A stretch of 64,000 nucleotides of DNA from Clostridia bacterium (GTDB lineage Bacteria; Bacillota; Clostridia; Oscillospirales; CAG-272), in contig JAFQEC010000020.1 of assembly GCA_017415805.1 (NCBI GenBank), positions 1 to 64,000 on the forward strand. The letters run 5' to 3'. The translations under genes and the position numbers were made by a program. The notes beneath the pieces were generated by a model. That model saw only the letters and a list, made by a program, of their open reading frames with translations. It had not been told where the DNA came from and ran no database searches. This document shows positions 1 to 64,000 of the stretch, one piece after another (positions within the stretch are counted from its first letter, which is position 1; every line of letters begins with the position of its first letter).

Positions 1-39
1 AGGATAAGCTTCCTTCTATTCTTGCTCTGTTTGTTTTTT

Positions 40-240
40 ATGAATGAATTGATGCTATTTGCTCCGCAAATGAGGCATCATGAATTGGCTTCGCCATGAT
101 TTGCTCGCGGAATTGCCACGCAATTCGTCGCTCACATGAATGGAATTGCAACCAATGTGCCGCAAGGCACAATTCATACCGCAGGCAATTCACGAAAGCG
201 CAGCTTTCAATTCACGCAACCGCGAGGTTGCAATTCATTG
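40..240. repeat. Symmetric array of short hairpins (array 1)
   Basis: A run of short hairpins joined by a fixed linker. In the left half the linker reads ATGAAT (about 44, 80, a variant at 96, and 136); in the right half it reads AATTCA (171, 187, 209, 232), so the linker flips strand at the centre. Between linkers are small stems whose arms differ from unit to unit but still pair: TTTGC/GCAAA, TGGC/GCCA, GAATTGC/GCAATTC, TGCC/GGCA, GAAAGC/GCTTTC, GCAACC/GGTTGC. Loops are tcc or ttc on the left and gca-like on the right. The same plan occurs at 25889-26059. Bases 1-39 before it are T-rich with no visible gene; 240-266 form one more hairpin (GCGTGTT/AACACGC). No protein-coding signal is seen. 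Confidence 0.75.
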
Positions 241-288
241 CGTGTTCTCCGTTAAGGATAACACGCATTCGTCTCTGTCCTTTTTCTT

Positions 289-1131
289 TTAATCCTGCAA
301 CGCCTGTATCAAAAGGGGCAGTGCCTGCTCAAACTTCGTGCCGTACCAGTGCTCGGCATCATCAACCGTCGCCTTCATGCCCGCGAGCGTGAAATCGGCG
401 GCGATGCGTGCCGCATCGATCATGGCCTTGCCGCGCATCAGCGCACCCGTGAAGGCAGAGGCGAAGATATCACCCGTGCCGTGCGAGTTCTTGGTGAGTC
501 GCTCGTGGAAATAATAGGAGATCTCGGCATCGCCGCGGCGCAGCACCGCCACGCCAAGCTCACCCGCGCGGTACGATACGCCCGTGAGCACCACGGCGCC
601 TGCGCCCAGTGCCAGCACCTTGTCCATCAGCGCGCGGATATAGGCCTCGTCATACCCCTCGGCTACGAAGGGCATGTCCACCATCATTGCCGCCTCGGTG
701 ATATTGGGCAGCACCACGTCGGCCTTGCCGCACAGTGCCGCCATTTCCTTGGCAAACGCGGCATCAAAGCCCGTATACAGCACGCCGTGATCGGCCATGG
801 CAGGGTCAACGATCTTGACGCACCCCTGTGCGGCCACATTCTCAAACAGCTCGCCCACCAGCGCGATCTGGCGCGTGCTGCCCAGATACCCCGTGTAGAT
901 GGCATCAAACTTGATATTCTCGCGCACCCAGTGCGCCATGATGGCGGGAATATCGTCGGTCAGATCACGGAAGGTGAAGCCCTGAAAGCCCGCCGTGTGG
1001 GTAGAGAGCACGGCCGAGGGGAGAATAGCGGTCTCCACGCCGCAGGCAGAAATGATGGGCAGTGCCACCGTAAGCGAGCATTGACCCACGCAAGAAATAT
1101 CCTGCACGGTTACAATTCTGGGGTTTTTCAT
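289..1131 (-). CDS. pdxY: Pyridoxal/pyridoxamine kinase, PdxY/PdxK family
   Basis: A 280-residue ribokinase-fold kinase predicted to phosphorylate pyridoxal or pyridoxamine in the cytoplasm, for salvage of vitamin B6. The start shows the family's VTVQDISCVG-type opening; the C-terminal half carries the GTGD anion-hole motif at residues 218-221, with Asp221 the expected catalytic base. Length is usual for the family. The ATG at 1131 is preceded by AGAGGTG at good spacing; an upstream in-frame ATG at 1203 has no ribosome site and would add non-conserved residues. It is transcribed alone, divergent from spoIIIAA. A hydroxymethylpyrimidine kinase role is possible because the families are related, but the N-terminus favours B6 salvage. 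Confidence 0.88.
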   Translation of the reverse strand: MKNPRIVTVQDISCVGQCSLTVALPIISACGVETAILPSAVLSTHTAGFQGFTFRDLTDDIPAIMAHWVRENIKFDAIYTGYLGSTRQIALVGELFENVAAQGCVKIVDPAMADHGVLYTGFDAAFAKEMAALCGKADVVLPNITEAAMMVDMPFVAEGYDEAYIRALMDKVLALGAGAVVLTGVSYRAGELGVAVLRRGDAEISYYFHERLTKNSHGTGDIFASAFTGALMRGKAMIDAARIAADFTLAGMKATVDDAEHWYGTKFEQALPLLIQALQD

Positions 1132-1234
1132 CCGAGCACCTCTCTTTTTGTCGTTGCCACCATTGTAGCACGGATCTGATATGAGAAAAAGCACCAAAAC
1201 CAAAAGAATTTATAATACCAGAAGGACGCTCTGT

Positions 1235-1262
1235 GCTATTTTGCCGCCCTTGCGCATAGAAT
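1235..1262 (+). promoter_or_regulatory. Sigma-E-like promoter of spoIIIA
   Basis: GCTATTT (1235-1241), then 13 bases, then CATAGAAT (1255-1262). This resembles the Bacillus sigma-E pattern, an ATATT-like -35 and CATACAAT -10. spoIIIA is a known mother-cell sigma-E operon, so the match fits. Assigned by eye. Confidence 0.5.
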
Positions 1263-1292
1263 TGGACAAGAGGTGAGCAAAGGGGGGCGGAT

Positions 1293-2210
1293 ATGCAAAG
1301 CATCGTGGTAAACCAGCGCACGCTGTTGCCCGCGCGCATACAATCGCTTTTGCCGCGTACACTCCTTGCCGAGATTGAGGAAGCGGTGCCAACGGAGCAA
1401 TTCCCCGAGGAGCTTCGATTGCGGCGCGCGCGCTGTGCCTCGCTGACGGTGCAGGGGCGCAATCTGCGCCTTCGCACACAGCTCCAAGGATCGGAGATCG
1501 ACGCGCTCCTGCTGGCGCTTTGCGAGGGATCGCTGTACGCCTACCGCGAGACGCTGCTCGCGGGGTATTTAGCGCTGGGTGAGGGCATCCGCGTCGGTGT
1601 CTGCGGGCATGCGGCACTCGCAGGGCACGAGCTGACGGGCATCTCACAGGTCACGGCACTCTCGATCCGTATTCCGCACGCGCTCGATGTGAATGCGCGC
1701 ACCATCGTCGATCTGCTCCGTGCGCTTTCGTTCACGCGCGGCGTGCTGATCTTTGCGCCCCCGGGCGTCGGCAAGACCACGCTGCTGCGCGCAACGGCGG
1801 CACAGCTGGCAGGGGGCGAGCACCCCCTGCGCGTGGCGCTGGTGGACACACGGGGCGAGCTTTCGTTCTCGCTGGATACCCCGTCGCTTTTGCTGGATGT
1901 GCTTGCGGGCTATCCGCGCGGTCTTGGCATCTCGATCGCGGCACGCACGCTCGCGGCACAGGTCATCGTATGCGATGAGATCGGCGACCTTGGCGAGGCG
2001 CAGGAGATCGCCCACGCGCACGCCGCAGGCGTGCCGCTTGTGGCCTCGGCACACGCCGCGTGCGTGCAGGATCTGCTCTCACGCCCGGGGCTTCGTCTTT
2101 TGCACGAAACGCACTGCTTTGGCGCGTACGTCGGTATCACGCGGCGTGACGACCGAGCCGACTTTCATTTTGACACGTTTAGCTGGGAGGCGGCGGATGC
2201 TTTACTTTAA
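1293..2210 (+). CDS. spoIIIAA: Stage III sporulation protein AA (ATPase)
   Basis: First gene of the spoIIIA operon, 305 residues against about 307 in Bacillus. It belongs to the secretion-type ATPase group and is thought to power the SpoIIIA-SpoIIQ channel between mother cell and forespore. A Walker A loop (PPGVGKTT) lies at residues 156-163 and a Walker B-like CDEIGD near 227-232. The ATG at 1293 follows an AAAGGGGGG ribosome site. The stop overlaps the start of spoIIIAB by 14 bases, indicating translational coupling. Confidence 0.96.
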   Translation: MQSIVVNQRTLLPARIQSLLPRTLLAEIEEAVPTEQFPEELRLRRARCASLTVQGRNLRLRTQLQGSEIDALLLALCEGSLYAYRETLLAGYLALGEGIRVGVCGHAALAGHELTGISQVTALSIRIPHALDVNARTIVDLLRALSFTRGVLIFAPPGVGKTTLLRATAAQLAGGEHPLRVALVDTRGELSFSLDTPSLLLDVLAGYPRGLGISIAARTLAAQVIVCDEIGDLGEAQEIAHAHAAGVPLVASAHAACVQDLLSRPGLRLLHETHCFGAYVGITRRDDRADFHFDTFSWEAADALL

Positions 2211-2673
2211 GTGGATCGGCATCGCGCTGGTGCTGTGCTGCGGCATCGGTGCGAGCGTGGCCTTCGTCGCGTTTGAGCGACGGCGCTTTGCGCAGGCCTG
2301 CGGGTTTCTTGCGCTCTTGCGCTATATCCGATTGCAGATCGACTGCTTTTCCCTGCCCATCGGCAAGATTCTCGGCTCATGTGACCGCGCGGTGCTCGCC
2401 GATTGCGGTGCGCCCGTCCACGCGCCCGATTTTCCCACGCTCCTTGACGGAACACGCCTGTACCTGCCCGAGGAGATCTGCCGCTTGCTCACCGATCTTG
2501 CGGCACAGCTGGGCGGGAGCTACCGCGAGGAGCAGCTGCGCTGCTGTGACTATTACATGGCACGTCTTGCCCCCTTTTGCGATCGCTTGCGCGAGGAGCT
2601 CCCACGGCGCACGCGCATGGCGGCGCTGCTGCCCCTCGCATTTGCGGCAATTTTAGTGCTGTTGTTGTTATAA
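2197..2673 (+). CDS. spoIIIAB: Stage III sporulation protein AB
   Basis: A 158-residue protein with an N-terminal membrane helix (about residues 4-24) and a C-terminal hydrophobic tail helix (about 143-158), the layout of SpoIIIAB, which resembles GspF-type secretion platform parts. The ATG at 2197 lies inside the end of spoIIIAA and is preceded by GGGAGGCGG. Identity rests on size, topology and fixed operon position. Sequence identity within this family is low, so the name depends partly on context. Confidence 0.92.
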   Translation: MLYFKWIGIALVLCCGIGASVAFVAFERRRFAQACGFLALLRYIRLQIDCFSLPIGKILGSCDRAVLADCGAPVHAPDFPTLLDGTRLYLPEEICRLLTDLAAQLGGSYREEQLRCCDYYMARLAPFCDRLREELPRRTRMAALLPLAFAAILVLLLL

Positions 2674-2688
2674 AACGGAGGAAAACGA

Positions 2689-2883
2689 ATGGATGTCAGT
2701 TTGATCTTACGGGTGGCGGGGGTCGGGATCCTGGTCGCGATCGCCGCCCAGATCCTTTCTAAAAGCGGACGGGACGAGCAAGCCACCTTTGTCACGGTGG
2801 CAGGGGTGATCGTGGTGTTTTTGCTGCTGATCCAGGAGATCGGCACACTCTTTGACACGGTGCGTGCCACCTTTGGGTTCTGA
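2689..2883 (+). CDS. spoIIIAC: Stage III sporulation protein AC
   Basis: A 64-residue protein with two membrane helices (about 1-20 and 33-56), as expected for SpoIIIAC, a small integral part of the mother-cell side of the feeding-tube complex. It follows spoIIIAB after 15 bases with AAACGGAGG upstream. Its stop codon shares one base with the start of spoIIIAD. Confidence 0.94.
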   Translation: MDVSLILRVAGVGILVAIAAQILSKSGRDEQATFVTVAGVIVVFLLLIQEIGTLFDTVRATFGF

Positions 2884-3269
2884 TGCAGATCACGGCGATC
2901 GCGGGGGCGGCGCTTCTGGCCGTTATCCTGATCCTTACCCTTCGCGAGCTGCGCGCGAGCCTCGCGCTCCCTGCGCGTCTTGCGGCCACGCTCATGCTCG
3001 TGGGGGCGGCGCTCGCGCTGCATGCACCGATCCTTTTGCGCGTGCGCGAGCTCTTTTCGCTGGCGGGCGAGCCCGAGCACGCCACGGTGATCCTGCGCGC
3101 CACGGGGATCGCGCTGATCTGCGAGCTTGCCGCCTCGTTCTGCCGCGATCTTGGCGAGGGCACGGTGGCCGAGGGTGTGCTGCTGTTTGGAAAGCTTGAA
3201 ATTTTGGTGCTGTGTCTGCCCTTGATGGACGCAGTGCTGGACGTAGCAAAGGAGTTGTTGCAATTTTGA
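2883..3269 (+). CDS. spoIIIAD: Stage III sporulation protein AD
   Basis: A 128-residue, almost wholly hydrophobic protein with four likely membrane helices, matching SpoIIIAD (about 133 residues in Bacillus). The start overlaps the spoIIIAC stop (TGATG) and the stop overlaps the spoIIIAE start, so translation is coupled through this part of the operon. Confidence 0.94.
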   Translation: MQITAIAGAALLAVILILTLRELRASLALPARLAATLMLVGAALALHAPILLRVRELFSLAGEPEHATVILRATGIALICELAASFCRDLGEGTVAEGVLLFGKLEILVLCLPLMDAVLDVAKELLQF

Positions 3270-4423
3270 AAAAGAGTGCGCTACGGTGCTTCCTTGTGCT
3301 GCTTTTTCTCTCGCTTCTCGCGCTCCCCACGGCCGCCGAGGATGCCGAGCTTGCGGTGGAGACAGGCGAGATCGCCGACGAAATGGCGGATTTTTACGCG
3401 GCCATCCCCCCCGAGGTCGCAGACCTGCTGCCCGCCGACTTTTTCTCCGAGGATATGCTCGCCATGGGCGAGAGCGTGCGCGAGGCAAGTGCCCTTTCGT
3501 CGGTGCTTTCGGTGATCGGGCGGCTCACGGGGCTTGCCATCGGGGAGCATCTTTCCCTGCTGGCCAAGCTCTGCGGCATCCTGCTGCTGGCGGCGGTGCT
3601 GCGCGCGCTTGTGGCAGGGGGTGAGACCGCGCCCGCCCTTGAGCGCGCCGTGTCGCTGTGCTCGGGGCTCTCGCTCGCCGTGCTCATTGTGGCACAGCAG
3701 GCCGCGCGCTTTCGTGAGATCAGCGCCTATTTTGAGGTCATGCAAGGGATCGGAGAGGCGCTGATCCCCCTGATGGGCGCACTGTACGCGATGGGGGGGA
3801 ACGTGGGCGCGGCGGTGGCCAATCACGCGGTGCTCTCGGCGTTTCTCGCCATTCTCGAAACGGCCTGCGCAGGCACGGTGATCCCCGTTGCAAGCCTTTG
3901 CATCTGTCTTGCGCTGACCGAGGCGGTATCGGGCAACCTTTCCCTTCGCTCGCTGGGCGCGCTGATCAAGCGCACCTATACGTGGACCCTCTCGCTGCTG
4001 ATGCTTCTTCTGTGCGGCGTGCTGGGCATCCAGAGCACGCTGGCCAAGGGCACCGACACCATCGCCTTGCGTACCGTGCGCTTTGCCGCCAGCAGCTTTT
4101 TGCCCGTGGTGGGCGGCTCGCTCTCCGAGGCATTGCGCACGGTATCGGGGAGTGTGCAATACCTGCGCACCGTGGTGGGCACAGGGGCGATATTGGTTTT
4201 GCTGTTCGCCTTTTTGCCGATCTTTCTCTCGGTCACGCTCGGCCGCATCACCTTCTTGCTCTCGGGCACGGTGGCGCGGCTGCTGGGGTGCGAGCGCGAG
4301 GAACGGCTACTTGGCGAATTTGCCTCGGTCTACGGCTATTTTCTCGCGGTCATCGCCGCGCTGTTCGTGATGACCGTATTCGCGCTGACGCTCTTTGCGC
4401 ATTGTGCCACGGCAGTGGGGTGA
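3266..4423 (+). CDS. spoIIIAE: Stage III sporulation protein AE
   Basis: A 385-residue polytopic membrane protein with a probable cleaved signal peptide (hydrophobic stretch about residues 5-20, then an acidic region) and six to eight membrane helices in the rest, as in SpoIIIAE. The best start is TTG at 3266: it lies 11 bases after GGAG, overlaps the spoIIIAD stop, and the protein begins directly with the Lys-Lys of the signal peptide. No ATG fits. An upstream in-frame ATG at 3212 lies well inside spoIIIAD. Confidence 0.93.
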   Translation: MKKSALRCFLVLLFLSLLALPTAAEDAELAVETGEIADEMADFYAAIPPEVADLLPADFFSEDMLAMGESVREASALSSVLSVIGRLTGLAIGEHLSLLAKLCGILLLAAVLRALVAGGETAPALERAVSLCSGLSLAVLIVAQQAARFREISAYFEVMQGIGEALIPLMGALYAMGGNVGAAVANHAVLSAFLAILETACAGTVIPVASLCICLALTEAVSGNLSLRSLGALIKRTYTWTLSLLMLLLCGVLGIQSTLAKGTDTIALRTVRFAASSFLPVVGGSLSEALRTVSGSVQYLRTVVGTGAILVLLFAFLPIFLSVTLGRITFLLSGTVARLLGCEREERLLGEFASVYGYFLAVIAALFVMTVFALTLFAHCATAVG

Positions 4424-4427
4424 GCGT

Positions 4428-4895
4428 ATGAGAGCTTGGATCATTTCTCTGTTTGCCGCGGTGCTGGCGGTGTCGCTTTTGGAGCTGCTCCTACCCGAGC
4501 GTGGGGGAAGATCCACACGCCGCTATGTGCACCTGCTCACCGCGCTCGTGCTTCTGGTGATGCTGGCACAGCCGTTGCTCTCGCTGGTGCGGGGCGGCTC
4601 GGATTTTCTTTCGGGCGAGCTCCCCGAGGGCACGGTACAGACCGATTATGAAGCCATTTTTCGCGATGCGGTGACACATCGCAGTCGCCAAGAGCTGGAA
4701 AAGGGCTTGCACGCCCTGCTTTTGGAGCAATACGGGATCGCGACCGAGGACGCGACACTGTTTTTCACGTTTGATGCCGACGGCACGCTCACGCAGGTGC
4801 GCGTGATCCTGTCGGGGAAGGCGCTTTTGGTCGATCCCGCGCCGATCGAGCAGGAGCTCACACAGCGCTTTGGCTGTACGGTGGAGGTACGTTGA
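4428..4895 (+). CDS. spoIIIAF: Stage III sporulation protein AF
   Basis: 155 residues with two N-terminal membrane helices (about 3-18 and 32-53) and a soluble C-terminal domain, the SpoIIIAF plan, which shares the ring-building fold of other SpoIIIA proteins. It is somewhat shorter than Bacillus SpoIIIAF (about 200). The ATG at 4428 follows the spoIIIAE stop by four bases with a weak GGGGTGA ribosome site, suggesting coupling. An in-frame ATG at 4395 lies inside spoIIIAE and is less likely. Confidence 0.9.
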   Translation: MRAWIISLFAAVLAVSLLELLLPERGGRSTRRYVHLLTALVLLVMLAQPLLSLVRGGSDFLSGELPEGTVQTDYEAIFRDAVTHRSRQELEKGLHALLLEQYGIATEDATLFFTFDADGTLTQVRVILSGKALLVDPAPIEQELTQRFGCTVEVR

Positions 4896-5398
4896 TGGAA
4901 AGCAAACCGATCAAAAGCCACGGATTTTTAGATTTTGTCAAGTCTAAGGGCAGGCTCTGGCTGCTCGTGGGGGGTGCTGTGCTGGGCCTTGCGCTCCTGC
5001 TGATCAGCAGCGGCATCGGCAATACCGATAAGGGCGAAAGCATCTCTGAGGAGCAGGCGAACGACGCCGCACAGATAGCTGCGTATCAGACCGCGCTGGA
5101 AGAACAGCTCAGATCGCTTTGCGACGCGGTGACGGGGGTGGATAAGGTCGAGGTAATGGTGACCCTTTCCGAGGGCTACCGCACCGTCTACGCCACCGAC
5201 GAGAACGGAAAGCCCGTGAGCACGGGCAGCGGCAGCGCCCAGCGCGCCCTGGCCGAGACCGTAAAGCCCCCTGCCGTTGCAGGGGTGGGCGTGGTGTGCC
5301 GTGGCGGTAACGACCCCCGTGTACAAAAGGAGCTTGTCGAGCTGATCTCCACCGCCCTCGGCATCCCCACCAACCGCGTGTCGGTTACGGGAAAATAA
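4895..5398 (+). CDS. spoIIIAG: Stage III sporulation protein AG
   Basis: A 167-residue single-pass protein with a helix at about 22-40 and a soluble ring-building domain (about 65-167) that should form part of the large SpoIIIAG ring between mother cell and forespore. It is shorter than Bacillus SpoIIIAG (229). The ATG at 4895 overlaps the spoIIIAF stop (TGATG) and has GGAGG seven bases upstream. It is the last gene of the operon here; a terminator follows and no spoIIIAH is present. Confidence 0.93.
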   Translation: MESKPIKSHGFLDFVKSKGRLWLLVGGAVLGLALLLISSGIGNTDKGESISEEQANDAAQIAAYQTALEEQLRSLCDAVTGVDKVEVMVTLSEGYRTVYATDENGKPVSTGSGSAQRALAETVKPPAVAGVGVVCRGGNDPRVQKELVELISTALGIPTNRVSVTGK

Positions 5399-5421
5399 AC
5401 ACCATTAACGGCCCGATGCAA

Positions 5422-5460
5422 AAAGCAGGCAGTCCTTTTGACTGCCTGCTTTGGTTTTTG
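5422..5460. terminator. Terminator after spoIIIAG, probably bidirectional
   Basis: Perfect 12-base stem (AAAGCAGGCAGT at 5422-5433, ACTGCCTGCTTT at 5441-5452) with T-rich tails on both strands. It separates the spoIIIA operon from the convergent DUF4340 gene. Confidence 0.9.
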
Positions 5461-5461
5461 C

Positions 5462-7489
5462 TTAATTTTGTCTCTCGACCGTGGCCAGCGGGTCAATGGG
5501 GTTGGCGGCCAGTGCCTCGGCATCGGTCAGGAGCACGCGGCCAAGGTCGCGCACCAGCTTATCCACGCGGTTCTGCTCCATATAGAACGAGCCGTTGCCA
5601 TTCAGCGTCACAAAGCACTGACGCGCGGATTCGGCGATATCATAGAAGCGGTACTCGCGCACCAAGGGCTCATCCTCGCCGATGTCATAGGTGAGACGCA
5701 GCACCAGCATCGCGCCGCTATCCCCCGTCGCGCGGTAGGCCTCCTGCTCCTGCTCCGAGAGGCCCGTTGGGCCCGCGAGCGAGGAATAGAACAGAGACTG
5801 ATAGAGTCTGCGCGCCTGTGTCACATCGATGGGCGTGCCGCTGGTCATGCTGCCGTATTGGGCATACACCTTCAAAAACTCACTGCTGATATTTCCGTTC
5901 TGGTCGGTAGCGTTCTCGCCCGAGAGCGATGCGGAGTTGTCATAGGTGAGCAGTATCTTTTTAACACCCGTGACCCCTGCGGTCGTGCCGCCGGGAATAA
6001 TGGCCTCGATCTGCGTGAGATAGCCGATATTGCCCGAGAAGATGCCGTTGTCGATCCACTCGTAGCGCGACCATTCGATAAACTCCAGATACTCGCGGCT
6101 GACCTCGACCACCATATCAAACATCTCGTTGTACATAAAATACGTGTCGTTTGCCGACAGCTCGCTGATCAGAATACGCTGCTCGATCTCGGTCTTTACG
6201 GCGTAATTCTTCTCTTTTCCGTAGCGCTCGGCGTTAAAGTTGAAGGTCACGTAATACGATACCTGCCCGTAACGCTCACGGAATTTTTCCACCGTAATGG
6301 GGTCCTCGGTGCTGTCCAGCCACACCGTCTTGCCTGCGGCCAGCTCCTGCAAGCTCATCAGACAGTCATCGGCGCGGTAGGTGTTGATGGTATAGCCGTC
6401 AAAATCCTCCTCGGCGAAATACGGCACACTGGAGTAGAACGTGCCGCGTCTCTTTTCGATGGGCTCATAATAGAAGGAAATGAAGGGATCGTAGTCCTCA
6501 ATGGCGCCGCCCGCGTAGTCCTCCAAGCGGTACAGACGGAAGTCGCTGACGTCGAAATAGTTGGTGGCACTCATCTCCACCATGACCGTGGGAGTAACGT
6601 AATCCTCAATGGCGCAATCCACGAGCGTCGCGGAGAAGGTCGAGCTGTAATCGGTCTCGGTGAGATCGTAGAGGATATAGACCGAGTCACGTCCCTCATA
6701 GCGCACGTAATAGCCCTCTCCCGAGGGGATCTTGTCACCGATGAAGACCTTGTGCGCGACACCCGTCCCCGACGTGACCACATAGTAGGTCGAGGAATCG
6801 TCCAGCCCGTATTCGGCAAAGGTGTAGCGCTCCACCACGTCGGGCGTGATGCGCAGCATCACACGGGGTGTGCCCGTGCAATAGGCCAGCGTGGCCAGCA
6901 TCACCTCATTGTATTCCACGCTCGGGTATCCCTTCAGGATATAGTCGTTGTTGCTGTCCAGCACGAAGGAGAAGGAGCCCTTGGGGTTATGGATCTCAAC
7001 CGACGCGATACGGTACTCGTCCAGCTCTTCCTCGCCGTAACGCCGCAAGCGCGGATACATGAGAATATCGTACTCGCCGCTGTTGTAATTGAAATCCAGC
7101 GTTTCGGTGTCGTTGACCGTCACGTAGGAGACCACCTTAAAGTCCCCTGTTTCGGCGTCCACCATCACGATGGTGCCCACGCGCGTGATATAGTTGTCAT
7201 CCGCGTCCTGATACAGACGCTCGTGCTCCGTGTTCTCCATCACCCAAACGCCGTCGCGCTTGAGGATATAGTATTTGGCCCCGTCCACGTCCTCGAAGGT
7301 GGAACGCGAGGTGAAAAACACGATCAGGGCAGCCGCCACGGCCAGCACGACCACTGCGGCCAGCGCGATGATCAGCAAAAGGCGCTGGCGCTTGATCGAG
7401 GATCTGCGGCGGCGCGGGGGCTTGGAAAAATCGGGCCTCTCGGAGAACAGCGCGGGGGTCTGATCGGGGTTTACATGTTCATTCGTCAT
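5462..7489 (-). CDS. DUF4340-domain membrane-anchored protein
   Basis: 675 residues. A basic proline-rich N-terminus (about 1-37) is followed by one membrane helix (about 38-60) and a long extracytoplasmic part rich in beta structure with repeated DUF4340-like segments. Function is unknown. It is the last gene of a four-gene operon (ATPase, permease, GldG-like, this gene), and its start overlaps the stop of the GldG-like gene (ATGA), so it is probably an outer accessory part of that ABC complex. DUF4340 proteins commonly occur beside GldFG-type transporters. It starts at 7489 with an ATG inside the upstream gene's end. Confidence 0.85.
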   Translation of the reverse strand: MTNEHVNPDQTPALFSERPDFSKPPRRRRSSIKRQRLLLIIALAAVVVLAVAAALIVFFTSRSTFEDVDGAKYYILKRDGVWVMENTEHERLYQDADDNYITRVGTIVMVDAETGDFKVVSYVTVNDTETLDFNYNSGEYDILMYPRLRRYGEEELDEYRIASVEIHNPKGSFSFVLDSNNDYILKGYPSVEYNEVMLATLAYCTGTPRVMLRITPDVVERYTFAEYGLDDSSTYYVVTSGTGVAHKVFIGDKIPSGEGYYVRYEGRDSVYILYDLTETDYSSTFSATLVDCAIEDYVTPTVMVEMSATNYFDVSDFRLYRLEDYAGGAIEDYDPFISFYYEPIEKRRGTFYSSVPYFAEEDFDGYTINTYRADDCLMSLQELAAGKTVWLDSTEDPITVEKFRERYGQVSYYVTFNFNAERYGKEKNYAVKTEIEQRILISELSANDTYFMYNEMFDMVVEVSREYLEFIEWSRYEWIDNGIFSGNIGYLTQIEAIIPGGTTAGVTGVKKILLTYDNSASLSGENATDQNGNISSEFLKVYAQYGSMTSGTPIDVTQARRLYQSLFYSSLAGPTGLSEQEQEAYRATGDSGAMLVLRLTYDIGEDEPLVREYRFYDIAESARQCFVTLNGNGSFYMEQNRVDKLVRDLGRVLLTDAEALAANPIDPLATVERQN

Positions 7490-9063
7490 GAATATCTTCT
7501 CCTCACCATGAAATAGATGCCCGCGACGAAGATGAGCCCCGCGGGGACCGCCGTCAGCACGATCATGTACTGATTGGCGTCCTTTGCGGTGATCGAATTG
7601 ATCTCAAGATCGGTAAAATACTTACAGTCCAACGAAACCGCAATGACCGCACGGCTCATGACGCTGGCGGCGTACGCAAGCACGGCGTGGTTGCCGTAGC
7701 TGCTGTCCAGCGCAGCGGTTGACGCAAAATCCGTTGCGGCACAGGCCAGCACGTTGGTATAGGATGCGGCGCCCGTGTCAGGATCCTGCACGGTCTCGCG
7801 CGTGAGGGTCATGAGATTGAAGGGATACAGATCGGGATCGTCGATCTGCACGCGGTGCTCGCCCGCCCACGCCTCGGCCTTGCTCGACGTGGTAAAGACG
7901 GGGAACTGCTGACGCGCTGCGTAGGAAACGGGAGACTGGTAGTACACGCCGCTTCCCTCCACGTCATTTCTGCGGAAGGTGCTGCGGATCACGCCGCTGT
8001 TGCGGAACACCACGCTCTTGGGGTAGTTGGACGCACGCAGATGCTTGGTGATATCCGCGCCGATGTGCTCCTCCTCCACGTACTGCCCCACAACCGTGAG
8101 CCCGTCGGGGTCAAAGGAATTGTCGGTATCCTTGACCAGATAGTTGGCCAGGTACTCTGCGGTGCCGTCGCCGTTGTCGTCCACGCCGTGGCGCGCGATG
8201 GCGATGCCCCATTCGCCAAGCAGCTCCTCAAGGTTCTTGAGCTTGGGAGTCTCGTGGTCAAAGAAGACCATCATAGAGTTGAACTGTGCGAGGAACACGT
8301 CGATCTTGGAAAGCTCGCCCTGCGTGAAATCGGCCGTCGGGTCGAAGATGAGCAGCAGGCGGTCATCCGCCTCAAACTCCTCGGTCTTCAAATTGATCTC
8401 CTTGACCTCAAAGCCGACCTCGTAGAGCAGCGTGAGGATCGCGCTGTCCTTTTCCAGCGCATCGGTCTCGCCGTGGTCGACCGTGTAGCGCGCAACAGGC
8501 GACTCGGCCTGCGTCACGGCCAGAATGGCCGAGACCAGTCTCTGCTCGCCGTTGTAGCCCACGATCTGGCTGCCCTGGGTGTCATGGGTGAAGAACTGGT
8601 CGATCGAGTACACGCGAAACTCCGTGCCGCTGGTCACGATCACGCTCTGCGAGGTCAGCGTCTGACCCGAGGGGTCCTTGTATTTGCTCACCGCCGAGGG
8701 GTTGGTGAAGATGTCAATGAATTTGAGCTTGATATTGTCGTGCTTTTGTGCCATATCCTTGACCGAATCCAGCACGTAGCGCGAGGCGGAGTCCGCCCAT
8801 GCCACGTCCTCCTCGGAGCAGAACAGCACCGTGACCTCACGGGGCTTGCCGTCCGCGCCGTTGGGAATGAGCGCAAGCAGCTCCTCGGCCTCATCCGAGA
8901 GGGTGAAGATCTCGTTCTCGGTCATGTCGATGCGCCACTGGAACTCGTCCGCGAGCGCGGTGAAAATAACGTTCAAGAGAATGACCGCCGCGATAATGAC
9001 GGCCGTGAGTGCGATCGAGATGCTGCCATAGCGCACCTTTTTGTTTTGCAAAAAGCGATTCAT
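7486..9063 (-). CDS. GldG-like ABC-associated membrane protein
   Basis: 525 residues. One membrane helix near the N-terminus (about 14-38), a long extracytoplasmic GldG/IFT52-like domain, and a C-terminal helix (about 497-518) ending in a basic tail. In gliding Bacteroidetes GldG pairs with GldF and GldA; in Clostridia the cargo and role of this system are not known. The ATG at 9063 has a strong AGAGGAGGG site; an in-frame ATG at 9099 lies inside the permease gene and is not favoured. It is 13 bases downstream of the permease and overlaps the DUF4340 gene. Confidence 0.85.
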   Translation of the reverse strand: MNRFLQNKKVRYGSISIALTAVIIAAVILLNVIFTALADEFQWRIDMTENEIFTLSDEAEELLALIPNGADGKPREVTVLFCSEEDVAWADSASRYVLDSVKDMAQKHDNIKLKFIDIFTNPSAVSKYKDPSGQTLTSQSVIVTSGTEFRVYSIDQFFTHDTQGSQIVGYNGEQRLVSAILAVTQAESPVARYTVDHGETDALEKDSAILTLLYEVGFEVKEINLKTEEFEADDRLLLIFDPTADFTQGELSKIDVFLAQFNSMMVFFDHETPKLKNLEELLGEWGIAIARHGVDDNGDGTAEYLANYLVKDTDNSFDPDGLTVVGQYVEEEHIGADITKHLRASNYPKSVVFRNSGVIRSTFRRNDVEGSGVYYQSPVSYAARQQFPVFTTSSKAEAWAGEHRVQIDDPDLYPFNLMTLTRETVQDPDTGAASYTNVLACAATDFASTAALDSSYGNHAVLAYAASVMSRAVIAVSLDCKYFTDLEINSITAKDANQYMIVLTAVPAGLIFVAGIYFMVRRRYS

Positions 9064-9076
9064 GCCAGCCCTCCTC

Positions 9077-9820
9077 TCAGCCCCAACGGCGCTTGTCAAA
9101 GACGCGCACCGTCAAGAACAAAAATACACCCGCAATGGATATATAATACAGCAGTGATGAAAAATCAAACAGCCCGTAGGCGAAATAATCGTAACGGCTG
9201 AGCACCGAGATCCAGTCCAGCACGGTGCGGATCCACTGCACGCCGATAAAGTCGTTGAACATGCTGACCAGCACCATGCCGATGATCACCGCGATGGTGA
9301 TGACCGCCGCCGAGAGCTGGCTCTCCGTGAGGGACGAGATGAACACGCCAATGGCGATGAAGGCCGCGCCGATGAGGATAATGCCAATCAGGCACCCCAC
9401 CATCTGGCCGCCCACAGGGCCGACGTGCACGTCTGCCGTTGCAGCGCTCTTATCGGCGATGGTATAGGCCAGCAACGGGAAGAAATTGATGCAGGAGACC
9501 AGCACGGACGCCAGAAACAGCGCAAAGGCGGCGAAATACTTGCCCAGCACCATCCCCGTGAGCGACACGGGCGAGGTGAGCAGCAGCTGCTCGGTGCGCG
9601 CGCGACGCTCGTCCGAGAACAGTCGCATCGTGAGCAGCGGAATGAGGATGATGAACGCGAAGATCATATATTGGAAATACGATGCGGTGCTGTAGCTGGC
9701 CTTCTGATAGGTGGTCATGGCGCAGATCACCGCCGACACGGCAAGAAAGATGCCGGTGTAAACGTAGCCCACGGGGTTAATGAAATACGCCCGCAGCTCT
9801 TTTTTGAAGATGGCGAACAT
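9077..9820 (-). CDS. ABC transporter permease, GldF/ABC-2 type
   Basis: 247 residues with six likely membrane helices. The N-terminal KKELRAYFINPVGY-like motif is typical of GldF/ABC-2 permeases. It should form the membrane channel driven by the ATPase encoded just upstream. The ATG at 9820 is preceded by AAAGGAGGAG. It lies 18 bases after the ATPase gene. Confidence 0.9.
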   Translation of the reverse strand: MFAIFKKELRAYFINPVGYVYTGIFLAVSAVICAMTTYQKASYSTASYFQYMIFAFIILIPLLTMRLFSDERRARTEQLLLTSPVSLTGMVLGKYFAAFALFLASVLVSCINFFPLLAYTIADKSAATADVHVGPVGGQMVGCLIGIILIGAAFIAIGVFISSLTESQLSAAVITIAVIIGMVLVSMFNDFIGVQWIRTVLDWISVLSRYDYFAYGLFDFSSLLYYISIAGVFLFLTVRVFDKRRWG

Positions 9821-9838
9821 GAACGGCTCCTCCTTTGC

Positions 9839-10915
9839 TTAATCCTCATCGCCCGTGTAGGGGGCGATCTTCTTTTGCTCCTCGGCCGTGGCGTCCAGGA
9901 TCGAGCGTGCGATGTCGTGCTCGGTCTGCTTACCGCTGGGTCTGGCGCGACGGTCACCTTTAGCGGCCTTGGCGGCAGGCGCACTTGCCTGATCCACGAT
10001 CGAGATAAAGACGTCCTCCAGGCTCATGCCCATCGCCTCCAGCCCGATCAGCGGCCAGCCCTTTTCGGCAAGAGCACGGAACAGACCCTTACGCATGTCC
10101 ATACCGGGCTTTGCCTCGATGCGGTAGCCGTACGCATCACCGTCGCGTGCGGGAAGTGCCTCGGCAAAGGCAATGTCGGGGCGGTTGCGCAACAGATTGA
10201 GCACCTCGCGCTGCGGGCCGCAGATCATCGCCTCATAGCGGCGCGTGCCCTCGGCGGCGCGGTTGATGTTCTCGGTGCGCTCGTCGGCGACGATCCGCCC
10301 CTTGTTGATGATCAGGATGCGGTCACAGACCGCCTGCACCTCCTGCAAAATGTGCGTGGAGAGAATGACGGTGTGATCCTTGCCCAGCGTGCGGATCAGA
10401 TTGCGGATCTCGATGATCTGCTTGGGGTCAAGGCCGACGGTCGGCTCGTCAAAAATGATGACGGGGGGGTTGCCCACCAGCGCCTGTGCGATGCCCACAC
10501 GCTGACGGTAGCCCTTGGAGAGGTTGCGGATCACGCGGTGGTAGACGTCCTGGATCTTGACCACCTCACAGATCTCCTCTAAGTGCTTGGTGCGGTTGAA
10601 GGTACAGCCCTTGAGGTTGTAGACAAAAATGAGGTATTCCTCGACGGTCATGTCAAGGTACAGCGGCGGCTGCTCGGGCAGATACCCGATGCGGCGCTTG
10701 ACCTCAAGCGGGTCGTCAAGCACGTTGATGCCATCCACCGTGACACGCCCCGCCGTAGAGGAGAGGTAGCCCGTGAGGATATTCATGGTCGTGCTCTTGC
10801 CCGCACCGTTGGGGCCGAGGAACCCGACGATCTCGCCGCGTGCGATCTCAAAGCTGATGTCGTCCACCGCGCAGTTCGCGCCGTAGTTTTTAACCAGATG
10901 ATCGATCTTAATCAT
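9839..10915 (-). CDS. ABC transporter ATP-binding protein, GldA-like
   Basis: 358 residues. ATPase domain in the first about 240 residues: Walker A GPNGAGKST (34-42), signature LSKGYRQ (132-138), Walker B VIIFDEP (152-158). The C-terminal part is an extension of about 110 residues ending in a charged Ala/Lys-rich linker and acidic tail, longer than a minimal ATPase. The ATG at 10915 is nine bases after GAAAGGA; an in-frame ATG at 10924 directly abuts that site and is too close. First gene of the operon with a good promoter at 10998-11026. Confidence 0.92.
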   Translation of the reverse strand: MIKIDHLVKNYGANCAVDDISFEIARGEIVGFLGPNGAGKSTTMNILTGYLSSTAGRVTVDGINVLDDPLEVKRRIGYLPEQPPLYLDMTVEEYLIFVYNLKGCTFNRTKHLEEICEVVKIQDVYHRVIRNLSKGYRQRVGIAQALVGNPPVIIFDEPTVGLDPKQIIEIRNLIRTLGKDHTVILSTHILQEVQAVCDRILIINKGRIVADERTENINRAAEGTRRYEAMICGPQREVLNLLRNRPDIAFAEALPARDGDAYGYRIEAKPGMDMRKGLFRALAEKGWPLIGLEAMGMSLEDVFISIVDQASAPAAKAAKGDRRARPSGKQTEHDIARSILDATAEEQKKIAPYTGDED

Positions 10916-10997
10916 AAGGTGCATCCTTTCAAGGTTGAATTTCTCGCGCAACACGCGCGAGCGCGGGCGCAGCGCGCCCGAGAGTATATTCCTATAC

Positions 10998-11026
10998 ATT
11001 ATAGCATATTTCTATGGCAGAATCAA
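10998..11026 (-). promoter_or_regulatory. Promoter of the GldA/F/G-DUF4340 operon
   Basis: On the minus strand, TTGATT (-35, 11021-11026), 17-base spacer, TATAAT (-10, 10998-11003). It lies about 80 bases upstream of the ATPase start. Confidence 0.7.
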
Positions 11027-11127
11027 CTCCCTTTTTACCCCTTTTCGTGCGCGGTTTGTGAGAATTTCATGAATTTTTGGCAAAAAAGCGCACGCCCCCG
11101 TAGGGACGTCCTCGACTGTCCGTTTCT

Positions 11128-11452
11128 TAACCTGCGTCGAGCCGCACACGAGGAGCAACGGCGCAAGAGCGCACAGATCATGCGCGCCTCCTTCCCGCGC
11201 GGGTGGGGTGTGTGTTCTCACAAGGCTTCTCCTTGAGGAGAAGCTGTCGCAAAGCGACTGATGAGGTGTAGGATGCGAAGCATCCGTAAAAAGGGAAACG
11301 CGCCTGCGGCGGCTACACCTCATCCGTCAGGCTATGCCTGCCACCTTCCCCTCAAAGGGGAAGGCAAGGGGTCGCCGCACGCGAGGAGCAACGGCGCGAG
11401 AGCTCCCTCTCCGTCGCCTACGGCGCCACCTCTCCCATGGGGAGAGGCTATT
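11128..11452. repeat. Cluster of interspersed palindromic repeats
   Basis: The 10916-11595 interval has no gene. From 11221 to 11452 it holds three related units, each a hairpin pair followed by a box resembling GATGAGGTG or its complement CACCTCATC: about 11221-11290 (GGCTTCTCC/GGAGAAGC), 11310-11368 (CTTCCCC/GGGGAAG), and a diverged unit 11402-11449 (CCTCTCC/GGAGAGG). The phrase CGAGGAGCAACGGCGC occurs at about 11151 and 11383. Related units lie at 18064-18228. Such repeats resemble mobile or structural intergenic repeats seen in many Clostridia. 11027-11127 shows nothing else. Confidence 0.75.
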
Positions 11453-11495
11453 TGAAAAACACGCCTGAAATAAAATTCGGCACGAATTTCTACCG

Positions 11496-11537
11496 AAAAA
11501 GCCGCTTCACCATCACTTTTGATGGCAAAGCGGCTTT
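11496..11537 (-). terminator. Terminator of the large ABC protein gene
   Basis: On the minus strand a long stem with arms GCCGCTT/AAGCGGC and GCCATC/GATGG, interrupted by a two-base internal loop, followed by a run of Ts. It sits 58 bases after the stop at 11596. Confidence 0.85.
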
Positions 11538-11595
11538 GTTTTATTGGTTTTTTCGTGTGTTTTTGTTCTGCGCGAACGAATTGGCCCCTTTGGGG

Positions 11596-14500
11596 TTATT
11601 CGGTGCGAAGTGCCTCAACGGGGTCTTTTTTCGAGGCAATGCGCGAGGGGATCACACCCGCGATGAGCGTGAGCGCCATGCTGATGCCCACCAGGATGAA
11701 GGCGGCACCCACGGGCAGAACCGCGCGGACGTTGCTCATGTCGGTCACGGCCTTCAGGATCAGGTTGATCGGGATGCAGAACAGCAGTGTGGTCAGAATA
11801 CCGATCGCACCCGCGGCAAAGCCGATGATCAGCGTCTCGGCGTTGAACACGCGCGAGATGTCGCGCTTGGACGCACCGATGGCGCGCAGGATGCCGATCT
11901 CCTTGGTGCGCTCGAGCACCGAGATATAGGTGATGATGCCGATCATGATCGAGGACACCACCAGCGAGATCGACACGAAGGCGATCAGCACGTAGGTGAT
12001 GGCATCAATGATGATGGTCACCGAGGACATCATGATCGCGATCAGATCGGTATAGGTGATCTGATCCTCCTCGGCAAGCCCCTCTTGATTGTTGTAATCG
12101 GTGATGAGCTGTGCGAGGCGCTCCTTGGCCTCGAAGTCCACGGGGTAGATGTTGATGGCGGAAAGTGCCTTGTCGTCCACGTTTGCACCCATCACAACGA
12201 GATTGTCGTCCAGCGTGCTCTCGGACTTTTCCATATGGTCGGCATACAGTGCGGCATACGCGGCCACGTCAAGGCCGTTCAGATACGTGTCCAGAAGCGC
12301 CGCCGCCTCGGTGGCGTAGAAGGCCGCATCGGACAGCTGCATCATATACGCGGTCTGCACCGCCGAAGCAAAGGCACCCATCAGCTCCATGTCGGAAAGC
12401 CCACCCAGCTTGGCACTGTATGCCAACGCCACAGGGTCGGTCAGCTCGATGCGGTTGGTGGCGCAGAACACGCCAACAAGGTACGCGATCTTCGCCTCAC
12501 GCGTTGCATACGTCATGCTCATCTGCGTGAGATGTGCCGTGATCAGCTCCTTTTGGATGTTGATGCTCTCGATCATGGGGTAGACCGAGCGAATCGTCAT
12601 AGCGGTCATGTTGTCAAAGGCCTGCTCCAGCTTCGCAGGGGTATTGTAGAGCGTGTTGATCAGGCCCGCATACTTCTCGTAGGCCTCCCTGCCGGCACCA
12701 CCGGCGCTGACCTCCTTGCCGTCCAGCTCAAAGGCGGCGGCATACTGCGTGGCCACCATCACCTCATATTGCGCGATGGAGACGTCGGAATCGTCATCGA
12801 GGGGGGCAATCGCATGGAGAATGGCCCCCACCGCGTGATTGGCAAACGTGCCTTGCGCGAGCGATCCGTTCTTGCTGTTGAAGGCGTAAAGATTGATCAG
12901 AAAATCGCGCTGCTCCTCGGCCGTATTGATCTCCTCCTTGACCGTGGCCAGATATTCTGCCATCTGGATGTCCGAGATCTTGGTGCGGATCGCGAGCAAA
13001 AGCTCCGCCTTCTCGGTGTCGGTGAGACGCTCGAAGTACGCCGCCAGCTTCTCCTGCTTCTCGGCGTCGGTAAGCGACTCGTCCAGCTCAAAGGGCAGAC
13101 CCGTGAACACGTCGTGCGTGGGATTGTTCTTTTGCTGCTTGACGATCTCGCTCTCGCCCACCTTGGAAAGCACCGCGTTGGTCAGTGCCGAGGTATAGCC
13201 GATCGAGCCGCTGATCGAGGCCGAGGTGGCCTCCTCATTGGGGCAGATCACGCCCACGATCCGCAGCGGTATACCCTTATCGTACACCGTCTCGGGCAAA
13301 AAGCCGTCCTGCTCACGCAGATCGTGCCAGAGCGGCAGCTGCTTGCCGCCCGCATCGTAGGTCGTGCCCGTTTTGGCATAGAAATCGGAGTTGTAGCCGA
13401 GATTGAGATCCAGATTGTAAAAATCCTGATAGGTAAAGGAGATATCCTTGGTGTCTGCCTCGTACTTCTCGCCCATCATCATGGCGGCCATCATGGCGGT
13501 CATCTCGTCGGGGTTGAGCAGTCCGAGCATATAGAGCGTGATGTTGGCAATGGTGTTGTTGCGGTCCACCACCAGCACCAGCTCGTTGGCGTTTTCAGGC
13601 CATTTGCCGTCCACCAGCTCATACTGATCAAAGATCGCGCCGTTGATCAGCTCGCCGTCGCGCCCGGGCATGATCTCCGAGAAGATGCTGATGCTGTCGG
13701 TGATGCCCGAAAGGCCTGCATATTCGCCGGAGAAATCCGAAAGAATGCCCGAGGGGCTGACCTGCAGCACGCCGTTCTTGCCGTAGGGGGTGCTGGCGTT
13801 GTAGATCTGCAGATCCATGTTGTAGGAATACTGGATCGCCGTGAGATCGTCCTTGATCTCGTCGTAGCGGCTCTTCAGATATTCGTTAAACTTGGCGAGG
13901 TTGTTCTTATCCATCGAGGTCATGGCCTGCACCATGTTGCTGATCGAGTCGTCCACGTAGACCTTGCCCGGCTCGCGGTTGGCGTGTCCCTCACCGCTGG
14001 TGCCGACCATGGCCGCCAGCATCGCCGCGTAGTCCGAGGTCTCGGCCGTGATGGAGATGGGATACGAGGTGAGCGTCTCCTCTTGAATATTTCCGATAAA
14101 CAGGTTGACGCCGTTGGAGAGCGCAAGGATCAGCGCGATGCCGATGATACCGATGCTCCCCGCCACCGAGACCAGCAGTGTGCGCGTCTTTTTGGTGAGC
14201 AGGTTATTGAGCGAGAGCGAGAGCGCCGTCAAAAACGACATCGACCTCTTGCCCTTGCCGTTCTTCTCCTTCTTTGCCTTTTTCGCCTTTTTGGGGGGTG
14301 CCTGCTCCTGTGTCTGCTCCACAATGGGTGCGGGGGCAGGCGCGGTGAAGGGATCGGTGTCGTCGGTCACCAGGCCGTCACGCACGCGAATGATGCGCGA
14401 GGAATACTGCTCGGCAAGCTCGGGGTTGTGGGTGACCATGATCACCAGCTTGCGCCGCGAGACCTCCTTGAGGATCTCCATGATCTGCACGCTCGTGACG

Positions 14501-15021
14501 GTATCCAGCGCGCCCGTGGGCTCATCGGCCAGCAGAATATCGGGGTCGTTCACAAGGGCGCGTGCGATCGCCACACGCTGCATCTGACCGCCCGACATCT
14601 GGTTGGGCTTTTTGTGGAGCTGGTCGCCAAGCCCCACCTGCTCCAGCGCTGCCACGGCGCGGGCACGGCGCTCCTCGCGCGACACGCCCGAGAGGGTCAG
14701 TGCCAGCTCGACGTTGGAGAGCACGGTCTGGTGCGAAATGAGGTTGTAGCTCTGAAAGACAAAGCCGATCGAATGATTGCGGTAGGTATCCCAATCCGCG
14801 TCCTTGAACTCCTTGGTGGAGCGACCGTTGATCACCAGATCCCCGCCGTCGTAGCGGTCAAGACCCCCGATGACGTTGAGCAGCGTGGTCTTGCCACAGC
14901 CGGAGGGACCGAGGATCGAGACAAATTCGCTCTCACGAAAATCAATGCTGACCCCGCGCAACGCCGCCACCTGTGTGTCGCCGCTGACGTAGGTCTTTGC
15001 GATCTCGCGCAAAGAAAGCAT
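11596..15021 (-). CDS. ABC transporter ATPase-permease fusion, MacB/FtsX type, with giant ectodomain
   Basis: 1141 residues. ATPase domain at 1-230: Walker A GPSGCGKTT (38-46), signature MSGGQ (142-146), Walker B DILLADEP (161-168). Then an acidic/Lys-rich linker (about 240-262), one membrane helix (about 283-302), an unusually large extracytoplasmic region (about 303-1000), and three C-terminal FtsX helices. MacB itself is about 650 residues, so the outer domain is greatly enlarged. Likely a mechanotransmission machine working on cell-wall or surface substrates rather than a classic pump. Single-gene unit: AAAGGAGGCAA before the ATG at 15021, a -10 upstream and a terminator downstream. Substrate unknown. 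Confidence 0.88.
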   Translation of the reverse strand: MLSLREIAKTYVSGDTQVAALRGVSIDFRESEFVSILGPSGCGKTTLLNVIGGLDRYDGGDLVINGRSTKEFKDADWDTYRNHSIGFVFQSYNLISHQTVLSNVELALTLSGVSREERRARAVAALEQVGLGDQLHKKPNQMSGGQMQRVAIARALVNDPDILLADEPTGALDTVTSVQIMEILKEVSRRKLVIMVTHNPELAEQYSSRIIRVRDGLVTDDTDPFTAPAPAPIVEQTQEQAPPKKAKKAKKEKNGKGKRSMSFLTALSLSLNNLLTKKTRTLLVSVAGSIGIIGIALILALSNGVNLFIGNIQEETLTSYPISITAETSDYAAMLAAMVGTSGEGHANREPGKVYVDDSISNMVQAMTSMDKNNLAKFNEYLKSRYDEIKDDLTAIQYSYNMDLQIYNASTPYGKNGVLQVSPSGILSDFSGEYAGLSGITDSISIFSEIMPGRDGELINGAIFDQYELVDGKWPENANELVLVVDRNNTIANITLYMLGLLNPDEMTAMMAAMMMGEKYEADTKDISFTYQDFYNLDLNLGYNSDFYAKTGTTYDAGGKQLPLWHDLREQDGFLPETVYDKGIPLRIVGVICPNEEATSASISGSIGYTSALTNAVLSKVGESEIVKQQKNNPTHDVFTGLPFELDESLTDAEKQEKLAAYFERLTDTEKAELLLAIRTKISDIQMAEYLATVKEEINTAEEQRDFLINLYAFNSKNGSLAQGTFANHAVGAILHAIAPLDDDSDVSIAQYEVMVATQYAAAFELDGKEVSAGGAGREAYEKYAGLINTLYNTPAKLEQAFDNMTAMTIRSVYPMIESINIQKELITAHLTQMSMTYATREAKIAYLVGVFCATNRIELTDPVALAYSAKLGGLSDMELMGAFASAVQTAYMMQLSDAAFYATEAAALLDTYLNGLDVAAYAALYADHMEKSESTLDDNLVVMGANVDDKALSAINIYPVDFEAKERLAQLITDYNNQEGLAEEDQITYTDLIAIMMSSVTIIIDAITYVLIAFVSISLVVSSIMIGIITYISVLERTKEIGILRAIGASKRDISRVFNAETLIIGFAAGAIGILTTLLFCIPINLILKAVTDMSNVRAVLPVGAAFILVGISMALTLIAGVIPSRIASKKDPVEALRTE

Positions 15022-15056
15022 ACGCTTGCCTCCTTTTTATAGATGGATTTTTTCCC

Positions 15057-15062
15057 ATTATA
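15057..15062 (-). promoter_or_regulatory. -10 box upstream of the large ABC protein
   Basis: TATAAT on the minus strand, 36 bases before the start codon. No convincing -35 is seen at 16-18 bases, so the promoter may need an activator or an extended -10. Confidence 0.45.
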
Positions 15063-15090
15063 GCGCGCGAATGTGACAGCGCTGTGAAAG

Positions 15091-16458
15091 TCAATGCCAC
15101 TTCAAAAAGAAAATTGTAAATATTTTTTTAATTTGGAAGCGATGCCAAGCCCAAAGCCCTGCCAAGGCCGCGGCCAGCAACCCTGTGATCCAGCCCGCTG
15201 CCACGGCGGCCGTGTGGCGGCTCGCGTCCTGCTCGGGGGTCACGGTGTCGAGCGTGGGGGATGCGTGCGCACCGTTCAGCTCAGGGGTGATGTCAAGCAC
15301 GCCGCCCGTCCCCATGTCCCCGTCCATGCCGTCGGGCATGCTCTCGGGCACGTGTGCGGGGAGCACCTCCCACATGGCAGTGAGCGTTAAATTCCCTTGC
15401 GGGAGCGCATCGCCCTTGCGGTAAACCTTGCCGTCCGAGCCACTCCACGCGAGGAACTCATAGCCCTCGCGCACAGGCGTGCCCGCAGCGACCGCAGCGC
15501 GCTCAAAGCTGAAATAGGTCTGTACCGCGGGCGCGCCCTCTCCCTCGGGGGCGCGGTAGCTCACCGTGAAGGAAAAGGGACTGTTGTAGTCGGCATAGTC
15601 CAGCGAAATATACGCGGTCGCACCGTTGTAGGTGATCTTGCCCCAGCCGTTTTGGATCTCGGTCACGGCGACCAGTGCGCCGCGCGCGAGGGTCCCGCGC
15701 TTGGCCGCGCCGCTGCTCGCCGCGGCGCGCACGTTCACAAAGCCGTTGGTCACGGTGTAGTAGCCCGTATGCTTGTCCTCCAGCGCGGTATAGCCGAGCG
15801 AGAGCGAGATGCCGCTGTACTTGGGCGTGCCGTAGCCCACGATGTAGGTGTCCGAGAGCGCGTAATCGCGCGTCGAGACGCGGTCCGAGGAATTGCCCTC
15901 CACGGTATAGACGCGGTTGCCCTTGACATAACGGACAAGCCCCACGTGATCCGAGGCGCGCGCCGTGCCCGACGAGCGAAAGAAGATCAGATCCCCCGTT
16001 TTGGGCTTATATCCCGAGGAACGGGTGCGATAGATCCCCTGCTCGCGCAGGGCCTCCACCCAGAGCGTGCAGCTGGCAAACGCGCCCCCCGCACTTTTTG
16101 CCGCGCCCGCCTCGCCAAGACACCACGAGGCAAAGCTGGCGCACCACGCATAGCCGTAGGTGCCGCCGATAGTGCCCAGCGCATAGTTGAATTCGGTATA
16201 ATTGCGCGAGCCCTCGGCATTCTTGCCCCCGAGATCTGCTGTGCTGTTCCCCTCGTGATAGCCGAGCTGCGAGAGCGCAACGGCCACCGCATCGAAGGCG
16301 GGATCGCCCGTTCGGGTGATCTGTGTGAGGTTCTTGTAATACGACGACGCGCGGTATGTAGTTGAGACGGTATGCGAAGGAGTCAGCGCGAGGGTCGGTA
16401 TCTGCACTGCGGCAAGCAGGAGCAGCGCGGCGCAAAGCGCCGCCAATTTGCGTTTCAT
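15091..16458 (-). CDS. Secreted CHAP-domain cell-wall hydrolase with SH3 and C-terminal anchor helix
   Basis: 455 residues. Signal peptide (about 1-24); CHAP-type amidase/endopeptidase domain (about 50-200) with the catalytic Cys in a YAWCASF-like motif and the His in an SDHVGLV-like motif; an SH3b-like segment (about 230-285); one InlB/Listeria-Bacteroides-type repeat ending in LTAMW (about 295-360); a Thr/Pro-rich linker; and a final membrane helix (about 422-440) with a basic tail. Such proteins cleave peptidoglycan at the cell surface. The ATG at 16458 follows AAAGGAGG. An upstream in-frame ATG at 16545 has no ribosome site. Confidence 0.88.
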   Translation of the reverse strand: MKRKLAALCAALLLLAAVQIPTLALTPSHTVSTTYRASSYYKNLTQITRTGDPAFDAVAVALSQLGYHEGNSTADLGGKNAEGSRNYTEFNYALGTIGGTYGYAWCASFASWCLGEAGAAKSAGGAFASCTLWVEALREQGIYRTRSSGYKPKTGDLIFFRSSGTARASDHVGLVRYVKGNRVYTVEGNSSDRVSTRDYALSDTYIVGYGTPKYSGISLSLGYTALEDKHTGYYTVTNGFVNVRAAASSGAAKRGTLARGALVAVTEIQNGWGKITYNGATAYISLDYADYNSPFSFTVSYRAPEGEGAPAVQTYFSFERAAVAAGTPVREGYEFLAWSGSDGKVYRKGDALPQGNLTLTAMWEVLPAHVPESMPDGMDGDMGTGGVLDITPELNGAHASPTLDTVTPEQDASRHTAAVAAGWITGLLAAALAGLWAWHRFQIKKIFTIFFLKWH

Positions 16459-16615
16459 AAAACTGTCCTCCTTTGTGAAGTTCACGCCGATGTCATCGGC
16501 TGTGGCGACTCCCCCTGCGTTCGCCACGGATGTACATTTTACCACAAAAACGCGCCCCGTGGCGCAGGTAAATTCTCCCAGGGGTGCTTTTTTGCCCCAT
16601 TCACACAGAATTCAT

Positions 16616-16644
16616 TTGACTTTTTTTCGCATTTGGTATACAAT
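16616..16644 (+). promoter_or_regulatory. Promoter of the 16726-18037 pair
   Basis: TTGACT (16616-16621), 17-base spacer, TACAAT (16639-16644). Confidence 0.75.
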
Positions 16645-16725
16645 GGTGTAGAAAAGTGGGCACGGCTCCCCTTTGCTGTAAATATCTTCCGCCCGTGCCG
16701 ACACCGTGAAAGTAAAGGATGCTTT

Positions 16726-17463
16726 ATGACTGTAAAACCGAGAAATTATTATCTGTGGATCGGCGGCATCGCCCTGCGCGCTCTGCTCTCGCTTTTGGTG
16801 ATGGCAGTGTGCGCGTTCTGGATCTGGCGTGTGTTCTTCTCGGCCGCGATCCCCTCCGATTTCAAAAAAATACAGCCCAATGCTGCGCTCAAGGCCGCCT
16901 ACGACACAAGCGGAGAGGCACTCACCTTCTTCACGCAGGAGCAGGCAACCGTCACGCGCGGTGAGCACGATTACGGCTATTTCGGCGTGCCGCGCTTCGT
17001 CTTTATCCCGGAGGCGAATCAGGTGCAGCTGGTCTTTCGCTACAACAACAGCACGCTGGAGGCCGTGCAGTCCGACCTCGGGCTTGCCGAGCGCCCGCCG
17101 CGTGGCGAGCAGATCTTTGACGTGACGCTCCTTATGCTCACCGACACCACCCCCGAAAACGGGGATGATAACGAAGATGGCAGCGAAACGGTCGCGAAAA
17201 CGCGCATCCATGCAAGCGCCGCACCGCGCGTGGAGACCACGCTTCTCTACACCTACTTCTACTACACCTTTGACGGCGTGGAGCTGACCGACCAAACGCT
17301 GGTCGTGTATCTGGACGTGTATGCCGATACCGCGCTTGGCGTCACCCCCGACTATACGTCCGCGGCGATGGGCACTCTGCGCCTGTACCACCACGAGGCC
17401 GCGCGCCTCACGCAAAAGCCCTCGGCCAAGGAATGGCGTGCCATTGCCGAATACACCGAATAA
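16726..17463 (+). CDS. Membrane-anchored protein of unknown function
   Basis: 245 residues with one strong membrane helix (about 11-37) and a soluble, probably extracytoplasmic domain rich in beta-strand-like segments. I do not recognise a family. The ATG at 16726 follows AAAGGA. It is co-transcribed with the next gene (40-base gap). A shared promoter and terminator make the two a closed unit, so they may act together at the membrane. Confidence 0.75.
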   Translation: MTVKPRNYYLWIGGIALRALLSLLVMAVCAFWIWRVFFSAAIPSDFKKIQPNAALKAAYDTSGEALTFFTQEQATVTRGEHDYGYFGVPRFVFIPEANQVQLVFRYNNSTLEAVQSDLGLAERPPRGEQIFDVTLLMLTDTTPENGDDNEDGSETVAKTRIHASAAPRVETTLLYTYFYYTFDGVELTDQTLVVYLDVYADTALGVTPDYTSAAMGTLRLYHHEAARLTQKPSAKEWRAIAEYTE

Positions 17464-17503
17464 TCCCGACCCGTTCCCCTACTTTTCAAAAAAGGAGATT
17501 GCC

Positions 17504-18037
17504 ATGTACGACCACCGTCCCCAACGCCAGAACGCCACGGCAAAGCTCGCTGTGCTCGCGCTTCTTGCAGCCGCCGCCATTGCGCTGTTTGGCTCCACGC
17601 TAACCCCGAAATATCCCGCGATCCTGCAGGCGATCGGCATCGCGCTGCTCATCCCGATCATTCAGCTCTCAACGCGCTATCTTTTCACCTCTTATTTATA
17701 CCGTTTGCGGCCGTATGACGACGGGAGCACCGATCTGGAGATCTATTCCTACCGCGGCGGCGCGCGCATGCAGCTGGTCTGCCGCGTGGGACTCGAGGAG
17801 ATCACGGCTCTCACGCCCCTTACCGCGGCCAACAAAAAGCCCCCGCACGGCCTTCGCCGCTACAATTATTGCATGGATATCGGTCCGCGCGACGCACAGG
17901 TGCTCTCGGTCACCAACGGCGACGGAGACTGTGAGATCCTGCTCGTGCCCGACAAGACTCTTTGCGACGCCCTCGCCGCGGCAGCCAACGCCCCCAAGAC
18001 GGATACACCAACCGAAGATCCGACAAACGAAGAATAA
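17504..18037 (+). CDS. Membrane protein of unknown function
   Basis: 177 residues. Two membrane helices (about 14-32 and 39-60) are followed by a short cytoplasmic domain of the PH-like kind often found after paired helices in small Clostridia proteins, then a Thr/Glu-rich tail. No specific function can be given. The ATG at 17504 has AAAAGGAGA upstream. It follows the 16726 gene in the same operon and ends at a terminator. Confidence 0.75.
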   Translation: MYDHRPQRQNATAKLAVLALLAAAAIALFGSTLTPKYPAILQAIGIALLIPIIQLSTRYLFTSYLYRLRPYDDGSTDLEIYSYRGGARMQLVCRVGLEEITALTPLTAANKKPPHGLRRYNYCMDIGPRDAQVLSVTNGDGDCEILLVPDKTLCDALAAAANAPKTDTPTEDPTNEE

Positions 18038-18063
18038 GCGCCGCAAGCGGCGCTTTCTCTTTT
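18037..18063 (+). terminator. Terminator after the two-gene membrane operon
   Basis: AGCGCCGC/GCGGCGCT with a two-base loop and a TTCTCTTTT tail; the stem begins in the stop codon of the upstream gene. Confidence 0.8.
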
Positions 18064-18228
18064 ACGGATGCGCCGCATCCTACACCTCATCACCCGCTTT
18101 GCGGGAGCTTCTCCTCAAGGAGAAGCCTTGTGACGGCACGCCCCGCCTTTCATCTTGCCCTCAAGGAAAGCTCCTTCGGCCTTCCCCTTGAGGGGAAGGT
18201 GTCGCGGTACGCGACGGATGAGGTGTTT
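18064..18228. repeat. Interspersed palindromic repeats, second cluster
   Basis: Two units of the family seen at 11221-11452. 18064-18132 has the box CACCTCATC and arms GCTTCTCC/GGAGAAGC; 18166-18228 has CTTCCCC/GGGGAAGG and GGATGAGGTG. The first is inverted relative to the unit at 11221. No gene lies between 18038 and 18554; the rest is a promoter and riboswitch. Confidence 0.75.
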
Positions 18229-18309
18229 TTACGCGTTGGCGTATTACTGCAATACACCCCGCAGCGCACACATTTTTTCACAAATCCTTCACTTTTTTTA
18301 CCAAAAGGG

Positions 18310-18338
18310 TTGACACGGCCGCGCCTGCGTGCTACAAT
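18310..18338 (+). promoter_or_regulatory. Promoter of the glycine-riboswitch transcript
   Basis: Consensus TTGACA (18310-18315), 17-base spacer, TACAAT (18333-18338). The expected transcript start is near 18345, just before the riboswitch leader. Confidence 0.85.
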
Positions 18339-18393
18339 AAATTCGAATTTCCGCAGATGCGGTCGGAATCGCACGAAACCGACCGTTGAGGTG

Positions 18394-18468
18394 GCTCCGG
18401 AGAAGCTCATTTGAGTGCCGAAGGTGCAAGGCGCGATGCGCCGAATCTCTCAGGCAAAAGGACGGAGC
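18394..18468 (+). promoter_or_regulatory. Glycine riboswitch (single aptamer)
   Basis: Shows the glycine-aptamer core: GCCGAAGGTGCAAG, a GGCGC/GCGCC hairpin, then AATCTCTCAGGCAAAAGGAC, enclosed by a GCTCCG/CGGAGC closing helix (about 18394-18399 and 18463-18468). It lies in the leader of an AGCS amino-acid/cation symporter gene, a common glycine-riboswitch target. Only one aptamer is seen; the leader segment 18361-18385 can form its own GGTCGG/CCGACC hairpin. Confidence 0.92.
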
Positions 18469-18500
18469 AGACAATTCCCTTTTTGTATATTGTCTGTTTT
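18468..18500 (+). terminator. Terminator-like expression platform of the glycine riboswitch
   Basis: CAGACAAT (18468-18475) pairs with ATTGTCTG (18489-18496), followed by TTTT. The 5' arm starts at the last base of the aptamer closing helix, so ligand binding could influence folding. Single-aptamer switches on symporter genes are often OFF switches; the direction here is inferred. Confidence 0.6.
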
Positions 18501-18554
18501 GTCGTTCTCTCGGGTGACCGTGCGGAACGGCATTTTTATTTTCAGGAGGAAAAT

Positions 18555-20027
18555 ATGGAGGCTTTTTTGACAAAGCTCAATGACTTCACCGCCCCCGCGG
18601 CCAAGCTCATTGACACAATCAACACGTATCTGACCGACTACGTGCTGTTGTTCTTGCTGGTGGGTATCGGTCTGTTCTTCACCGTCCGTACGCGCTTCGT
18701 GCAGGTGCGCTGCTTTGGCGAGGGCATGAAGCTGGTATTCGGCAAGATCTCGCTGCGCGGCGGCAAGCAAAAGGGGGGGCTGAGCTCCTTCCAGGCACTG
18801 GCCACGGCCATTGCGGCGCAGGTCGGCACGGGTAACATCGTGGGCGCGTGCGGTGCGATCCTGATCGGTGGCCCCGGTGCGATCTTCTGGATGTGGGTGA
18901 TCGCATTCCTCGGTATGGCGACCATTTACGCCGAGGCAGTGCTCGCACAAAAGACCCGTAAGGTGAACGAGGACGGCTCGGTCGAGGGTGGCCCTGTTTA
19001 CTATATCAAGACAGCCTTTACGGGCACGTTCGGCAAGGTGCTGGCCGCTTTCTTTGCGGTAGCCACCGTTCTGGCACTGGGCTTCATGGGCTCGATGGTG
19101 CAGTCCAACTCCATCGCCGAGACCGCAGGCACGGCCATCGGCATGAGCAGCAGCCTTTACTGGATCATCGGTCTTGTGGTGGCGGCACTGGCTGCCGTGA
19201 TCTTCCTTGGCGGTGTCAACCGTATCGCCTCGGTCACCGAAAAGCTGGTTCCCCTCATGGCGCTGCTCTACATTCTCGGCTCGCTTGTGGTCATCTTTGC
19301 CCGTGTCCGCTACATTCCCGAAACCTTCGGCATGATCTTCAAATACGCCTTTAACGCCAATGCGCTGATCGGCGGCGGCATCGGCTTTGCTCTGAAAACA
19401 GCACTCAGCCAGGGTGCAAAGCGCGGCCTGTTCTCCAACGAGGCAGGCATGGGCTCCACGCCCCACGCACACGCGCAGGCCAACGTCAAGAACCCCCACG
19501 AGCAGGGCTGCACGGCCATGATCGGTGTGTTCATTGACACCTTCATCGTGCTCACCATGACCGCACTCGTCGTGATCTCCACGCTGTATGCAGGCGGCGG
19601 CGCGCTCTCCGATCCCTCCAACTACGCCGCAAGCGGCGGTCTGACCGATGTGATGGCCAAGCTGTTCAGCAAGACCAACCTCGCACAGATGGCCTTCGGC
19701 ACGGTATTCGGCGAGACCTTTGGCAACTACTTCGTTGCCATTTGTCTGTTCTTCTTCGCCTTCTCCACCATCCTTGGCTGGAACTTCTTTGGCAAGGTCA
19801 ACGCGCAGTACCTCTTCGGCAAGAAGGGCGTGTTGGTCTACTCGATCTTGGCAATCGTCTTCGTGTTCATGGGGTCGCTCTTTAGCAACGATTTTGTCTG
19901 GAACCTGACCGACTTCTTCAACTACCTCATGGTCCTGCCCAACGTCATCGCGCTGGTGGCTCTCGGCACCATGGTTGCAAAGTGCGCCAAAACCAAGGGC
20001 GAGGAACTGCCCGATCTTTCGAAATAA
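18555..20027 (+). CDS. AGCS-family alanine/glycine:cation symporter
   Basis: 490 residues with about ten to eleven membrane helices. The N-terminal half has the AGCS hallmark GTGNIVGAC-like segment (about residues 95-103). The family imports alanine or glycine with sodium or protons. The glycine riboswitch in its leader points to glycine as the sensed and probably transported substrate. The ATG at 18555 is preceded by AGGAGGA. It is transcribed alone and ends at a terminator. Confidence 0.95.
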   Translation: MEAFLTKLNDFTAPAAKLIDTINTYLTDYVLLFLLVGIGLFFTVRTRFVQVRCFGEGMKLVFGKISLRGGKQKGGLSSFQALATAIAAQVGTGNIVGACGAILIGGPGAIFWMWVIAFLGMATIYAEAVLAQKTRKVNEDGSVEGGPVYYIKTAFTGTFGKVLAAFFAVATVLALGFMGSMVQSNSIAETAGTAIGMSSSLYWIIGLVVAALAAVIFLGGVNRIASVTEKLVPLMALLYILGSLVVIFARVRYIPETFGMIFKYAFNANALIGGGIGFALKTALSQGAKRGLFSNEAGMGSTPHAHAQANVKNPHEQGCTAMIGVFIDTFIVLTMTALVVISTLYAGGGALSDPSNYAASGGLTDVMAKLFSKTNLAQMAFGTVFGETFGNYFVAICLFFFAFSTILGWNFFGKVNAQYLFGKKGVLVYSILAIVFVFMGSLFSNDFVWNLTDFFNYLMVLPNVIALVALGTMVAKCAKTKGEELPDLSK

Positions 20028-20042
20028 ATCAAATTTTCACGC

Positions 20043-20078
20043 AAAGCAGGCCGACGGTCACCGTAGGCCTGCTTTTTT
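20043..20078 (+). terminator. Terminator of the AGCS symporter gene
   Basis: AAAGCAGGCC/GGCCTGCTTT stem with inner ACGG/CCGT pairing and a run of six Ts. Confidence 0.9.
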
Positions 20079-20098
20079 GATTTTTTCGCCCCCTCTTC

Positions 20099-20127
20099 TT
20101 GCATTTTCCGCGTTGCTATGCTATAAT
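20099..20127 (+). promoter_or_regulatory. Promoter of the small membrane protein gene
   Basis: TTGCAT (20099-20104), 17-base spacer, TATAAT (20122-20127). Confidence 0.8.
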
Positions 20128-20178
20128 GATAACAGTTGGAGCCATCCGACAAAACATAGACAAAAGGAGAACACCACC

Positions 20179-20430
20179 ATGGCAAAGAAATCCGGCATTA
20201 CGAATGCATACGAGACACTGCCCAAGGTCGTCAAGATCCTGCTTCAGATCTTTTTGGGCGCCTTCATCGGCGGCATCTACCGCATCATTCGCTTCTTTGA
20301 GACCGGCAAGGTCCTCACCCTTGTGGCAGGCCTTCTCACCCTTTTCACGGGTGTTGGCAACGCGATCGCTTGGGTCGCGGATCTCGTCACCGAGCTGCTG
20401 TTCAACCGCATCACGGTTCTGGCAGACTGA
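20179..20430 (+). CDS. Small membrane protein, 83 residues, function unknown
   Basis: A short basic N-terminus, then two hydrophobic segments (about 18-36 and 46-66). I recognise no named family. The ATG at 20179 is preceded by AAAAGGAGA. It has its own good promoter and a strong terminator, so it is a real monocistronic gene in spite of its size. It lies between the glycine symporter and glutamine synthetase but is not co-transcribed with either. Confidence 0.8.
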   Translation: MAKKSGITNAYETLPKVVKILLQIFLGAFIGGIYRIIRFFETGKVLTLVAGLLTLFTGVGNAIAWVADLVTELLFNRITVLAD

Positions 20431-20442
20431 GCCTCACATAAA

Positions 20443-20473
20443 AAAAAGAACGCCCTGTGGGCGTTCTTTTTTT
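20443..20473 (+). terminator. Terminator of the small membrane protein gene
   Basis: AGAACGCCC/GGGCGTTCT stem with flanking A and T runs. Confidence 0.9.
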
Positions 20474-20504
20474 ACTTTTCCCTTCCCTTGTTGGTACATA
20501 TCTC

Positions 20505-20534
20505 TTGACAAACACGAGACCGGCAGAGTATAAT
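20505..20534 (+). promoter_or_regulatory. Promoter of glutamine synthetase
   Basis: TTGACA (20505-20510), 18-base spacer, TATAAT (20529-20534). Confidence 0.8.
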
Positions 20535-20603
20535 GGCATTATATATTATGGAGAGTGTTTTTTGTTTGCAAAAAACGCGTGTTTTCGGAAAGGTGGACTT
20601 CGC

Positions 20604-22697
20604 ATGGTAAAGAATATTCCCGAACTGTTTGGCTGCATGGTTTTCAACGAGGAGGTCATGCGACAGCGTCTGCCCGAGGAGGTCTACCGCTCCCTGCAAA
20701 AGACCATCAGCGAGGGCAAGGAGATCGACCCCTCGATCGCGAACACGGTGGCCGAGGCCATGAAGAACTGGGCACTGGAAAAGGGCGCCACGCATTATAC
20801 GCACTGGTTCCAGCCCCTCACGGGCGTCACCGCCGAGAAGCACGAGGCCTTTATCGAGCCGGTCGCGGGCGGCAAGGTCGTAATGGAGTTTTCGGGAAAG
20901 GCGCTCATCAAGGGCGAGTCCGATGCCTCGTCCTTCCCCTCAGGGGGTCTTCGCGCCACCTTTGAGGCACGTGGCTACACCGCCTGGGACCCCGCATCCT
21001 ACGCCTTTGTGAAGGACGGCACGCTCTTTATCCCCACGGCCTTTTGCTCCTACGGCGGCGAGGCACTGGACACCAAGACCCCGTTGCTGCGCTCGATGGA
21101 CGCCCTCTCGCGCGAGGGTGTGCGCATCATGCGGCTCTTCGGCGATACCGAGACCAAGCGCATCACCACCACGGTGGGCATCGAGCAGGAGTATTTCATC
21201 ATCGACAAGGCCATGTACGAGCAACGCAAGGATCTGATCTACACGGGCCGCACGCTCTTTGGCGCGCCCGCGCCCAAGGGGCAGGAGCTGGAGGACCACT
21301 ACTACGGCGAGCTCAAGACCCGCATCCACGACTATATGGCGGACCTGGACGAGGCACTCTGGCGCATGGGCGTACCCGCCAAGACCAAGCACAGCGAGGG
21401 CGCACCCGCGCAGCACGAGCTCGCGCCCATCTACTCCACCACCAACACCGCGGTCGATCAGAATCTCTTGATCATGACCTATATGAAAAAGATCGCCGAG
21501 CAGCACGACCTTGTGTGCCTGCTGCACGAGAAGCCCTATCAGGGCGTGAACGGCTCGGGCAAGCACGACAACTGGTCGATCGGCACCGATACGGGCAAAA
21601 ATCTGCTAAAACCGGGTAAGACCCCTGCCGAGAACAAGCAGTTCCTGCTCATCCTTGCCGCCGTGATCAAGGCGGTGGACGAATATCCCGACCTGCTTCG
21701 CCTCTCGGTCGCGCACCCCGGCAACGACCACCGTCTGGGCGGTAACGAGGCACCCCCCGCGATCATCTCCATGTTCATCGGCGACGACCTGCAGGAGGTG
21801 GTGGATTCGATCGTCCGCGGCACGGCCTATCACGGTGCCAAGCGCGGCAAAATGAACCTCGGCATCCCCTCGGTGCCCGTGTTCAGCAAGGACACCACCG
21901 ACCGCAACCGCACCTCGCCCTTCGCCTTTACGGGCAACAAGTTCGAGTTCCGCATGCCAGGCTCCTCGCAAAACGTCGCCATGCCCAATATCGTGCTCAA
22001 CACCGCCGTGGCCGAGTCCTTCCGCCAGTTCGCAGACGTGCTGGAAAAGGCCGAGAACTTCGACAAGGCGCTCGCAAAGCTCATCAAGGACACCTTCCGT
22101 AAGCACAGTCGCGTGCTGTTCAACGGCAACGGCTACTCCGAGGAGTGGCAGAAGGAGGCCGCCTCGCGCGGACTGCCCAATCTCAAGACCTCGGTGGACG
22201 CCTTCAAGACCTTCGACGCCGAGAAGAACGTCACGCTCTTTGCCACGCACGGCGTCATGAGCGAGGTGGAGATCCACTCGCGCAAGGAGATCCTGTTTGA
22301 AAACTACGCCAAGCTCATCAACATCGAGGCGCAAACCATGATCGAGATGGCCACGCGCGACATCCTGCCCGCCGTCAATGCCTACGTGGCCGAGCTCGCC
22401 GGTGCCTGTGCCGCCAAGACCGCTGTGATCCAAAGCGTGGACGTCTCCATGGAGACCGATCTGATCGAGACGCTCTCGCGCCTTGTGGGCGAGGCCTTTA
22501 CCGCCGTAAAGGCCCTGAAGGCCGCAGATGCGGCCGCCTCGGCCTGTGCCACAGGCGAGGCACGGGCCTGCGCCTTTGCCGATAACGTCATCCCCGCCAT
22601 GACACTCCTGCGCGCAAAGGTGGATGAGATGGAGACCCTCACATCCTCGGATTACTGGCCGTTGCCGACTTACGGGGATATGATGTTCCGCGTGTAA
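20604..22697 (+). CDS. glnN: Glutamine synthetase type III
   Basis: 697 residues, the size of type III (GlnN) enzymes and much longer than type I (about 450-470). Makes glutamine from glutamate, ammonia and ATP. Visible family features are the N-terminal VKNIPELFG segment, GIEQEYF (metal-binding Glu), a GSGKHDNWS segment, and NDHRLGGNEAPPA with the substrate-binding residues, followed by the long C-terminal extension specific to type III. The ATG at 20604 is chosen because it begins the conserved region and has GGAAAGG nearby. No nitrogen-control site was recognised. Transcribed alone. Confidence 0.96.
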   Translation: MVKNIPELFGCMVFNEEVMRQRLPEEVYRSLQKTISEGKEIDPSIANTVAEAMKNWALEKGATHYTHWFQPLTGVTAEKHEAFIEPVAGGKVVMEFSGKALIKGESDASSFPSGGLRATFEARGYTAWDPASYAFVKDGTLFIPTAFCSYGGEALDTKTPLLRSMDALSREGVRIMRLFGDTETKRITTTVGIEQEYFIIDKAMYEQRKDLIYTGRTLFGAPAPKGQELEDHYYGELKTRIHDYMADLDEALWRMGVPAKTKHSEGAPAQHELAPIYSTTNTAVDQNLLIMTYMKKIAEQHDLVCLLHEKPYQGVNGSGKHDNWSIGTDTGKNLLKPGKTPAENKQFLLILAAVIKAVDEYPDLLRLSVAHPGNDHRLGGNEAPPAIISMFIGDDLQEVVDSIVRGTAYHGAKRGKMNLGIPSVPVFSKDTTDRNRTSPFAFTGNKFEFRMPGSSQNVAMPNIVLNTAVAESFRQFADVLEKAENFDKALAKLIKDTFRKHSRVLFNGNGYSEEWQKEAASRGLPNLKTSVDAFKTFDAEKNVTLFATHGVMSEVEIHSRKEILFENYAKLINIEAQTMIEMATRDILPAVNAYVAELAGACAAKTAVIQSVDVSMETDLIETLSRLVGEAFTAVKALKAADAAASACATGEARACAFADNVIPAMTLLRAKVDEMETLTSSDYWPLPTYGDMMFRV

Positions 22698-22716
22698 ATC
22701 CTGCGTTCGCGCAGCT

Positions 22717-22747
22717 GCCCTGCCCCCAAAGCGGGAGCAGGGCTTTT
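22717..22747 (+). terminator. Terminator of glnN
   Basis: GCCCTGC/GCAGGGC (22717-22723 and 22737-22743) followed by TTTT. Confidence 0.8.
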
Positions 22748-22776
22748 GAAAAATTAAAATAATTATAAAAACTGTA

Positions 22777-22805
22777 TTGACAGGCGCGCTCTTTTCTGTT
22801 ATACT
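22777..22805 (+). promoter_or_regulatory. Promoter of perR-rbr
   Basis: TTGACA (22777-22782), 17-base spacer, TATACT (22800-22805). The operator palindrome begins three bases after the -10, so a bound repressor would block transcription start. Confidence 0.85.
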
Positions 22806-22807
22806 TA

Positions 22808-22826
22808 TTTTAGAACAATTCTAAAA
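22808..22826. promoter_or_regulatory. Fur/PerR-type operator
   Basis: A perfect palindrome TTTTAGAA-CAA-TTCTAAAA centred at 22817, between the -10 and the ribosome site of the PerR-like gene. AT-rich dyads of this kind are Fur-family sites, which suggests autoregulation and peroxide control of rubrerythrin. Confidence 0.7.
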
Positions 22827-22836
22827 GGAGGTCCGC

Positions 22837-23199
22837 ATGACACAGAAGCGAGCCGCGATCCTTGCGATCCTGCGCGAGTCCGAGGGGCATTTACAGCCCG
22901 ATGAGATCTATCGCCGCGCGAAAGCGCGCTACCCCGGCATGGTGCTGGCCACCGTCTACAACAATCTGCACGCGCTGGCCGATGCGGGCCTGATCCGCCA
23001 GATCCACACCGCGGGCGGCGCAGACTTCTACGATAAGACCCCCGAGCCGCACGAGCACGCGCTCTGTACCGCGTGCGGGAAGCTTTTGGATATCGAGCTG
23101 GGCGACCTTACGGCCGTGTTTACCGCGCAAGGCGACCTACCCGTGCACTCCTGGGATCTGATCGTACACACCACCTGTCCAACCTGCCAACAAAACTGA
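22837..23199 (+). CDS. perR: Fur-family transcriptional regulator, PerR-like
   Basis: 120 residues: winged-helix DNA-binding domain (about 1-65) and a metal-binding dimerization domain. Two CxxC pairs (Cys77/Cys80 and Cys114/Cys117) would hold the structural zinc; a His/Asp-rich segment (HTAGGADFYD and PHEHA, about 57-75) would bind the sensing metal. It is shorter than Bacillus PerR (145), lacking some of the N-terminal helix. It shares a transcript with rubrerythrin 24 bases downstream, a classic PerR target. A plain iron- or zinc-sensing Fur is possible; the neighbour favours peroxide sensing. Confidence 0.85.
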   Translation: MTQKRAAILAILRESEGHLQPDEIYRRAKARYPGMVLATVYNNLHALADAGLIRQIHTAGGADFYDKTPEPHEHALCTACGKLLDIELGDLTAVFTAQGDLPVHSWDLIVHTTCPTCQQN

Positions 23200-23223
23200 T
23201 TTTAATAAAAGGAGAATTTTGAC

Positions 23224-23760
23224 ATGAAAGAGCTGAAGGGCACCAAAACCGAGCAGAATCTGATGACCGCATTTGCAGGCGAGAGCCAGGCGCGCAACAA
23301 GTATACATACTTTGCAAGCGTGGCAAAGAAGGAGGGCTATGAGCAGATCAGCGCCCTGTTCGCCAAGACCGCCGACAACGAGAAGGAGCACGCCAAGATG
23401 TGGTTCAAGCTCCTCGGAGAGCTGGGCAACACCGCGCAGAATCTGGCTGCCGCGGCCGCAGGCGAGAACTACGAGTGGACCGACATGTACGCCACCTTCG
23501 CCAAGGAGGCCGACGAGGAGGGCTTTGCCGACATCGCCGAAAAGTTCCGCGCCGTGGCCGAGATCGAGCGCACGCACGAGGAGCGCTATCGCAAGCTGCT
23601 TGCCAACGTGGAGATGCAGAAGGTGTTTGAGAAGGCCGAGCAGACCATGTGGGAGTGCCGCAACTGCGGCCACCTCGTGATGGGCAAGAAGGCCCCCGAG
23701 GTCTGCCCCGTCTGCGCACATCCCCAGAGCTACTTTGAGGTCCGCGCCGAGAATTATTGA
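23224..23760 (+). CDS. rbr: Rubrerythrin
   Basis: 178 residues. A four-helix ferritin-like diiron domain (about 1-140) with Glu20, the ExxH-type motif near 53-56 and the ExxxH-type EIERTH segment near 113-118, and a C-terminal rubredoxin-like domain with Cys145, Cys148, Cys161 and Cys164. It reduces hydrogen peroxide to water in the cytoplasm of anaerobes. AAAAGGAG precedes the ATG. It is second in an operon with the PerR-like gene. Confidence 0.96.
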
Positions 23761-23771
23761 TCGGCATAAAC

Positions 23772-23797
23772 AAAAAAGCCCCGTACGGGGCTTTTTT
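23772..23797. terminator. Bidirectional terminator between rbr and mscS
   Basis: AAAAAAGCCCC/GGGGCTTTTTT with a GTAC loop, symmetric with A/T runs on both sides; it serves the convergent genes. Confidence 0.92.
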
Positions 23798-23799
23798 GT

Positions 23800-24618
23800 T
23801 TATTTATTGACCACGTGCACGTCGAGCTGATTGAACGGGATCTCAATGCCGTTCTCGCACATCGCGGCAAGCAGCTCCTCCTTGAGGTCGAAGCTCACAG
23901 GCCAGTAGTCCGCTTGCTTCACCCACACGCGGACCGTAAAATCCAGCGAGCTTGCGCCGTGCTCCGAGAGGCGCACGAAGGGCGCGGGGTCCTTCAGAAT
24001 ATTGTCGTGCCCTGCGATCACATCCAGCACCAGCTCCTTGACCTTTTCCACGTCGCTGCCATAGGCAACCGAGAGCTTGAGGTCCACGCGACGGGTCTCC
24101 TTGGTGCTGTAATTGATGATGTTCGAGCTTGTCACCGTGCTGTTGGGGATCACCACGACCTTGTTGTCGCCCGTTTTGAGCTTGGTGCAGGAAATGGTGA
24201 TGGTCTCCACCGTGCCCGCCGTACCGCCGATATCCACGAAATCCCCTTCTCCAAAGGGCTTGCTCGACACCAGCATGATCCCCGCAGCAATGTTGGAGAT
24301 CGTCCCCTGTACCGCAAGCGAGACCGCGAGGGAAAGAGCCGTAAAGATCGCCACCAGCGAGGTGGTATCCACGCCCAGCAGCGAGAGCAGGATGATCACA
24401 TATATGATCAGCAGTGCTGCTTTAAGCAACGAAGCAAGAAAATCCCCTGCCGCACCCTTGAGCTTCGTTCCGTTTATGATCCTGCGGAATACACCAAGCA
24501 CGATCCGCACCACCGCAAGACCGAACAGCAGCACCAGTACAAACTTGACAATGTTTGCACCCTGCCCTTGCGCCGTGTCGGTCAGCTTGTTCCACATGCC
24601 AATCAACCAATCCTTCAT
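23800..24618 (-). CDS. mscS: Small-conductance mechanosensitive channel, MscS family
   Basis: 272 residues with three N-terminal membrane helices (about 19-42, 60-82, 87-115) and the glycine/alanine-rich TM3 that lines the pore (AVSLAVQGTISNIAAGI-like), followed by the beta domain with PFGEGDFVDI and a C-terminal alpha/beta domain. It releases solutes on hypo-osmotic shock. The ATG at 24618 has AAAGGAGGAAA upstream; the in-frame extension to 24708 lacks a ribosome site. Confidence 0.93.
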   Translation of the reverse strand: MKDWLIGMWNKLTDTAQGQGANIVKFVLVLLFGLAVVRIVLGVFRRIINGTKLKGAAGDFLASLLKAALLIIYVIILLSLLGVDTTSLVAIFTALSLAVSLAVQGTISNIAAGIMLVSSKPFGEGDFVDIGGTAGTVETITISCTKLKTGDNKVVVIPNSTVTSSNIINYSTKETRRVDLKLSVAYGSDVEKVKELVLDVIAGHDNILKDPAPFVRLSEHGASSLDFTVRVWVKQADYWPVSFDLKEELLAAMCENGIEIPFNQLDVHVVNK

Positions 24619-24696
24619 GTTTCCTCCTTTTGCCGTTTGCCAATCTCCCGCGGCAAGCGACATATGTTTTGAAAATTTGTGGGAGTTGTCTTCCTC

Positions 24697-24725
24697 ATTA
24701 TAGCACAAAATGCACGCCCTTGAAA
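24697..24725 (-). promoter_or_regulatory. Promoter of mscS
   Basis: Minus strand TTTCAA (24720-24725), 17-base spacer, TATAAT (24697-24702). Confidence 0.6.
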
Positions 24726-24825
24726 CCCCTTTGCAAAAGATTCTTTTGCGCGAGGAAAAGAATCACTGCAAGAAGGCGCACAGTAAGCCCTCGGCCGTCG
24801 GGCAAAACCGAGCACGGGCTATTCA

Positions 24826-25191
24826 TCAAAGAATGGCAGCAACGATCAACGCGATCACCGCCAACCAAATCAGCACAAACGGTATTGCATAATACCATTT
24901 TCGGGGTTTTCCGTTCGCCCAAAGATCCTCTGACTCCGCCCGACATTTTTCAAATATCTCTTTGGGAATCAGCTTGACCGTGAGGGCAATCAAGGCAGGC
25001 AGGATGATGATATCGTCCAAAAACCCAAGAATGGGGATAAAATCGGGTACCAGATCAACCGGGGATAACGCATAAACGACCACGATTGCCGCCATGATTT
25101 TTGCCACCCACGGCGTGTTTCTTTTCTTCAAAGCCAAAAAGACAGCGGGGATATCTGTTTTTAATTTTTTTGCCCGTTCCTGCAATTTCAT
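24826..25191 (-). CDS. DUF1232/YkvA-family membrane protein
   Basis: 121 residues. Contains the DUF1232 core YALSPVDLVPDFIP followed by LGFLDD (about residues 41-62), plus a C-terminal membrane helix (about 101-119). The family is common in Bacillota but its function is unknown. The ATG at 25191 has only a weak GAGAG site; a longer in-frame extension to 25680 would run through repeats and is not credible. Confidence 0.85.
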   Translation of the reverse strand: MKLQERAKKLKTDIPAVFLALKKRNTPWVAKIMAAIVVVYALSPVDLVPDFIPILGFLDDIIILPALIALTVKLIPKEIFEKCRAESEDLWANGKPRKWYYAIPFVLIWLAVIALIVAAIL

Positions 25192-25230
25192 AAATAAGCT
25201 CTCGTCAATTTCGTATTTGTTGGTGTATAT

Positions 25231-25259
25231 ATTGTAGCATAACCTTCTCTCGCAGTCAA
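25231..25259 (-). promoter_or_regulatory. Promoter of the DUF1232 gene
   Basis: Minus strand TTGACT (25254-25259), 17-base spacer, TACAAT (25231-25236). Confidence 0.75.
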
Positions 25260-25285
25260 TGCTTCGCTTTTTGCCGCCGCTGCAA

Positions 25286-25358
25286 GCAAGCCCCCGTACG
25301 AGACGCCGCCGTTGGCGGCTATCGGCTGTTTGTCGCTTCGCTCCAAACGGCAAGATGC
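25286..25358. repeat. 73-bp direct repeat, copy A
   Basis: Nearly identical to 25469-25541, with four visible differences. Contains the palindrome GCCGCCGTTGGCGGC and ends in GCAAGATGC; its complement GCATCTTGC follows at about 25391, so the unit and its follow-on can fold together. The 25192-25652 interval otherwise holds only a promoter and hairpins, no gene. Confidence 0.85.
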
Positions 25359-25468
25359 ACGAAATGAGCGCGAAAGGCAAAGAGAGCGAGGCATCTTGCG
25401 GGGTTCGGATTTGAATTTCACGGGAATTTCGCGCCTTGCGCGAATATTTTTGCTCGCGGCTCATGTGA

Positions 25469-25541
25469 GCAAGCTCCCGTACGGGACGCCGCCGTTGGCG
25501 GCTATCGACTGTTTGTCGCTTCGCTCCAAACGGCAAGATGC
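25469..25541. repeat. 73-bp direct repeat, copy B
   Basis: Second copy of the 25286-25358 unit, again followed by the complement GCATCTTGC (about 25572). A further hairpin, GGCTCGTTTC/GAAACGAGCC, lies at 25585-25607 before the tRNA-Glu terminator. Confidence 0.85.
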
Positions 25542-25610
25542 GCCACACAACTCCAGATGCCATAGAATAGCAGCATCTTGCAGGGCTCGTTTCTGCGAAA
25601 CGAGCCGCCA

Positions 25611-25652
25611 CAAACAGAAAGCCACCCCCGATTGGGGGTGGCTTTCTGTTTG
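25611..25652 (-). terminator. Terminator of tRNA-Glu
   Basis: Perfect 19-base stem (25611-25629 with 25634-25652) containing CCACCCCC/GGGGGTGG, abutting the 3' end of the tRNA on the minus strand. Confidence 0.85.
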
Positions 25653-25727
25653 TGGTGACCCGTACGGGAATCGAACCCATGCCTTCGCCGTGAGAGGGCG
25701 ACGTCTTAGCCGCTTGACTAACGGGCC
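25653..25727 (-). tRNA. tRNA-Glu (anticodon CTC)
   Basis: Cloverleaf on the minus strand. Acceptor GGCCCGT pairs with ACGGGTC, discriminator A, encoded CCA. Anticodon stem TCGCC/GGCGA holds the loop CTCTCAC, giving anticodon CTC, which reads GAG. The T arm contains GGTTCGATTCC. It has a consensus promoter upstream and a terminator directly after. Confidence 0.95.
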
Positions 25728-25742
25728 TTGCGGTACTTTGCT

Positions 25743-25771
25743 ATTATAGCACACTCTTTTTCAAAATGCAA
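25743..25771 (-). promoter_or_regulatory. Promoter of tRNA-Glu
   Basis: Minus strand TTGCAT (25766-25771), 17-base spacer, TATAAT (25743-25748), 16 bases before the tRNA. Confidence 0.85.
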
Positions 25772-25888
25772 GCCCTTTTTTGCATTTTTTCAAATTTTTT
25801 TCAAGGCGCATCTGAAAGCACCGAAAAAAGGGCTCTCCTGTATAAAAACGGCTTTTCCCTTCTCCACCGTCTTGCTCAATCTTGTCAA

Positions 25889-26059
25889 ATGATGCATCGC
25901 CTACGGCGATATGATGTTTTTCGCCTCGCTCAAAATGATGTTGCTCCCGTTGGTCGCAATGATGCGATGTTTGCCCCAAAATGTGGCGAAGCCACACATC
26001 ATTAGGCGTAGCCGTCATCATTGGCGAAGCCAACATCATTTGCCGAAGGCAAACATCAT
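25889..26059. repeat. Symmetric array of short hairpins (array 2)
   Basis: Four ATGATG linkers (25889, 25911, 25935, 25959) followed by four CATCAT linkers (25997, 26016, 26034, 26054): the same 4+4 inverted plan as at 40-240 but with another linker word. Between them are short stems with different but matching arms: TCGCC/GGCGA, GTGGC/GCCAC, GGC/GCC, TTGGC/GCCAA, TTTGCC/GGCAAA, with loops tac on the left and gta or gaa on the right. It lies between the tRNA-Arg terminator and the tRNA-Glu promoter; no gene is seen in 25772-26061. Confidence 0.8.
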
Positions 26060-26061
26060 TC

Positions 26062-26101
26062 AAAAAACGCACTTTTGTCGGTAGACAAAAGTGCGTTTTT
26101 T
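26062..26101 (-). terminator. Terminator of tRNA-Arg
   Basis: Perfect 18-base stem (26062-26079 with 26084-26101) beginning and ending in A/T runs. Confidence 0.9.
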
Positions 26102-26103
26102 GT

Positions 26104-26180
26104 TGGCGCGGCACGGGGGACTCGAACCCTCGACCTACTGGTTCGTAGCCAGGCACTCTATCCAACTGAGCTAGTGCCGC
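26104..26180 (-). tRNA. tRNA-Arg (anticodon ACG)
   Basis: Minus-strand cloverleaf. Acceptor GCGGCAC/GTGCCGC, discriminator G, encoded CCA. Anticodon arm CTGG-CTACGAA-CCAG gives ACG, whose A34 is normally edited to inosine to read CGN codons. D arm AGCTCAGTTGGATAGAG and T arm GGTTCGAGTCC are standard. Confidence 0.95.
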
Positions 26181-26206
26181 ATCGTACCCTTTCGGCGTAC
26201 TCATAT

Positions 26207-26235
26207 ATATTAGCACACAAAATCGGCTTTGTCAA
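26207..26235 (-). promoter_or_regulatory. Promoter of tRNA-Arg
   Basis: Minus strand TTGACA (26230-26235), 17-base spacer, TAATAT (26207-26212). Confidence 0.8.
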
Positions 26236-26348
26236 GAGCCTTGCTCGGATTTTTTTGAAAATTTCTGCGTTTGGCGTGAGCGCGAGTATAAATGCCCTGT
26301 GCGCAGGCCAAAAATGAGTATGGATTTTAAGAAAAAGAGGTATGCCCC

Positions 26349-26978
26349 GTGGAACAAAAGTCGAACGCCGTCAAGACGCTCTCGTTTCTGGTGATCACGC
26401 TGGCGGTCTATCTGCTGCTCTGGCAGCTGCTCACGCGCTATTTTGATCTCCCCGTTTATTATTACGCGCGCCTGATCGAGCTGCTTGCGATCGGTCTTTT
26501 CATCGCGCTTGCCCTGCATACGCCCATGCGCTTTTGTGAGATGGGGATCGTCGTGCCGCGTGACGTGCTGGCGCGCTCTCTCGCGGCGGGCGGTGCCATT
26601 GCGCTCCTCGTATTTACCGTGCTGGGTCTTTTGCGCGTGCGGCTCGGCGGCATGCCGCTTTTTTCGTGGCACGTGTCGGGGGATATTTCGCGCGTGACCT
26701 ATATTCTCGTTGCACCCTTACAGGAGATCTTGGCCAAAAGCGTGATGCTATACAGCTTTGAGCTTTGCTTTGAGGGCAGGCATCCGCACCTGGCAAATCT
26801 GATGTCGGGGCTGACCTTTGCCGCCTTCCACGTGGTCTACGGCTTCCCCATGATGGTGCTGGCGATGCTGCTGGCGCTGTTCACGGGATGGCTGTTTTTG
26901 CGCGTGCGCTGTGTGTGGGGCTGCGCGCTGGCGCACTTCGCACTCGGCTTTCTGCCCGCATGCTTCGGCTTTGCCTGA
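26349..26978 (+). CDS. CPBP-family intramembrane protein, degenerate active site
   Basis: 209 residues with about six membrane helices. It resembles CPBP (Abi/Rce1-like) proteases: motif 1 at APLQEILAKS stands where EExxxR is usual, motif 2 FAAFH (FxxxH) and motif 3 LAHFALG are present. The first Glu is Gln and the Arg is Lys, so proteolysis is uncertain. The start is GTG at 26349, eight bases after AGAGG. It is followed by a separate promoter for the next gene. Confidence 0.7.
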   Translation: MEQKSNAVKTLSFLVITLAVYLLLWQLLTRYFDLPVYYYARLIELLAIGLFIALALHTPMRFCEMGIVVPRDVLARSLAAGGAIALLVFTVLGLLRVRLGGMPLFSWHVSGDISRVTYILVAPLQEILAKSVMLYSFELCFEGRHPHLANLMSGLTFAAFHVVYGFPMMVLAMLLALFTGWLFLRVRCVWGCALAHFALGFLPACFGFA

Positions 26979-26981
26979 CTC

Positions 26982-27010
26982 TTGCTTTTTTTACAAAAAG
27001 GTGTTATAAT
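26982..27010 (+). promoter_or_regulatory. Promoter of the DUF6472 gene
   Basis: TTGCTT (26982-26987), 17-base spacer, TATAAT (27005-27010). Confidence 0.75.
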
Positions 27011-27034
27011 GGTATCAAAAAAGGGGGCGATACC

Positions 27035-27211
27035 GTGGAAACGCGCTGTGAGAGCTGTGAATTTTACGATTGGGACGAATACGAGGACGCCTATGTTTGC
27101 ACGATGCGCCTGGACGAGGACGAGATGGTGCAATTTCTGTCACGCCGCACCGCGTCCTGCCCCTACTACCGCTACTACGACGAATACAAGAGCGTACACA
27201 AGCAGATCTAA
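27035..27211 (+). CDS. Cys-containing mini-protein, DUF6472-like
   Basis: 58 residues, acidic and Tyr-rich, with a CxxC pair near the start (RCESCEFYDW), a lone Cys in a YVCTM segment, the LDEDEM core, and Cys in SCPYYRYYDEY. Four cysteines suggest metal binding. The pattern matches my memory of DUF6472, a short Clostridia family of unknown function. The start is GTG at 27035 with GGGGG upstream, and the gene has its own promoter and terminator. Confidence 0.75.
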   Translation: METRCESCEFYDWDEYEDAYVCTMRLDEDEMVQFLSRRTASCPYYRYYDEYKSVHKQI

Positions 27212-27245
27212 CGCAAGCATCGCGCTTGAACCAAGAATTGCAAAT

Positions 27246-27292
27246 AAAAAGAGAGGATATTTCGGCATGAACCGATCTATCCTCTCTTTTTT
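27246..27292. terminator. Bidirectional terminator between the mini-protein gene and fhs
   Basis: AAAAAGAGAGGATA pairs with TATCCTCTCTTTTT; it ends the plus-strand mini-gene and the minus-strand purine operon. Confidence 0.9.
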
Positions 27293-27298
27293 CAGTGC

Positions 27299-28972
27299 TT
27301 AAAACAGCCCCGTGATCTTGCCGTCGTCATCCACGTCGATGCGAAGCGCCGCAGGAGATTTCGGCAGGCCCGGCATCGTCATAATCTCACCCGTGAGTGC
27401 AACGATGAAGCCCGCGCCCGCGGACACCTTGACCTGACGCACGGTGACCGTGAAGCCCTCGGGCGCGCCAAGCTTGGCGGCATCATCCGAGAAGCTGTAC
27501 TGAGTCTTTGCCATACAGATGGGCAAATTGCCAAAGCCAAGAGCGGTCAGCTGTGCGATCTGCTTCTTCGCCTGGGGTGCAAAGCTCACCCCGTTGCCGC
27601 CGTAAATGCGCCCCACGATGGCCTCGATCTTCTCCTCGATCGTGGTCTCGGTCTCGTACGCAAAGGAGAACTCACTCTGCTGCTCACACAGACGCACGAC
27701 CTCCTCGGCCAGCGCCATACCGCCCTTGCCGCCCTCGGCCCAGACGGTGGAGAGCACCACGTTGACGCCCAGCGCACGGCACTTCTCGATCACCAGCGCG
27801 ATCTCGGCATCGGTATCGGTCGGGAAGCGGTTGACCGCCACCACGGCAGGCAGCCGGTAGACGTTTTTGATGTTGGAAACATGGCGCAAAAGGTTCGGGA
27901 TGCCCGCCTCAAGCGCCGCGAGATTCTCGCCGCTAAGCTCGGTCTTGGGCACGCCGCCGTGCATCTTGAGTGCGCGCACCGTGGCCACGATGACCACAGC
28001 CGAGGGCACAAGCCCTGCCGCGCGGCACTTGATATCCAAAAACTTCTCTGCACCGAGATCCGCGCCAAAGCCCGCCTCGGTGATGGCATAATCGCCCAGC
28101 TTCATGGCCATACGGGTGGCGATCACCGAGTTGCAGCCGTGTGCGATGTTGGCAAACGGGCCGCCGTGCACCAGCGCGGGCGTGCCCTCCAGGGTCTGCA
28201 CGAGGTTGGGCTTGATCGCGTCCTTGAGCAGTGCCGCAAGCGCGCCTACTGCACCAAGATCCCCTGCGGTCACGGGCTTCTCGTCGTAGGTATAGGCCAC
28301 AACGATGCGCGAAAGACGCTCCTTGAGGTCGGCCATCGACGAGGCAAGGCAGAACACCGCCATGATCTCGGATGCCACCGTAATATCAAATCCGTCCTCG
28401 CGCGGCACGCCGTTCACGCGGCCGCCCAGACCGTCGGTCACAAAGCGCAGCTGACGGTCGTTCATATCCACGCACCGCTTCCAGGTGATGCGGCGGGTGT
28501 CGATGCCCAGTGCGTTGCCCTGATGAATGTGGTTGTCAAGCAGCGCAGCCAGCAGGTTGTTGGCCGCACCAATGGCGTGAAAGTCGCCCGTGAAGTGCAA
28601 ATTGATATCTTCCATGGGCACGACCTGTGCATAGCCGCCGCCTGCGGCGCCGCCCTTGATGCCGAACACCGGCCCCAGCGACGGCTCGCGCAGTGCCACG
28701 GCCACGCGCTTGCCGATGCGGCGCATGCCGTCGGCAAGGCCGATGGTGGTGGTGGTCTTACCCTCGCCCGCGGGGGTGGGGGTAATGGCCGTGACCAGGA
28801 TCAGCTTGCCGTCGGGGCGTGTGGTATCGCGCAAGAGCGCGTTGTCGATCTTCGCCTTATAGCGTCCGTATTGCTCCAAATATTTCTCGTCGATGCCCGC
28901 AGTCTTCGCGATCTCGGTAATGGGCTGCATATGCGCACTTTGCGCGATCTCAATATCCGAAAGGAACGCCAT
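27299..28972 (-). CDS. fhs: Formate--tetrahydrofolate ligase
   Basis: 557 residues, standard for the family. Makes 10-formyl-THF from formate, THF and ATP. The phosphate-binding loop [13 protein letters not shown] lies at about residues 65-77. The ATG at 28972 follows TAAGGAG. It is the last gene of the purine operon, 12 bases after purL, and supplies the one-carbon donor used by PurN and PurH in the same operon, which matches the ZTP riboswitch upstream. Confidence 0.97.
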
Positions 28973-28984
28973 ATCCGTTTCTCC

Positions 28985-31900
28985 TTATTGCTTAAAATAT
29001 TTCACAGCAGATGCAAAGAGCTTCATGTCGTACTCACCGGGCACGTTGCGGTAGATGCCGTTCACAAAGCGCTCGGAGTGGCCCATCTTGCCCAGCACGC
29101 GGCCGTCGGGCGAGGTGATGCCCTCGATCGCGGCGATCGAGCCGTTGGGATTGAAGGCGCTGTCCATGGTGGGGTTGCCCGCAAGATCCACGTACTGCGT
29201 GGCGATCTGACCGTTTGCGGCAAGCTGCTTCACCAGCTCCTCGGATGCGAGGAACCGTCCCTCGCCGTGCGAGATCGGCACGGTGTAGATCTCACCGACC
29301 TCGGTGCCTGCGAGCCAGGGCGACTTGTTGGTGCAAACACGGGTGCGCACCATCTTGGACTGGTGGCGACCGATGATGTTATAGGTCAGGGTGGGGCAAT
29401 CGGCATCGGTGTCGATGATCTTGCCAAAGGGCACAAGACCCAGCTTGATCAGCGCCTGGAAGCCGTTGCAAATACCCAGCATCAAGCCGTCACGGGTATC
29501 GAGCAGCTTGCCCACCTGCTCCTTGACCGCAGGATTGCGGAAGAAGGCGGTGATGAACTTGGCCGAGCCGTCGGGCTCGTCACCGCCCGAGAAGCCGCCG
29601 GGAATGAACACCATCTGCGACTCGGAGAGCTTTTTCGCCACCGTTTCGACACTTCTTGCCACGTCGTCGGCGGTGAGGTTGCGGATCACCACGATGTCGG
29701 CCTCCGCGCCTGCGCGCTCCAGCGCACGTGCGGAGTCATACTCGCAGTTGGTGCCGGGGAACACGGGAATGAGCGCCTTTGGGCGCGCGCACTTCACTGC
29801 GGGTGCTGCATTACAGCCCGCACGGTATGCAAATGCACTTGCCTCGCCCTTCGCGGGGGCATCGGTGGGATACACGTCCGCAAGCGTCGCCTCGTTGAGG
29901 GACAGCAGCTCGGCGATCGTCGCCTTTTCGCCGTCCAGCACGATCTCGGGTGCTTCGGTGGTCTCACCGATCTTCGTCGCGTAAGGAAGATCGACCTCCT
30001 CGGTCAGCTCCGCCACGATGAAATCCTGCATCATGCCGCTGTACCAGCTCTCTCCCACCGTACCGCAGGATGCAAAGCCGATCTCGTTACCGAAGGACAT
30101 CTTCATCACGGCCTCGGCAATGCCGTTCTCCACGGCCCATGCGGCCTTGACCTTGCCTGCCTTGTGCTGCGCGTGGAAGGCCTCCCATGCGGCCTTGGTG
30201 GAGTCCGCCGACTTCTCGGTGGGCGCAAACAGATACACGGGATGTCCTGCCGCCTTGAACTCGGGCGAGAGCACGTCGCACGCCTTGATGGGCGCAATGG
30301 CGAAGGAGATCAGCGTCGGGGGAACGTCCTTATCGAGGAACGTGCCCGACATCGAGTCCTTGCCGCCGATGGCCGCGGCGTTCAGCTCCATTTGCGCGTC
30401 CATCGCGCCAAGCAGTGCCGCAAAGGGCTTGCCCCAGCGCATGGGCTCGTTACGCAGCTTCTCGAAAAACTCCTGCAGCGTAAGGTACGCATCCTTATAG
30501 TCCGCGCCTGCCGCCACGATCTTGGCCATGGAGCTGTATACGGCGGCGTGTGCGCCCGTGTAGGGATCGACACACATCACGTCGGGGTCAAGCCCCCACG
30601 CCATGACGCTGGCCTTATCGGTGACCTGTCCCGGGAGCACGGGCAGCAGCGCCGCCATGGCCTGTGCGGGTGTCCGCTGCGTCTTGCCGCCGAAGGGCAT
30701 GAGCACCGAGCCCGCACCGATCGAGCCGTCAAAGCGCTCGACAAGGCCTCTGCGGCCTGCGGTTTTGAGGTCGCCTGCCATCTCACGCAGATCGCGGTAC
30801 AGTGCCTTGAAGAACACCGAGAGGTCCTTTGCGGTGACCTCGACCTCGGTGTGCTTATCCGCACCGTTGGTATTCAGGAAATCGCGCGAGAGATCAGCGA
30901 TAGTCTGCCCCTTCCAGGTCATGACCATGCGCGCTTGCTCGGTCACCACCGCCACGCGGTAGGCCTCGAGGTTCTCGGCGCTTGCGTATTCAATAAACTT
31001 GTCGGCATCCTCGGCGGCGACCACCACAGCCATGCGCTCCTGCGATTCGGAGATGGCAAGCTCGGTGCCGTCCAGGCCGTCGTATTTCTTGCGCACGGCG
31101 TCCAGATCGATGGAAAGGCCGTCGGCCAGCTCGCCGATGGCGACCGATACGCCGCCCGCACCGAAGTCGTTGCAGCGCTTGATCAGGCGCGTGACCGCAG
31201 GATTGCGGAACAGTCGCTGGATCTTGCGCTCCTCGGGCGCGTTACCCTTCTGCACCTCGGATGCCATGGTCGTGAGCGACTTCATGTTGTGGCTCTTGGA
31301 CGAGCCCGTCGCACCGCCGATGCCGTCGCGACCCGTGCGACCGCCCAGCAGCACGATCACATCACCGGGGGCGGGACGCTCACGGCGCACGTTGTACGCG
31401 GGCGCGGCGGCCACGACGGCACCGCACTCCAGTCTCTTTGCCACGTAGCCCTCGTGATAGACCTCGGCCACGTGACCCGTGGCAAGACCAATCTGGTTGC
31501 CGTAGGATGAATAGCCTGCGGCCGCCGTCTGGCAGAGCTTGCGCTGGGGCAGCTTGCCGGGCAGCGTTTCGGCCAGGGTCTTGCGGGGGTCGCCCGCGCC
31601 CGTCACGCGCATCGCCTGATGCACGTAGGCGCGGCCCGAAAGCGGATCGCGGATACAGCCGCCGATACAGGTTGCTGCGCCGCCAAAGGGCTCAATCTCG
31701 GTGGGGTGGTTGTGGGTCTCGTTCTTGAACATCAAGAGCCAATCCTGCTCCTCGCCGTTCACGGTGGCCGTAACGTGGATCGAGCAGGCGTTGATCTCCT
31801 CGCTCTCGTCAAGCTCAGGGAGCGCGCCGCGCTTTTTGAGGGTCTTGACCGCGATGGTGGCAATATCCATGAGCGTCTGAGGGCGCTTTGCCGCCTTCTC

Positions 31901-32677
31901 TGCACCGTAGACCTCGACACGGTTGGCAAGATAGCGCTCGTAGGCGGCCTGCACGGCGGGATCGGCGATCTTCACGTTGTCGATGTGCGTGGAGAAGGTG
32001 GTGTGACGGCAGTGGTCCGACCAGTAGGTATCCACCACACGGATCTCGGTGATGGTGGGGTCACGGTGCTCCTCGTCACGGAAATACGCCTGCAGGAACT
32101 TGAGATCGTCGAGATCCATGGCAAGGCCAAGGGTGTCGAGCAGCTCCGAAAGCCCCTTCTCGTCAAGACCGATAAACCCATTTACCGTGGCAACGGTATC
32201 GGGAATGGCGTACTCGATGGCCAGCGTCTCGGGCTTCTCCAGCGTGGCCTCGCGGCTCTCCACCGCGTTGATCACGTACTTCTTTACAGCGTTCACGTCG
32301 TCCTCGGTCAGCTTGCCGCCAAGGATATAGACCTTGGCCGAGCGCACGGTGGGGCGCTCGCCCTGACTTTGGAGCTGAATGCACTGCGCGGCCGAATCGG
32401 CGCGCTGGTCAAACTGACCGGGCAGGGGCTCTACGGCGAACACCGTACCGCCCTTCGCGTCCAGCGTGTCGGACACGAGGTCGAGCTGGGGCTCGGAGAA
32501 CACGGTACGCACCGCCTGCTCAAAGAGCGCCGCATCGATGTTTTCCACATCGTAGCGATTGATCACACGCACCGATTCCAGCGCGGTGATGCCAACGAGA
32601 TTTTTCAGCTCGGCAAGCAGACCGTTTGCCTCGTGCGCCAACTCTGCCTTTTTCTCGACATATACTCTGTAAACCAT
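28985..32677 (-). CDS. purL: Phosphoribosylformylglycinamidine synthase, large fused form
   Basis: 1230 residues: the single-chain FGAM synthase with PurS-like N-terminus, two AIR-synthase-like halves, and a C-terminal class I glutaminase (about 955-1230) with PGTNCEYDS, the nucleophile Cys in a GICNGFQ segment, and SHGEG. Converts FGAR to FGAM with glutamine and ATP, so no separate purS or purQ is needed. The ATG at 32677 is preceded by AAGGAGAG. It lies 11 bases after purD and 12 before fhs. Confidence 0.97.
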   Translation of the reverse strand: MVYRVYVEKKAELAHEANGLLAELKNLVGITALESVRVINRYDVENIDAALFEQAVRTVFSEPQLDLVSDTLDAKGGTVFAVEPLPGQFDQRADSAAQCIQLQSQGERPTVRSAKVYILGGKLTEDDVNAVKKYVINAVESREATLEKPETLAIEYAIPDTVATVNGFIGLDEKGLSELLDTLGLAMDLDDLKFLQAYFRDEEHRDPTITEIRVVDTYWSDHCRHTTFSTHIDNVKIADPAVQAAYERYLANRVEVYGAEKAAKRPQTLMDIATIAVKTLKKRGALPELDESEEINACSIHVTATVNGEEQDWLLMFKNETHNHPTEIEPFGGAATCIGGCIRDPLSGRAYVHQAMRVTGAGDPRKTLAETLPGKLPQRKLCQTAAAGYSSYGNQIGLATGHVAEVYHEGYVAKRLECGAVVAAAPAYNVRRERPAPGDVIVLLGGRTGRDGIGGATGSSKSHNMKSLTTMASEVQKGNAPEERKIQRLFRNPAVTRLIKRCNDFGAGGVSVAIGELADGLSIDLDAVRKKYDGLDGTELAISESQERMAVVVAAEDADKFIEYASAENLEAYRVAVVTEQARMVMTWKGQTIADLSRDFLNTNGADKHTEVEVTAKDLSVFFKALYRDLREMAGDLKTAGRRGLVERFDGSIGAGSVLMPFGGKTQRTPAQAMAALLPVLPGQVTDKASVMAWGLDPDVMCVDPYTGAHAAVYSSMAKIVAAGADYKDAYLTLQEFFEKLRNEPMRWGKPFAALLGAMDAQMELNAAAIGGKDSMSGTFLDKDVPPTLISFAIAPIKACDVLSPEFKAAGHPVYLFAPTEKSADSTKAAWEAFHAQHKAGKVKAAWAVENGIAEAVMKMSFGNEIGFASCGTVGESWYSGMMQDFIVAELTEEVDLPYATKIGETTEAPEIVLDGEKATIAELLSLNEATLADVYPTDAPAKGEASAFAYRAGCNAAPAVKCARPKALIPVFPGTNCEYDSARALERAGAEADIVVIRNLTADDVARSVETVAKKLSESQMVFIPGGFSGGDEPDGSAKFITAFFRNPAVKEQVGKLLDTRDGLMLGICNGFQALIKLGLVPFGKIIDTDADCPTLTYNIIGRHQSKMVRTRVCTNKSPWLAGTEVGEIYTVPISHGEGRFLASEELVKQLAANGQIATQYVDLAGNPTMDSAFNPNGSIAAIEGITSPDGRVLGKMGHSERFVNGIYRNVPGEYDMKLFASAVKYFKQ

Positions 32678-32688
32678 GTGGACTCTCC

Positions 32689-33957
32689 TTATTTGAGTGC
32701 GGCAAGCGCGCGCTTGCCAATGTCTTTTCTGCAATAAGCGTTCTCAAACTTGACCTTGGCCGCCACCTCGTAGGCGTGCGCCACGGCAGCGGGCAGGTCA
32801 GCGGCGGTCGCCACCGCGCCGATCACGCGGCCACCCGCGGTGAGCAGCTTATCGCCCTCGCGCTTCGCGCCCGCCACGAACAGATATTCCCCGTCGGCCG
32901 TTTCGGGCAGGGTCATCTCAAAGCCCGAGGCGTATTTCTTGGGGTAGCCGTCCGACGCGAGCACCACGCAGCACGCAGCCCCCGCAGAGAACTTGACCTC
33001 CACCTCGGCAAGACGCTCGTCGGCGACCGCCTGCATCACGGTGAGCAGGTCGCTCTCCAAGAGGGGCAGCACCACCTGCGTTTCGGGATCGCCGAAGCGG
33101 CAGTTGTACTCGATCACGCGCGGGCCCTTGGGGGTGATCATCAGACCGAAGAACAGGCAACCCTTAAAAGGTCTGCCCTCGGCGTTCATGGCGTTCATGG
33201 TGGGCACAAAGATCTTCTCCATGCACTCCTTGGCCACCGCCTCGGTGTAGTAGGGGTTGGGCGCAACCGTACCCATGCCGCCCGTGTTCAGACCCTCGTC
33301 GTTGTCCTTGGCGCGCTTGTGATCCATGGCCGAGACCATGGGCACCACGGTCTTGCCGTCCATGAACGCCAGCACCGAGACCTCGGGGCCTGTCATAAAC
33401 TCCTCGACCAAAATGCGGCTTCCGCTCTCGCCAAAGACCTTATCACACATCATTTCCTTGACGGCGGCCTTGGCCTCGTCAAAGCTCTGCGCGATCACCA
33501 CGCCCTTGCCGAGCGCCAGGCCGTCGGCCTTGATGACGGTGGGATAGTCCTGCTTTTCCAGATACGCGATGGCCGCATCGGGGTCGTCAAAGGCCTCGCT
33601 TGCCGCGGTGGGGATGCCGTATTTGTGCATCAGCGCCTTGGAAAAGACCTTGCTGCCCTCGATAATGGCGGCGTTTGCGCGCGGGCCAAAGCAGGGGATG
33701 CCCAGCTCCTCCAGCGCGTCCACACAACCCAGCACCAGCGGATCGTCGGGGGCGACCACGGCAAAGTCAATGGCGTTTGCCTTGGCGAACTCCACGATCG
33801 CGGGGATATCCTTCGCGCCGATGGCCACACACTCGGCATCGGCGGCGATGCCGCCGTTGCCGGGGAGCGCGAAGATCTTCTCGACGCTCTTATTTTCTTT
33901 CAGCTTTTGGATGATGGCGTGCTCGCGGCCGCCACCGCCGACTACCAGTATCTTCAT
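32689..33957 (-). CDS. purD: Phosphoribosylamine--glycine ligase
   Basis: 422 residues, ATP-grasp fold. N-terminal VVGGGGREHAI motif (residues 5-15), the ATP-grasp segments KADGLALGKGV and EEFMTGPE, and the GGMGT loop are present. Joins phosphoribosylamine and glycine to form GAR. The ATG at 33957 has a GAGAGGG site. It sits between purH and purL, with gaps of 18 and 11 bases. Confidence 0.97.
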   Translation of the reverse strand: MKILVVGGGGREHAIIQKLKENKSVEKIFALPGNGGIAADAECVAIGAKDIPAIVEFAKANAIDFAVVAPDDPLVLGCVDALEELGIPCFGPRANAAIIEGSKVFSKALMHKYGIPTAASEAFDDPDAAIAYLEKQDYPTVIKADGLALGKGVVIAQSFDEAKAAVKEMMCDKVFGESGSRILVEEFMTGPEVSVLAFMDGKTVVPMVSAMDHKRAKDNDEGLNTGGMGTVAPNPYYTEAVAKECMEKIFVPTMNAMNAEGRPFKGCLFFGLMITPKGPRVIEYNCRFGDPETQVVLPLLESDLLTVMQAVADERLAEVEVKFSAGAACCVVLASDGYPKKYASGFEMTLPETADGEYLFVAGAKREGDKLLTAGGRVIGAVATAADLPAAVAHAYEVAAKVKFENAYCRKDIGKRALAALK

Positions 33958-33975
33958 ATATTCTGCCCTCTCTGA

Positions 33976-35160
33976 TCAGTGGTGGAACAGTCGCATGCCC
34001 GTGAACGCCATGGTCATGCCGTACTTGTCGCAGCACTCAATCACCGCGTCGTCGCGGATCGAGCCGCCGGGCTCGGCAATGTACTTGACGCCGCTTCTCT
34101 TAGCGCGCTCGATGTTGTCGCTGAACGGGAAGAAGGCGTCCGAGCCGAGTGCCACGCCGTCAATGGATGCAAGATATTCCATGATCTCGGCATCGGTGAG
34201 GGGGGCGGGCTGCTCGGTAAAGTACTTCTGCCAGTTGCCCTCGGCGCACACGTCCTCCTCGTTGCGGTTGATGTAGCCGTCGATCACGTTGTCGCGGTCG
34301 GGGCGGCCCATACCCGCCTTGAACGGAAGGTTCAGCACCTTCTCGTGCTGGCGCAGGAACCACGTGTCAGCCTTGCTGCCCGCAAGGCGCGTGCAGTGAA
34401 TACGCGATTGCTGACCCGCACCCACGCCGATCGCCTGTCCGTCCACGGCGTAGCACACCGAGTTGGACTGGGTGTATTTCAGCGTGATGAGCGCGATGAT
34501 CAGGTCGCGCCGCGCGCTCTCGGGGAGCTCCTTGCTCGCCGTCACCACGTTGGTAAGCAGCTCCGAGCCGATGTGGAAATTGTTTCGGCCCTGCTCAAAG
34601 GTGATCCCGTAGACCTGCTTGCGCTCGACGGGGTCGGGAATGAAATCGGGGTCGATCTCAATGATGTTGTAGCTGCCCTTGCGCTTGGATTTCAGGATCT
34701 CCAGTGCCTCGGGCTCGTAGCCGGGGGCGATGATGCCGTCCGAGACCTCGCGCTGGATGAGCTTTGCGGTGGTCACGTCGCACACGTCCGAGAGGGCGAC
34801 CCAGTCACCGAACGAGCACATACGGTCGGTGCCGCGTGCGCGCGCGTACGCGCAGGCGAGGGGGGAGTCGTCCAAGCCCTCGATATCCTCAACAAAGCAG
34901 GCCTTCTTGAGCTTTTCGGAAAGCTTGAGGCCGACCGCGGCCGAGGTGGGGCTGACGTGCTTGAAGGAGGTCACGGCAGGAAGGCCCAGCACCTCTCTCA
35001 GCTCCTTGACCAGCTGCCAGCTGTTGAAGGCGTCCAGAAAGTTGATGTATCCGGGTCTGCCGCACAGGATCTTGATGGGCAGCTCACTGCCGTCGTGCAT
35101 ATAAATGCGCGCGGGCTTTTGGTTGGGGTTACAGCCGTATTTGAGTTCAAATTCGTTCAT
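33976..35160 (-). CDS. purH: AICAR transformylase (PurH C-terminal domain alone)
   Basis: 394 residues with the AICAR-formyltransferase module only: GCNPNQKPA at the start, VKHVSPTSAA-type active-site Lys/His (SFKHVSPTSAA), QSNSV and the GAGQQSR segment. The N-terminal IMP cyclohydrolase domain of ordinary bifunctional PurH (about 510 residues) is absent; that step is taken by the PurO-like protein encoded 16 bases upstream. Uses 10-formyl-THF to make FAICAR. The ATG at 35160 follows AAGGAGCGAGCG. Confidence 0.93.
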   Translation of the reverse strand: MNEFELKYGCNPNQKPARIYMHDGSELPIKILCGRPGYINFLDAFNSWQLVKELREVLGLPAVTSFKHVSPTSAAVGLKLSEKLKKACFVEDIEGLDDSPLACAYARARGTDRMCSFGDWVALSDVCDVTTAKLIQREVSDGIIAPGYEPEALEILKSKRKGSYNIIEIDPDFIPDPVERKQVYGITFEQGRNNFHIGSELLTNVVTASKELPESARRDLIIALITLKYTQSNSVCYAVDGQAIGVGAGQQSRIHCTRLAGSKADTWFLRQHEKVLNLPFKAGMGRPDRDNVIDGYINRNEEDVCAEGNWQKYFTEQPAPLTDAEIMEYLASIDGVALGSDAFFPFSDNIERAKRSGVKYIAEPGGSIRDDAVIECCDKYGMTMAFTGMRLFHH

Positions 35161-35176
35161 CGCTCGCTCCTTATAA

Positions 35177-35893
35177 TCAGCAGTTCTTATTCACGATGCG
35201 CGTCTCGCACTCGCCCGTGGCAATGTCGATATAGCGCACGAACAAGGAGACCTTATTCTCCTCATTCAGGTTGGTCCAGATCAGGTCGGTCAGGGTGTCG
35301 ATATCCACGTCGGGCAGCTCCAGCGTTTTGGGCTCTCCCTCAAACGAGGGCAGCGGATCGCCGTCGCCGTTGTAGGTGTGGATAAACTTCGCACGGCCTG
35401 CCAGGGGGTTGGAATACGCGTAGGTAAAGCGCTCGCACGAGCGATCGTCGCCCTCGGCGCTCTTCAGGATCGACATCGCAAAGTTCATGCCCTCGCGCTC
35501 CAAGCGGATGATGCCCGAGATACGGGGGGTGAAGTTGGGCGCGTCGTCCTCAAACTCACGGGTGCGCAGAGATTGCTCAAAGGTCATCTGCTTGTCCATG
35601 AGGTCGTAGATCGTGTCGGTCTGATCGCCGTTGGTCACAATGGTCTTGTTGCCAAGCACGCGCAAGGGATAGTAGATGATCAGGTGGGGATCCACCATCT
35701 TGGATTCGTCAAACGCCTTGGTGCGCATGTCGTTGCCCTCGGCCACGAACACGCGGTTGCGGCTGTTGACGCTCCTGCCCATGATGAAATAGGCGGTCAC
35801 AGCCTTTTTGCCGTCGGCACTCTTGCCGATCAGAATACCTCTGCCGTGATAGGCGAGGGAGTTCAATTCATTTGCAATGGTGGATACCTTCAT
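35177..35893 (-). CDS. purO: IMP cyclohydrolase, PurO-like
   Basis: 238 residues of the archaeal-type IMP cyclohydrolase family, unrelated to the PurH cyclohydrolase domain. Visible features are the YHGRGI segment near the start, YFIMGRSVNSRNR and NGDQTDTIYD. Closes FAICAR to IMP. The ATG at 35893 has AACAGGAG upstream, and an in-frame ATG at 35911 lies before that site. It is directly followed by the stand-alone AICAR transformylase, so the two replace bifunctional PurH. Confidence 0.9.
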   Translation of the reverse strand: MKVSTIANELNSLAYHGRGILIGKSADGKKAVTAYFIMGRSVNSRNRVFVAEGNDMRTKAFDESKMVDPHLIIYYPLRVLGNKTIVTNGDQTDTIYDLMDKQMTFEQSLRTREFEDDAPNFTPRISGIIRLEREGMNFAMSILKSAEGDDRSCERFTYAYSNPLAGRAKFIHTYNGDGDPLPSFEGEPKTLELPDVDIDTLTDLIWTNLNEENKVSLFVRYIDIATGECETRIVNKNC

Positions 35894-35949
35894 AATCTTC
35901 TCCTGTTTCAAGCGCCCCGCCCCGCGGTGGCGCTGTATTCCTTTCTCGG

Positions 35950-36552
35950 TTATTGCAGCATCGCAGCCGATACTCTCTCAACCGCTGCGGGCAAAATCTG
36001 CCACTCCGCCTGCTCCATTACTCTTTTCTGTAACACCTCGGGCGTGTCGCCGTCCTCAATGTAAACGGCCTTTTGCAGTATGATCTCGCCCCCGTCGGGG
36101 ATCTCGTTGACAAAGTGCACCGTCGCACCCGTCACCTTCACGCCGTACGCAAGCGCGGCCTCGTGCACGTGAAGGCCGTAGTAGCCCTTGCCGCAAAAGC
36201 TCGGGATCAGCGAGGGGTGCACGTTGATGATGCGCCGCTCGTACTTGCGCGTAAAATCGGCCGAGAGGATGGCCAAAAAGCCCGCAAGAACGATCAGGTC
36301 AATTCCCTTTTCTTCCAAAAGCGCGACCAGCGCGTGCTCAAAGGCCTCGGCCGAGCCAAGCTCCCGTTTGAGCAGCGTAACGCCCTCCACACCCGCGTTC
36401 GCGGCGCGCGTGAGCGCGTATGCGCCCTCCTTGTTCGAGACCACCAGCGCGATCTCTCCGTGGGGCATCCTGCCTGCACGCTCGGCGTCCAGCAAGGCCT
36501 GCAAATTCGTGCCGCCGCCCGAAACCAGAACGGCAATCCGTGTCTTTTTCAT
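35950..36552 (-). CDS. purN: Phosphoribosylglycinamide formyltransferase
   Basis: 200 residues with the GART signature: VSGGGTNLQALLD at the N-terminus, the NVHPSLIPSF motif with catalytic Asn/His, and GATVHFVNEIPDGG with the catalytic Asp. Formylates GAR with 10-formyl-THF. Its ATG overlaps the purM stop (ATGA), so it is translationally coupled. Confidence 0.97.
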   Translation of the reverse strand: MKKTRIAVLVSGGGTNLQALLDAERAGRMPHGEIALVVSNKEGAYALTRAANAGVEGVTLLKRELGSAEAFEHALVALLEEKGIDLIVLAGFLAILSADFTRKYERRIINVHPSLIPSFCGKGYYGLHVHEAALAYGVKVTGATVHFVNEIPDGGEIILQKAVYIEDGDTPEVLQKRVMEQAEWQILPAAVERVSAAMLQ

Positions 36553-37604
36553 CAGCAGAACACCACGCCCTCGTCGCCCTTGACGATCTCGCCGATCACG
36601 TAGGCGTCCTCGCCGTGGGCGCGCAGGATCGAGAGGGCCGTCTCCACCTCGGCGGCGGGCACCACGATGCTCATGCCCACACCCATGTTGTAGGTGTTGT
36701 ACATATCGCGCTCGGGAATGTTGCCGAACTTGGCGATCAGGTCAAAGATGGGGAGCACGCGCACGTCGCTCTTGCGGATCTTTGCCGAAAGACCTGCGGG
36801 AAGCGAGCGCGGAATGTTCTCGTAAAAGCCGCCGCCCGTGATGTGCGAAATACCCTTCACGTCCACCTTCTCGAGAAGTGCCAAAACCGCCTTCACGTAA
36901 ATGCGGGTGGGGGTGAGCAGTGCCTCGGCAATGGTGCGGCCGCCCAGCTCCTCACGTGCCTCGTAGAGCAACGGATCGTTGTTGTCAATGTTGAACACCT
37001 TGCGGCACAGCGAAAAGCCGTTGGAGTGAATACCCGTGGACGGGAGCGCGATCACCGCGTCGCCCTCTGCCATACGGTTCTTGTCCAGGATCTTTTTCTT
37101 GTCCACCACGCCCACGGCAAAGCCCGCGAGATCGTAGTCCTCCACGGGCATCAGTCCGGGGTGCTCTGCGGTCTCACCGCCGATGAGTGCCGCGCCCGAC
37201 TGCACGCAGCCCTCGGCCACGCCCGACACGATCGCCGCGATCTTCTCGGGCACGTTCTTGCCGCACGCGATGTAGTCCAGGAAGAACAGGGGCTTTGCGC
37301 CCACGCAGATGATATCGTTCACGCACATCGCCACGGCATCAATACCGATGGTGTCGTGCTTGTCCATGAGAATTGCCAGCTTGACCTTGGTTCCGCAGCC
37401 GTCGGTGCCCGAGACCAGCACGGGCTCCTCCATGCCTGCCACGTTCAATCCAAAGCAGCCGCCAAAGCCGCCCACGTCGTCCAGGCATCCCTCGTTCTTG
37501 GTGCGCGCGACGTGCTTTTTCATCAGCTCCACCGCCTTGTAGCCCGCGGTGATGTCCACGCCTGCGGCAGCGTAGCTTGCCGAATGAGAATTCTTGTGAT
37601 CCAT
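36552..37604 (-). CDS. purM: Phosphoribosylformylglycinamidine cyclo-ligase
   Basis: 350 residues; AIR synthase. GVDITAGYKAVELMK near the start, LVSGTDGCGTKVKLA, GGETAEHPG and HITGGGF motifs are all visible. Closes FGAM to AIR with ATP. The ATG at 37604 follows AAAGGAGCG; the in-frame extension to 37811 runs into repeat DNA. It overlaps purN. Confidence 0.97.
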   Translation of the reverse strand: MDHKNSHSASYAAAGVDITAGYKAVELMKKHVARTKNEGCLDDVGGFGGCFGLNVAGMEEPVLVSGTDGCGTKVKLAILMDKHDTIGIDAVAMCVNDIICVGAKPLFFLDYIACGKNVPEKIAAIVSGVAEGCVQSGAALIGGETAEHPGLMPVEDYDLAGFAVGVVDKKKILDKNRMAEGDAVIALPSTGIHSNGFSLCRKVFNIDNNDPLLYEAREELGGRTIAEALLTPTRIYVKAVLALLEKVDVKGISHITGGGFYENIPRSLPAGLSAKIRKSDVRVLPIFDLIAKFGNIPERDMYNTYNMGVGMSIVVPAAEVETALSILRAHGEDAYVIGEIVKGDEGVVFC

Positions 37605-37652
37605 TTTTTCGCTCCTTTGAGAGTTTTTGAAGGTTTCCAAAAGACAGGTTTT

Positions 37653-37678
37653 GCCTTGCCCCGAAAACGGGGCAAGGC
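37653..37678. other. Strong intra-operon hairpin
   Basis: GCCTTGCCCCG (37653-37663) pairs perfectly with CGGGGCAAGGC (37668-37678). In the purC-purM gap; on the minus strand it is followed by only a weak T stretch, so it may slow transcription or protect an mRNA end rather than terminate. Confidence 0.6.
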
Positions 37679-37737
37679 AGGTGCATCCTCTATATTGCAT
37701 AGTCCGAATCGCGCTTACGCTTCGCATACAAAAATCG

Positions 37738-37829
37738 TGCAGAGCAAGGCGCACCGGAGCAGACGGACGATGGCGTAGTTTGCCTACGTCGAGTTCGTCT
37801 GCGAGGAGCAACGACGCTATGTGCGGTTT
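37738..37829. repeat. Intergenic repeat with GGCGTAGTTT...GAGGAGCAAC core, copy 1
   Basis: Contains AGCAAGGCG, GGCGTAGTTTGCCTACGTCG, then GCGAGGAGCAACGACGC. Related units occur at 38592-38681 and about 61343-61415. It fills most of the purC-purM gap. Confidence 0.6.
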
Positions 37830-37830
37830 T

Positions 37831-38511
37831 TTATGCGAAGAACAGTTTATTCAGCGTCATAGGATCGACATACTCGCCATCCTTGTAAACGCGCATGTTG
37901 CCCGATGCGATCTCGTCGATGAGCATCACGTTGCCCTCGGCATCGTAGCCAAACTCAAACTTGATGTCGTACATATCCAGGCCCTTTGCCGCCAGATCGT
38001 CGGCCACGATCTTGGTGATCTTCTGGGTCATATCCTTGAGGTCGTCGTACTGTGCGGCGGTCATCACGCCCAGATCCACCAGACCGTCCTTGGTCACCAG
38101 CGGATCGCCCTTGGCGTCGTTCTTGAAGGTGGTCTCCACGTATGCGGGCAGATCCTGACCCTCGGTGCAGTAATCGGAGTAGCGGCGGAAGAACGAGCCC
38201 ACTGCCTTGTAGCGGCAGATGACCTCCAGACCCTTGCCGAACACCTTTGCAGGGAGCACCTCCATGGTGGTATCGTTCAGGTTGGCGTTCACGTAGTGGG
38301 TGCGGATGCCTGCGGCATTGATCTTCTCAAAGAAGTAGATCGACATACGCAGATTGACGTCGCCCACGCCCTCGATGGTGAGGCCCACCGTGTTTTCGCC
38401 GGGATCAAACACACCGTCCTTGCCGGTGCAGTCGTCCTTGAATTTGAGCAGATAGTTGCCGTTGTCCAGTGCAAATACGTCCTTGGTCTTTCCGGTGTAC
38501 ACGAGTTTCAT
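37831..38511 (-). CDS. purC: SAICAR synthase
   Basis: 226 residues, the short bacterial form. Starts [12 protein letters not shown] (phosphate-binding region) and shows the [10 protein letters not shown]-type segment near the C-terminus. Joins CAIR and aspartate. The ATG at 38511 has AAAGGAG upstream. Second gene of the operon, with an unusually long 170-base gap from purE that holds a repeat. Confidence 0.96.
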
Positions 38512-38591
38512 GTTCTTTTTCTCCTTTATGGTGAAAGTTTAATTTTTAATCTTGCTTGAATTCTATGTATTTCAATCGAGGAAAAATTGAT

Positions 38592-38681
38592 GCAGCGCAA
38601 GAATGCACCGCAAAAAGCAAGGCGAAGGCGTAGTTCCCTACATCAAGCCGCTTTTGAGGAGCATCGCCGCGATGCGCGATT
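38592..38681. repeat. Intergenic repeat, GGCGTAGTT family, copy 2
   Basis: AGCAAGGCGAAGGCGTAGTT, CTACATCAAGCCG, then GAGGAGCATCGCCGC. Same order of blocks as copy 1 at 37738-37829; lies between purE and purC. Confidence 0.6.
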
Positions 38682-39179
38682 TTACCGATTGAACTCTGCT
38701 GCAACAGCGGCATCTTTTTCGAGCACCTTTGCCGCATCGCTCTTGCGTTTTGCGATCAGACGCTCGGCCAGCTCCTCATCGGCCGTGGCTAAAATTTGCG
38801 CCGCCAGCAGTGCCGCGTTGCCGCCGCCGTTGATGGCAACCGTCGCCACGGGGATGCCCGTGGGCATCTGCACGGTGGAGAGCAGTGCGTCCAGCCCGTC
38901 GAGGTTGCCGGACTTACAGGGAACGCCGATCACGGGGAGCGTGGTGTTTGCGGCGACCGCGCCCGCCAGATGCGCCGCCATGCCCGCAAATGCGATCATC
39001 ACGCCAAAGCCGCGCTCACGCGCCTTAGCCGAAAACTCCGCCGCCTCGGCAGGGGTGCGGTGCGCGGAGTAAACGTGCACCTCGTACGCAACGCCCAGCG
39101 CGTCCAAAAGATCCGTCGCCTTACGCACGATCGGCAGGTCGCTGTCGCTTCCCATCAGAATGCCTACTTTTTTGCTCAT
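38682..39179 (-). CDS. purE: N5-carboxyaminoimidazole ribonucleotide mutase
   Basis: 165 residues, class I PurE size. [11 protein letters not shown] at the start and SAHRTP are the family signatures. Converts N5-CAIR to CAIR; class I enzymes normally need PurK, which is not in this window. The ATG at 39179 follows CAAGGAGGAAG. First gene of the ZTP-controlled operon. Confidence 0.96.
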
Positions 39180-39198
39180 TTCTTCCTCCTTGCTTTGC

Positions 39199-39243
39199 AA
39201 AAAACAGCAGGGCGCACTTATGCCTTGCAGAATAAGTGCGCCC
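39199..39243 (-). terminator. Riboswitch-controlled terminator before purE
   Basis: Minus strand GGGCGCACTTAT (39232-39243) pairs perfectly with ATAAGTGCGCCC (39210-39221), with T6 at 39199-39204. Its 5' arm begins with GGGC, the 3' end of the ZTP aptamer core, so ligand-bound aptamer and terminator exclude each other. Expected action: ZTP bound means read-through. Confidence 0.88.
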
Positions 39244-39331
39244 AGACGGTCGGCAGGGAGCATCGCTCCCCTTCCAAGGCTCTGTTCCACTGTGTTTGAC
39301 ACATGATCCGTCAGTTGCAAAGCCCGTATTC
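39240..39331 (-). promoter_or_regulatory. ZTP (pfl) riboswitch
   Basis: Minus-strand leader with the pfl hallmarks: AACTGACGG near the 5' side, a GGGAGC/GCTCCC hairpin, and the conserved CCGACCGTCTGGGC, whose CCGTC pairs with the early GACGG. It lies in the 5' leader of purE, the expected gene type. ZTP/ZMP rises when 10-formyl-THF is short; the operon includes fhs, purN and purH. Confidence 0.88.
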
Positions 39332-39343
39332 ATTTCTACATAT

Positions 39344-39372
39344 AGTATAGCGCGAAGCATGTCGTTTGTCAA
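39344..39372 (-). promoter_or_regulatory. Promoter of the purine operon
   Basis: Minus strand TTGACA (39367-39372), 17-base spacer, TATACT (39344-39349). The transcript would start near 39337, leaving just enough room for the aptamer. Confidence 0.9.
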
Positions 39373-39455
39373 GAGATTTTGAAGGATTTATATAATTTTA
39401 TAATCTCGCTCGCTCACGCGCGTGCGCGCGATCGCACGTTTTGTAAAAAAAGACG

Positions 39456-39485
39456 AAAAAGGGGCACCATGGTGCCCCTTTTTGA
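39456..39485. terminator. Terminator of the purF-like gene
   Basis: AAAAAGGGGCACC/GGTGCCCCTTTTT directly after the stop at 39486; symmetric A/T runs. Confidence 0.9.
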
Positions 39486-40898
39486 TCATTCCTTGCCGTT
39501 CCAGCAATACGTACAGAGCTTGTCTGCGGGCACTCCCGTTGCCTCGATCATATCGTCCAGACGGTGATAGCGCAGCGAGGTGAAGTGCAGCTCTCGGCGG
39601 ATCTCCTCTACCATACGGTTATATTTTTCGCTGTCGGGATCGGAATATGCCTCGATCATGGCCTCGTCGGGCTCCGCTCCCTCCAGGCGCTGGATCACGC
39701 GGCGCGTGATGAGCTCCATCGGCGAGGTCGAGCGCGAGAAGTTCAGATACTTGCAGCTGTAAAACAGAGGCGGGCATCCCACGCGGATGTGCACCTCGCG
39801 CGCACCGCTTTCATACAAAAACTCGGTGGTCTCGCGCAGCTGCGTGCCGCGCACGATCGAATCGTCGATGAGCAGAAGGCTCTTATCCGCGATCAGGTCG
39901 TGGATCGGGATCAGCTTCATCTTTGCAATCAGATTGCGCTTGCTCTGGTGCGTGGGCAAAAAGGAACGCGGCCAGGTGGGCGTGTATTTGATGAAGGGAC
40001 GCGCATACGGAATACCCGATGCATTCGCATAGCCCACGGCGTGCGCGATGCCCGAATCGGGAACACCTGCCACAAAATCGGGCTTGACGTTGTCGCGCTG
40101 CGCCAGCAGCTTGCCGCAGCGGTTGCGCACAGCCTCGACGCTCTGCCCCTCATACGAGGACGAGGGATAGCCGTAGTAGATCCACAGGAATGTGCAGATT
40201 TTCATATCCGTCCCGGGGTTAATTAAGGTTTTGACCCCCTCGCTTGTGATCACCGCGATCTCCCCCGGTCCCAGCTCCTTGCAGTCCTTATATCCCAGAT
40301 TGAGATAAGAAAAGCTCTCCAGTGCCGCGCAGTATCCCGTTCCGTCCGCCTTTTTGCCAATGGCCACGGGCGTTCTGCCCCGCTTGTCGCGCGCGGCATA
40401 GATGCCCTTCGGAGTGAGGATCAGCATGCTCAGCGACCCGTCGATGTGCTCTTGCGCATAGCGGATACCGTCAATAAAGTTTTCCTTTTGGTTGATCAGC
40501 GCGGCCACAAGCTCGGTGGGGTTGATCTCGCCGCCGTGCATCTCAAAGAAGTGCGCGGTGCCCTTGGTAATCTCGTTCACGATGGCATCGGCATTGTTGA
40601 TCTTGCCCACCGTCGCGATGGCAAAGGTGCCGTGATGCGAGCGGATCAGGATGGGCTGGGGCTCAAAATCCGAGATCGAGCCGATGCCGATGCACCCCCG
40701 CATCGACGTGGATTCCGAGGAAAACTTGGTACGGAAGGGAGCGTTTTCGATGTTATGGATCGCCTTATCAAAGCCGTGCTCCTCATCATACACCACCAGT
40801 CCCGCACGCCGCGTTCCCAGGTGAGAATGATAGTCGGTGCCGTAAAAGAGATCAAAAACACAATCCTCTCTCGAGGCCACGCCAAAAAAGCCGCCCAT
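39486..40898 (-). CDS. purF: PurF-like amidophosphoribosyltransferase with degenerate glutaminase site
   Basis: 470 residues. The phosphoribosyltransferase half is intact, with the PRPP loop LLIDDSIVRGTQ (about 335-346) and cysteines where the iron-sulfur type of PurF binds its cluster (KICTF, CPPLFYSC, and CTYC near the end). The N-terminal Ntn-glutaminase half starts MGGFFGVAS where ordinary PurF has Cys-Gly-Val-Phe-Gly: the nucleophile Cys is Gly, and the HNGN and RYST motifs are also changed. It may use free ammonia, act as a paralogue, or do something else. The ATG at 40898 has TTTGGAGG upstream. Own transcript, just upstream of the purine operon. Confidence 0.85.
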   Translation of the reverse strand: MGGFFGVASREDCVFDLFYGTDYHSHLGTRRAGLVVYDEEHGFDKAIHNIENAPFRTKFSSESTSMRGCIGIGSISDFEPQPILIRSHHGTFAIATVGKINNADAIVNEITKGTAHFFEMHGGEINPTELVAALINQKENFIDGIRYAQEHIDGSLSMLILTPKGIYAARDKRGRTPVAIGKKADGTGYCAALESFSYLNLGYKDCKELGPGEIAVITSEGVKTLINPGTDMKICTFLWIYYGYPSSSYEGQSVEAVRNRCGKLLAQRDNVKPDFVAGVPDSGIAHAVGYANASGIPYARPFIKYTPTWPRSFLPTHQSKRNLIAKMKLIPIHDLIADKSLLLIDDSIVRGTQLRETTEFLYESGAREVHIRVGCPPLFYSCKYLNFSRSTSPMELITRRVIQRLEGAEPDEAMIEAYSDPDSEKYNRMVEEIRRELHFTSLRYHRLDDMIEATGVPADKLCTYCWNGKE

Positions 40899-41007
40899 AT
40901 ATGTACCTCCAAATCCAAACAGAATACGCATCTATTTTAACACAGATCAATAAAAAAGAAAAGTAGGAAAATAAAAAAAACAAAGTTTTTTTGCAAAAAA
41001 ATGAAAA

Positions 41008-41035
41008 CAAGCGCTCGCAAAAGGGCGAGCGCTTG
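41008..41035 (-). terminator. Terminator of the ClC gene
   Basis: CAAGCGCTCGC/GCGAGCGCTTG with T-rich minus-strand tail. Confidence 0.85.
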
Positions 41036-41038
41036 CTC

Positions 41039-42643
41039 TTATTTCTTTCCATAGATCTCCTGCTCGCCCAGGATCGCGCAAAGTTCCTCGGCGGTGCGAG
41101 CCGCATCGTAGGTGGTAAAGTTCAGCCGCAAAATATCCCCCTCGCGCAAAGCGCCTCCCTCGTAGGAGTCCTTCTCGTCATTCCCCTTTCGCACCGAGAG
41201 CACGTGGCAGAAGGGGGGCCAGAGAATATCGCGCGGCTCCTTTCCGACGGCAAAGGTGCCGGGCAGCACGGTCACGTGCACATCAAAGGCGCGGTGTGTC
41301 CTGCCCTTGTGCTGCTTGTGCACCTCGCGCTCCATGGCGATCTCGTTGATCGAGGTCACGCCGATGGTCTCCACGATAATATAGGAGATCAGCACGGCCA
41401 GCAGAATGGGCAGCACGTTGTGGAAGCCCGAGAGCACCTCGACCGAGAACACGGCCGCGGTGAGGGGCGTGCGCACCGACGCGCTGAAGAAGGACGCCAT
41501 GCCGATGACGACCAACAGCATGAAGTACTGCGATTCCAGCACGTTGGTGAGGATCATAACCTCGGCGGTGATCGAGCCGATCAGCGCGCCGCACACCAAA
41601 AGCGGCGTAAAGAGGCCGCCCGTGGCGCCCACGTCGTTGGAAAGGATCACCAGCACCGAGCGCGCCAGCAGGAGCGCGAGCGCCAGATACCACACCACGC
41701 GGTGCTCGAGCAGTGCCTCGATCAGGCTGTGCCCCGTGCCGATGCAGGCGTAGGAGAAGCAGCCCACCAGCGCGACCAGCGCAAACACGGGCGCGACCTT
41801 GAAAAAGGGGTGCACGTTTTTGGCAATACGGTGCATCACGGTACGCACAAGGCGCGTGGTCTTGGCAAACACGTACGCAAAGCCGCCGCACAAAAGTGCG
41901 ATCGGGATCGCCACCCAAGTAAGCGACAGCGGAAGCACCTCCACCACCTCAAAGTGAAAGAGCGCGCTCTCAAAATCGGCAAAATAGCAAAGCACCTTCA
42001 GCGTTCCCATGCCCGCAAGCACGCTGGTCAGCGAGGAGATCAGCAAAAGCGGGGAGAAGCGGCGGTGCCCCTCCTCCAATCCGAACAGGACCGCCGCCAT
42101 CGGCGCACCCGTTGCGACCGCAAAGCCTGCCGTGGCACCGCCCGTCATGACGTAGCGCTCCCACGCAAGATGGTGCTTGCGCCCAAGCACGCGCGTCGTG
42201 CCGCTTCCCACGGCCGTGCCGATCTGCACGGCAGGCCCCTCGTCGTTACCTAAGGGTATACCGCACAGATAGGAAAGCAGGGCCGAGGTGAACACGAATA
42301 TGATATTGCGCAGCCAATGGAAGGTGATCAGGCCGCGCATCAGTGCCACGGCCGTCGGGATACCTCCTCCCCGCGAGTGCGGCGAATAGGACAGGCACAG
42401 CGAAACAACGAGTGCCACCAGCACCGCCCCCGCCACGACAAGCGGAATATAGGCGGGATTTTGATTTGCAAACAGGAAGATCTCGCGCGAAACCTCGATC
42501 ACGTGCTCCGAGATCACGCGGAACGCGAAGATCAAGGCACCCGTTACCGCGCCCGCTACTCCCGAAAACACCACGCTCGGGAGAATGATATTGGTAACGT
42601 GGTTCCACACCCTTTTGCGTCTGTTCATAGCAGCTCGTTCCAT
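41039..42643 (-). CDS. ClC-family chloride channel/antiporter with RCK_C-like tail
   Basis: 534 residues with ten or more membrane helices. ClC selectivity motifs are recognisable: SRGGGIP (for GSGIP), GNDEGP (for G(K/R)EGP, gating Glu kept), and GGLFTP. The last about 85 residues form a TrkA-C/RCK_C-like domain, as in some bacterial ClC proteins. The start at 42643 overlaps the stop of the UPF0210 gene (ATGA); an alternative ATG lies at 42628. Third gene of an ACT-UPF0210-ClC operon. Confidence 0.9.
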   Translation of the reverse strand: MERAAMNRRKRVWNHVTNIILPSVVFSGVAGAVTGALIFAFRVISEHVIEVSREIFLFANQNPAYIPLVVAGAVLVALVVSLCLSYSPHSRGGGIPTAVALMRGLITFHWLRNIIFVFTSALLSYLCGIPLGNDEGPAVQIGTAVGSGTTRVLGRKHHLAWERYVMTGGATAGFAVATGAPMAAVLFGLEEGHRRFSPLLLISSLTSVLAGMGTLKVLCYFADFESALFHFEVVEVLPLSLTWVAIPIALLCGGFAYVFAKTTRLVRTVMHRIAKNVHPFFKVAPVFALVALVGCFSYACIGTGHSLIEALLEHRVVWYLALALLLARSVLVILSNDVGATGGLFTPLLVCGALIGSITAEVMILTNVLESQYFMLLVVIGMASFFSASVRTPLTAAVFSVEVLSGFHNVLPILLAVLISYIIVETIGVTSINEIAMEREVHKQHKGRTHRAFDVHVTVLPGTFAVGKEPRDILWPPFCHVLSVRKGNDEKDSYEGGALREGDILRLNFTTYDAARTAEELCAILGEQEIYGKK

Positions 42644-44001
42644 CAATTCTTCAAGCTGTGGATTGGCGCGGGGATGCGACCGCCGCGCGAGACAAATTTT
42701 GCGGGCGAATAGGGCTTTAGCTCCATAATGGGTGCTGTTCCGAGCAGTCCGCCGAAGCTGACCGACTCGCCCGCCTTCTTCCCGTAGGCAGGGATCACGC
42801 GCACAGCCGTGGTCTTGGTGTTGGCCACGCCGATCGAGATCTCGTCGGCGATCAGGCCGCAAATGACCTCCTCGGGGGTGTCGCCGGGAACGGCGATCAT
42901 GTCAAGACCGACCGAGCACACCGCCGTCATGGCCTCCAGCTTTTCGATGGTGAGCGCGCCGCGCTCCACCGCCGCGATCATGCCCGCATCCTCGGAGACG
43001 GGGATGAACGCGCCCGACAGGCCGCCGACATGCGAGGACGCCATCACGCCGCCCTTCTTCACCGCGTCATTGAGCATGGCCAGCGCCGCCGTGGTGCCGC
43101 ACGCACCGCAGGACTCCAGACCCATTTCCTCCAGAATATGCGCCACCGAGTCACCGATCGCAGGCGTAGGCGCGAGCGACAGGTCAACGATGCCGAAGGG
43201 GGTGTTCAAGCGGCGTGCTGCCTCGCTTGCCACAAGCTGGCCCACGCGCGTGATCTTGAACGCCGTCTTTTTGATGACGTCCGCGAGCTCCGAGAGATCG
43301 CAGTCACCTGCGCGCCGAATGGCGGCGGCCACCACACCGGGGCCCGAAACGCCCACGTTGATCACCGCATCGGGCTCGCCGACGCCGTGGAACGCACCCG
43401 CCATAAAGGGGTTATCCTCGGGAACGTTGGCAAAAACGACCAGCTTTGCACAGCCGATCGACTGGTTATCGCGCGTCAGATACGCCGCGCGCTTGATGGT
43501 GCTGCCCATCAAACGGATGGCGTCCATATTGATGCCTGCCTTGGTGGTTGCCACGTTGACCGACGCACAAACGGTCTGGGTCTCGGCCAGCGCCTCGGGC
43601 AACACCGAGATGAGGTTGCGCTCCCCCGCGGTCATGCCCTTGTGCACCAGCGCCGAGAAGCCGCCGATGAAATTGATCCCCAGCGTTTTCGCGGCCCGTT
43701 GCAGGGTATGTGCCAGCTTGAGATACCCCTCGGGCGAGATGGCGCCGCCGATCTGCGAGATGGGGGTGACCGACACGCGCTTGTTCACGATCGGCACGCC
43801 GTACTCCTTCTCAATGGCACAGCCCGTGGATACCAGATGCTCGGCCGTTCGGGTGATCTTATCATAGACCTTGTCGCAAAGACGGTTCACGTCCTCGCTC
43901 ACACAATCGAGCAGCGAAATGCCCATGGTTACGGTACGGATATCGAGATTTTCCTCGCGGATCATCCCGATCGTTTCGAGAATATCAGCAGTATTCAGCA
44001 T
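42643..44001 (-). CDS. UPF0210/PFL-family protein (DUF711)
   Basis: 452 residues, the usual length. Glycine-rich segments near [11 protein letters not shown] and the C-terminal [10 protein letters not shown] belong to the DUF711 family, which resembles parts of glycyl-radical enzymes by fold but has no proven activity. It pairs with an ACT-domain gene 12 bases upstream, a conserved pairing (UPF0237-UPF0210). The ATG at 44001 follows GAGGTGG. Confidence 0.9.
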
Positions 44002-44013
44002 CGTGCCACCTCG

Positions 44014-44283
44014 TCAAATGTGGTGCATGGTGTTGAAGATATCCTCGTGCATGGCACGGATATCCAGGGCGCGCTCGCGACCCGTCGCCGCCAGAAGATC
44101 GGCAAAATCGGCAAAGGGGATGTCCAGCGCGTTGATCTCGACCACCATGATCATGGCAAAGTACTCCGAGAGAACGCTTTGCGTGATCTCCACGATGTTT
44201 GCGTTGTGTGCGGTGCAAAGGGCACTCACGTGTGAAATGATGCCGACGCTGTCGCGTCCGGTAACGGTGATGACTGCTTTCAT
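44014..44283 (-). CDS. ACT-domain protein, UPF0237 family
   Basis: 89 residues, one ACT domain: VTVTGRDSVGI-like opening (MKAVITVTGRDSVG) with the ligand-binding Gly, then HNANIVEITQSV. Likely binds an amino acid or other small ligand and works with the UPF0210 protein. The ATG at 44283 has AAAAAGGAGCG upstream. First gene of the operon, with a consensus promoter. Confidence 0.92.
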   Translation of the reverse strand: MKAVITVTGRDSVGIISHVSALCTAHNANIVEITQSVLSEYFAMIMVVEINALDIPFADFADLLAATGRERALDIRAMHEDIFNTMHHI

Positions 44284-44317
44284 GGTTTTTCGCTCCTTTT
44301 TGATATTTACTGATGCT

Positions 44318-44346
44318 ATTATATCGTATTGAAGAAAAAATATCAA
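44318..44346 (-). promoter_or_regulatory. Promoter of the ACT-UPF0210-ClC operon
   Basis: Minus strand TTGATA (44341-44346), 17-base spacer, TATAAT (44318-44323). Confidence 0.85.
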
Positions 44347-44399
44347 GTAGATTTTGAAAACAAATTTGCGCGCATGCGTGACGCTCGGAAAATTAAAGA

Positions 44400-44428
44400 T
44401 TGAAAAGTGCGCTTTTTTGTGTTATACT
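44400..44428 (+). promoter_or_regulatory. Promoter of the 44451 gene
   Basis: TTGAAA (44400-44405), 17-base spacer, TATACT (44423-44428). Divergent to the ACT operon promoter. Confidence 0.8.
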
Positions 44429-44450
44429 GATACCGTTGGAGGTGATTCGC

Positions 44451-45008
44451 ATGAATGAATTTTTGACCTACGAGCACGCGGTCAAGCAAAAAAACGTGGG
44501 CAAATGGCGCTTGGCGCGCATCGCGCTGATCGCGCTTTACATCTTTTTTGCGCTCACCTTCGTGCTTGCGTTCATCGCCCTTCACATCCCGCAGCTGATC
44601 GCGCTTTTGCCGCTGCTACTCTGGATGCTGGTGTTTTTTACCTGGCGCTTTGTCTGCGTGGAGTACGAATACTCCATCACGTCAGGCACCCTCACCTTCT
44701 GTAAGATCTACAACAACCGCGCCCGCCGCAAATTTCTGGAGATCACGCTGCGCGATGCGGTCTGTATTGCGCCGCTGGACGGCGCGCGCTATTCCGAGCA
44801 AGCCACCGCATGGCACCCCGAGCGCGAATTTTGCGCGGTCTCCTCGTGGAGCGCGCCCCATATCTACATGATCCTGTTCGAGCTTTCCGACCGCAAGCGA
44901 GGGGAAAAGCGCCGCGCGATCTTTTATTTTGAGCCCACTCAAAAGGCGTTGCAGATCTGCCGCTTTTACAATCCGTCTGCCACGGTCATGCAAAATTTAT
45001 CCGCGTAA
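44451..45008 (+). CDS. Two-helix membrane protein, DUF6106-like
   Basis: 185 residues. Two membrane helices (about 23-43 and 46-65), then a cytoplasmic domain with the EYEYSITSGTLTFCKIYNNRARRKF pattern type (about 73-97) that resembles DUF6106 proteins of Clostridia. Function unknown. The ATG at 44451 follows TTGGAGGTGA. It lies just upstream of mnmG, where many relatives have other genes; no terminator was seen between them, so read-through into mnmG is possible. Confidence 0.75.
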   Translation: MNEFLTYEHAVKQKNVGKWRLARIALIALYIFFALTFVLAFIALHIPQLIALLPLLLWMLVFFTWRFVCVEYEYSITSGTLTFCKIYNNRARRKFLEITLRDAVCIAPLDGARYSEQATAWHPEREFCAVSSWSAPHIYMILFELSDRKRGEKRRAIFYFEPTQKALQICRFYNPSATVMQNLSA

Positions 45009-45154
45009 GCGCACCCGCGCAGTCTGCCGCGCGCACGAAAGTGACATTTTGCACAAACGACAGAGCGCGCTTTGCGGATCATTTTTCAATACAATATCGA
45101 ACGGTATTCAAAACACTATTCGTCATTTTTCACAATTCCACGGAGGAAACCACC

Positions 45155-47017
45155 ATGCAAACACCCATCGCCGTTGCCGTTATCGGTGCGGGGCACGCCG
45201 GCATCGAGGCGGCACTGGCAAGCGCCCGAATGGGCGTGGAAACGGCACTTTTCACCATTTCCCTCGACGCCATCGCCAATTTGCCCTGCAATCCCTCGAT
45301 CGGCGGCACCGCAAAAGGGCATTTGGTCTACGAAATTGATGCTTTGGGCGGCGAAATGGGGCGCGCGGCCGATGCCGTGACCCTGCAATCCCGTACGCTC
45401 AACCTCGGAAAGGGCGCGGCCGTTCATTCCAAGCGCGTGCAGGCCGATCGACGGGGCTATCACCGCTATATGAAGCGCGTTCTGGAGCAAACGCCGCATC
45501 TGCACCTCATTCAAGCCGAAATTACCGATATTCTCACCAAAAACGGCCGCGTCAGCGGTGTTCGCACCCGCTTGGGTGAGATTTTCCCCTGCAAGGCGGC
45601 CATCGTGGCCGCGGGCACCTATCTGGAGAGCCGTATTTTCGTGGGTGACGCGCATTACGAGAGCGGCCCCGACGGGTTTCTGCCCGCACGCGGCCTGTCG
45701 GCCTCACTGGCCGAGCACGGCGTGCGATTGATGCGCTTCAAGACGGGCACGCCCGCGCGCATCCACCGCCGTTCGGTCGATTTTGCGAAGCTTGAGCTTC
45801 AGCCGGGCGAGCAAAACCCCCTTCCCTACTCCTATCACACGGGCGAGGATTATTTAGAGGGCAAGGAGCAGATCCCCTGTCACATCGTCTACACCAACGC
45901 CGAGACCCACCGCGTCATCCGCGAGAACATCCGTCGCTCGGCGCTCTTCGGCGGACACATTCACGGCACAGGACCGCGCTACTGTCCCTCGATCGAGGAC
46001 AAGATCACGCGCTTTGCCGACAAGGAGCGCCACCAGCTCTTTCTCGAGCCCGTGGGCGCAGATACCGACGAGCTGTATTTACAGGGCTTTTCGACCTCTT
46101 TGCCCACCGACGTGCAGCACGCCATGCTGCACACGCTAAAGGGCTTTGAGCGCGCCGAGATCATGCGCTACGCCTATGCGATCGAGTACGATTGCTGCGA
46201 CCCCACGCAGCTTGCGCTCACGCTGGAATTCCGCGCTCTGAAGGGGCTTTACGGTGCGGGGCAGTTCAACGGCACCTCGGGCTACGAGGAGGCGGCCGCA
46301 CAGGGCCTTTTGGCGGGCATCAACGCCGCACGGCAGGTGCAGGGCAAGGATGCCGTCATATTACCGCGCGCAACCTCGTATATCGGCACACTGGTGGACG
46401 ATCTGGTCACCAAGGGCACGCGCGAGCCCTACCGCATGATGACCTCGCGCTCGGAATACCGCCTGCTGCTGCGGCAGGACAACGCTGACGAGCGCCTCAC
46501 ACCCCTTGGATTCGAGATTGGCCTGGTTGATGGGGCGCGACACGCCGCTTTTTTGGCCAAGCAAGCGCACATCCGCACCGAGATCGCGCGCCTGAGCAGC
46601 ACGTACTGCTCCCCTGCGCGCGCAAATCCGCTGTTGAGCGAATGGGGGCTTGCAACGGTTGCGACGGGCGTCTCGCTGGCCGAGCTTTTGCGCCGCCCCG
46701 ACATCACCTACCAAATGCTCGCAGCACTGGACGACACACGCCCCGCGCTCACGCGTGCCGAGGCCGCCTCGGTCGAGGTTCGGATCAAGTACGAGGGATA
46801 CATCAACCGCCAGGCAAGCGAGGTCCTGCGTCAAGCGCGGCTGGAATCAAAGCCGTTGCCAAGTGATCTGGACTACACGGCCGTCACGGGCCTGCGCATT
46901 GAGGCGGCACAAAAGCTGAGTGCCCAAAAGCCCCTCACCGTCGGGCAGGCATCCCGCATCAGCGGCGTCAGCCCCGCCGACATCTCGGTTTTGCTGATCT
47001 ATCTCGGGATACGCTGA
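45155..47017 (+). CDS. mnmG: tRNA uridine-5-carboxymethylaminomethyl modification enzyme, MnmG/GidA
   Basis: 620 residues. FAD-binding GAGHAGIEAA (about 10-19), PCNPSIGGTAKGHL with conserved Cys, and GQFNGTSGYEEAA are family signatures. With MnmE it adds the cmnm5 group to wobble uridine. mnmE, usually just upstream, is not in the window. The ATG at 45155 follows ACGGAGGAAA; the in-frame extension to 45041 is not conserved. Followed by rsmG. Confidence 0.97.
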   Translation: MQTPIAVAVIGAGHAGIEAALASARMGVETALFTISLDAIANLPCNPSIGGTAKGHLVYEIDALGGEMGRAADAVTLQSRTLNLGKGAAVHSKRVQADRRGYHRYMKRVLEQTPHLHLIQAEITDILTKNGRVSGVRTRLGEIFPCKAAIVAAGTYLESRIFVGDAHYESGPDGFLPARGLSASLAEHGVRLMRFKTGTPARIHRRSVDFAKLELQPGEQNPLPYSYHTGEDYLEGKEQIPCHIVYTNAETHRVIRENIRRSALFGGHIHGTGPRYCPSIEDKITRFADKERHQLFLEPVGADTDELYLQGFSTSLPTDVQHAMLHTLKGFERAEIMRYAYAIEYDCCDPTQLALTLEFRALKGLYGAGQFNGTSGYEEAAAQGLLAGINAARQVQGKDAVILPRATSYIGTLVDDLVTKGTREPYRMMTSRSEYRLLLRQDNADERLTPLGFEIGLVDGARHAAFLAKQAHIRTEIARLSSTYCSPARANPLLSEWGLATVATGVSLAELLRRPDITYQMLAALDDTRPALTRAEAASVEVRIKYEGYINRQASEVLRQARLESKPLPSDLDYTAVTGLRIEAAQKLSAQKPLTVGQASRISGVSPADISVLLIYLGIR

Positions 47018-47174
47018 TCGCGGCTCACCCCGAAGCCCTTGCGGCAGCCCGCCCGATACCCCCCTCGTCGGCGCAAGCATGCAAACGAGTAAATATGCCG
47101 TTTTCTCATACCGTTATGCCACTAATTTCGTTTTTGCACCGTTTTTCGCACCGTTTTTCCAAAAGGAGGTCGCC

Positions 47175-47912
47175 ATGGATTTTGCAAGCTTTTACCCTCT
47201 TTTGCGCGCCGCACTGGCCGAAAACGGCCTGGAGCGCTTTGCGGGCGAGTCTTATGCGCAACGCTTTCACACCCTGTGCGAGCACATGCTCTCGGTCAAT
47301 CAAAGCATGAATCTGACCGCCATTCGCGAGGAAAAGGGCGTGATCCTGCGCCATTTCGTCGATTCGCTCACCGTTGAGCCTTATATCCCGCAAGGCGCGC
47401 GGATCATTGATGTGGGCTGCGGTGCAGGCTTCCCTTGCCTGCCGCTTGCGATCTGCCGCCCCGATCTTGCCATCACAGCACTGGACAGCACTGCCAAGCG
47501 TATCGCCTACGTACAAGACACCGCCGCGCGGCTCGGGTGCGCCAACCTCACCGCGTGCGCGGCACGTGCCGAGGAACAGGGCAAGGGGGCGTTGCGCGAG
47601 CGCTTTGACGTCTGTACCGCGCGCGCCGTTGCCGCGCTCCCCGTGCTGGCCGAGCTCTGCTTGCCGCTGGTGCGCACAGGCGGCATCTTCCTTGCCATGA
47701 AGGCCACGCGCGGCGACGAGGAGCTGGAGAGCGCACGTACGGCCATCGGCCGACTGGGCGGCAAGGTGGAGCACGTGCACCGCATCACTCTGCGCTCCCC
47801 CTTTGCTGAGCAAGAGAGCGATACGCGCATCATCATCGCCGTGCGAAAGGAGCATCCCACGCCCGCAGAATACCCGCGCGCCTTTGCGCGCATTCAAAAA
47901 AAGCCGCTTTGA
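47175..47912 (+). CDS. rsmG: 16S rRNA (guanine-N7) methyltransferase
   Basis: 245 residues. N-terminal NLTAIRE and SAM-binding IIDVGCGAGFPCLPLAI region (about 77-93) identify RsmG, which methylates G527 of 16S rRNA. The ATG at 47175 follows AAAAGGAGGTCG. It comes after mnmG in the common order and ends before a terminator. Confidence 0.96.
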   Translation: MDFASFYPLLRAALAENGLERFAGESYAQRFHTLCEHMLSVNQSMNLTAIREEKGVILRHFVDSLTVEPYIPQGARIIDVGCGAGFPCLPLAICRPDLAITALDSTAKRIAYVQDTAARLGCANLTACAARAEEQGKGALRERFDVCTARAVAALPVLAELCLPLVRTGGIFLAMKATRGDEELESARTAIGRLGGKVEHVHRITLRSPFAEQESDTRIIIAVRKEHPTPAEYPRAFARIQKKPL

Positions 47913-47960
47913 GCACAGCCAAAGCCCACGCAAATATATCGCATTTTCCGCGCTTTTCTT

Positions 47961-47999
47961 GCCGTATTTTGCACAATTCGTGCGGAATACGGCATTTTT
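47961..47999 (+). terminator. Terminator after rsmG
   Basis: GCCGTATT...GAATACGGC with inner GCAC/GTGC pairing and a TTTTT tail. Confidence 0.8.
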
Positions 48000-48122
48000 G
48001 GTGCGCAATCAACATTTTTTGCGCCATAATTACCATTTTTTACCATATTTATTTCGCTAAATTTTGCGCTTTGCTTGTGTTATGCTAGAAGAAAAAGCCA
48101 AAAAGCAAGGAGCGTACATCGA

Positions 48123-49007
48123 ATGGAAGCCTACAACATTTATAACCCCTCGGCACAAGGTGCACAAAGCGCAGCCGAAACACTTGTTTTCCTTCGCCCC
48201 GAGCAAATTCGGTGCAAAAGCACGCGCGCCCAGAGAAAAAAAGGCGCAGCAGAGGCAAGATCGGGGCGAAACGCCCTGATTCGGCTGGCAGAATCCATCA
48301 AGCGCTACGGAATTTTAGAGCCCTTGGCCGTCCGCTTGGTCAGCGACAGCGCAGGATATCCGTATTACGAGCTTCTGGAAGGCGAGCGCCGCTATCGCGC
48401 CGCCTGTATCGCGGGGCTGGCAAAGCTCCCTTGCCGGGTGCTCCGTGCCGACGACAAGCAGTGCGCGGAATGGGCTGTTTTTGAGAATTTAGAGCAAAAT
48501 GAGCTCAATTTCTTCGAAAAAGCCGAAGCCTTCGCGCATCTGATGCGCGATTTTCACCTCACACAGGAGGAAATTGCGCGCAAGCTCTCACTCTCACAGT
48601 CCGCGGTGGCCAATAAGCTGCGCCTTTTGCGGCTCACCAAGGCCGAGCGCGATTGCATCCTACAGCACGGCCTTTCCGAACGCCACGCGCGCGCACTGAT
48701 CCGCCTCACCGACGAGGGGCAACGACTGGCACTTCTGCGCGAAATCACCGCGCACCACCTGAACGTCGCCCAAACAGAGGCCAGAATCGAGGCATTTCTC
48801 GCCCCAAAGCCCGAGACAGAGCCAACAGAGACGGTCCGCGCGCCAAGCGGCGCATTGCCGCAAAAATTCGCCTTACAGGATCTACGCCCACTCTACAACT
48901 CCATTGACCGCACGCTTGCCATCTTCCGCAAGACGGGCATGGCCGCCGAATGTCGGCACGAGGAGCGCGAGAACGGCGTAGAAATTACCATTCATATCCC
49001 CAAATAA
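48123..49007 (+). CDS. noc: ParB-family protein, Noc-like
   Basis: 294 residues. ParB/Noc features in order: GERRYRA CTP-binding motif (87-93), ENLEQNELN (121-129), helix-turn-helix (about 146-168), and a short C-terminal dimerization domain. In Bacillus, Noc derives from ParB and prevents division over the nucleoid. The place between rsmG and parA matches noc. It lacks an obvious N-terminal amphipathic helix, so membrane binding is uncertain. The ATG at 48123 has AAGGAG upstream. A true second ParB is the alternative. Confidence 0.88.
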   Translation: MEAYNIYNPSAQGAQSAAETLVFLRPEQIRCKSTRAQRKKGAAEARSGRNALIRLAESIKRYGILEPLAVRLVSDSAGYPYYELLEGERRYRAACIAGLAKLPCRVLRADDKQCAEWAVFENLEQNELNFFEKAEAFAHLMRDFHLTQEEIARKLSLSQSAVANKLRLLRLTKAERDCILQHGLSERHARALIRLTDEGQRLALLREITAHHLNVAQTEARIEAFLAPKPETEPTETVRAPSGALPQKFALQDLRPLYNSIDRTLAIFRKTGMAAECRHEERENGVEITIHIPK

Positions 49008-49019
49008 GCCCCTTTTAGC

Positions 49020-49044
49020 CCCCGAGAACGTCTCGGGGGCTTTT
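49020..49044 (+). terminator. Terminator after noc
   Basis: GCCCCCGAGA/TCTCGGGGGC with a three-base loop and TTTT; the T tract touches the first parS site. Confidence 0.85.
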
Positions 49045-49059
49045 GTTTCACGTGAAACA
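49044..49059. promoter_or_regulatory. parS site 1
   Basis: Exact palindrome TGTTTCACGTGAAACA, the conserved bacterial parS, between the Noc-like gene and parA. ParB loads here as a CTP-dependent clamp. Confidence 0.97.
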
Positions 49060-49076
49060 GTGCGGGCGCTTTTGTT

Positions 49077-49092
49077 TGTTTCACGTGAAACA
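49077..49092. promoter_or_regulatory. parS site 2
   Basis: Second exact TGTTTCACGTGAAACA, 33 bases after the first, about three helical turns, so on the same DNA face. Confidence 0.97.
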
Positions 49093-49112
49093 GCGCGCTC
49101 GTTCCCAAAACG

Positions 49113-49128
49113 CGTTTCACGTGAAACA
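49113..49128. promoter_or_regulatory. parS site 3
   Basis: CGTTTCACGTGAAACA, one base off at the first position, 36 bases after the second. It ends 27 bases before the parA -35. Confidence 0.93.
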
Positions 49129-49154
49129 TTTTTCGCGTTTTTCGCAAAAATATA

Positions 49155-49183
49155 TTGCAAAAGCGGCTGTACAATGCTATAAT
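49155..49183 (+). promoter_or_regulatory. Promoter of parA-parB
   Basis: TTGCAA (49155-49160), 17-base spacer, TATAAT (49178-49183). Being next to three parS sites it may be repressed by spread ParB. Confidence 0.8.
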
Positions 49184-49238
49184 AAAAAGCAACAAGGTGC
49201 TTGCATTTATAGCCACACACCGGAAAGGAGTCGCACCG

Positions 49239-50000
49239 TTGGGAAAAATTATCGCATTTGCCAACCAAAAGGGCGGCGTGGGCAAAACCACATCCGCTGT
49301 CAATACGGCCGCGGCTCTGGGGATCCTGGGCTATCGCACACTCTTGGTCGATCTTGATCCGCAGGGAAGTGCCACTGCATCGGTCGGTGTCTCCAAAAAA
49401 TCGCTCCGCTTTTCGGTTTCGGATCTCCTGATTCGCGGCTGTCGCGCCGAGGACGCGATCCTGCACACCGAATTTGCAGGCTTGGATCTGCTCCCCGCCA
49501 ATATTTCACTGGCAGGGACCGAATTTGACCTGTTAGAGGGCGAGGACGGAGAAGCACACCTGCGAAAAGCACTGTCCACCCTGCGCGATGACTACGATTA
49601 CATTATAATGGATTGTCCGCCGTCGCTCGGAATGCTCACGATCAACGCCATGACCGCCAGTGACGGTGTGGTGATCCCCATGCAGTGCGAATATTTTGCG
49701 CTGGAAGGTCTTTCTCAGCTGATGATGACGGTCGGGCGCATCAAAAAACGGTACAATCCGCGTCTTGCAGTGACGGGAATACTCGTTACCATGTATAACG
49801 GGCGGCTTACGCTCTCCACGCAGGTTATGGCAGAGCTTCAAAAGCACTACGCCGATCGTGTATTTACCACTACCGTCTCACGTAACGTGCGCTTATCCGA
49901 AGCACCGAGCTTCGGCAAGCCCGTGCATTACCACGACAAGCACGCAAAGGGCGCGCGCGAATACATGGCAGTGGCAAAGGAATTGCTGGAACGCACATAA
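49239..50000 (+). CDS. parA: Chromosome partitioning ATPase ParA/Soj
   Basis: 253 residues. Deviant Walker A KGGVGKTTS (11-19), DLDPQGSAT, and DCPPSLG motifs mark the ParA/Soj group. It moves origins with ParB and in Bacillus also acts on DnaA. The start is TTG at 49239, eight bases after GGAAAGGAG, because the conserved KIIAFANQKGG follows at once; the ATG at 49155 overlaps the promoter. Confidence 0.96.
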   Translation: MGKIIAFANQKGGVGKTTSAVNTAAALGILGYRTLLVDLDPQGSATASVGVSKKSLRFSVSDLLIRGCRAEDAILHTEFAGLDLLPANISLAGTEFDLLEGEDGEAHLRKALSTLRDDYDYIIMDCPPSLGMLTINAMTASDGVVIPMQCEYFALEGLSQLMMTVGRIKKRYNPRLAVTGILVTMYNGRLTLSTQVMAELQKHYADRVFTTTVSRNVRLSEAPSFGKPVHYHDKHAKGAREYMAVAKELLERT

Positions 50001-50026
50001 AAAAGAACTGAAAGGAGATTTCGGAA

Positions 50027-50923
50027 ATGGCAAAGAAACCGGGAGGTCTCGGCAGAGATTTTTATTCCATTCTGGACGATAATATTATGGGAATGAAGGA
50101 AGGTGCCGCTACCACGCTCCGTATTTCGGAGGTAGAGCCGCGCAGCGATCAGCCCCGCAAGCAGTTTGACCGTGAGGCACTGGAGGCGCTGGCCGATTCG
50201 ATCGCGGCATATGGCGTGCTACAGCCCATCATCGCACGTCCGAACCCCAATTTTGAAGGAACGTATGAGATCGTGGCAGGCGAGCGCCGTTGGCGCGCCG
50301 CAAAAATGGCAGGGCTCACCGAAATTCCTGCCGTTGTACTGGACGGCGACGACCTCAAGACCGCACAGATTGCGCTGATCGAGAACGTCCAGCGCGAAAA
50401 CCTCAACGCCGTGGAAGAAGCGCTGGGCTACCAAGCGTTGATCGAGCGCTTTGATATGACACAGGACGAGGTGGCAAAGCAGGTCGGAAAATCCCGCCCC
50501 GCCATTGCAAACCTGCTGCGCTTGCTCGATCTGCCCGACGAGGTTCTGGAAATGCTCAAGGCGGGAGACCTCTCGGCGGGTCACGCACGCGCGCTTCTGG
50601 GACTTCGCAACCCCGACTTTATCCCGATTTTGGCGCATCGCATCGCGGCAAAGGGCCTTTCGGTGCGCGAGGTGGAGGCGATCATCCGCCGCGAGAACAC
50701 CGAGCCCGCGCCCGAGCTGCCGGACATCACGGGCGCGGCACAAAACCGCGTTTGGATGAAGGATCTGGAGCGTCGCACGCGCGAGCGTCTCGGCCGCAAG
50801 GTCAAGATCACACAAAACGACAAAAAACGATCCATCGAGCTGTTCTATGAGGACAACGAGGATATGGAGGCTCTGCTGACCGCACTGTGCGGCGCAGACA
50901 TTTTCAATGAGACCGAAGAATAA
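50027..50923 (+). CDS. parB: Chromosome partitioning protein ParB/Spo0J
   Basis: 298 residues. N-terminal GLGRDF motif that stimulates ParA, the CTP-binding GERRWRA (85-91), ENVQREN (119-125), helix-turn-helix (about 144-166), and a C-terminal dimer domain. Binds the parS sites upstream of parA. The ATG at 50027 is preceded by AAAGGAGA. 26 bases after parA, same operon; serS follows after 17 bases. Confidence 0.96.
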
Positions 50924-50940
50924 GGAGTATTATATATATT

Positions 50941-52224
50941 ATGTTAGATATTAAATATATTAAAGAGAATGCGGCATACGCCAAGGAACGCCTGGCCACC
51001 CGTCAGAAGGATTACAGTGCCGAGATCGACCGTCTGCTCGCGCTCGACGTCGAGCGCCGCGCGCTGATCGCCGATACCGAGGCCAAAAAGGCCGAGCAAA
51101 ACAAGATCTCCAAGTCCATCCCGCTGCTCAAAAAGGAAGGGAAGGACGTTGCGCCCATTTTTGCCGAGATGAAAGCCCTTTCCGAGACGGTCAAGGCCGA
51201 CACCGATAAAATCACCGCAATTGATGCAGAGATCGAGAAAATTCTGCTCTCGATCCCGAATATTCCCAACGAGCAGGTTCCCATCGGCAAGGACGACAAG
51301 GAAAATGCCGAGCTGCGCCGCTGGAGCGCACCCCGCGCCTTTGATTTCGAGCCCAAGCCTCACTGGGATCTGGGCAAGGATCTCGGCATTCTCGACCCCG
51401 ACACCGCCGCCAAGGTCACGGGCACACGCTTCCATTTTTATAAAGGACTGGGTGCCCGTCTGGAGCGCGCGGTCATCAGCTATTACCTGGACACCCACAC
51501 CGCGCACGGCTACACCGAGGTCTTCCCGCCCTTCATGGTCAACCGCGATTCGATGCGCGGCACGGGCCAGCTCCCCAAGTTTGAGGAGGACGCCTTCCGC
51601 GTGGCCAACAACGATTGCTTCCTAATCCCCACGGCCGAGGTGCCCGTCACCAACATGCACCGCGACGAGATCCTGGACGGTGCAAAGCTCCCCATCTCCT
51701 ACTGTGCGTATTCGGCATGCTTCCGTGCTGAGGCAGGGTCTGCGGGCCGTGATACGCGCGGACTGATCCGTCAGCACCAGTTCAATAAGGTGGAATTGGT
51801 AAAATTTACCAGCCCCGAGACCTCGTACGAGGAGCTGGAAAAGCTCACGAACGACGCCGAGCGCGTGCTGCAGGGTCTGGGCCTTCCCTATCGCGTGGTG
51901 CGCCTCTCGACAGGTGACCTGGGCTTCTCGAGCGCTATGACCTATGACATTGAGGTCTGGATGCCCTCGTACGATCGCTATGTGGAGATCTCCTCGTGCT
52001 CCGACTTTGAGGATTATCAGGCACGCCGCGCCAACATCCGCTACCGCGAGACCCCCAAGGACAAGCCGCGTCTGGTGCACACCCTCAACGGCTCGGGCGT
52101 TGCGGTCGGTCGCACGGTCGCCGCGATCCTGGAGAACTATCAGAACGCCGACGGCTCGGTAACCGTGCCCGAGGCCCTGCGCCGCTATATGGGCTGTGAC
52201 GTGATCGCGCCCGAGCAGCTTTGA
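50941..52224 (+). CDS. serS: Seryl-tRNA synthetase
   Basis: 427 residues. N-terminal long coiled-coil arm (about 25-100) that binds the tRNA variable loop, class II motif 2 ([14 protein letters not shown], about 257-270) and motif 3 ([18 protein letters not shown]). Charges tRNA-Ser in the cytoplasm. The 17-base gap from parB leaves no room for a T-box leader, so it is expressed with the partition genes. Its stop overlaps the next start. Confidence 0.97.
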
Positions 52225-52712
52225 TGCTGTCCTTGTTCACGATCGCGGCAAGGGAATACGAGCACATCGCCTTTGACGCCTCGGCACGCGCCACGGCGCG
52301 CACCGTGATCCTCGGGGTAGCCATCGGCATCGTGCTGGCCGCGCTGTATAATTTCTATCTCAAGGCCGTCCCGGGCGGCGTGGTGCGTGCGCTGCTTTTC
52401 GCCGAGGCTCTCTCGGACGAGCGCGCCAAGAGCCTTGCCGACCTCGGACTTGCGCGCAATCCGCTGTACGGCTTTGCCGTGGCACACGACCTCACCCTGC
52501 GCCGCGTTTTAAGGCGTGCAGAGAACGAAGCAGGGGAAGGGGAGCGCTACTATATCCCCGAGGACGAGAAATACCGCGCACAGGTGCGTTTTGAATCCAA
52601 GGGCAACGGCGTGGTCTCCCTGATCCTCTCGGTCGCGATCGCATTTGCCGTGGCCGTGCTGCTGATCAAGCTCCTGCCCGTGCTGCTGGGCGTGATCGAC
52701 GGGATGCTGTAA
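52224..52712 (+). CDS. Membrane protein of unknown function, coupled to serS
   Basis: 162 residues. One N-terminal membrane helix (about 27-46), a charged middle with a short Glu/Gly-rich loop, and one C-terminal helix (about 134-158). I do not recognise it. The ATG at 52224 overlaps the serS stop (TGATG), so it is translated with serS. Confidence 0.8.
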   Translation: MLSLFTIAAREYEHIAFDASARATARTVILGVAIGIVLAALYNFYLKAVPGGVVRALLFAEALSDERAKSLADLGLARNPLYGFAVAHDLTLRRVLRRAENEAGEGERYYIPEDEKYRAQVRFESKGNGVVSLILSVAIAFAVAVLLIKLLPVLLGVIDGML

Positions 52713-52748
52713 GCAAGCTCCTCGCCCCGCAAAACAAAATTTCGTTCC

Positions 52749-52795
52749 AAAAAAGAGAGAACAAGGCAGATCCACTGCCTTGTTCTCTCTTTTTT
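52749..52795. terminator. Bidirectional terminator at 52.75 kb
   Basis: A 21-base perfect stem (52749-52769 with 52775-52795) made of AGAGAGAACAAGGCAG and its complement, with A/T runs; it ends the par-serS transcript and the convergent PQ-loop gene. Confidence 0.92.
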
Positions 52796-52805
52796 ATTCG
52801 CGGTT

Positions 52806-53117
52806 TTACGCCGAGTGGCGGACTTTGGGGGAAAGCGGCATTTTAACCTGCGTGCGCTGCTCGCGGTGGCGGTTGTGCAGCGTGACGGCAAGGTTTGCGA
52901 CGACCATTGCAATGTTAAAGAGATAGACGAAGAAAACATAGCTCGCGCCGACCGTCATGACCTTTGCGGTGATGCCTGCAAGATAGCCGAACAGGATCAG
53001 ACACATAAAGGCAAGGCTGGTGGACTTGGCGCTTTTGGCGCGCAGGCTTTTGACAAGAGAAACGGGCCAGGAAAGGCCGAAGCAAAGAAGCATGATGACC
53101 TCAAGAAATTCTGCCAT
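52806..53117 (-). CDS. Small PQ-loop-type membrane protein
   Basis: 103 residues with three membrane helices (about 4-20, 32-52, 58-82). The FGLSWPVSLVKSLRAKSAKSTSLAF segment type (about 13-36) is PQ-loop/SWEET-like, but a single unit of three helices, so it would act as a dimer. Substrate unknown. The start is unsure: ATG at 53117 lacks a clear ribosome site, and a TTG at 53141 lies 22 bases after AAGGAG. Divergent from the LysR regulator, which may control it. Confidence 0.75.
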   Translation of the reverse strand: MAEFLEVIMLLCFGLSWPVSLVKSLRAKSAKSTSLAFMCLILFGYLAGITAKVMTVGASYVFFVYLFNIAMVVANLAVTLHNRHREQRTQVKMPLSPKVRHSA

Positions 53118-53191
53118 AACGATCACAGCCGACAACCGCAACGGGCGACGCGCGGCGGGCGTTCTCCTTGTAAAAATTTTTCTTTATTCGT

Positions 53192-53220
53192 AGTATACTC
53201 TTGACAAATGATAATGTCAA
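53192..53220 (-). promoter_or_regulatory. Promoter of the PQ-loop gene
   Basis: Minus strand TTGACA (53215-53220), 17-base spacer, TATACT (53192-53197). Its spacer contains the -35 of the opposite promoter. Confidence 0.85.
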
Positions 53221-53229
53221 ATACATAAT
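53201..53229 (+). promoter_or_regulatory. Promoter of the LysR regulator
   Basis: TTGACA (53201-53206), 17-base spacer, CATAAT (53224-53229). It interlocks with the minus-strand promoter; the two -35 boxes form the dyad TTGACA-N8-TGTCAA, a possible LysR binding site. Confidence 0.85.
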
Positions 53230-53261
53230 AATTATAGAAACCATAACGGGGGGTTATCAAT

Positions 53262-54143
53262 ATGGAGCTGACACAGCTGCAATACTTCGTTGCCGTGGCC
53301 GAGAGCCTGCACATGACGCGCACCGCAGAGCGTCTGCACGTGGCACAGCCCGCGCTTTCCCAAGCCATCCGCCGTCTGGAGAGAGAGCTTGCCGTACCAC
53401 TGTTCAAGCGCGCGCAACGACGCCTCACCCTGACGCCCTACGGCGTCTATCTCTTAGAGCGCTTGCGCGGCCCGCTTGGCGCGCTTGCCGCAATCCCCGC
53501 CGAGCTTGCCGTAATGGCACAGGGAGAGGAGCGTCTTGTGCGGCTGAACGTGCGCGCCGCAACCTCACTGGTGACCGACGCCATTATTGCCTACCGCCAA
53601 TCGCACGCGGATGTGCACTTTAAGCTTTCACAGAGCGAGGGCGGCGCCGACTGTGATATTTCGGTATTTACCGACCAAGTGATCGCGTGCGATGCAAGCA
53701 TCCCCACACAGCAGGTGTTTGAGGAGCGTATTCTGCTTGCGGTGTCGGACACGGGCAAATACGCGGCGCGCGCGAGCGTGGCGCTTTCCGAGCTTGCCGA
53801 CGAGAGCTTTATTGCCCTTGCGGGTACGCGCCTGTTCCGCGGCATCTGCGACCGATTTTGCCTACAGGCGGGCTTTGTGCCAAATGTCGGATTTGAGAGC
53901 GACAACCCCGCCTCGGTCAAAAAGCTGATCGCCGCCCACGCGGGCGTGGGCTTCTGGCCTGCGTTTTCCTGGGGCAGGTGCGAGGGGCAGGGCGTGCGCG
54001 TTGTGCCGATCACGGGCGTGGATTGCCGCCGCCAGATCGCCTTGCGTCTGTATGCCGAGCAGGAGAAGCGCACCGCCGTGCAATTTTACCGTTTTCTTTG
54101 CGATTTCGTGGCTGGGCGGTATGCAGACAGCCCCGAAGCATGA
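53262..54143 (+). CDS. LysR-family transcriptional regulator
   Basis: 293 residues. N-terminal winged helix-turn-helix (ELTQLQYFVAVAES, then QPALSQAIRRLERELAVPLF, about residues 2-48) and a substrate-binding-like effector domain (about 90-290). Typical LysR size. It likely regulates itself and the divergent PQ-loop gene through the interlocked promoters at 53192-53229. The effector cannot be told. GGGGGGTTA precedes the ATG. Confidence 0.93.
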   Translation: MELTQLQYFVAVAESLHMTRTAERLHVAQPALSQAIRRLERELAVPLFKRAQRRLTLTPYGVYLLERLRGPLGALAAIPAELAVMAQGEERLVRLNVRAATSLVTDAIIAYRQSHADVHFKLSQSEGGADCDISVFTDQVIACDASIPTQQVFEERILLAVSDTGKYAARASVALSELADESFIALAGTRLFRGICDRFCLQAGFVPNVGFESDNPASVKKLIAAHAGVGFWPAFSWGRCEGQGVRVVPITGVDCRRQIALRLYAEQEKRTAVQFYRFLCDFVAGRYADSPEA

Positions 54144-54268
54144 ACGCGAAAGGGCACGCCGTTTTTTGTCTGTCACCGCAAAAATCAACCAAGCCGCGCC
54201 GCATCACAACAAAACAGGGAAAATTGTGCACAAACTCGCGCGCATTGTCACGCTTCGACCGCTTTTTC

Positions 54269-54297
54269 TTGACAGGGCTTCCTTTTTTTAGTATAAT
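54269..54297 (+). promoter_or_regulatory. Promoter of the acyl-CoA synthetase gene
   Basis: TTGACA (54269-54274), 17-base spacer, TATAAT (54292-54297). Confidence 0.9.
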
Positions 54298-54354
54298 AGT
54301 GTTACAAGTGTACCATAAAACGGCCGCTGGCCGCACGATCGATGAGGTAAAAAA

Positions 54355-56046
54355 ATGAAAAAAACAGAACGCATCTACACCCCCCTCTCGTCCTTCAAGC
54401 ACCTTGTGGAGCAGGTCGAGGCACGCGGCGACAAGATCGCCTTCAAATACCCCGTTGGAAAGACCTTTGAAACACTTTCCTATGCCGCATTCGGCGCCGA
54501 GGTGCGTGCCGTGGCGGCAGGACTTGCCGCGGCAGGGCTTGCGGGCAAGCGCATCGCCGTGATCGGCGAGACCTCGCACGAGTGGGTTGCAACCTATCTC
54601 GGCGTTGTCACGGGCGGTGGCGTGATCGTGCCGATGGACAAGGAGCTGGCCATTGAGGAGATCGAGGGCTTCCTTTCGGGTGTGAACGCCGAGGCCATCG
54701 TGTACTCGGCATCCTTCAACCAAAAGCTCGAACACGCCATGGCCGAGCATCCAACGCTCAAGACATTTATCCCGATCGCGCCTGCCGAGGGTGCCGAGGG
54801 CGAGGGGCTGTTGCCCTTTGCAAAGCTCTTGGAGCTGGGCAACGCAAAGCTTGCCGAGGGCTACACCCTGCCCGAGCGCGATCCGCGCGAGCTGTGCACC
54901 ATGCTCTTTACCTCGGGCACCACGGGCACGAGCAAGTGCGTGATGCTGTGTGAGCAGAACATCATCTCCACGGTCAACGCCGCCTGCGCCACGGTCAACT
55001 TCTTCCCCGACGACGTCACGCTCTCGGTCCTTCCGCTGCACCACACCTATGAGCTGGCCATCATGATCGCCAGCCTGACCTACGGCATCACCGTCGGCAT
55101 CAACGACAGCCTGCGCCATCTCATGCGCAACCTCGCCGAGATCAAGCCCACGGGCCTGGTGCTCGTGCCGCTGTTCGTCAACACCATGTATAAAAAGATC
55201 TGGGACGAGGCGAGAAAGAAGGGCAAGGACAAGCTCCTTCGCACCATGATCCCCGTTTCCAACGGCCTGCGCCGCGTGGGTCTGGACCTGCGCCGCAAGC
55301 TCTTTGCATCGGTGCTGGCAGCCTTTGGCGGTCGCCTCACGAAGATCATCTGCGGCGGTGCACCCCTGAACCCCGACATGGTCAAGGGCTTCGAGGCCTT
55401 TGGTGTGCAGATCTGCGAAGGCTACGGCATTACCGAGTGCTCGCCGCTGATCTCCGTCTCCCCCTATTTTGCACAAAAGCGCGGCTCGGTCGGCCCTGCG
55501 TGCCCCTGCTGTGAGGCGCGCATTGCCGACGGCACGATGGGCGACAAGGGCTTTGTCGAGGGCGAGATCCAGGTCAAGGGCGAGAACGTGATGCTGGGCT
55601 ACTACAACAACGACGCGGCCAACGAGAGCGCCTTCACCGCCGACGGCTGGTATCGCACGGGCGACGTGGGCTATATGGACAAGGACGGCTATATCTATAT
55701 CACGGGGCGCCTGAAGTCCGTCATCGTGCTGGAGAACGGCAAAAACGTCTTCCCCGAGGAGATCGAGGAGTCGCTGGAGGATATTGACGAGATCGCCGAG
55801 GTCGTCGTGGTGGGCCGCAAGGGCGAGGACGGCGAGACCGTCAACCTCACCGCCGTGGTCTATCCCAACCGCGAGCTGTTCGCCGAGGGCGCAACCAATG
55901 AGGAGATCTACAAAGTCATCTACGACAAGATCGCCGCACTCAACCGCAAGGCGGCATCCTTCAAGAAGGTCAAGGCACTGGAGCTGCGCGACACCGAGTT
56001 TGAAAAGACCACCAGCCGCAAGATCAAGCGGCATTTGGTGAAATAA
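54355..56046 (+). CDS. AMP-binding long-chain acyl-CoA synthetase-like protein
   Basis: 563 residues of the ANL superfamily. AMP-binding LFTSGTTGTSK (about 182-192), YGITECSP, WYRTGDVGYMD and ITGRLKSVIVLENGKNV motifs are present, and the last residues carry the K in TTSRKIKRH. Activates a carboxylic acid with ATP and probably loads it on CoA; the long-chain fatty acid group is the closest by motif, but the substrate is not proven. Monocistronic with its own promoter and terminator. Confidence 0.92.
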   Translation: MKKTERIYTPLSSFKHLVEQVEARGDKIAFKYPVGKTFETLSYAAFGAEVRAVAAGLAAAGLAGKRIAVIGETSHEWVATYLGVVTGGGVIVPMDKELAIEEIEGFLSGVNAEAIVYSASFNQKLEHAMAEHPTLKTFIPIAPAEGAEGEGLLPFAKLLELGNAKLAEGYTLPERDPRELCTMLFTSGTTGTSKCVMLCEQNIISTVNAACATVNFFPDDVTLSVLPLHHTYELAIMIASLTYGITVGINDSLRHLMRNLAEIKPTGLVLVPLFVNTMYKKIWDEARKKGKDKLLRTMIPVSNGLRRVGLDLRRKLFASVLAAFGGRLTKIICGGAPLNPDMVKGFEAFGVQICEGYGITECSPLISVSPYFAQKRGSVGPACPCCEARIADGTMGDKGFVEGEIQVKGENVMLGYYNNDAANESAFTADGWYRTGDVGYMDKDGYIYITGRLKSVIVLENGKNVFPEEIEESLEDIDEIAEVVVVGRKGEDGETVNLTAVVYPNRELFAEGATNEEIYKVIYDKIAALNRKAASFKKVKALELRDTEFEKTTSRKIKRHLVK

Positions 56047-56052
56047 AGAGAA

Positions 56053-56088
56053 GCGACAGCAAATGCAGGGCATTTGCGGTCGCCTTTT
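56053..56088. terminator. Terminator between the acyl-CoA synthetase and the paralogue cluster
   Basis: GCGACAGCAAATGC (56053-56066) with GCATTTGCGGTCGC (56070-56083) and TTTT. The inner GCAAATGC/GCATTTGC recurs in the hairpin at 58093-58126 on the other side of the cluster. Confidence 0.85.
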
Positions 56089-56091
56089 GTA

Positions 56092-56679
56092 TCAGGGGTT
56101 GTAGAAGCTCTTGATGTAATCGGATGCCTTTTTTGCCTCCTCGGACAGATCCTTTCCCGTGCGATCATCGTAATAAGTAAGCAAGCAATAAGAACGACGT
56201 CCAACCGCACGGTACGTGCATCCCTTATAGGGGATAATGCAGCTTGTTCCGGATTTCACAATCAAAAGTGCATCATATTCCTCCCCATAAAACGCAGCGT
56301 GCTCCCCAACATATCTATAGCGTTGCTTGTACCGTAGCTCCACACAAAACTCCTCTTGTCTCAATTCGTTTGTGCGAGATGCGCTGTACGAGTGTTGCCA
56401 AGAAGTCGTTCCAAGGGCAGCAGAGTCCAGCCAAGCAAACGCTTCGTAAATGGCAGGGATCTGCTCCTCGTCAAGCGTTTGCGCCTTTCCGTCTTGAATC
56501 AATATAACTTCATCGGGCATCGGAAACAAAACCTCGGTCTCAACGGGCGTTTTGCGGAAATTCCAGTGCCGACGGTACGGAACGAACCAAAAGAGCGAAA
56601 ACAAAACGGCAAGCAGACACAGAACGGAAATCAATACAATGAGTAAGCGTTTCTTGCGTTTGGTCATGGTCACTGTCAT
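56092..56679 (-). CDS. Tandem paralogue 3: membrane-anchored protein, unknown function
   Basis: 195 residues: basic TKRKKR start, one membrane helix (about 11-33), PYRRHW just after it, then an extracytoplasmic domain with PVETEVLFPMPDEV, FCVELRYKQRY, and EEYDALLIV followed by IIPYKG. These blocks are shared with the two genes upstream at 56713 and 57372. No family recognised. GGGAGGTGA lies very close to the ATG at 56679; ATG at 56667 is an alternative. Last of the three co-directional genes. Confidence 0.85.
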   Translation of the reverse strand: MTVTMTKRKKRLLIVLISVLCLLAVLFSLFWFVPYRRHWNFRKTPVETEVLFPMPDEVILIQDGKAQTLDEEQIPAIYEAFAWLDSAALGTTSWQHSYSASRTNELRQEEFCVELRYKQRYRYVGEHAAFYGEEYDALLIVKSGTSCIIPYKGCTYRAVGRRSYCLLTYYDDRTGKDLSEEAKKASDYIKSFYNP

Positions 56680-56712
56680 TCACCTCCCTTTGAAACCCTC
56701 TCTTGTGCGCCG

Positions 56713-57345
56713 TCAGCCGGCTTCCTTTTTAAGGGGAATCGGATCACTGCACTTCGCCCCATTAAATCGCTTGAGTGCAGCCACGCGGTCAAGGTATTCG
56801 CGCTTTGCGTATTGGCTCATATAGTTGTTTTCATACACAAGCGCAACATTGCCGCCGCTATACTCCACACCACAATACGGCATCACAAACACGCCGTGTC
56901 GCTCATCAAAAGCCAACAGGAGCGCGTCGTATTCCTCGCCGCAAAAGGCCGCGATCTCTCCCACGTATTTGTGTCGCCGATCGTAGCGCAGCTCCACGCA
57001 GAAGCTCTCACTTCGATGTGCGTCTCTGGTGTCGGATGTTGGAGCAGCAAGAGTCGGCACGATTTGGGACGAGGCGGTCTCAAACCAAACGATTTCCTCA
57101 TATAGCGCGGGAATATTTTCCGCATCCAGCCACTTGACCCACCCGCCTTGGATCAGCACAACCTCATCGGGGCGTTCAAACAGCGTGGCGGTTTCAACGG
57201 GCGTTTTTTGAGAGGTCCAATGCCGACGGTAAGGGGCGTTCCGGAATTGCATAAGCTGTATCAGCAACACGGCAATTATGACGATACAGACCGTACAAGC
57301 AAACAGCGCAATTCGCAATCTTTTTTTGCGTTTGGTCATTGTCAT
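56713..57345 (-). CDS. Tandem paralogue 2: membrane-anchored protein, unknown function
   Basis: 210 residues with the same plan as its neighbours: TKRKKR, one membrane helix (about 11-31), PYRRHW, PVETATLF, PDEVVLI, FCVELRYDRRHKYVGE, EEYDALLL, and a cysteine-containing YCGVEY near the end in place of YKG. It has a longer middle section and a longer C-terminal tail than the others. Ribosome site GAGGTGA upstream. Middle gene of the cluster, 33 and 26 bases from its neighbours. Confidence 0.85.
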   Translation of the reverse strand: MTMTKRKKRLRIALFACTVCIVIIAVLLIQLMQFRNAPYRRHWTSQKTPVETATLFERPDEVVLIQGGWVKWLDAENIPALYEEIVWFETASSQIVPTLAAPTSDTRDAHRSESFCVELRYDRRHKYVGEIAAFCGEEYDALLLAFDERHGVFVMPYCGVEYSGGNVALVYENNYMSQYAKREYLDRVAALKRFNGAKCSDPIPLKKEAG

Positions 57346-57371
57346 TCGATCACCTCACCCGTGAGAGCTAT

Positions 57372-57935
57372 TTATGACAAGCCCGCAATGTAATTTTTAA
57401 ACTCCACATACTCTTCTACATCACGGTCACGATCGATATGATAGGAAAGTGTTCGGTAAAGCTTATTTATGCCGCGATAGTTCAGCCCCTTGTATGGAAT
57501 CACGATCATTTCATCCTCAAGCAAGACCAATAACAGTGCATCGTATTCAAAAGAACTTCCATTAAAAAAATTCCCCGCATATTGATACCGCTGCCGATAA
57601 CGAAGCTCTACGCACAGCTGCCCTGTACGGTATTCATCTGTAATATCTTGATGATATCGCATTTTATAAAAGCCATCATCACTCGTCACCAAAGATTCCA
57701 ATTGCACGAGATTCCGATATATCGTTCCGATGTCATCTGCGTCCATCCACTCGGCCTCACCGTTGCAAATAACAACCTCATCGGGAACCGGAAAGAGTGT
57801 TGCGGTTTCGACCGCCTTTTTGCGAAACGTCCAGTGCCGACGGTACGGAACGAACCAAAAGAGCGAAAACAGCAGGACAAGTATGCAAAGAATGGAAATG
57901 AGTACAATCAGTAAGCGTTTTTTGCGTTTGGTCAT
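57372..57935 (-). CDS. Tandem paralogue 1: membrane-anchored protein, unknown function
   Basis: 187 residues: TKRKKR, one membrane helix (about 7-27), PYRRHW, AVETATLFPVPDEVV, LCVELRYRQRY, FEYDALLLV, and VIPYKGLNYR. The membrane part is nearly identical to paralogue 3 (56092-56679), which points to recent duplication, while the outer domain has diverged. GGGAGGTGA precedes the ATG. First gene of the cluster, with a consensus promoter at 57989-58017. Confidence 0.85.
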   Translation of the reverse strand: MTKRKKRLLIVLISILCILVLLFSLFWFVPYRRHWTFRKKAVETATLFPVPDEVVICNGEAEWMDADDIGTIYRNLVQLESLVTSDDGFYKMRYHQDITDEYRTGQLCVELRYRQRYQYAGNFFNGSSFEYDALLLVLLEDEMIVIPYKGLNYRGINKLYRTLSYHIDRDRDVEEYVEFKNYIAGLS

Positions 57936-57988
57936 TATCGGTCACCTCCCTGCAATCGCGGTTACACAATTCTCCTTTTCTCAATTTC

Positions 57989-58017
57989 AGTATAGCACAC
58001 CGAAACAGTTTTGTCAA
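57989..58017 (-). promoter_or_regulatory. Promoter of the three-paralogue operon
   Basis: Minus strand TTGACA (58012-58017), 17-base spacer, TATACT (57989-57994). Confidence 0.88.
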
Positions 58018-58086
58018 TCGCGCACATAAAGTGTTTGCGATCTTGAAACATTTTGTGCAAAACAAACAACTTTTGCATGTAGAGCA

Positions 58087-58126
58087 AAAAAGGACCGCCG
58101 CAAATGCGAAAGCATTTGCGGCGGTC
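58087..58126 (-). terminator. Terminator of the glycosyltransferase pair
   Basis: GACCGCCGCAAATGC (58093-58107) with GCATTTGCGGCGGTC (58112-58126), GAAA loop, and a T6 tract on the minus strand (58087-58092). Confidence 0.9.
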
Positions 58127-58156
58127 TGTTTTCTTATCTCGGCTACGCGCAGAGCA

Positions 58157-59140
58157 TCAACGCGATTTGCGGCCTTGGCGGAACAGCACGCGGTAGAGCA
58201 GCATCAAAAGGCGGGGGCTGATCGCCACAAGCAAAAGACTGCCCGTGACCATCAGAGTGCGGCTCTTACTTTTCAGGGCAAGGCGCAAATTCGCGCGCAC
58301 GTCGCGGCGCACGGTACGGATCACCTCTTTGTCATAATGCTTGTTCTTGGTCATGGCCGCAAGCACCGACATCTCGTTAAAGAGGAGCTTGGCCGTGATC
58401 TCGCCCGCTATTTCGGGGTATTCGGCCGACAGACGCGTGCGGTGCGCGCGCCAGTTTTCCAGTGCGGCGCGGTGCTTTTCGCTATATCCTGCGTTGCACA
58501 CGCTGCTCTCGCGCTGTACGTAGTGGCAAAAGGGCGTCTCGATATACACGTACTTATCACAACCCGACAGAATGCGTACCAGCAGGCTGTAATCCTCACC
58601 GAGGATCACGGCCTCGCCCTCACCCTGCGGCAAAAGCTCACGGCGGAACAGCTTGTTCCAGAGCACCTCGTGCATGGCCTTGACCGAGTGGAGCAGCGCA
58701 AGCGCCCCCACACGGTCGGTCACGTGCTCCGCACCGCCCACGGCAGCAGGAAGGTCACTTTCGTCGGTGGTGGTATAATAGGAGCATTCCACCACGTCGG
58801 CGCCGTGCGCTTGCTGTGCGGCAAGCAGGGTGCGGTACATGTCGGGGTCGATGTAATCATCCCCGTCCAAAAAGCCGATAAACTCACCCGTTGCGGCCGC
58901 AATTCCCGTTTCGCGCGCGCGTGCCGCGCCCTGGTTTTGGGGCTTGTGGATCACGCGGATGCGTGCATCACCCTCGGCCAGTCGGTCGCACAGCGCGCCC
59001 GACCCGTCGGGGGAACAGTCATCCACCAAAATCAGCTCAAAATTCTCGTGGGTCTGGGCCTGCACGCTTTTCACGGCACGCTCCAAAAACTCCTCTACGC
59101 GGTACACAGGCACGATAATGCTGACCTTCTTCTGTTCCAT
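58157..59140 (-). CDS. Family 2 glycosyltransferase
   Basis: 327 residues. GT-A domain at the N-terminus: VSIIVPVYRVEEFL, the nucleotide-binding VDDCSPDGS (about 39-47), and the DxD-like FLDGDDYIDP (about 88-97). A basic, partly hydrophobic C-terminal region (about 295-320) probably binds the membrane. Transfers a sugar from a nucleotide donor to an unknown surface acceptor. The ATG at 59140 follows ATAGGAG; one base separates it from the stop of the upstream membrane protein gene. Confidence 0.92.
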   Translation of the reverse strand: MEQKKVSIIVPVYRVEEFLERAVKSVQAQTHENFELILVDDCSPDGSGALCDRLAEGDARIRVIHKPQNQGAARARETGIAAATGEFIGFLDGDDYIDPDMYRTLLAAQQAHGADVVECSYYTTTDESDLPAAVGGAEHVTDRVGALALLHSVKAMHEVLWNKLFRRELLPQGEGEAVILGEDYSLLVRILSGCDKYVYIETPFCHYVQRESSVCNAGYSEKHRAALENWRAHRTRLSAEYPEIAGEITAKLLFNEMSVLAAMTKNKHYDKEVIRTVRRDVRANLRLALKSKSRTLMVTGSLLLVAISPRLLMLLYRVLFRQGRKSR

Positions 59141-59141
59141 A

Positions 59142-61241
59142 TCAATCTCCTATTTCAAAAATGCAAAACCGCCAGCCGCGGTAGACTTCATCAGCGACGG
59201 GCGTAACCCCGTACGCAGGCACGACGCTCTCCTGCAAAAAGGAGTCGTAGTAGGGCATTTTCACGTAGTAGACGCGCGCATATTGCGCACGCACGGCGGC
59301 AAGCTCGTCCGTGCTACCGACAAAGGCAAAATGCATCTCCATGCCCCCGTCCTTGGCCAGCACGCGGTGCGCACGCTCCGCATCCCAGCAAACACGCTCG
59401 CCCCCCGCACCCGAAAAGCCCCAGCCCAACAAAACGTACTCGGCGCTCACGTTCGCGCCCACGTAATTGGTTTGCAGCTCCGAGGAAAAGACGAAGCAGG
59501 TGTCCGCGTCGATCGCGCATGTCGCAAACGCGCGATCCAGTGCGCGGTCCATATCATAGATCTCGCGGTTGTACAGCGCGTTATCCGAGAGCACAAAGGG
59601 GGCATAGCGCGTGTTGCCGCCCTGCCGCGCGATCACGCGGTTCTCGGTATACACGATCCTGCCCGCGCCCTTATCGGCACTTTGGAATGCCGCACGCATC
59701 ACGGGGTCGACCGTGGTGTAGCTCTGCACCAGCAGCAGGGCCGCCGCGCAGCCCGCGATCGCGGTGCGCACGGCATTTTTTCGCCCCACGCGGTGCAACG
59801 CTTCAAGGGCGGGGAAATACAGCAGCACGCCCGTGATCAGGTTATAGCGCGCGTGATTGTAGGTGACGAACAAGAGCCCGATCACCGTGGCTGCGGCCAG
59901 TGCCGCGGTACTGCCCACCAGCAGCTCGCAGCGCGCTCTCGTCACGCGCTCGCGCCCAAAGAAGATCACCGCCGCCACAACGCCCGCCGCGATCAAAAGC
60001 AAGAACAGCCACGTAAAATTCATCCCGTTTGCGCTCAACCATTTTTCGCCAAAATAGATCTCATTATAACCAAGCGCGTTGAACGTGCTCGGCCGCGCCA
60101 CCTGCTCGACCGCTTCGTTCACGGTATAGGAAGCGCCTGCTGTGCTTGCGCTCCAGTTGTAAAACCGCAGGTCAAACAGCCAGCACAGCCCCACCGCAAG
60201 GATGGGCAAATTGACACCAAGGCGGCAGCTTTTGACCAATGTGCCAAGGGATCGCGTGCGCTCGCACAAAAACGAGCAAAGCGTGCTTGCCGCGATCGCG
60301 GCCGCCAGCATCGGTGCGCCCGTCTCCTTGGAAAAGCAAACAAGGATCGCCGCCGCAACCTCGACCAGCGGCAGCTGCTCGGCGCGTGCGAAGAAATACA
60401 GCACAAGGCCAAAGAGCAAAAACTGCTCCAGATTGACCGTGTAGACAAGCCCAAAGGTAAAGGGTGAGAAGGCAAAGATCGCCGTGGCGGCCAGCATCGC
60501 TCCGCGCGACCAGTCGGGAAAGAGGCGCTTTATGATGCGGTAAAAGCAAAAGCTGCCGCACAAAAGCTGTCCCAGCGCAACCAAGCGCGCGCCGAGCAGC
60601 GGCGCGCCCGTCAGCATATTTACAAACACATAGATCAGCGTCACCGCATACGAGGCGTGGTTGGCCAGGCGCAGGGTGCGCGTGCGGATCAGACTGATCG
60701 CCGCCTTGTCGCGAAGGGCGGTGTAATAGGCCATGCTGTCCCAGCGCAGCCACGCCGACAGCACCCCGATGTTGAGCACAACGAGCAGCACCCCAAGGAT
60801 CAAAAAGGGCAACCGTTCGCGCCACGCAGCACGGCGCGGGCGCGAAAATCCCACGAAACGGGCAAAGAAAACGCCCTCTCCCAGCGCGATCAAGCAAAAA
60901 AACACCGTAAGGATCAGCGCGAGCTTGGCATTGTTGCCAAAGCCCTCTTGCACGGAGTAGCGGATCAAGCCCGAGAGCGAGCAGACCGCCAAAAACGCGT
61001 TGAACACAAAAATCAGCCCAAACGAGAGCCGTTCGCCGCGCGTGGGCGCACGGGGCGTGGCGCGTGCAAAGGTCACGTGCGCGTAGGCAAACAGCAAGAG
61101 AGACGGAAGAGCCGCCAAGGGCGCATAGCGCAGCAAAAGACCCTTGTAAATAAAGGCGTAGTAGGACAAAAAGCCCGCCGCCAGTGCGATCGCCAGCGAA
61201 ACGTCCGCAGGGCAACGTTTTTTTAGCAAGGCCGCGCGCAT
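59142..61241 (-). CDS. Polytopic membrane glycosyltransferase-like protein
   Basis: 699 residues with about twelve to thirteen membrane helices and a soluble C-terminal domain (about 535-699), the layout of lipid-phosphate-sugar-dependent GT-C enzymes (GT39/GT83-like). An acidic RWDSMAY segment at an outer loop resembles the catalytic Asp region of GT-C enzymes. Probably adds sugars to surface polymers or lipids with the GT2 partner, which may make its lipid-linked donor. The ATG at 61241 follows GGGAGAGGGGG; the in-frame ATG at 61283 is upstream of that site. No exact family name is assured. Confidence 0.75.
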   Translation of the reverse strand: MRAALLKKRCPADVSLAIALAAGFLSYYAFIYKGLLLRYAPLAALPSLLLFAYAHVTFARATPRAPTRGERLSFGLIFVFNAFLAVCSLSGLIRYSVQEGFGNNAKLALILTVFFCLIALGEGVFFARFVGFSRPRRAAWRERLPFLILGVLLVVLNIGVLSAWLRWDSMAYYTALRDKAAISLIRTRTLRLANHASYAVTLIYVFVNMLTGAPLLGARLVALGQLLCGSFCFYRIIKRLFPDWSRGAMLAATAIFAFSPFTFGLVYTVNLEQFLLFGLVLYFFARAEQLPLVEVAAAILVCFSKETGAPMLAAAIAASTLCSFLCERTRSLGTLVKSCRLGVNLPILAVGLCWLFDLRFYNWSASTAGASYTVNEAVEQVARPSTFNALGYNEIYFGEKWLSANGMNFTWLFLLLIAAGVVAAVIFFGRERVTRARCELLVGSTAALAAATVIGLLFVTYNHARYNLITGVLLYFPALEALHRVGRKNAVRTAIAGCAAALLLVQSYTTVDPVMRAAFQSADKGAGRIVYTENRVIARQGGNTRYAPFVLSDNALYNREIYDMDRALDRAFATCAIDADTCFVFSSELQTNYVGANVSAEYVLLGWGFSGAGGERVCWDAERAHRVLAKDGGMEMHFAFVGSTDELAAVRAQYARVYYVKMPYYDSFLQESVVPAYGVTPVADEVYRGWRFCIFEIGD

Positions 61242-61273
61242 CCAAATCCCCCTCTCCCCTTCATACTGCATAA

Positions 61274-61302
61274 AGTCTACCACATCCTTGCCGAAAAGTC
61301 AA
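61274..61302 (-). promoter_or_regulatory. Promoter of the glycosyltransferase pair
   Basis: Minus strand TTGACT (61297-61302), 17-base spacer, TAGACT (61274-61279). If the start is near 61267 the ATG at 61283 cannot be used, which supports the start at 61241. Confidence 0.7.
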
Positions 61303-61342
61303 GCGCACGACAGCCCGTCAAGACGTGGCAGATTTTGCGGCA

Positions 61343-61415
61343 GAAGCGTTCTTCGCGCGGCGTGAGGCGTACACCTGTACGTCGAGCCGTGCGAAGGACG
61401 GTAAAAAGCGCGATA
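61343..61415. repeat. Intergenic repeat, GGCGTA...GTACGTCGAGCCG family, copy 3
   Basis: GAGGCGTACACCTGTACGTCG, then AGCCGTGCGAAGGACGG. Shares the order GGCGTA, TACGTCGAG, G-rich block with the repeats at 37738-37829 and 38592-38681, but is more diverged. Confidence 0.4.
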
Positions 61416-61419
61416 CGTG

Positions 61420-61448
61420 AAAAAAGGCGGGAAAATCCCGCCTTTTTT
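61420..61448 (-). terminator. Terminator of nifJ
   Basis: AAAAAAGGCGGG (61420-61431) with CCCGCCTTTTTT (61437-61448). It is 100 bases after the nifJ stop; 61449-61547 shows no other feature. Confidence 0.85.
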
Positions 61449-61547
61449 CTACCTTAAAAACCCTTGTCTCCGCGTTTTTGTACGGCTACGTACAGATTTT
61501 CTCGGTTTTTTCGTGCGCATTTTTGGTCTGGCCAAAAGATGCACGGC

Positions 61548-64000
61548 TTATTCATACAACTTGCCCATTTTCTGCAATCTCTCGTAGCGTGCCTTTGCAT
61601 TCTCCTCGGCCTTGGCGAACAGCTCCTTGGCTCTCTCGGGGAAGGTGAGTGCCAGACGCGCGTAGCGCGCCTCGTTGGAGATAAACGCCTGGTAGTCGCC
61701 CGTGGGCTGTGCACTGTCGATGGTCAGCTTATTGCTCTCCAGCGTGGGATTGTAGCGGAACATGTTCCAGTAGCCCGCATCCACTGCCTTCTTCATCTCC
61801 AGCTGGCAGTTCTGCATGCCGCCCTTCTTGATGCCGTGCATCTCGCAGGGAGCGTAGCCGATGATCAGGGAAGGACCGTGGTATGCCTCTGCCTCGGTGA
61901 GGGCCTTGAGCAGCTGGTTCATGTTTGCGCCCATCGCGACCTGTGCCACGTAGACGTAGCCGTAGGACATGGCGATCTCGGCGAGGTTCTTCTTGCCGAT
62001 GGCCTTACCTGCGGCGGCAAACTGTGCCACCTGCCCGATGTTGGAGGCCTTGGAGGCCTGACCGCCTGTGTTGGAGTAGACTTCGGTGTCGAACACCATG
62101 ACGTTCACGTCCTCACCCGAGGCGAGCACGTGGTCCAGACCCCCAAAGCCGATGTCGTATGCCCAGCCGTCACCGCCGAAGATCCAGACCGACTTCTTTG
62201 CAAGGTAGTCCTTCTCCGCCAGGATCGCGGGAGCTACGGGGCAGCCTGCGGCTGCGGCCTTCTCAAGCTCTGCGACCAGCGCCTTGGTTGCCTCGCCGTT
62301 TGCCTTGCCATCGTCCTTGGTGTCAAGGTAGGCCTTGGCGGCGGCCTTGAAATCGTCGCTTGCCTTGTCCGAGGCCATCATTTCCTCAACCTTGGCGATG
62401 AGCTTGTTGCGGATCGCCTTCTGGCCGAGTGCCATACCGAGGCCGTGCTCGGCGTTATCCTCGAACAGCGAGTTCGCCCATGCGGGGCCCTTGCCCGATT
62501 CCTTGTTGACGGTGTAGGGGGTTGCAGGTGCGGAGCCGCCCCAGATCGAGGAGCAGCCGGTCGCGTTGGAGATATACATACGCTCACCGAAGAGCTGGGT
62601 GATCAGACGCGCGTAAGAGGTCTCGGCACAGCCCGCGCACGAGCCCGAGAACTCCAGAAGCGGCTGCTTGAACTGGCTGCCCTTGACGGTTGCATTGATC
62701 AGCTCGGGCTTCTCGGCAACGTTTGCCACGGCATAGTTCCAAGCATCCTGCTGGCCGTCTGCCATCTGGCTTGTCTGGGTGGTCATATAAAGTGCGTAAT
62801 CCTTGGGATCGGCCTTTACGCCTGCGGCGGCGGCCTTCTTGTCCACGCCCTGGTTGACGGGGCAGGCCTTCACGCACAGGGTACAGCCCATGCAGTCCAG
62901 AGGAGACACGGCAACCGTGAACTTGTAGTCGGTCTTGAGAACGGGCTTGGGCGCAAACTTGGTGGACTTGGGTGCTGCCTTTGCCTCGGCCTCGGTCATC
63001 GCGAAGGGACGGATGGTGGCGTGGGGGCAAACGAACGAGCAGCTGTTACACTGGATGCACTTGTCGGGATTCCAGAAGGGAACGTTCACGGAAACGCCGC
63101 GCTTCTCATAAGCGGTCGAGCCCTGCGGGAAGGTACCGTCGGCGTAGGGCATGAATGCCGAAACAGGCAGGCTGTCGCCGTCCATCTTGCCAACGGGGGT
63201 CACCACGTTATTGACAAAATCGACCAGATCTGCGCGCGTACCCGTGGCGGGCTTTGCGGCCTTGTCCTTGCCGGCCTTGGCCCACGCGGCGGGAACGGCC
63301 ACCTCGGTGTAAGCCGAAGCACCCATCTCAATGGCCTTGTGGTTCTGTGCCACGACATCCTCACCGAACTTGGAGTAGGACTTGGTGGCCATATACTTCA
63401 TCTTCTCCACAGCCGTGTCGATGGGCATGACACCCGCGAGCGAGAAGAATGCCGATTGCAGAACCGTATTCTTCACCTTGGGGTTGCCGACCTCCTTGGC
63501 CGCGATCGAGGTTGCGTCGATGATATAGAACTTGATGTTGTTTGCGGCAATATAGGCCTTGACCGACTTGGGCAGCTTCTCGTCCAGCTCGTCCGCGCTC
63601 CAACGGCAGTCCAAGAGGAAGGTTCCGCCGGGCTTGACGTCCTGCACGATCTTGTAGCCCTTGAGGATATAGGAGACGTTGTGGCACGCCACGAAGTCTG
63701 CCTTGGTGATATAGTAGGGCGCCTTGATCTTGGTGTCACCGAAGCGCAGGTGCGAGATGGTCACACCCGAGGTCTTCTTGGAGTCGTACTGGAAGTAGGC
63801 CTGAATGAACTTGTCGGTGTTGTCGCCAATGATCTTGATCGAGTTCTTGTTTGCACCGACCGTGCCGTCGCCGCCAAGACCCCAGAACTTGCAGGCAATG
63901 GTGTCGGCAGGGGCGGTATCGGGCGCAGCCTTCTCGGGCAGGGAAAGACCCGTCACGTCGTCCACGATGCCGACGGTGAAGTTGTGCTTGGGCTCGCGCT
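61548..64000 (-). CDS. nifJ: Pyruvate:ferredoxin (flavodoxin) oxidoreductase, C-terminal two thirds
   Basis: Cut by the right edge; at least 816 residues of an expected about 1180 are present. Oxidises pyruvate with CoA to acetyl-CoA and CO2 and reduces ferredoxin, a central step of anaerobic fermentation. Visible are the gamma-domain GGDGTVGANKNSIKIIG, two 4Fe-4S clusters (CIQCNSCSFVCPHA and CMGCTLCVKACPVN), further cluster cysteines (SGSCAGCAETSYA), and the TPP-binding GGDGWAYDIGFGGLDHV with DTEVYSNTGGQASK. The N-terminal pyruvate-binding domain lies outside the window. A terminator follows. Confidence 0.97.
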   Translation of the reverse strand, partial: REPKHNFTVGIVDDVTGLSLPEKAAPDTAPADTIACKFWGLGGDGTVGANKNSIKIIGDNTDKFIQAYFQYDSKKTSGVTISHLRFGDTKIKAPYYITKADFVACHNVSYILKGYKIVQDVKPGGTFLLDCRWSADELDEKLPKSVKAYIAANNIKFYIIDATSIAAKEVGNPKVKNTVLQSAFFSLAGVMPIDTAVEKMKYMATKSYSKFGEDVVAQNHKAIEMGASAYTEVAVPAAWAKAGKDKAAKPATGTRADLVDFVNNVVTPVGKMDGDSLPVSAFMPYADGTFPQGSTAYEKRGVSVNVPFWNPDKCIQCNSCSFVCPHATIRPFAMTEAEAKAAPKSTKFAPKPVLKTDYKFTVAVSPLDCMGCTLCVKACPVNQGVDKKAAAAGVKADPKDYALYMTTQTSQMADGQQDAWNYAVANVAEKPELINATVKGSQFKQPLLEFSGSCAGCAETSYARLITQLFGERMYISNATGCSSIWGGSAPATPYTVNKESGKGPAWANSLFEDNAEHGLGMALGQKAIRNKLIAKVEEMMASDKASDDFKAAAKAYLDTKDDGKANGEATKALVAELEKAAAAGCPVAPAILAEKDYLAKKSVWIFGGDGWAYDIGFGGLDHVLASGEDVNVMVFDTEVYSNTGGQASKASNIGQVAQFAAAGKAIGKKNLAEIAMSYGYVYVAQVAMGANMNQLLKALTEAEAYHGPSLIIGYAPCEMHGIKKGGMQNCQLEMKKAVDAGYWNMFRYNPTLESNKLTIDSAQPTGDYQAFISNEARYARLALTFPERAKELFAKAEENAKARYERLQKMGKLYE

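Follow-up and report, generated by a model that had tools for sequence, protein, structure and literature searches.

The hairpin array near the start of the analysed stretch of DNA (64,000 nucleotides, here called the window) forms the 3' module of a mobile element that is non-coding and about 370-440 nt long. We consider it probable, at roughly two chances in three (0.68), that this element is non-autonomous and MITE-like and that it inserts into the hairpin loops of host intrinsic terminators. The first-pass annotation had described an array at 40-240 and missed that it is one module of a terminator-targeting mobile element; the window shows only the 3' part of this element because contig C14 begins at window position 1, inside the element.

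The array and its mobile frame

The sequence confirms a hairpin array at 44-238, in which four ATGAATT-type linkers are followed by four AATTCAT-type linkers with hairpins in between. The coordinates proposed earlier hold, and the "4+4" plan that came with them is right for the linkers but not for the hairpins, which number 3+4. The features at this end of the window are as follows, where ORF names outside the family-search results are readings of the sequence.

1-39, + strand: internal terminator-like hairpin, 3' half only, TTCTTGCTCT followed by a T-rich tail, the 5' half and the 5' domain falling before the contig start; complete in L003 and L059-L070
44-142, + strand: left half-array with linkers ATGAATT (44-50), ATGAATT (80-86), ATGATTT (96-102) and ATGAATG (136-142) and hairpins at 51-79, 87-95 and about 103-133; from sequence, folding and homologues
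143-153, + strand: 5' strand of the closing helix, GAATTGCAACC, which pairs with 226-236 in competition with hairpin 216-231; from complementarity and sister-class covariation
157-238, + strand: right half-array with hairpins at 157-170, 178-186, 194-208 and 216-231, each followed by an AATTCAT-type linker, namely AATTCAT (171-177), AATTCAC (187-193), AATTCAC (209-215) and AATTCAT (232-238); from sequence and homologues
239-267, + strand: terminal hairpin, the right inverted end of the element, TGCGTGTTCTCC-GTTAA-GGATAACACGCA; from a 27-mer search and inverse homology to the left end TTCTTARCGGAGAA
268-287, + strand: right arm and T-tract of the presumed host terminator of a pdxK-like gene, the left arm lying outside the contig
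289-1131, - strand: pdxK-like kinase gene (named from its sequence), 3' end abutting the insertion; ORF, with orthologues in 20 of 21 genus genomes

Region 40-267 folds far better than dinucleotide shuffles (z = -5.9 as DNA, -5.3 as + strand RNA and -4.1 as - strand RNA; 0 of 200 shuffles folded as well), and in the minimum-energy fold some left-half linkers pair with right-half linkers while the hairpins form side arms. The earlier description of a large dyad built of small hairpins is supported. The inversion of the linkers midway, with hairpins in the place of spacers and no identical direct repeats separated by unrelated spacers, rules out a CRISPR array, as had been argued from the sequence; that the array is not an ordinary terminator is likewise borne out. 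A linker-hairpin-linker detector returned three clusters in the window and none in five shuffles with permuted dinucleotide blocks, and its cluster at 3181-3239 looks like a chance hit.

Complete copies of the element (L003, L059-L070) share one frame, which consists of a left end (GGGTGATG-TTCTTAGCGGAGAA), a structured non-coding 5' domain that ends near GGGCTAAGCCCAAACCC, a terminator-like hairpin with a T-rich tail, the array, and a terminal hairpin (GCGTGTTCTCCGTTAAGGATAACACGC). The 5' region of L003 had been considered as the end of a protein gene, and this was rejected when the alignment revealed the structured 5' domain and no long ORF. The terminal hairpin is homologous to the left end in inverse orientation (CTTARCGGAGAA), most clearly in the own-genome copies at contigs C25 and C29. 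MAG contigs end in these repeats; where both ends can be placed, the length is uniform at about 370-440 nt. The element is thus short, without an ORF, bounded by inverted ends and present in dispersed copies, as are MITEs.

The terminal-hairpin 27-mer (at most 2 mismatches) was found in 12 of 21 genus genomes, and its backward control gave zero. In the element's own genome, contig C28 starts with a 99% copy, C25 has a 70% copy in its interior, and near-identical 5' ends of the element occur where C21, C25 and C29 end; a recent multi-copy repeat that breaks assembly would look like this. Homologues of the array also occur in congeners and in other members of the order, so that it is no solitary occurrence. 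The 5'-domain pattern matched at least 116 stretches in named genomes; among the 80 matches listed, all are Clostridia MAGs, mostly from ruminant gut according to their titles. This pattern had no match in IMG/VR. A phage or plasmid origin was rejected, as searches of phages and plasmids found no match and two patterns had no hit in IMG/VR.

The same inverted ends also bound other elements that carry cargo genes, none of them an intact transposase, and for this reason the ends rather than the array seem to define the mobile unit. These ORF-bearing elements (ends TTCTTARCGGAGAA) are L306 (1470-2470), L299, L303, L305, L314 and L320, with NUDIX-like, XRE-like, DUF559-like and broken RAYT reading frames; the element in L306 is about 940 bp long, carries the NUDIX-like ORF and is located inside a terminator. 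Since several lie inside host terminators, such carriers are possible terminator-loop gene cassettes.

Probable insertion into terminator loops

Outside the frame, the host flanks usually form inverted arms that differ at each locus, with an A-tract on the left (38 of 47 copies) and a T-tract on the right (43 of 47). An inverted flank match of at least 9 was present in 33 of 47 copies compared with 7.5% of mis-paired flank controls (Mann-Whitney p 5e-20). In most copies the flanks are therefore the two arms of a host intrinsic terminator and the element sits in the terminator loop, in either orientation relative to the terminator; clear host arms are absent in about a third of the copies. Junction rules and any target duplication were assessed by visual inspection.

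The pdxK terminator illustrates this. Of the 20 genus loci downstream of pdxK, 17 have no framed element; most of these 17 have an ordinary terminator there, and one of them (L292) is cut by a contig end. In the window the element's 3' end faces pdxK, in G009 (L286) the element has the opposite orientation, and G002 (L281) holds a different array class at the same terminator. At L285, also downstream of pdxK, a solo CTCCGTTAAGGAG-type hairpin occupies the terminator loop and is perhaps a remnant of the element; at L020 a solo terminal hairpin lies within the loop of another terminator.

Against our reading stand bare arrays that adjoin terminators without the frame (window 25889-26060 and loci in G045), and hence the array is not tied to this element. 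The window copy of this kind, a second inverted hairpin array with the linker ATGATG(T)/(A)CATCAT, lies between two tRNA genes, directly beside a terminator-like hairpin at 26063-26102, with a fold z of -5.1 as DNA. In G045, a genome of another family, bare half-arrays and arrays with reversed half order stand beside terminators (L072 700-800, 1107-1230 and 2694-2880; L110; L111).

Neither an autonomous copy nor a matching transposase was found in 21 genus genomes, from which IS1182 (PF13751), IS110 (PF01548) and DDE_Tnp_1 (PF01609) transposases are absent. We propose that a trans-acting enzyme with a preference for hairpin targets would cut and join the inverted terminal hairpins, and that the element's own terminator-like hairpin could compensate for the host terminator that it splits. 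The palindromic array, when single-stranded or extruded, may fold into a ladder of hairpins held by helices between linkers and inverted linkers, and the linker word would stay constant either for being read by a trans factor or for having to pair with any partner linker.

Linker classes and maintained pairing

At least seven linker classes occur in the same frame (ATGAATT, T/GCGATAT, GATGAAAT, GTGAAGTT, GTGATGTT, GTGATATT and GTTATGA), so that array classes are interchangeable within it, and all full or nearly full arrays, with both halves present, have the inverted layout. Within each class the linkers changed together. For example, homology extends over the length of the GTGAAGTT and GTGATGTT arrays (80% consensus identity), and one and the same position distinguishes essentially all of their linkers, in both halves. 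Because pairing between linkers and inverted linkers alone would need only pairwise matches, the fact that all linkers are identical points to a common reader or to pairing of any linker with any other.

The two classes also show that pairing has been maintained. In their right halves (17 sequences), 98.8% of hairpin cells pair, and the hairpins contain 27 double-sided changes compared with 9.5 in shuffles (0 of 500 had as many), a covariation that rests on two sister clades and few independent events. The closing helix, formed by the array centre with the 3' arm of the last hairpin and competing with that hairpin, is complementary in 74 of 87 arrays and in 2 of 522 cross-class controls, and between the sister classes it has 15 double-sided changes compared with 5.8 in shuffles (0 of 500). 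The ATGAATT class alone has diverged too little and covaries weakly, with 2 double-sided changes, a number reached in 34 of 500 shuffles. The "co-varying stems" of the first-pass annotation had been read from differences between units, which are not covariation; in homologous loci, real covariation is clearly above chance between the two sister classes and weak within the class of the window. As a point against our reading, the maintenance of pairing implies that the array has some role other than that of a passenger.

The selection on structure suggested earlier accordingly stands for pairing, as the compensating changes indicate, but there is no sign that it is specific to RNA. A first count of 151 G-T and 31 A-C cells was biased, since G-U pairs had been permitted in the fold; once they were excluded from the choice of structure, 37 G-T and 27 A-C mismatches remained (p 0.36 on events), and because of this strand-neutral result the claim of an RNA asymmetry was dropped. 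Judged from sequence comparison, the data neither support nor exclude RNA-specific selection on the array.

Alternative explanations and known systems

The family is linked to a described RNA motif. Gut-1 (RF01706) scores 52-71 bits, above its gathering cut-off of 50, on half-arrays of the GATGAAAT (or GTGAAAT-type) class, several of them in framed elements. The window had no match to Gut-1 at the gathering cut-off, and a window-class homologue (L060, minus strand) scored 29.5 bits, below the cut-off; the window array nevertheless shares with Gut-1 its tandem hairpins joined by a constant linker. On these model scores, Gut-1 now appears to be a half-array fragment of this family and the window array an unlisted sister. 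The earlier statement that no named element has this plan thus holds for the window class, which is unlisted in Rfam, and fails for the family, as the half-array of a sister class appears as Gut-1. Elsewhere in the window, Rfam models recognised above cut-off a glycine riboswitch aptamer (18387-18475) and a ZMP-ZTP riboswitch (39233-39328).

The array might accordingly be a structured non-coding RNA related to Gut-1, made from the minus or plus strand, with the mobile frame as its mere vehicle and the linkers as unpaired words that bind protein or RNA. The Gut-1 scores agree with this, as do the compensatory changes in hairpins and closing helix, the stable loops (e.g. CTTCGG, GCAA) found in many units, and the listing of Gut-1, known there from human gut metagenomes alone, as a probable non-coding RNA (Weinberg 2010; PMC2864571). 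We nonetheless think it unlikely, given that the strand-neutral test found no G-U excess over A-C, that the plan is identical on both strands, that the one element region scanned contains no promoter-like site, and that the array is immediately preceded by a terminator-like hairpin.

Still less probable is a REP/BIME-type element, in which a RAYT (Y1 transposase) would mobilise arrays that act as nucleoid or gyrase sites between convergent genes. Inverted linker-plus-hairpin units do resemble the head-plus-palindrome units of REPINs, several congeners have RAYT-like genes, and broken RAYT pieces lie inside two same-ended elements (L305, L320). The element's own genome, however, has no match to the Y1 transposase (PF01797) despite its recent copies, and the intact RAYT genes of the genus carry GTAG-type palindromes instead of these arrays and lack matching inverted ends. 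RAYT was rejected as the mobiliser, given that the arrays do not adjoin RAYT genes. In L098 (about 1800-2310) and L095-L097, GTAGGG-type palindromes lie in or next to RAYT-like genes, at some sites inside the reading frame. An immobile cluster of ordinary bidirectional terminators between convergent genes, with gene conversion of terminators making the copies similar, is scarcely credible: all examined contexts are intergenic and beside terminators and the stems are terminator-like, but host arms differ per copy, frame boundaries are sharp, both orientations and different classes occur at one pdxK terminator, and 17 congeners lack the framed element there. Dispersed copies with unrelated flanks largely exclude it.

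If the insertion reading is correct, a gene-less element with a clear target preference would offer a way to study transposition that targets hairpins, a process known so far mainly from IS1272. The repeat family described here is common in uncultured gut Clostridia and splits transcription terminators, and the orphan Gut-1 motif, listed from environmental sequences only in the accessible part of its source, gains an identity and hosts. It is unusual in evolution that a short word changes in step across all units of an array, and this pattern makes the partner, whether protein or pairing rule, findable. Whether all this amounts to a new class of mobile element, with an interchangeable and strand-symmetric hairpin-ladder body, a linker-specific trans factor whose word changed with every linker, terminator hairpins as landing sites, and Gut-1 as a fragment of one branch, is a tentative proposal that we regard as somewhat short of an even bet.

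Among known systems, the Gut-1 RNA has a consensus of hairpins joined by a constant UGAAAU-type linker, and its bona fide matches are half-arrays of the framed element; its Rfam model covers a half-array of one linker class only, and mobility and terminator context are not described in the accessible part of its source (PMC2864571). With REP/REPIN-BIME systems and their RAYTs the element shares intergenic inverted hairpin units and a constant flanking word, and it differs in its many different stems per array, its at least seven interchangeable linker classes, its internal frame, and the GTAG-type palindromes that the RAYTs of the genus carry. Group IIC introns target terminator structures, insert beside the stem, and encode a reverse transcriptase and a ribozyme core; the terminator structure as target is common to both, whereas neither a reverse transcriptase nor a ribozyme core was seen in the present element. 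In the literature on terminator-loop MITEs or hairpin arrays, only the work on IS1272 was found relevant. IS1272 and TnSha1 (IS1182 family) show no sequence preference when they insert into terminator hairpins, which they do in both orientations and repeatedly at one terminator (PMC4923244), and insertion into (terminator) hairpins in both orientations is also what we find here; they are, however, full transposons with a transposase, whereas the present element has no ORF and an unrelated body, and its genus has no PF13751 protein. Bacterial MITEs resemble the element in being short and gene-less, with inverted ends, dispersed copies and presumed mobilisation in trans, and what sets it apart from them is its highly ordered palindromic body and its terminator-loop target.

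Follow-up and report, generated by a model that had tools for sequence, protein, structure and literature searches.

Two arrays of short hairpins, laid out on one plan and built on different words, lie in the stretch of DNA analysed here (64,000 nucleotides, hereafter the window), and they raise the question of what kind of element changes its sequence while keeping its structure. The array that we followed sits between two tRNA genes, tRNA-Glu (25653-25727, minus strand) on one side and tRNA-Arg on the other. An initial annotation had described it as four ATGATG boxes followed by four CATCAT boxes with short paired stems between them, and this is what the DNA holds: ATGATG starts at 25889, 25911, 25935 and 25959, and CATCAT at 25997, 26016, 26034 and 26054. 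The stems are present as well (among them ATCGCC/GGCGAT, TGTGGC/GCCACA, TTGGC/GCCAA and TTTGCC/GGCAAA), with two imperfect units in the left half (25917-25934 and 25941-25958). Read on the minus strand, which is that of the element, the order is tRNA-Arg, terminator, array and remnant -35 box, with the following parts:

26104-26180, minus strand: tRNA-Arg(ACG), the host gene with the array behind it
26061-26102, no strand assigned: terminator hairpin of tRNA-Arg, a perfect 19 bp, T-run on the minus strand, marking the array's 5' border
25889-26059, minus strand (element strand): solo 4+4 hairpin array with the word AATGATG/CATCATT, from its letters and its homologues
26048-26057, no strand assigned: word with the 5' arm of H1; its long-range partner, over 10 exact nt, is the centre; kept in all word families
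26039-26053, minus strand: hairpin H1, TTTGCC TTC GGCAAA on the element strand
26021-26033, minus strand: hairpin H2
26004-26014, minus strand: hairpin H3, imperfect
25982-25996, minus strand: hairpin H4
25966-25975, no strand assigned: array centre, GGCAAACATC on the element strand; the second partner of H1
25896-25910, minus strand: hairpin at the end of the second half, read on the element strand as ATCGCC GTA GGCGAT, with a GNA loop
25883-25888, minus strand: remnant -35 box TTGACA, touching the last word

The terminator carries an apical motif of the TTTTGTC-TACC-GACAAAA type that also adjoins many other array copies. No fitting -10 was found behind the TTGACA box, so the promoter at this array looks decayed.

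The second array, which the initial annotation had matched to the first in plan but not in linker, indeed has the same layout and another word; its H1-centre partner is GAATTGCAACC/GGTTGCAATTC:

about 41-240, minus strand: array 1, word TGAATT/AATTCA
239-267, minus strand: border hairpin TGCGTGTTATCCTTAACGGAGAACACGCA, adjoining array 1 and occupying the terminator's place

Other repeats are found in the same window. Just past tRNA-Glu (25260-25640) lies a different palindromic repeat in two copies (GCCGCCGTTGGCGGCTATCG.CTGTTTGTCGCTTCGCTCCAAACGGCAAGATG), and clusters of perfect hairpins with the common motifs GCTTCTCC..GGAGAAGC and CCTTCCCC..GGGGAAGG, at 11221-11545 and 18036-18260, are probably another interspersed family. 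The window also contains glycine and ZMP/ZTP riboswitches, at 18387-18475 and 39233-39328. At 49044-49127, the known parS sequence, TGTTTCACGTGAAAC(A), is present three times, suggesting an origin-proximal region.

Could such arrays be chance hairpins? In 1.02 Mb of fetched loci, a word-blind scan recovered 147 arrays, where three order-1 Markov copies made from these loci yielded none, and we therefore reject chance; because these loci were picked for one array family, the count gives no genome-wide rate or density. An exact 20-base core pattern matches at least 118 stretches in genomes of gut Clostridia, and the window array belongs to a superfamily in these bacteria. The core is also present in three viral contigs. 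A phage origin was considered and rejected, given that there are only three such contigs and that one array found as a unit with its partner gene has no close phage match.

The superfamily strongly supports the idea, put forward from the window alone, of a family that varies in sequence yet keeps its structure. The spacer words number at least ten (ATGATG, TGAAAT, TGATAT, TCGATAT, GCGATAT, TGAAG, CTAAAT, TTATATT, TGAATT and TTATGA). Words are uniform within arrays and different among them: all eight in one array share one sequence, the second half carrying the reverse complement of the first half's word. Word length is 6-8 nt and spacing 18-24 nt, with hairpins in between. Stem sequences are not conserved among arrays, while the word is fixed within each. 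In most arrays, and in all families tested, H1 has a second, longer exact partner at the centre, of 9-15 nt as against 4-9 for the other units. This partner persists even when H1 differs, as with TGTTCC/GGAACA in loci L029, L174 and L211.

The loops are equally constant. The central flip from TNC to GNA loops, already noticed in the window array, is consistent across the superfamily: loops are GNA or GNNA, closed by a C-G pair, and change strand between the two halves in every family. Among 62 non-redundant ATGATG arrays, 93/108 and 48/71 triloops and 28/44 and 19/20 tetraloops fit on the expected strand, and only two loops fit on the wrong one; GN(N)A loops stand at about 80% on the expected strand and occur almost never on the other. 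The loops d(cGNAg) and d(cGNNAg) are very stable in DNA, and GNRA is the type favoured by RNA. Tetraloops of the GNYA kind are as frequent in the arrays as GNRA (24 versus 23), which, on these letters, points to DNA hairpins without proving them.

What, then, do the arrays travel with? The gene most commonly found downstream of them lies outside the window for the copy studied here and, like the terminator hairpin and the second partner of H1, did not figure in the initial annotation. It encodes a 117-residue, four-helix protein of the family PF05635/TIGR02436 ('23S rRNA IVP'). The match to TIGR02436 reaches 105.9 bits over a cut-off of 24, and PF05635 also exceeds its cut-off. The AF2 model (pLDDT 94.9) resembles the PDB structures 2rld (TM 0.84-0.95) and 2gsc (TM 0.80-0.87), and phmmer relates the protein to 2rld at 1.9e-29. 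It carries no recognised catalytic motif. When IVP genes were fetched by family, regardless of arrays, an upstream array with a score of at least 6 was found for 50 of the 109 array-type IVPs, for 0/29 of two other types and for 0/414 Markov copies, the array-type subset being those IVPs that lack two sequence motifs, a criterion picked after the first results had been seen. About half of the array-type IVPs (59/109) have no array at this score, and a shared-7-mer test found no clear downstream array for the Clostridial ones.

The word of an array tracks the subfamily of its IVP. A tree of 66 array-linked IVPs accounts for the ten words with 12 changes, against a minimum of 9 and a shuffled mean of 42.1 (0/200 shuffles). 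The word is shared in 235/248 IVP pairs at least 70% identical and in 59/1767 pairs below 60%. Part of this covariation is explained by linked inheritance, because array and gene are cis neighbours that travel together; linkage alone would cluster the words, but it leaves the joint change of all eight unexplained. A test in trans pointed the same way: among 39 relatives, five have an ATGATG-type IVP and all five of these have solo ATGATG arrays (Fisher p = 8e-4), in what is a small sample of incomplete drafts in which array and IVP matches come from related searches. No matching IVP was found in six genomes with solo arrays, most of these drafts being incomplete. In the window's own genome, the sole IVP adjoins its complete ATGATG copy. 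The TGAATT word of array 1 is that of the IVPs in loci L217, L218, L314 and L340, and no IVP for it was found in the own genome, again with most drafts incomplete.

Comparison of a single site reveals presence and absence. Within one genus, the tRNA-Val/ksgA junction is free of arrays in three species and occupied by a solo ATGATG array in another; the window's own genome carries both array and IVP there, and still others hold a different word family, the IVP being present or absent. Likewise, arrays at the tRNA-Arg site carry different words in different species. Sister species have, behind tRNA-Arg, partial tRNA-like fragments with long palindromic repeats (loci L184, L197 and L199), which are another kind of insert at that site.

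Array and IVP gene have also been transferred horizontally as a unit. As a yardstick of vertical descent we used KsgA, which replaced FTHFS because the latter has paralogues. A genome from a different family, with KsgA 42% identical, holds an array that matches the window array at 96% identity. Across families, identity is 88-97% among IVPs of the CTAAAT word (one pair is at 78% over a longer alignment) and 80-89% among their arrays, where KsgA is 44-57% identical. One subfamily of about 290-330 bp sits inside the loops of intrinsic terminators. For these copies (n=9), the complementarity of the flanks lies beyond 2001 permutations and is clear in six or seven of nine. Compared with a MITE, which has terminal inverted repeats and a target duplication, they have the imperfect ends ACCTGC-GATAAAGCAG / ACCTACCGTAAAGCAG, and about 2 nt (AA) are duplicated in one filled/empty pair; the ends of window-type arrays carry the word pair AATGATG/CATCATT. 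In genome G018 the tRNA-Arg terminator is duplicated, one copy filled with an array and the other empty; at its locus L190, the tRNA-Arg tail and terminator form a tandem duplicate around the array insertion. Elsewhere (L373, G034:C53), a single KREDAFYYKNLLMFGFSDGYDEWLNYYL-type gene lies between two direct ATGATG arrays, like a cargo cassette, and a gene of this type recurs in G013 (L197) behind an array of another word.

Of the options first offered for the window array, a mobile non-coding element fits best, given presence and absence at one site, terminator-loop insertion and horizontal spread. 'Non-coding' is true only of solo copies, because complete copies carry the IVP gene. To explain these results we propose that the array is probably a solo, non-autonomous copy of a two-part, IVP-dependent selfish DNA element, for which we infer binding and transposition. 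A complete element would consist of a border hairpin or terminator, an array (word four times, centre, reverse-complement word four times, the words being separated by short hairpins), an outward promoter and the IVP gene (PF05635). The IVP, whose homologues crystallise as five-chain rings, would bind the repeated word on array DNA. The array itself would act as DNA, probably as extruded or single-stranded hairpins, given its d(cGNAg)/d(cGNNAg)-type loops. Binding may let copies move or persist in the gaps behind terminators and in hairpin loops; host enzymes would do the cutting, and an IVP with the matching word could mobilise solo arrays in trans. On the best reading, the window array is a solo and probably decayed representative of this IVP-linked element.

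The genomic setting of the arrays suggests a different, though compatible, role. A tRNA gene, of one of many kinds, lies immediately upstream in 55/109 arrays and usually ends at a terminator. The terminator precedes the array, and an outward promoter often adjoins the other end: with at most two mismatches and within 80 nt past the array end, 54/117 arrays have one, against 13/585 Markov copies. In these promoter-linked arrays, the last word abuts or overlaps the -35 box, as if the array were an operator through which the IVP regulates its own promoter, solo arrays before other promoters being its regulon. As a full account this is unlikely, since the genes downstream of solo arrays are unrelated (ksgA, a kinase, transporters), their distribution is patchy even at one identical site, and the subfamily in terminator loops has no promoter. 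Nevertheless, the operator and selfish readings may both hold.

Could the array instead work as RNA, in an untranslated 3' or 5' element or as a small RNA? Both strands of the window array do fold better than shuffles (z = -3.4 on the plus strand and -4.3 on the minus), and RNAalifold on 40 arrays reveals two-sided changes in paired linkers and stems. Its consensus is mixed because array units differ in length, and words pair across the centre (L1:L8 and so on); this cross-centre pairing is a possible cruciform, which leaves the equality of the four words on each side unexplained. We nevertheless find an RNA, which was among the options first listed, quite improbable. Arrays typically lie between a terminator and an outward promoter, their tetraloops are GNNA rather than GNRA, and half of any array transcript would have UNC loops because the stable-loop strand flips at the centre. 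An Rfam search of the window over gathering score returned only tRNA, glycine and ZMP-ZTP matches and left the array unmatched.

Hardly better placed is a passive origin, in which hairpin-templated repair and slippage would keep words and stems alike without any protein partner. Quasi-palindromes are corrected by template switching, and some array units have long loop insertions (L015, L084 and L088), as such a process might leave. It does not explain the adjoining IVP gene, the tracking of IVP subfamily by word, the conserved loop letters or the horizontal spread. Least plausible, to the point of being disfavoured outright, is a REP/BIME-like element that depends for its movement on a RAYT/IS200-type Y1 (HUH) transposase: hairpins with tags, placed in both direct and inverted order, do resemble REPINs (PMC3116915), but the array stems are not conserved in sequence and Y1_Tnp (PF01797) was not found in the array-bearing genomes G000, G002, G018 (18 matches), G034 and G038.

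The IVP-dependent selfish element that we favour has several partial relatives. REP/BIME and REPINs with RAYT (PMC3116915, PMC3733652) are likewise short tagged palindromes in dispersed copies with a cognate gene; unlike in these systems, the partner of the arrays is no HUH transposase, and stems vary freely while the word is fixed per array. The STAXI motif (PMC2864571) also consists of tandem structured repeats with a proposed action as single-stranded DNA, but it forms pseudoknots near SSB and anti-restriction genes, and an IVP is not mentioned. Avd of diversity-generating retroelements (PDB 4dwl) shares fold and size with the IVP model (TM 0.76-0.83, less close than 2rld or 2gsc); it differs in acting with a reverse transcriptase and a template RNA. 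Another is the 23S rRNA IVS, for example of Coxiella (PMC4990558), a similarly patchy, selfish-looking hairpin insert with a PF05635 protein, in which tandem GACAGAT heptamers precede the S23p ORF. That insert lies inside 23S rRNA and is excised by RNase III, whereas the arrays follow terminators or lie within them, tRNA genes supplying most of these, and have 4+4 hairpins and a promoter of their own. The window copy is located between tRNA genes, and others behind tRNA genes or in terminators, rather than in a 23S rRNA helix; complete copies carry the IVP/S23 ORF, which the window copy lacks.

IVP genes accompany short-word arrays in other lineages as well. Within 200 nt upstream, a period-7 array accompanies 10/10 IVP genes carried on plasmids of Bacteroidota, cyanobacteria and Treponema and 8/9 belonging to one other Clostridial IVP type; among other reading frames the figure is 1/262. 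Downstream of those ten genes comes the reverse-complement word (7-32 shared inverted 7-mers versus a cross-pair mean of 3.5). Period-7 tandem words are a feature of these other IVP types; the window arrays, spaced at 18-24 nt, do not have them. At loci L407-L416, inverted arrays of 7-nt words bound IVP genes in other phyla, the word varying per element. In Monoglobus (L406), an IVP gene separates hsdS from hsdR in a type I restriction system, and on a Nostoc plasmid (L416) one lies between cas2 and cas1.

IVP/S23 proteins are widespread and have no assigned function (PMC4990558), and intergenic heptamer arrays are known without explanation (PMC4692102). Xanthomonas GGGAATC and Nostoc GGGGA(C/T)T (PMC4692102) and Beggiatoaceae TAACTGA (PMC4679880) are such heptamers, the first two often in inverted pairs and described with no function assigned (PMC4692102). 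They share with the arrays intergenic direct words of 7 nt, with convergent inverted pairs frequent in Xanthomonas, and differ in having period 7 and no spacer hairpins. A word search of the two texts (PMC4692102, PMC4679880) found no link to an IVP gene, and a wider one (tandem hairpins, interspersed palindromes, IVP with mobile elements) did not find the array-IVP association, of which a description unseen by us is possible. We tentatively envision, as a possibility short of a likelihood, that IVP/S23 proteins are generally word-reading, DNA-binding partners of selfish elements that have inverted arrays of a short word, specific to each element, at their boundaries. The hairpin arrays, the heptamers flanking IVP genes in cyanobacteria, Bacteroidota and Treponema, the heptamer microsatellites known from Xanthomonas, Nostoc and Beggiatoaceae, and the 23S IVS might then all belong to a single system with hairpin loops and terminators as its targets.

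A repeat family and a mystery protein thus both gain a role that can be tested, and the IVP subfamilies, each with its own repeated word, offer a natural series of protein-site pairs for doing so. Proof of binding would account for a class of dispersed repeats in gut Clostridia, hint at the nature of the rRNA IVS and provide a set of small, orthogonal readers of DNA structure.
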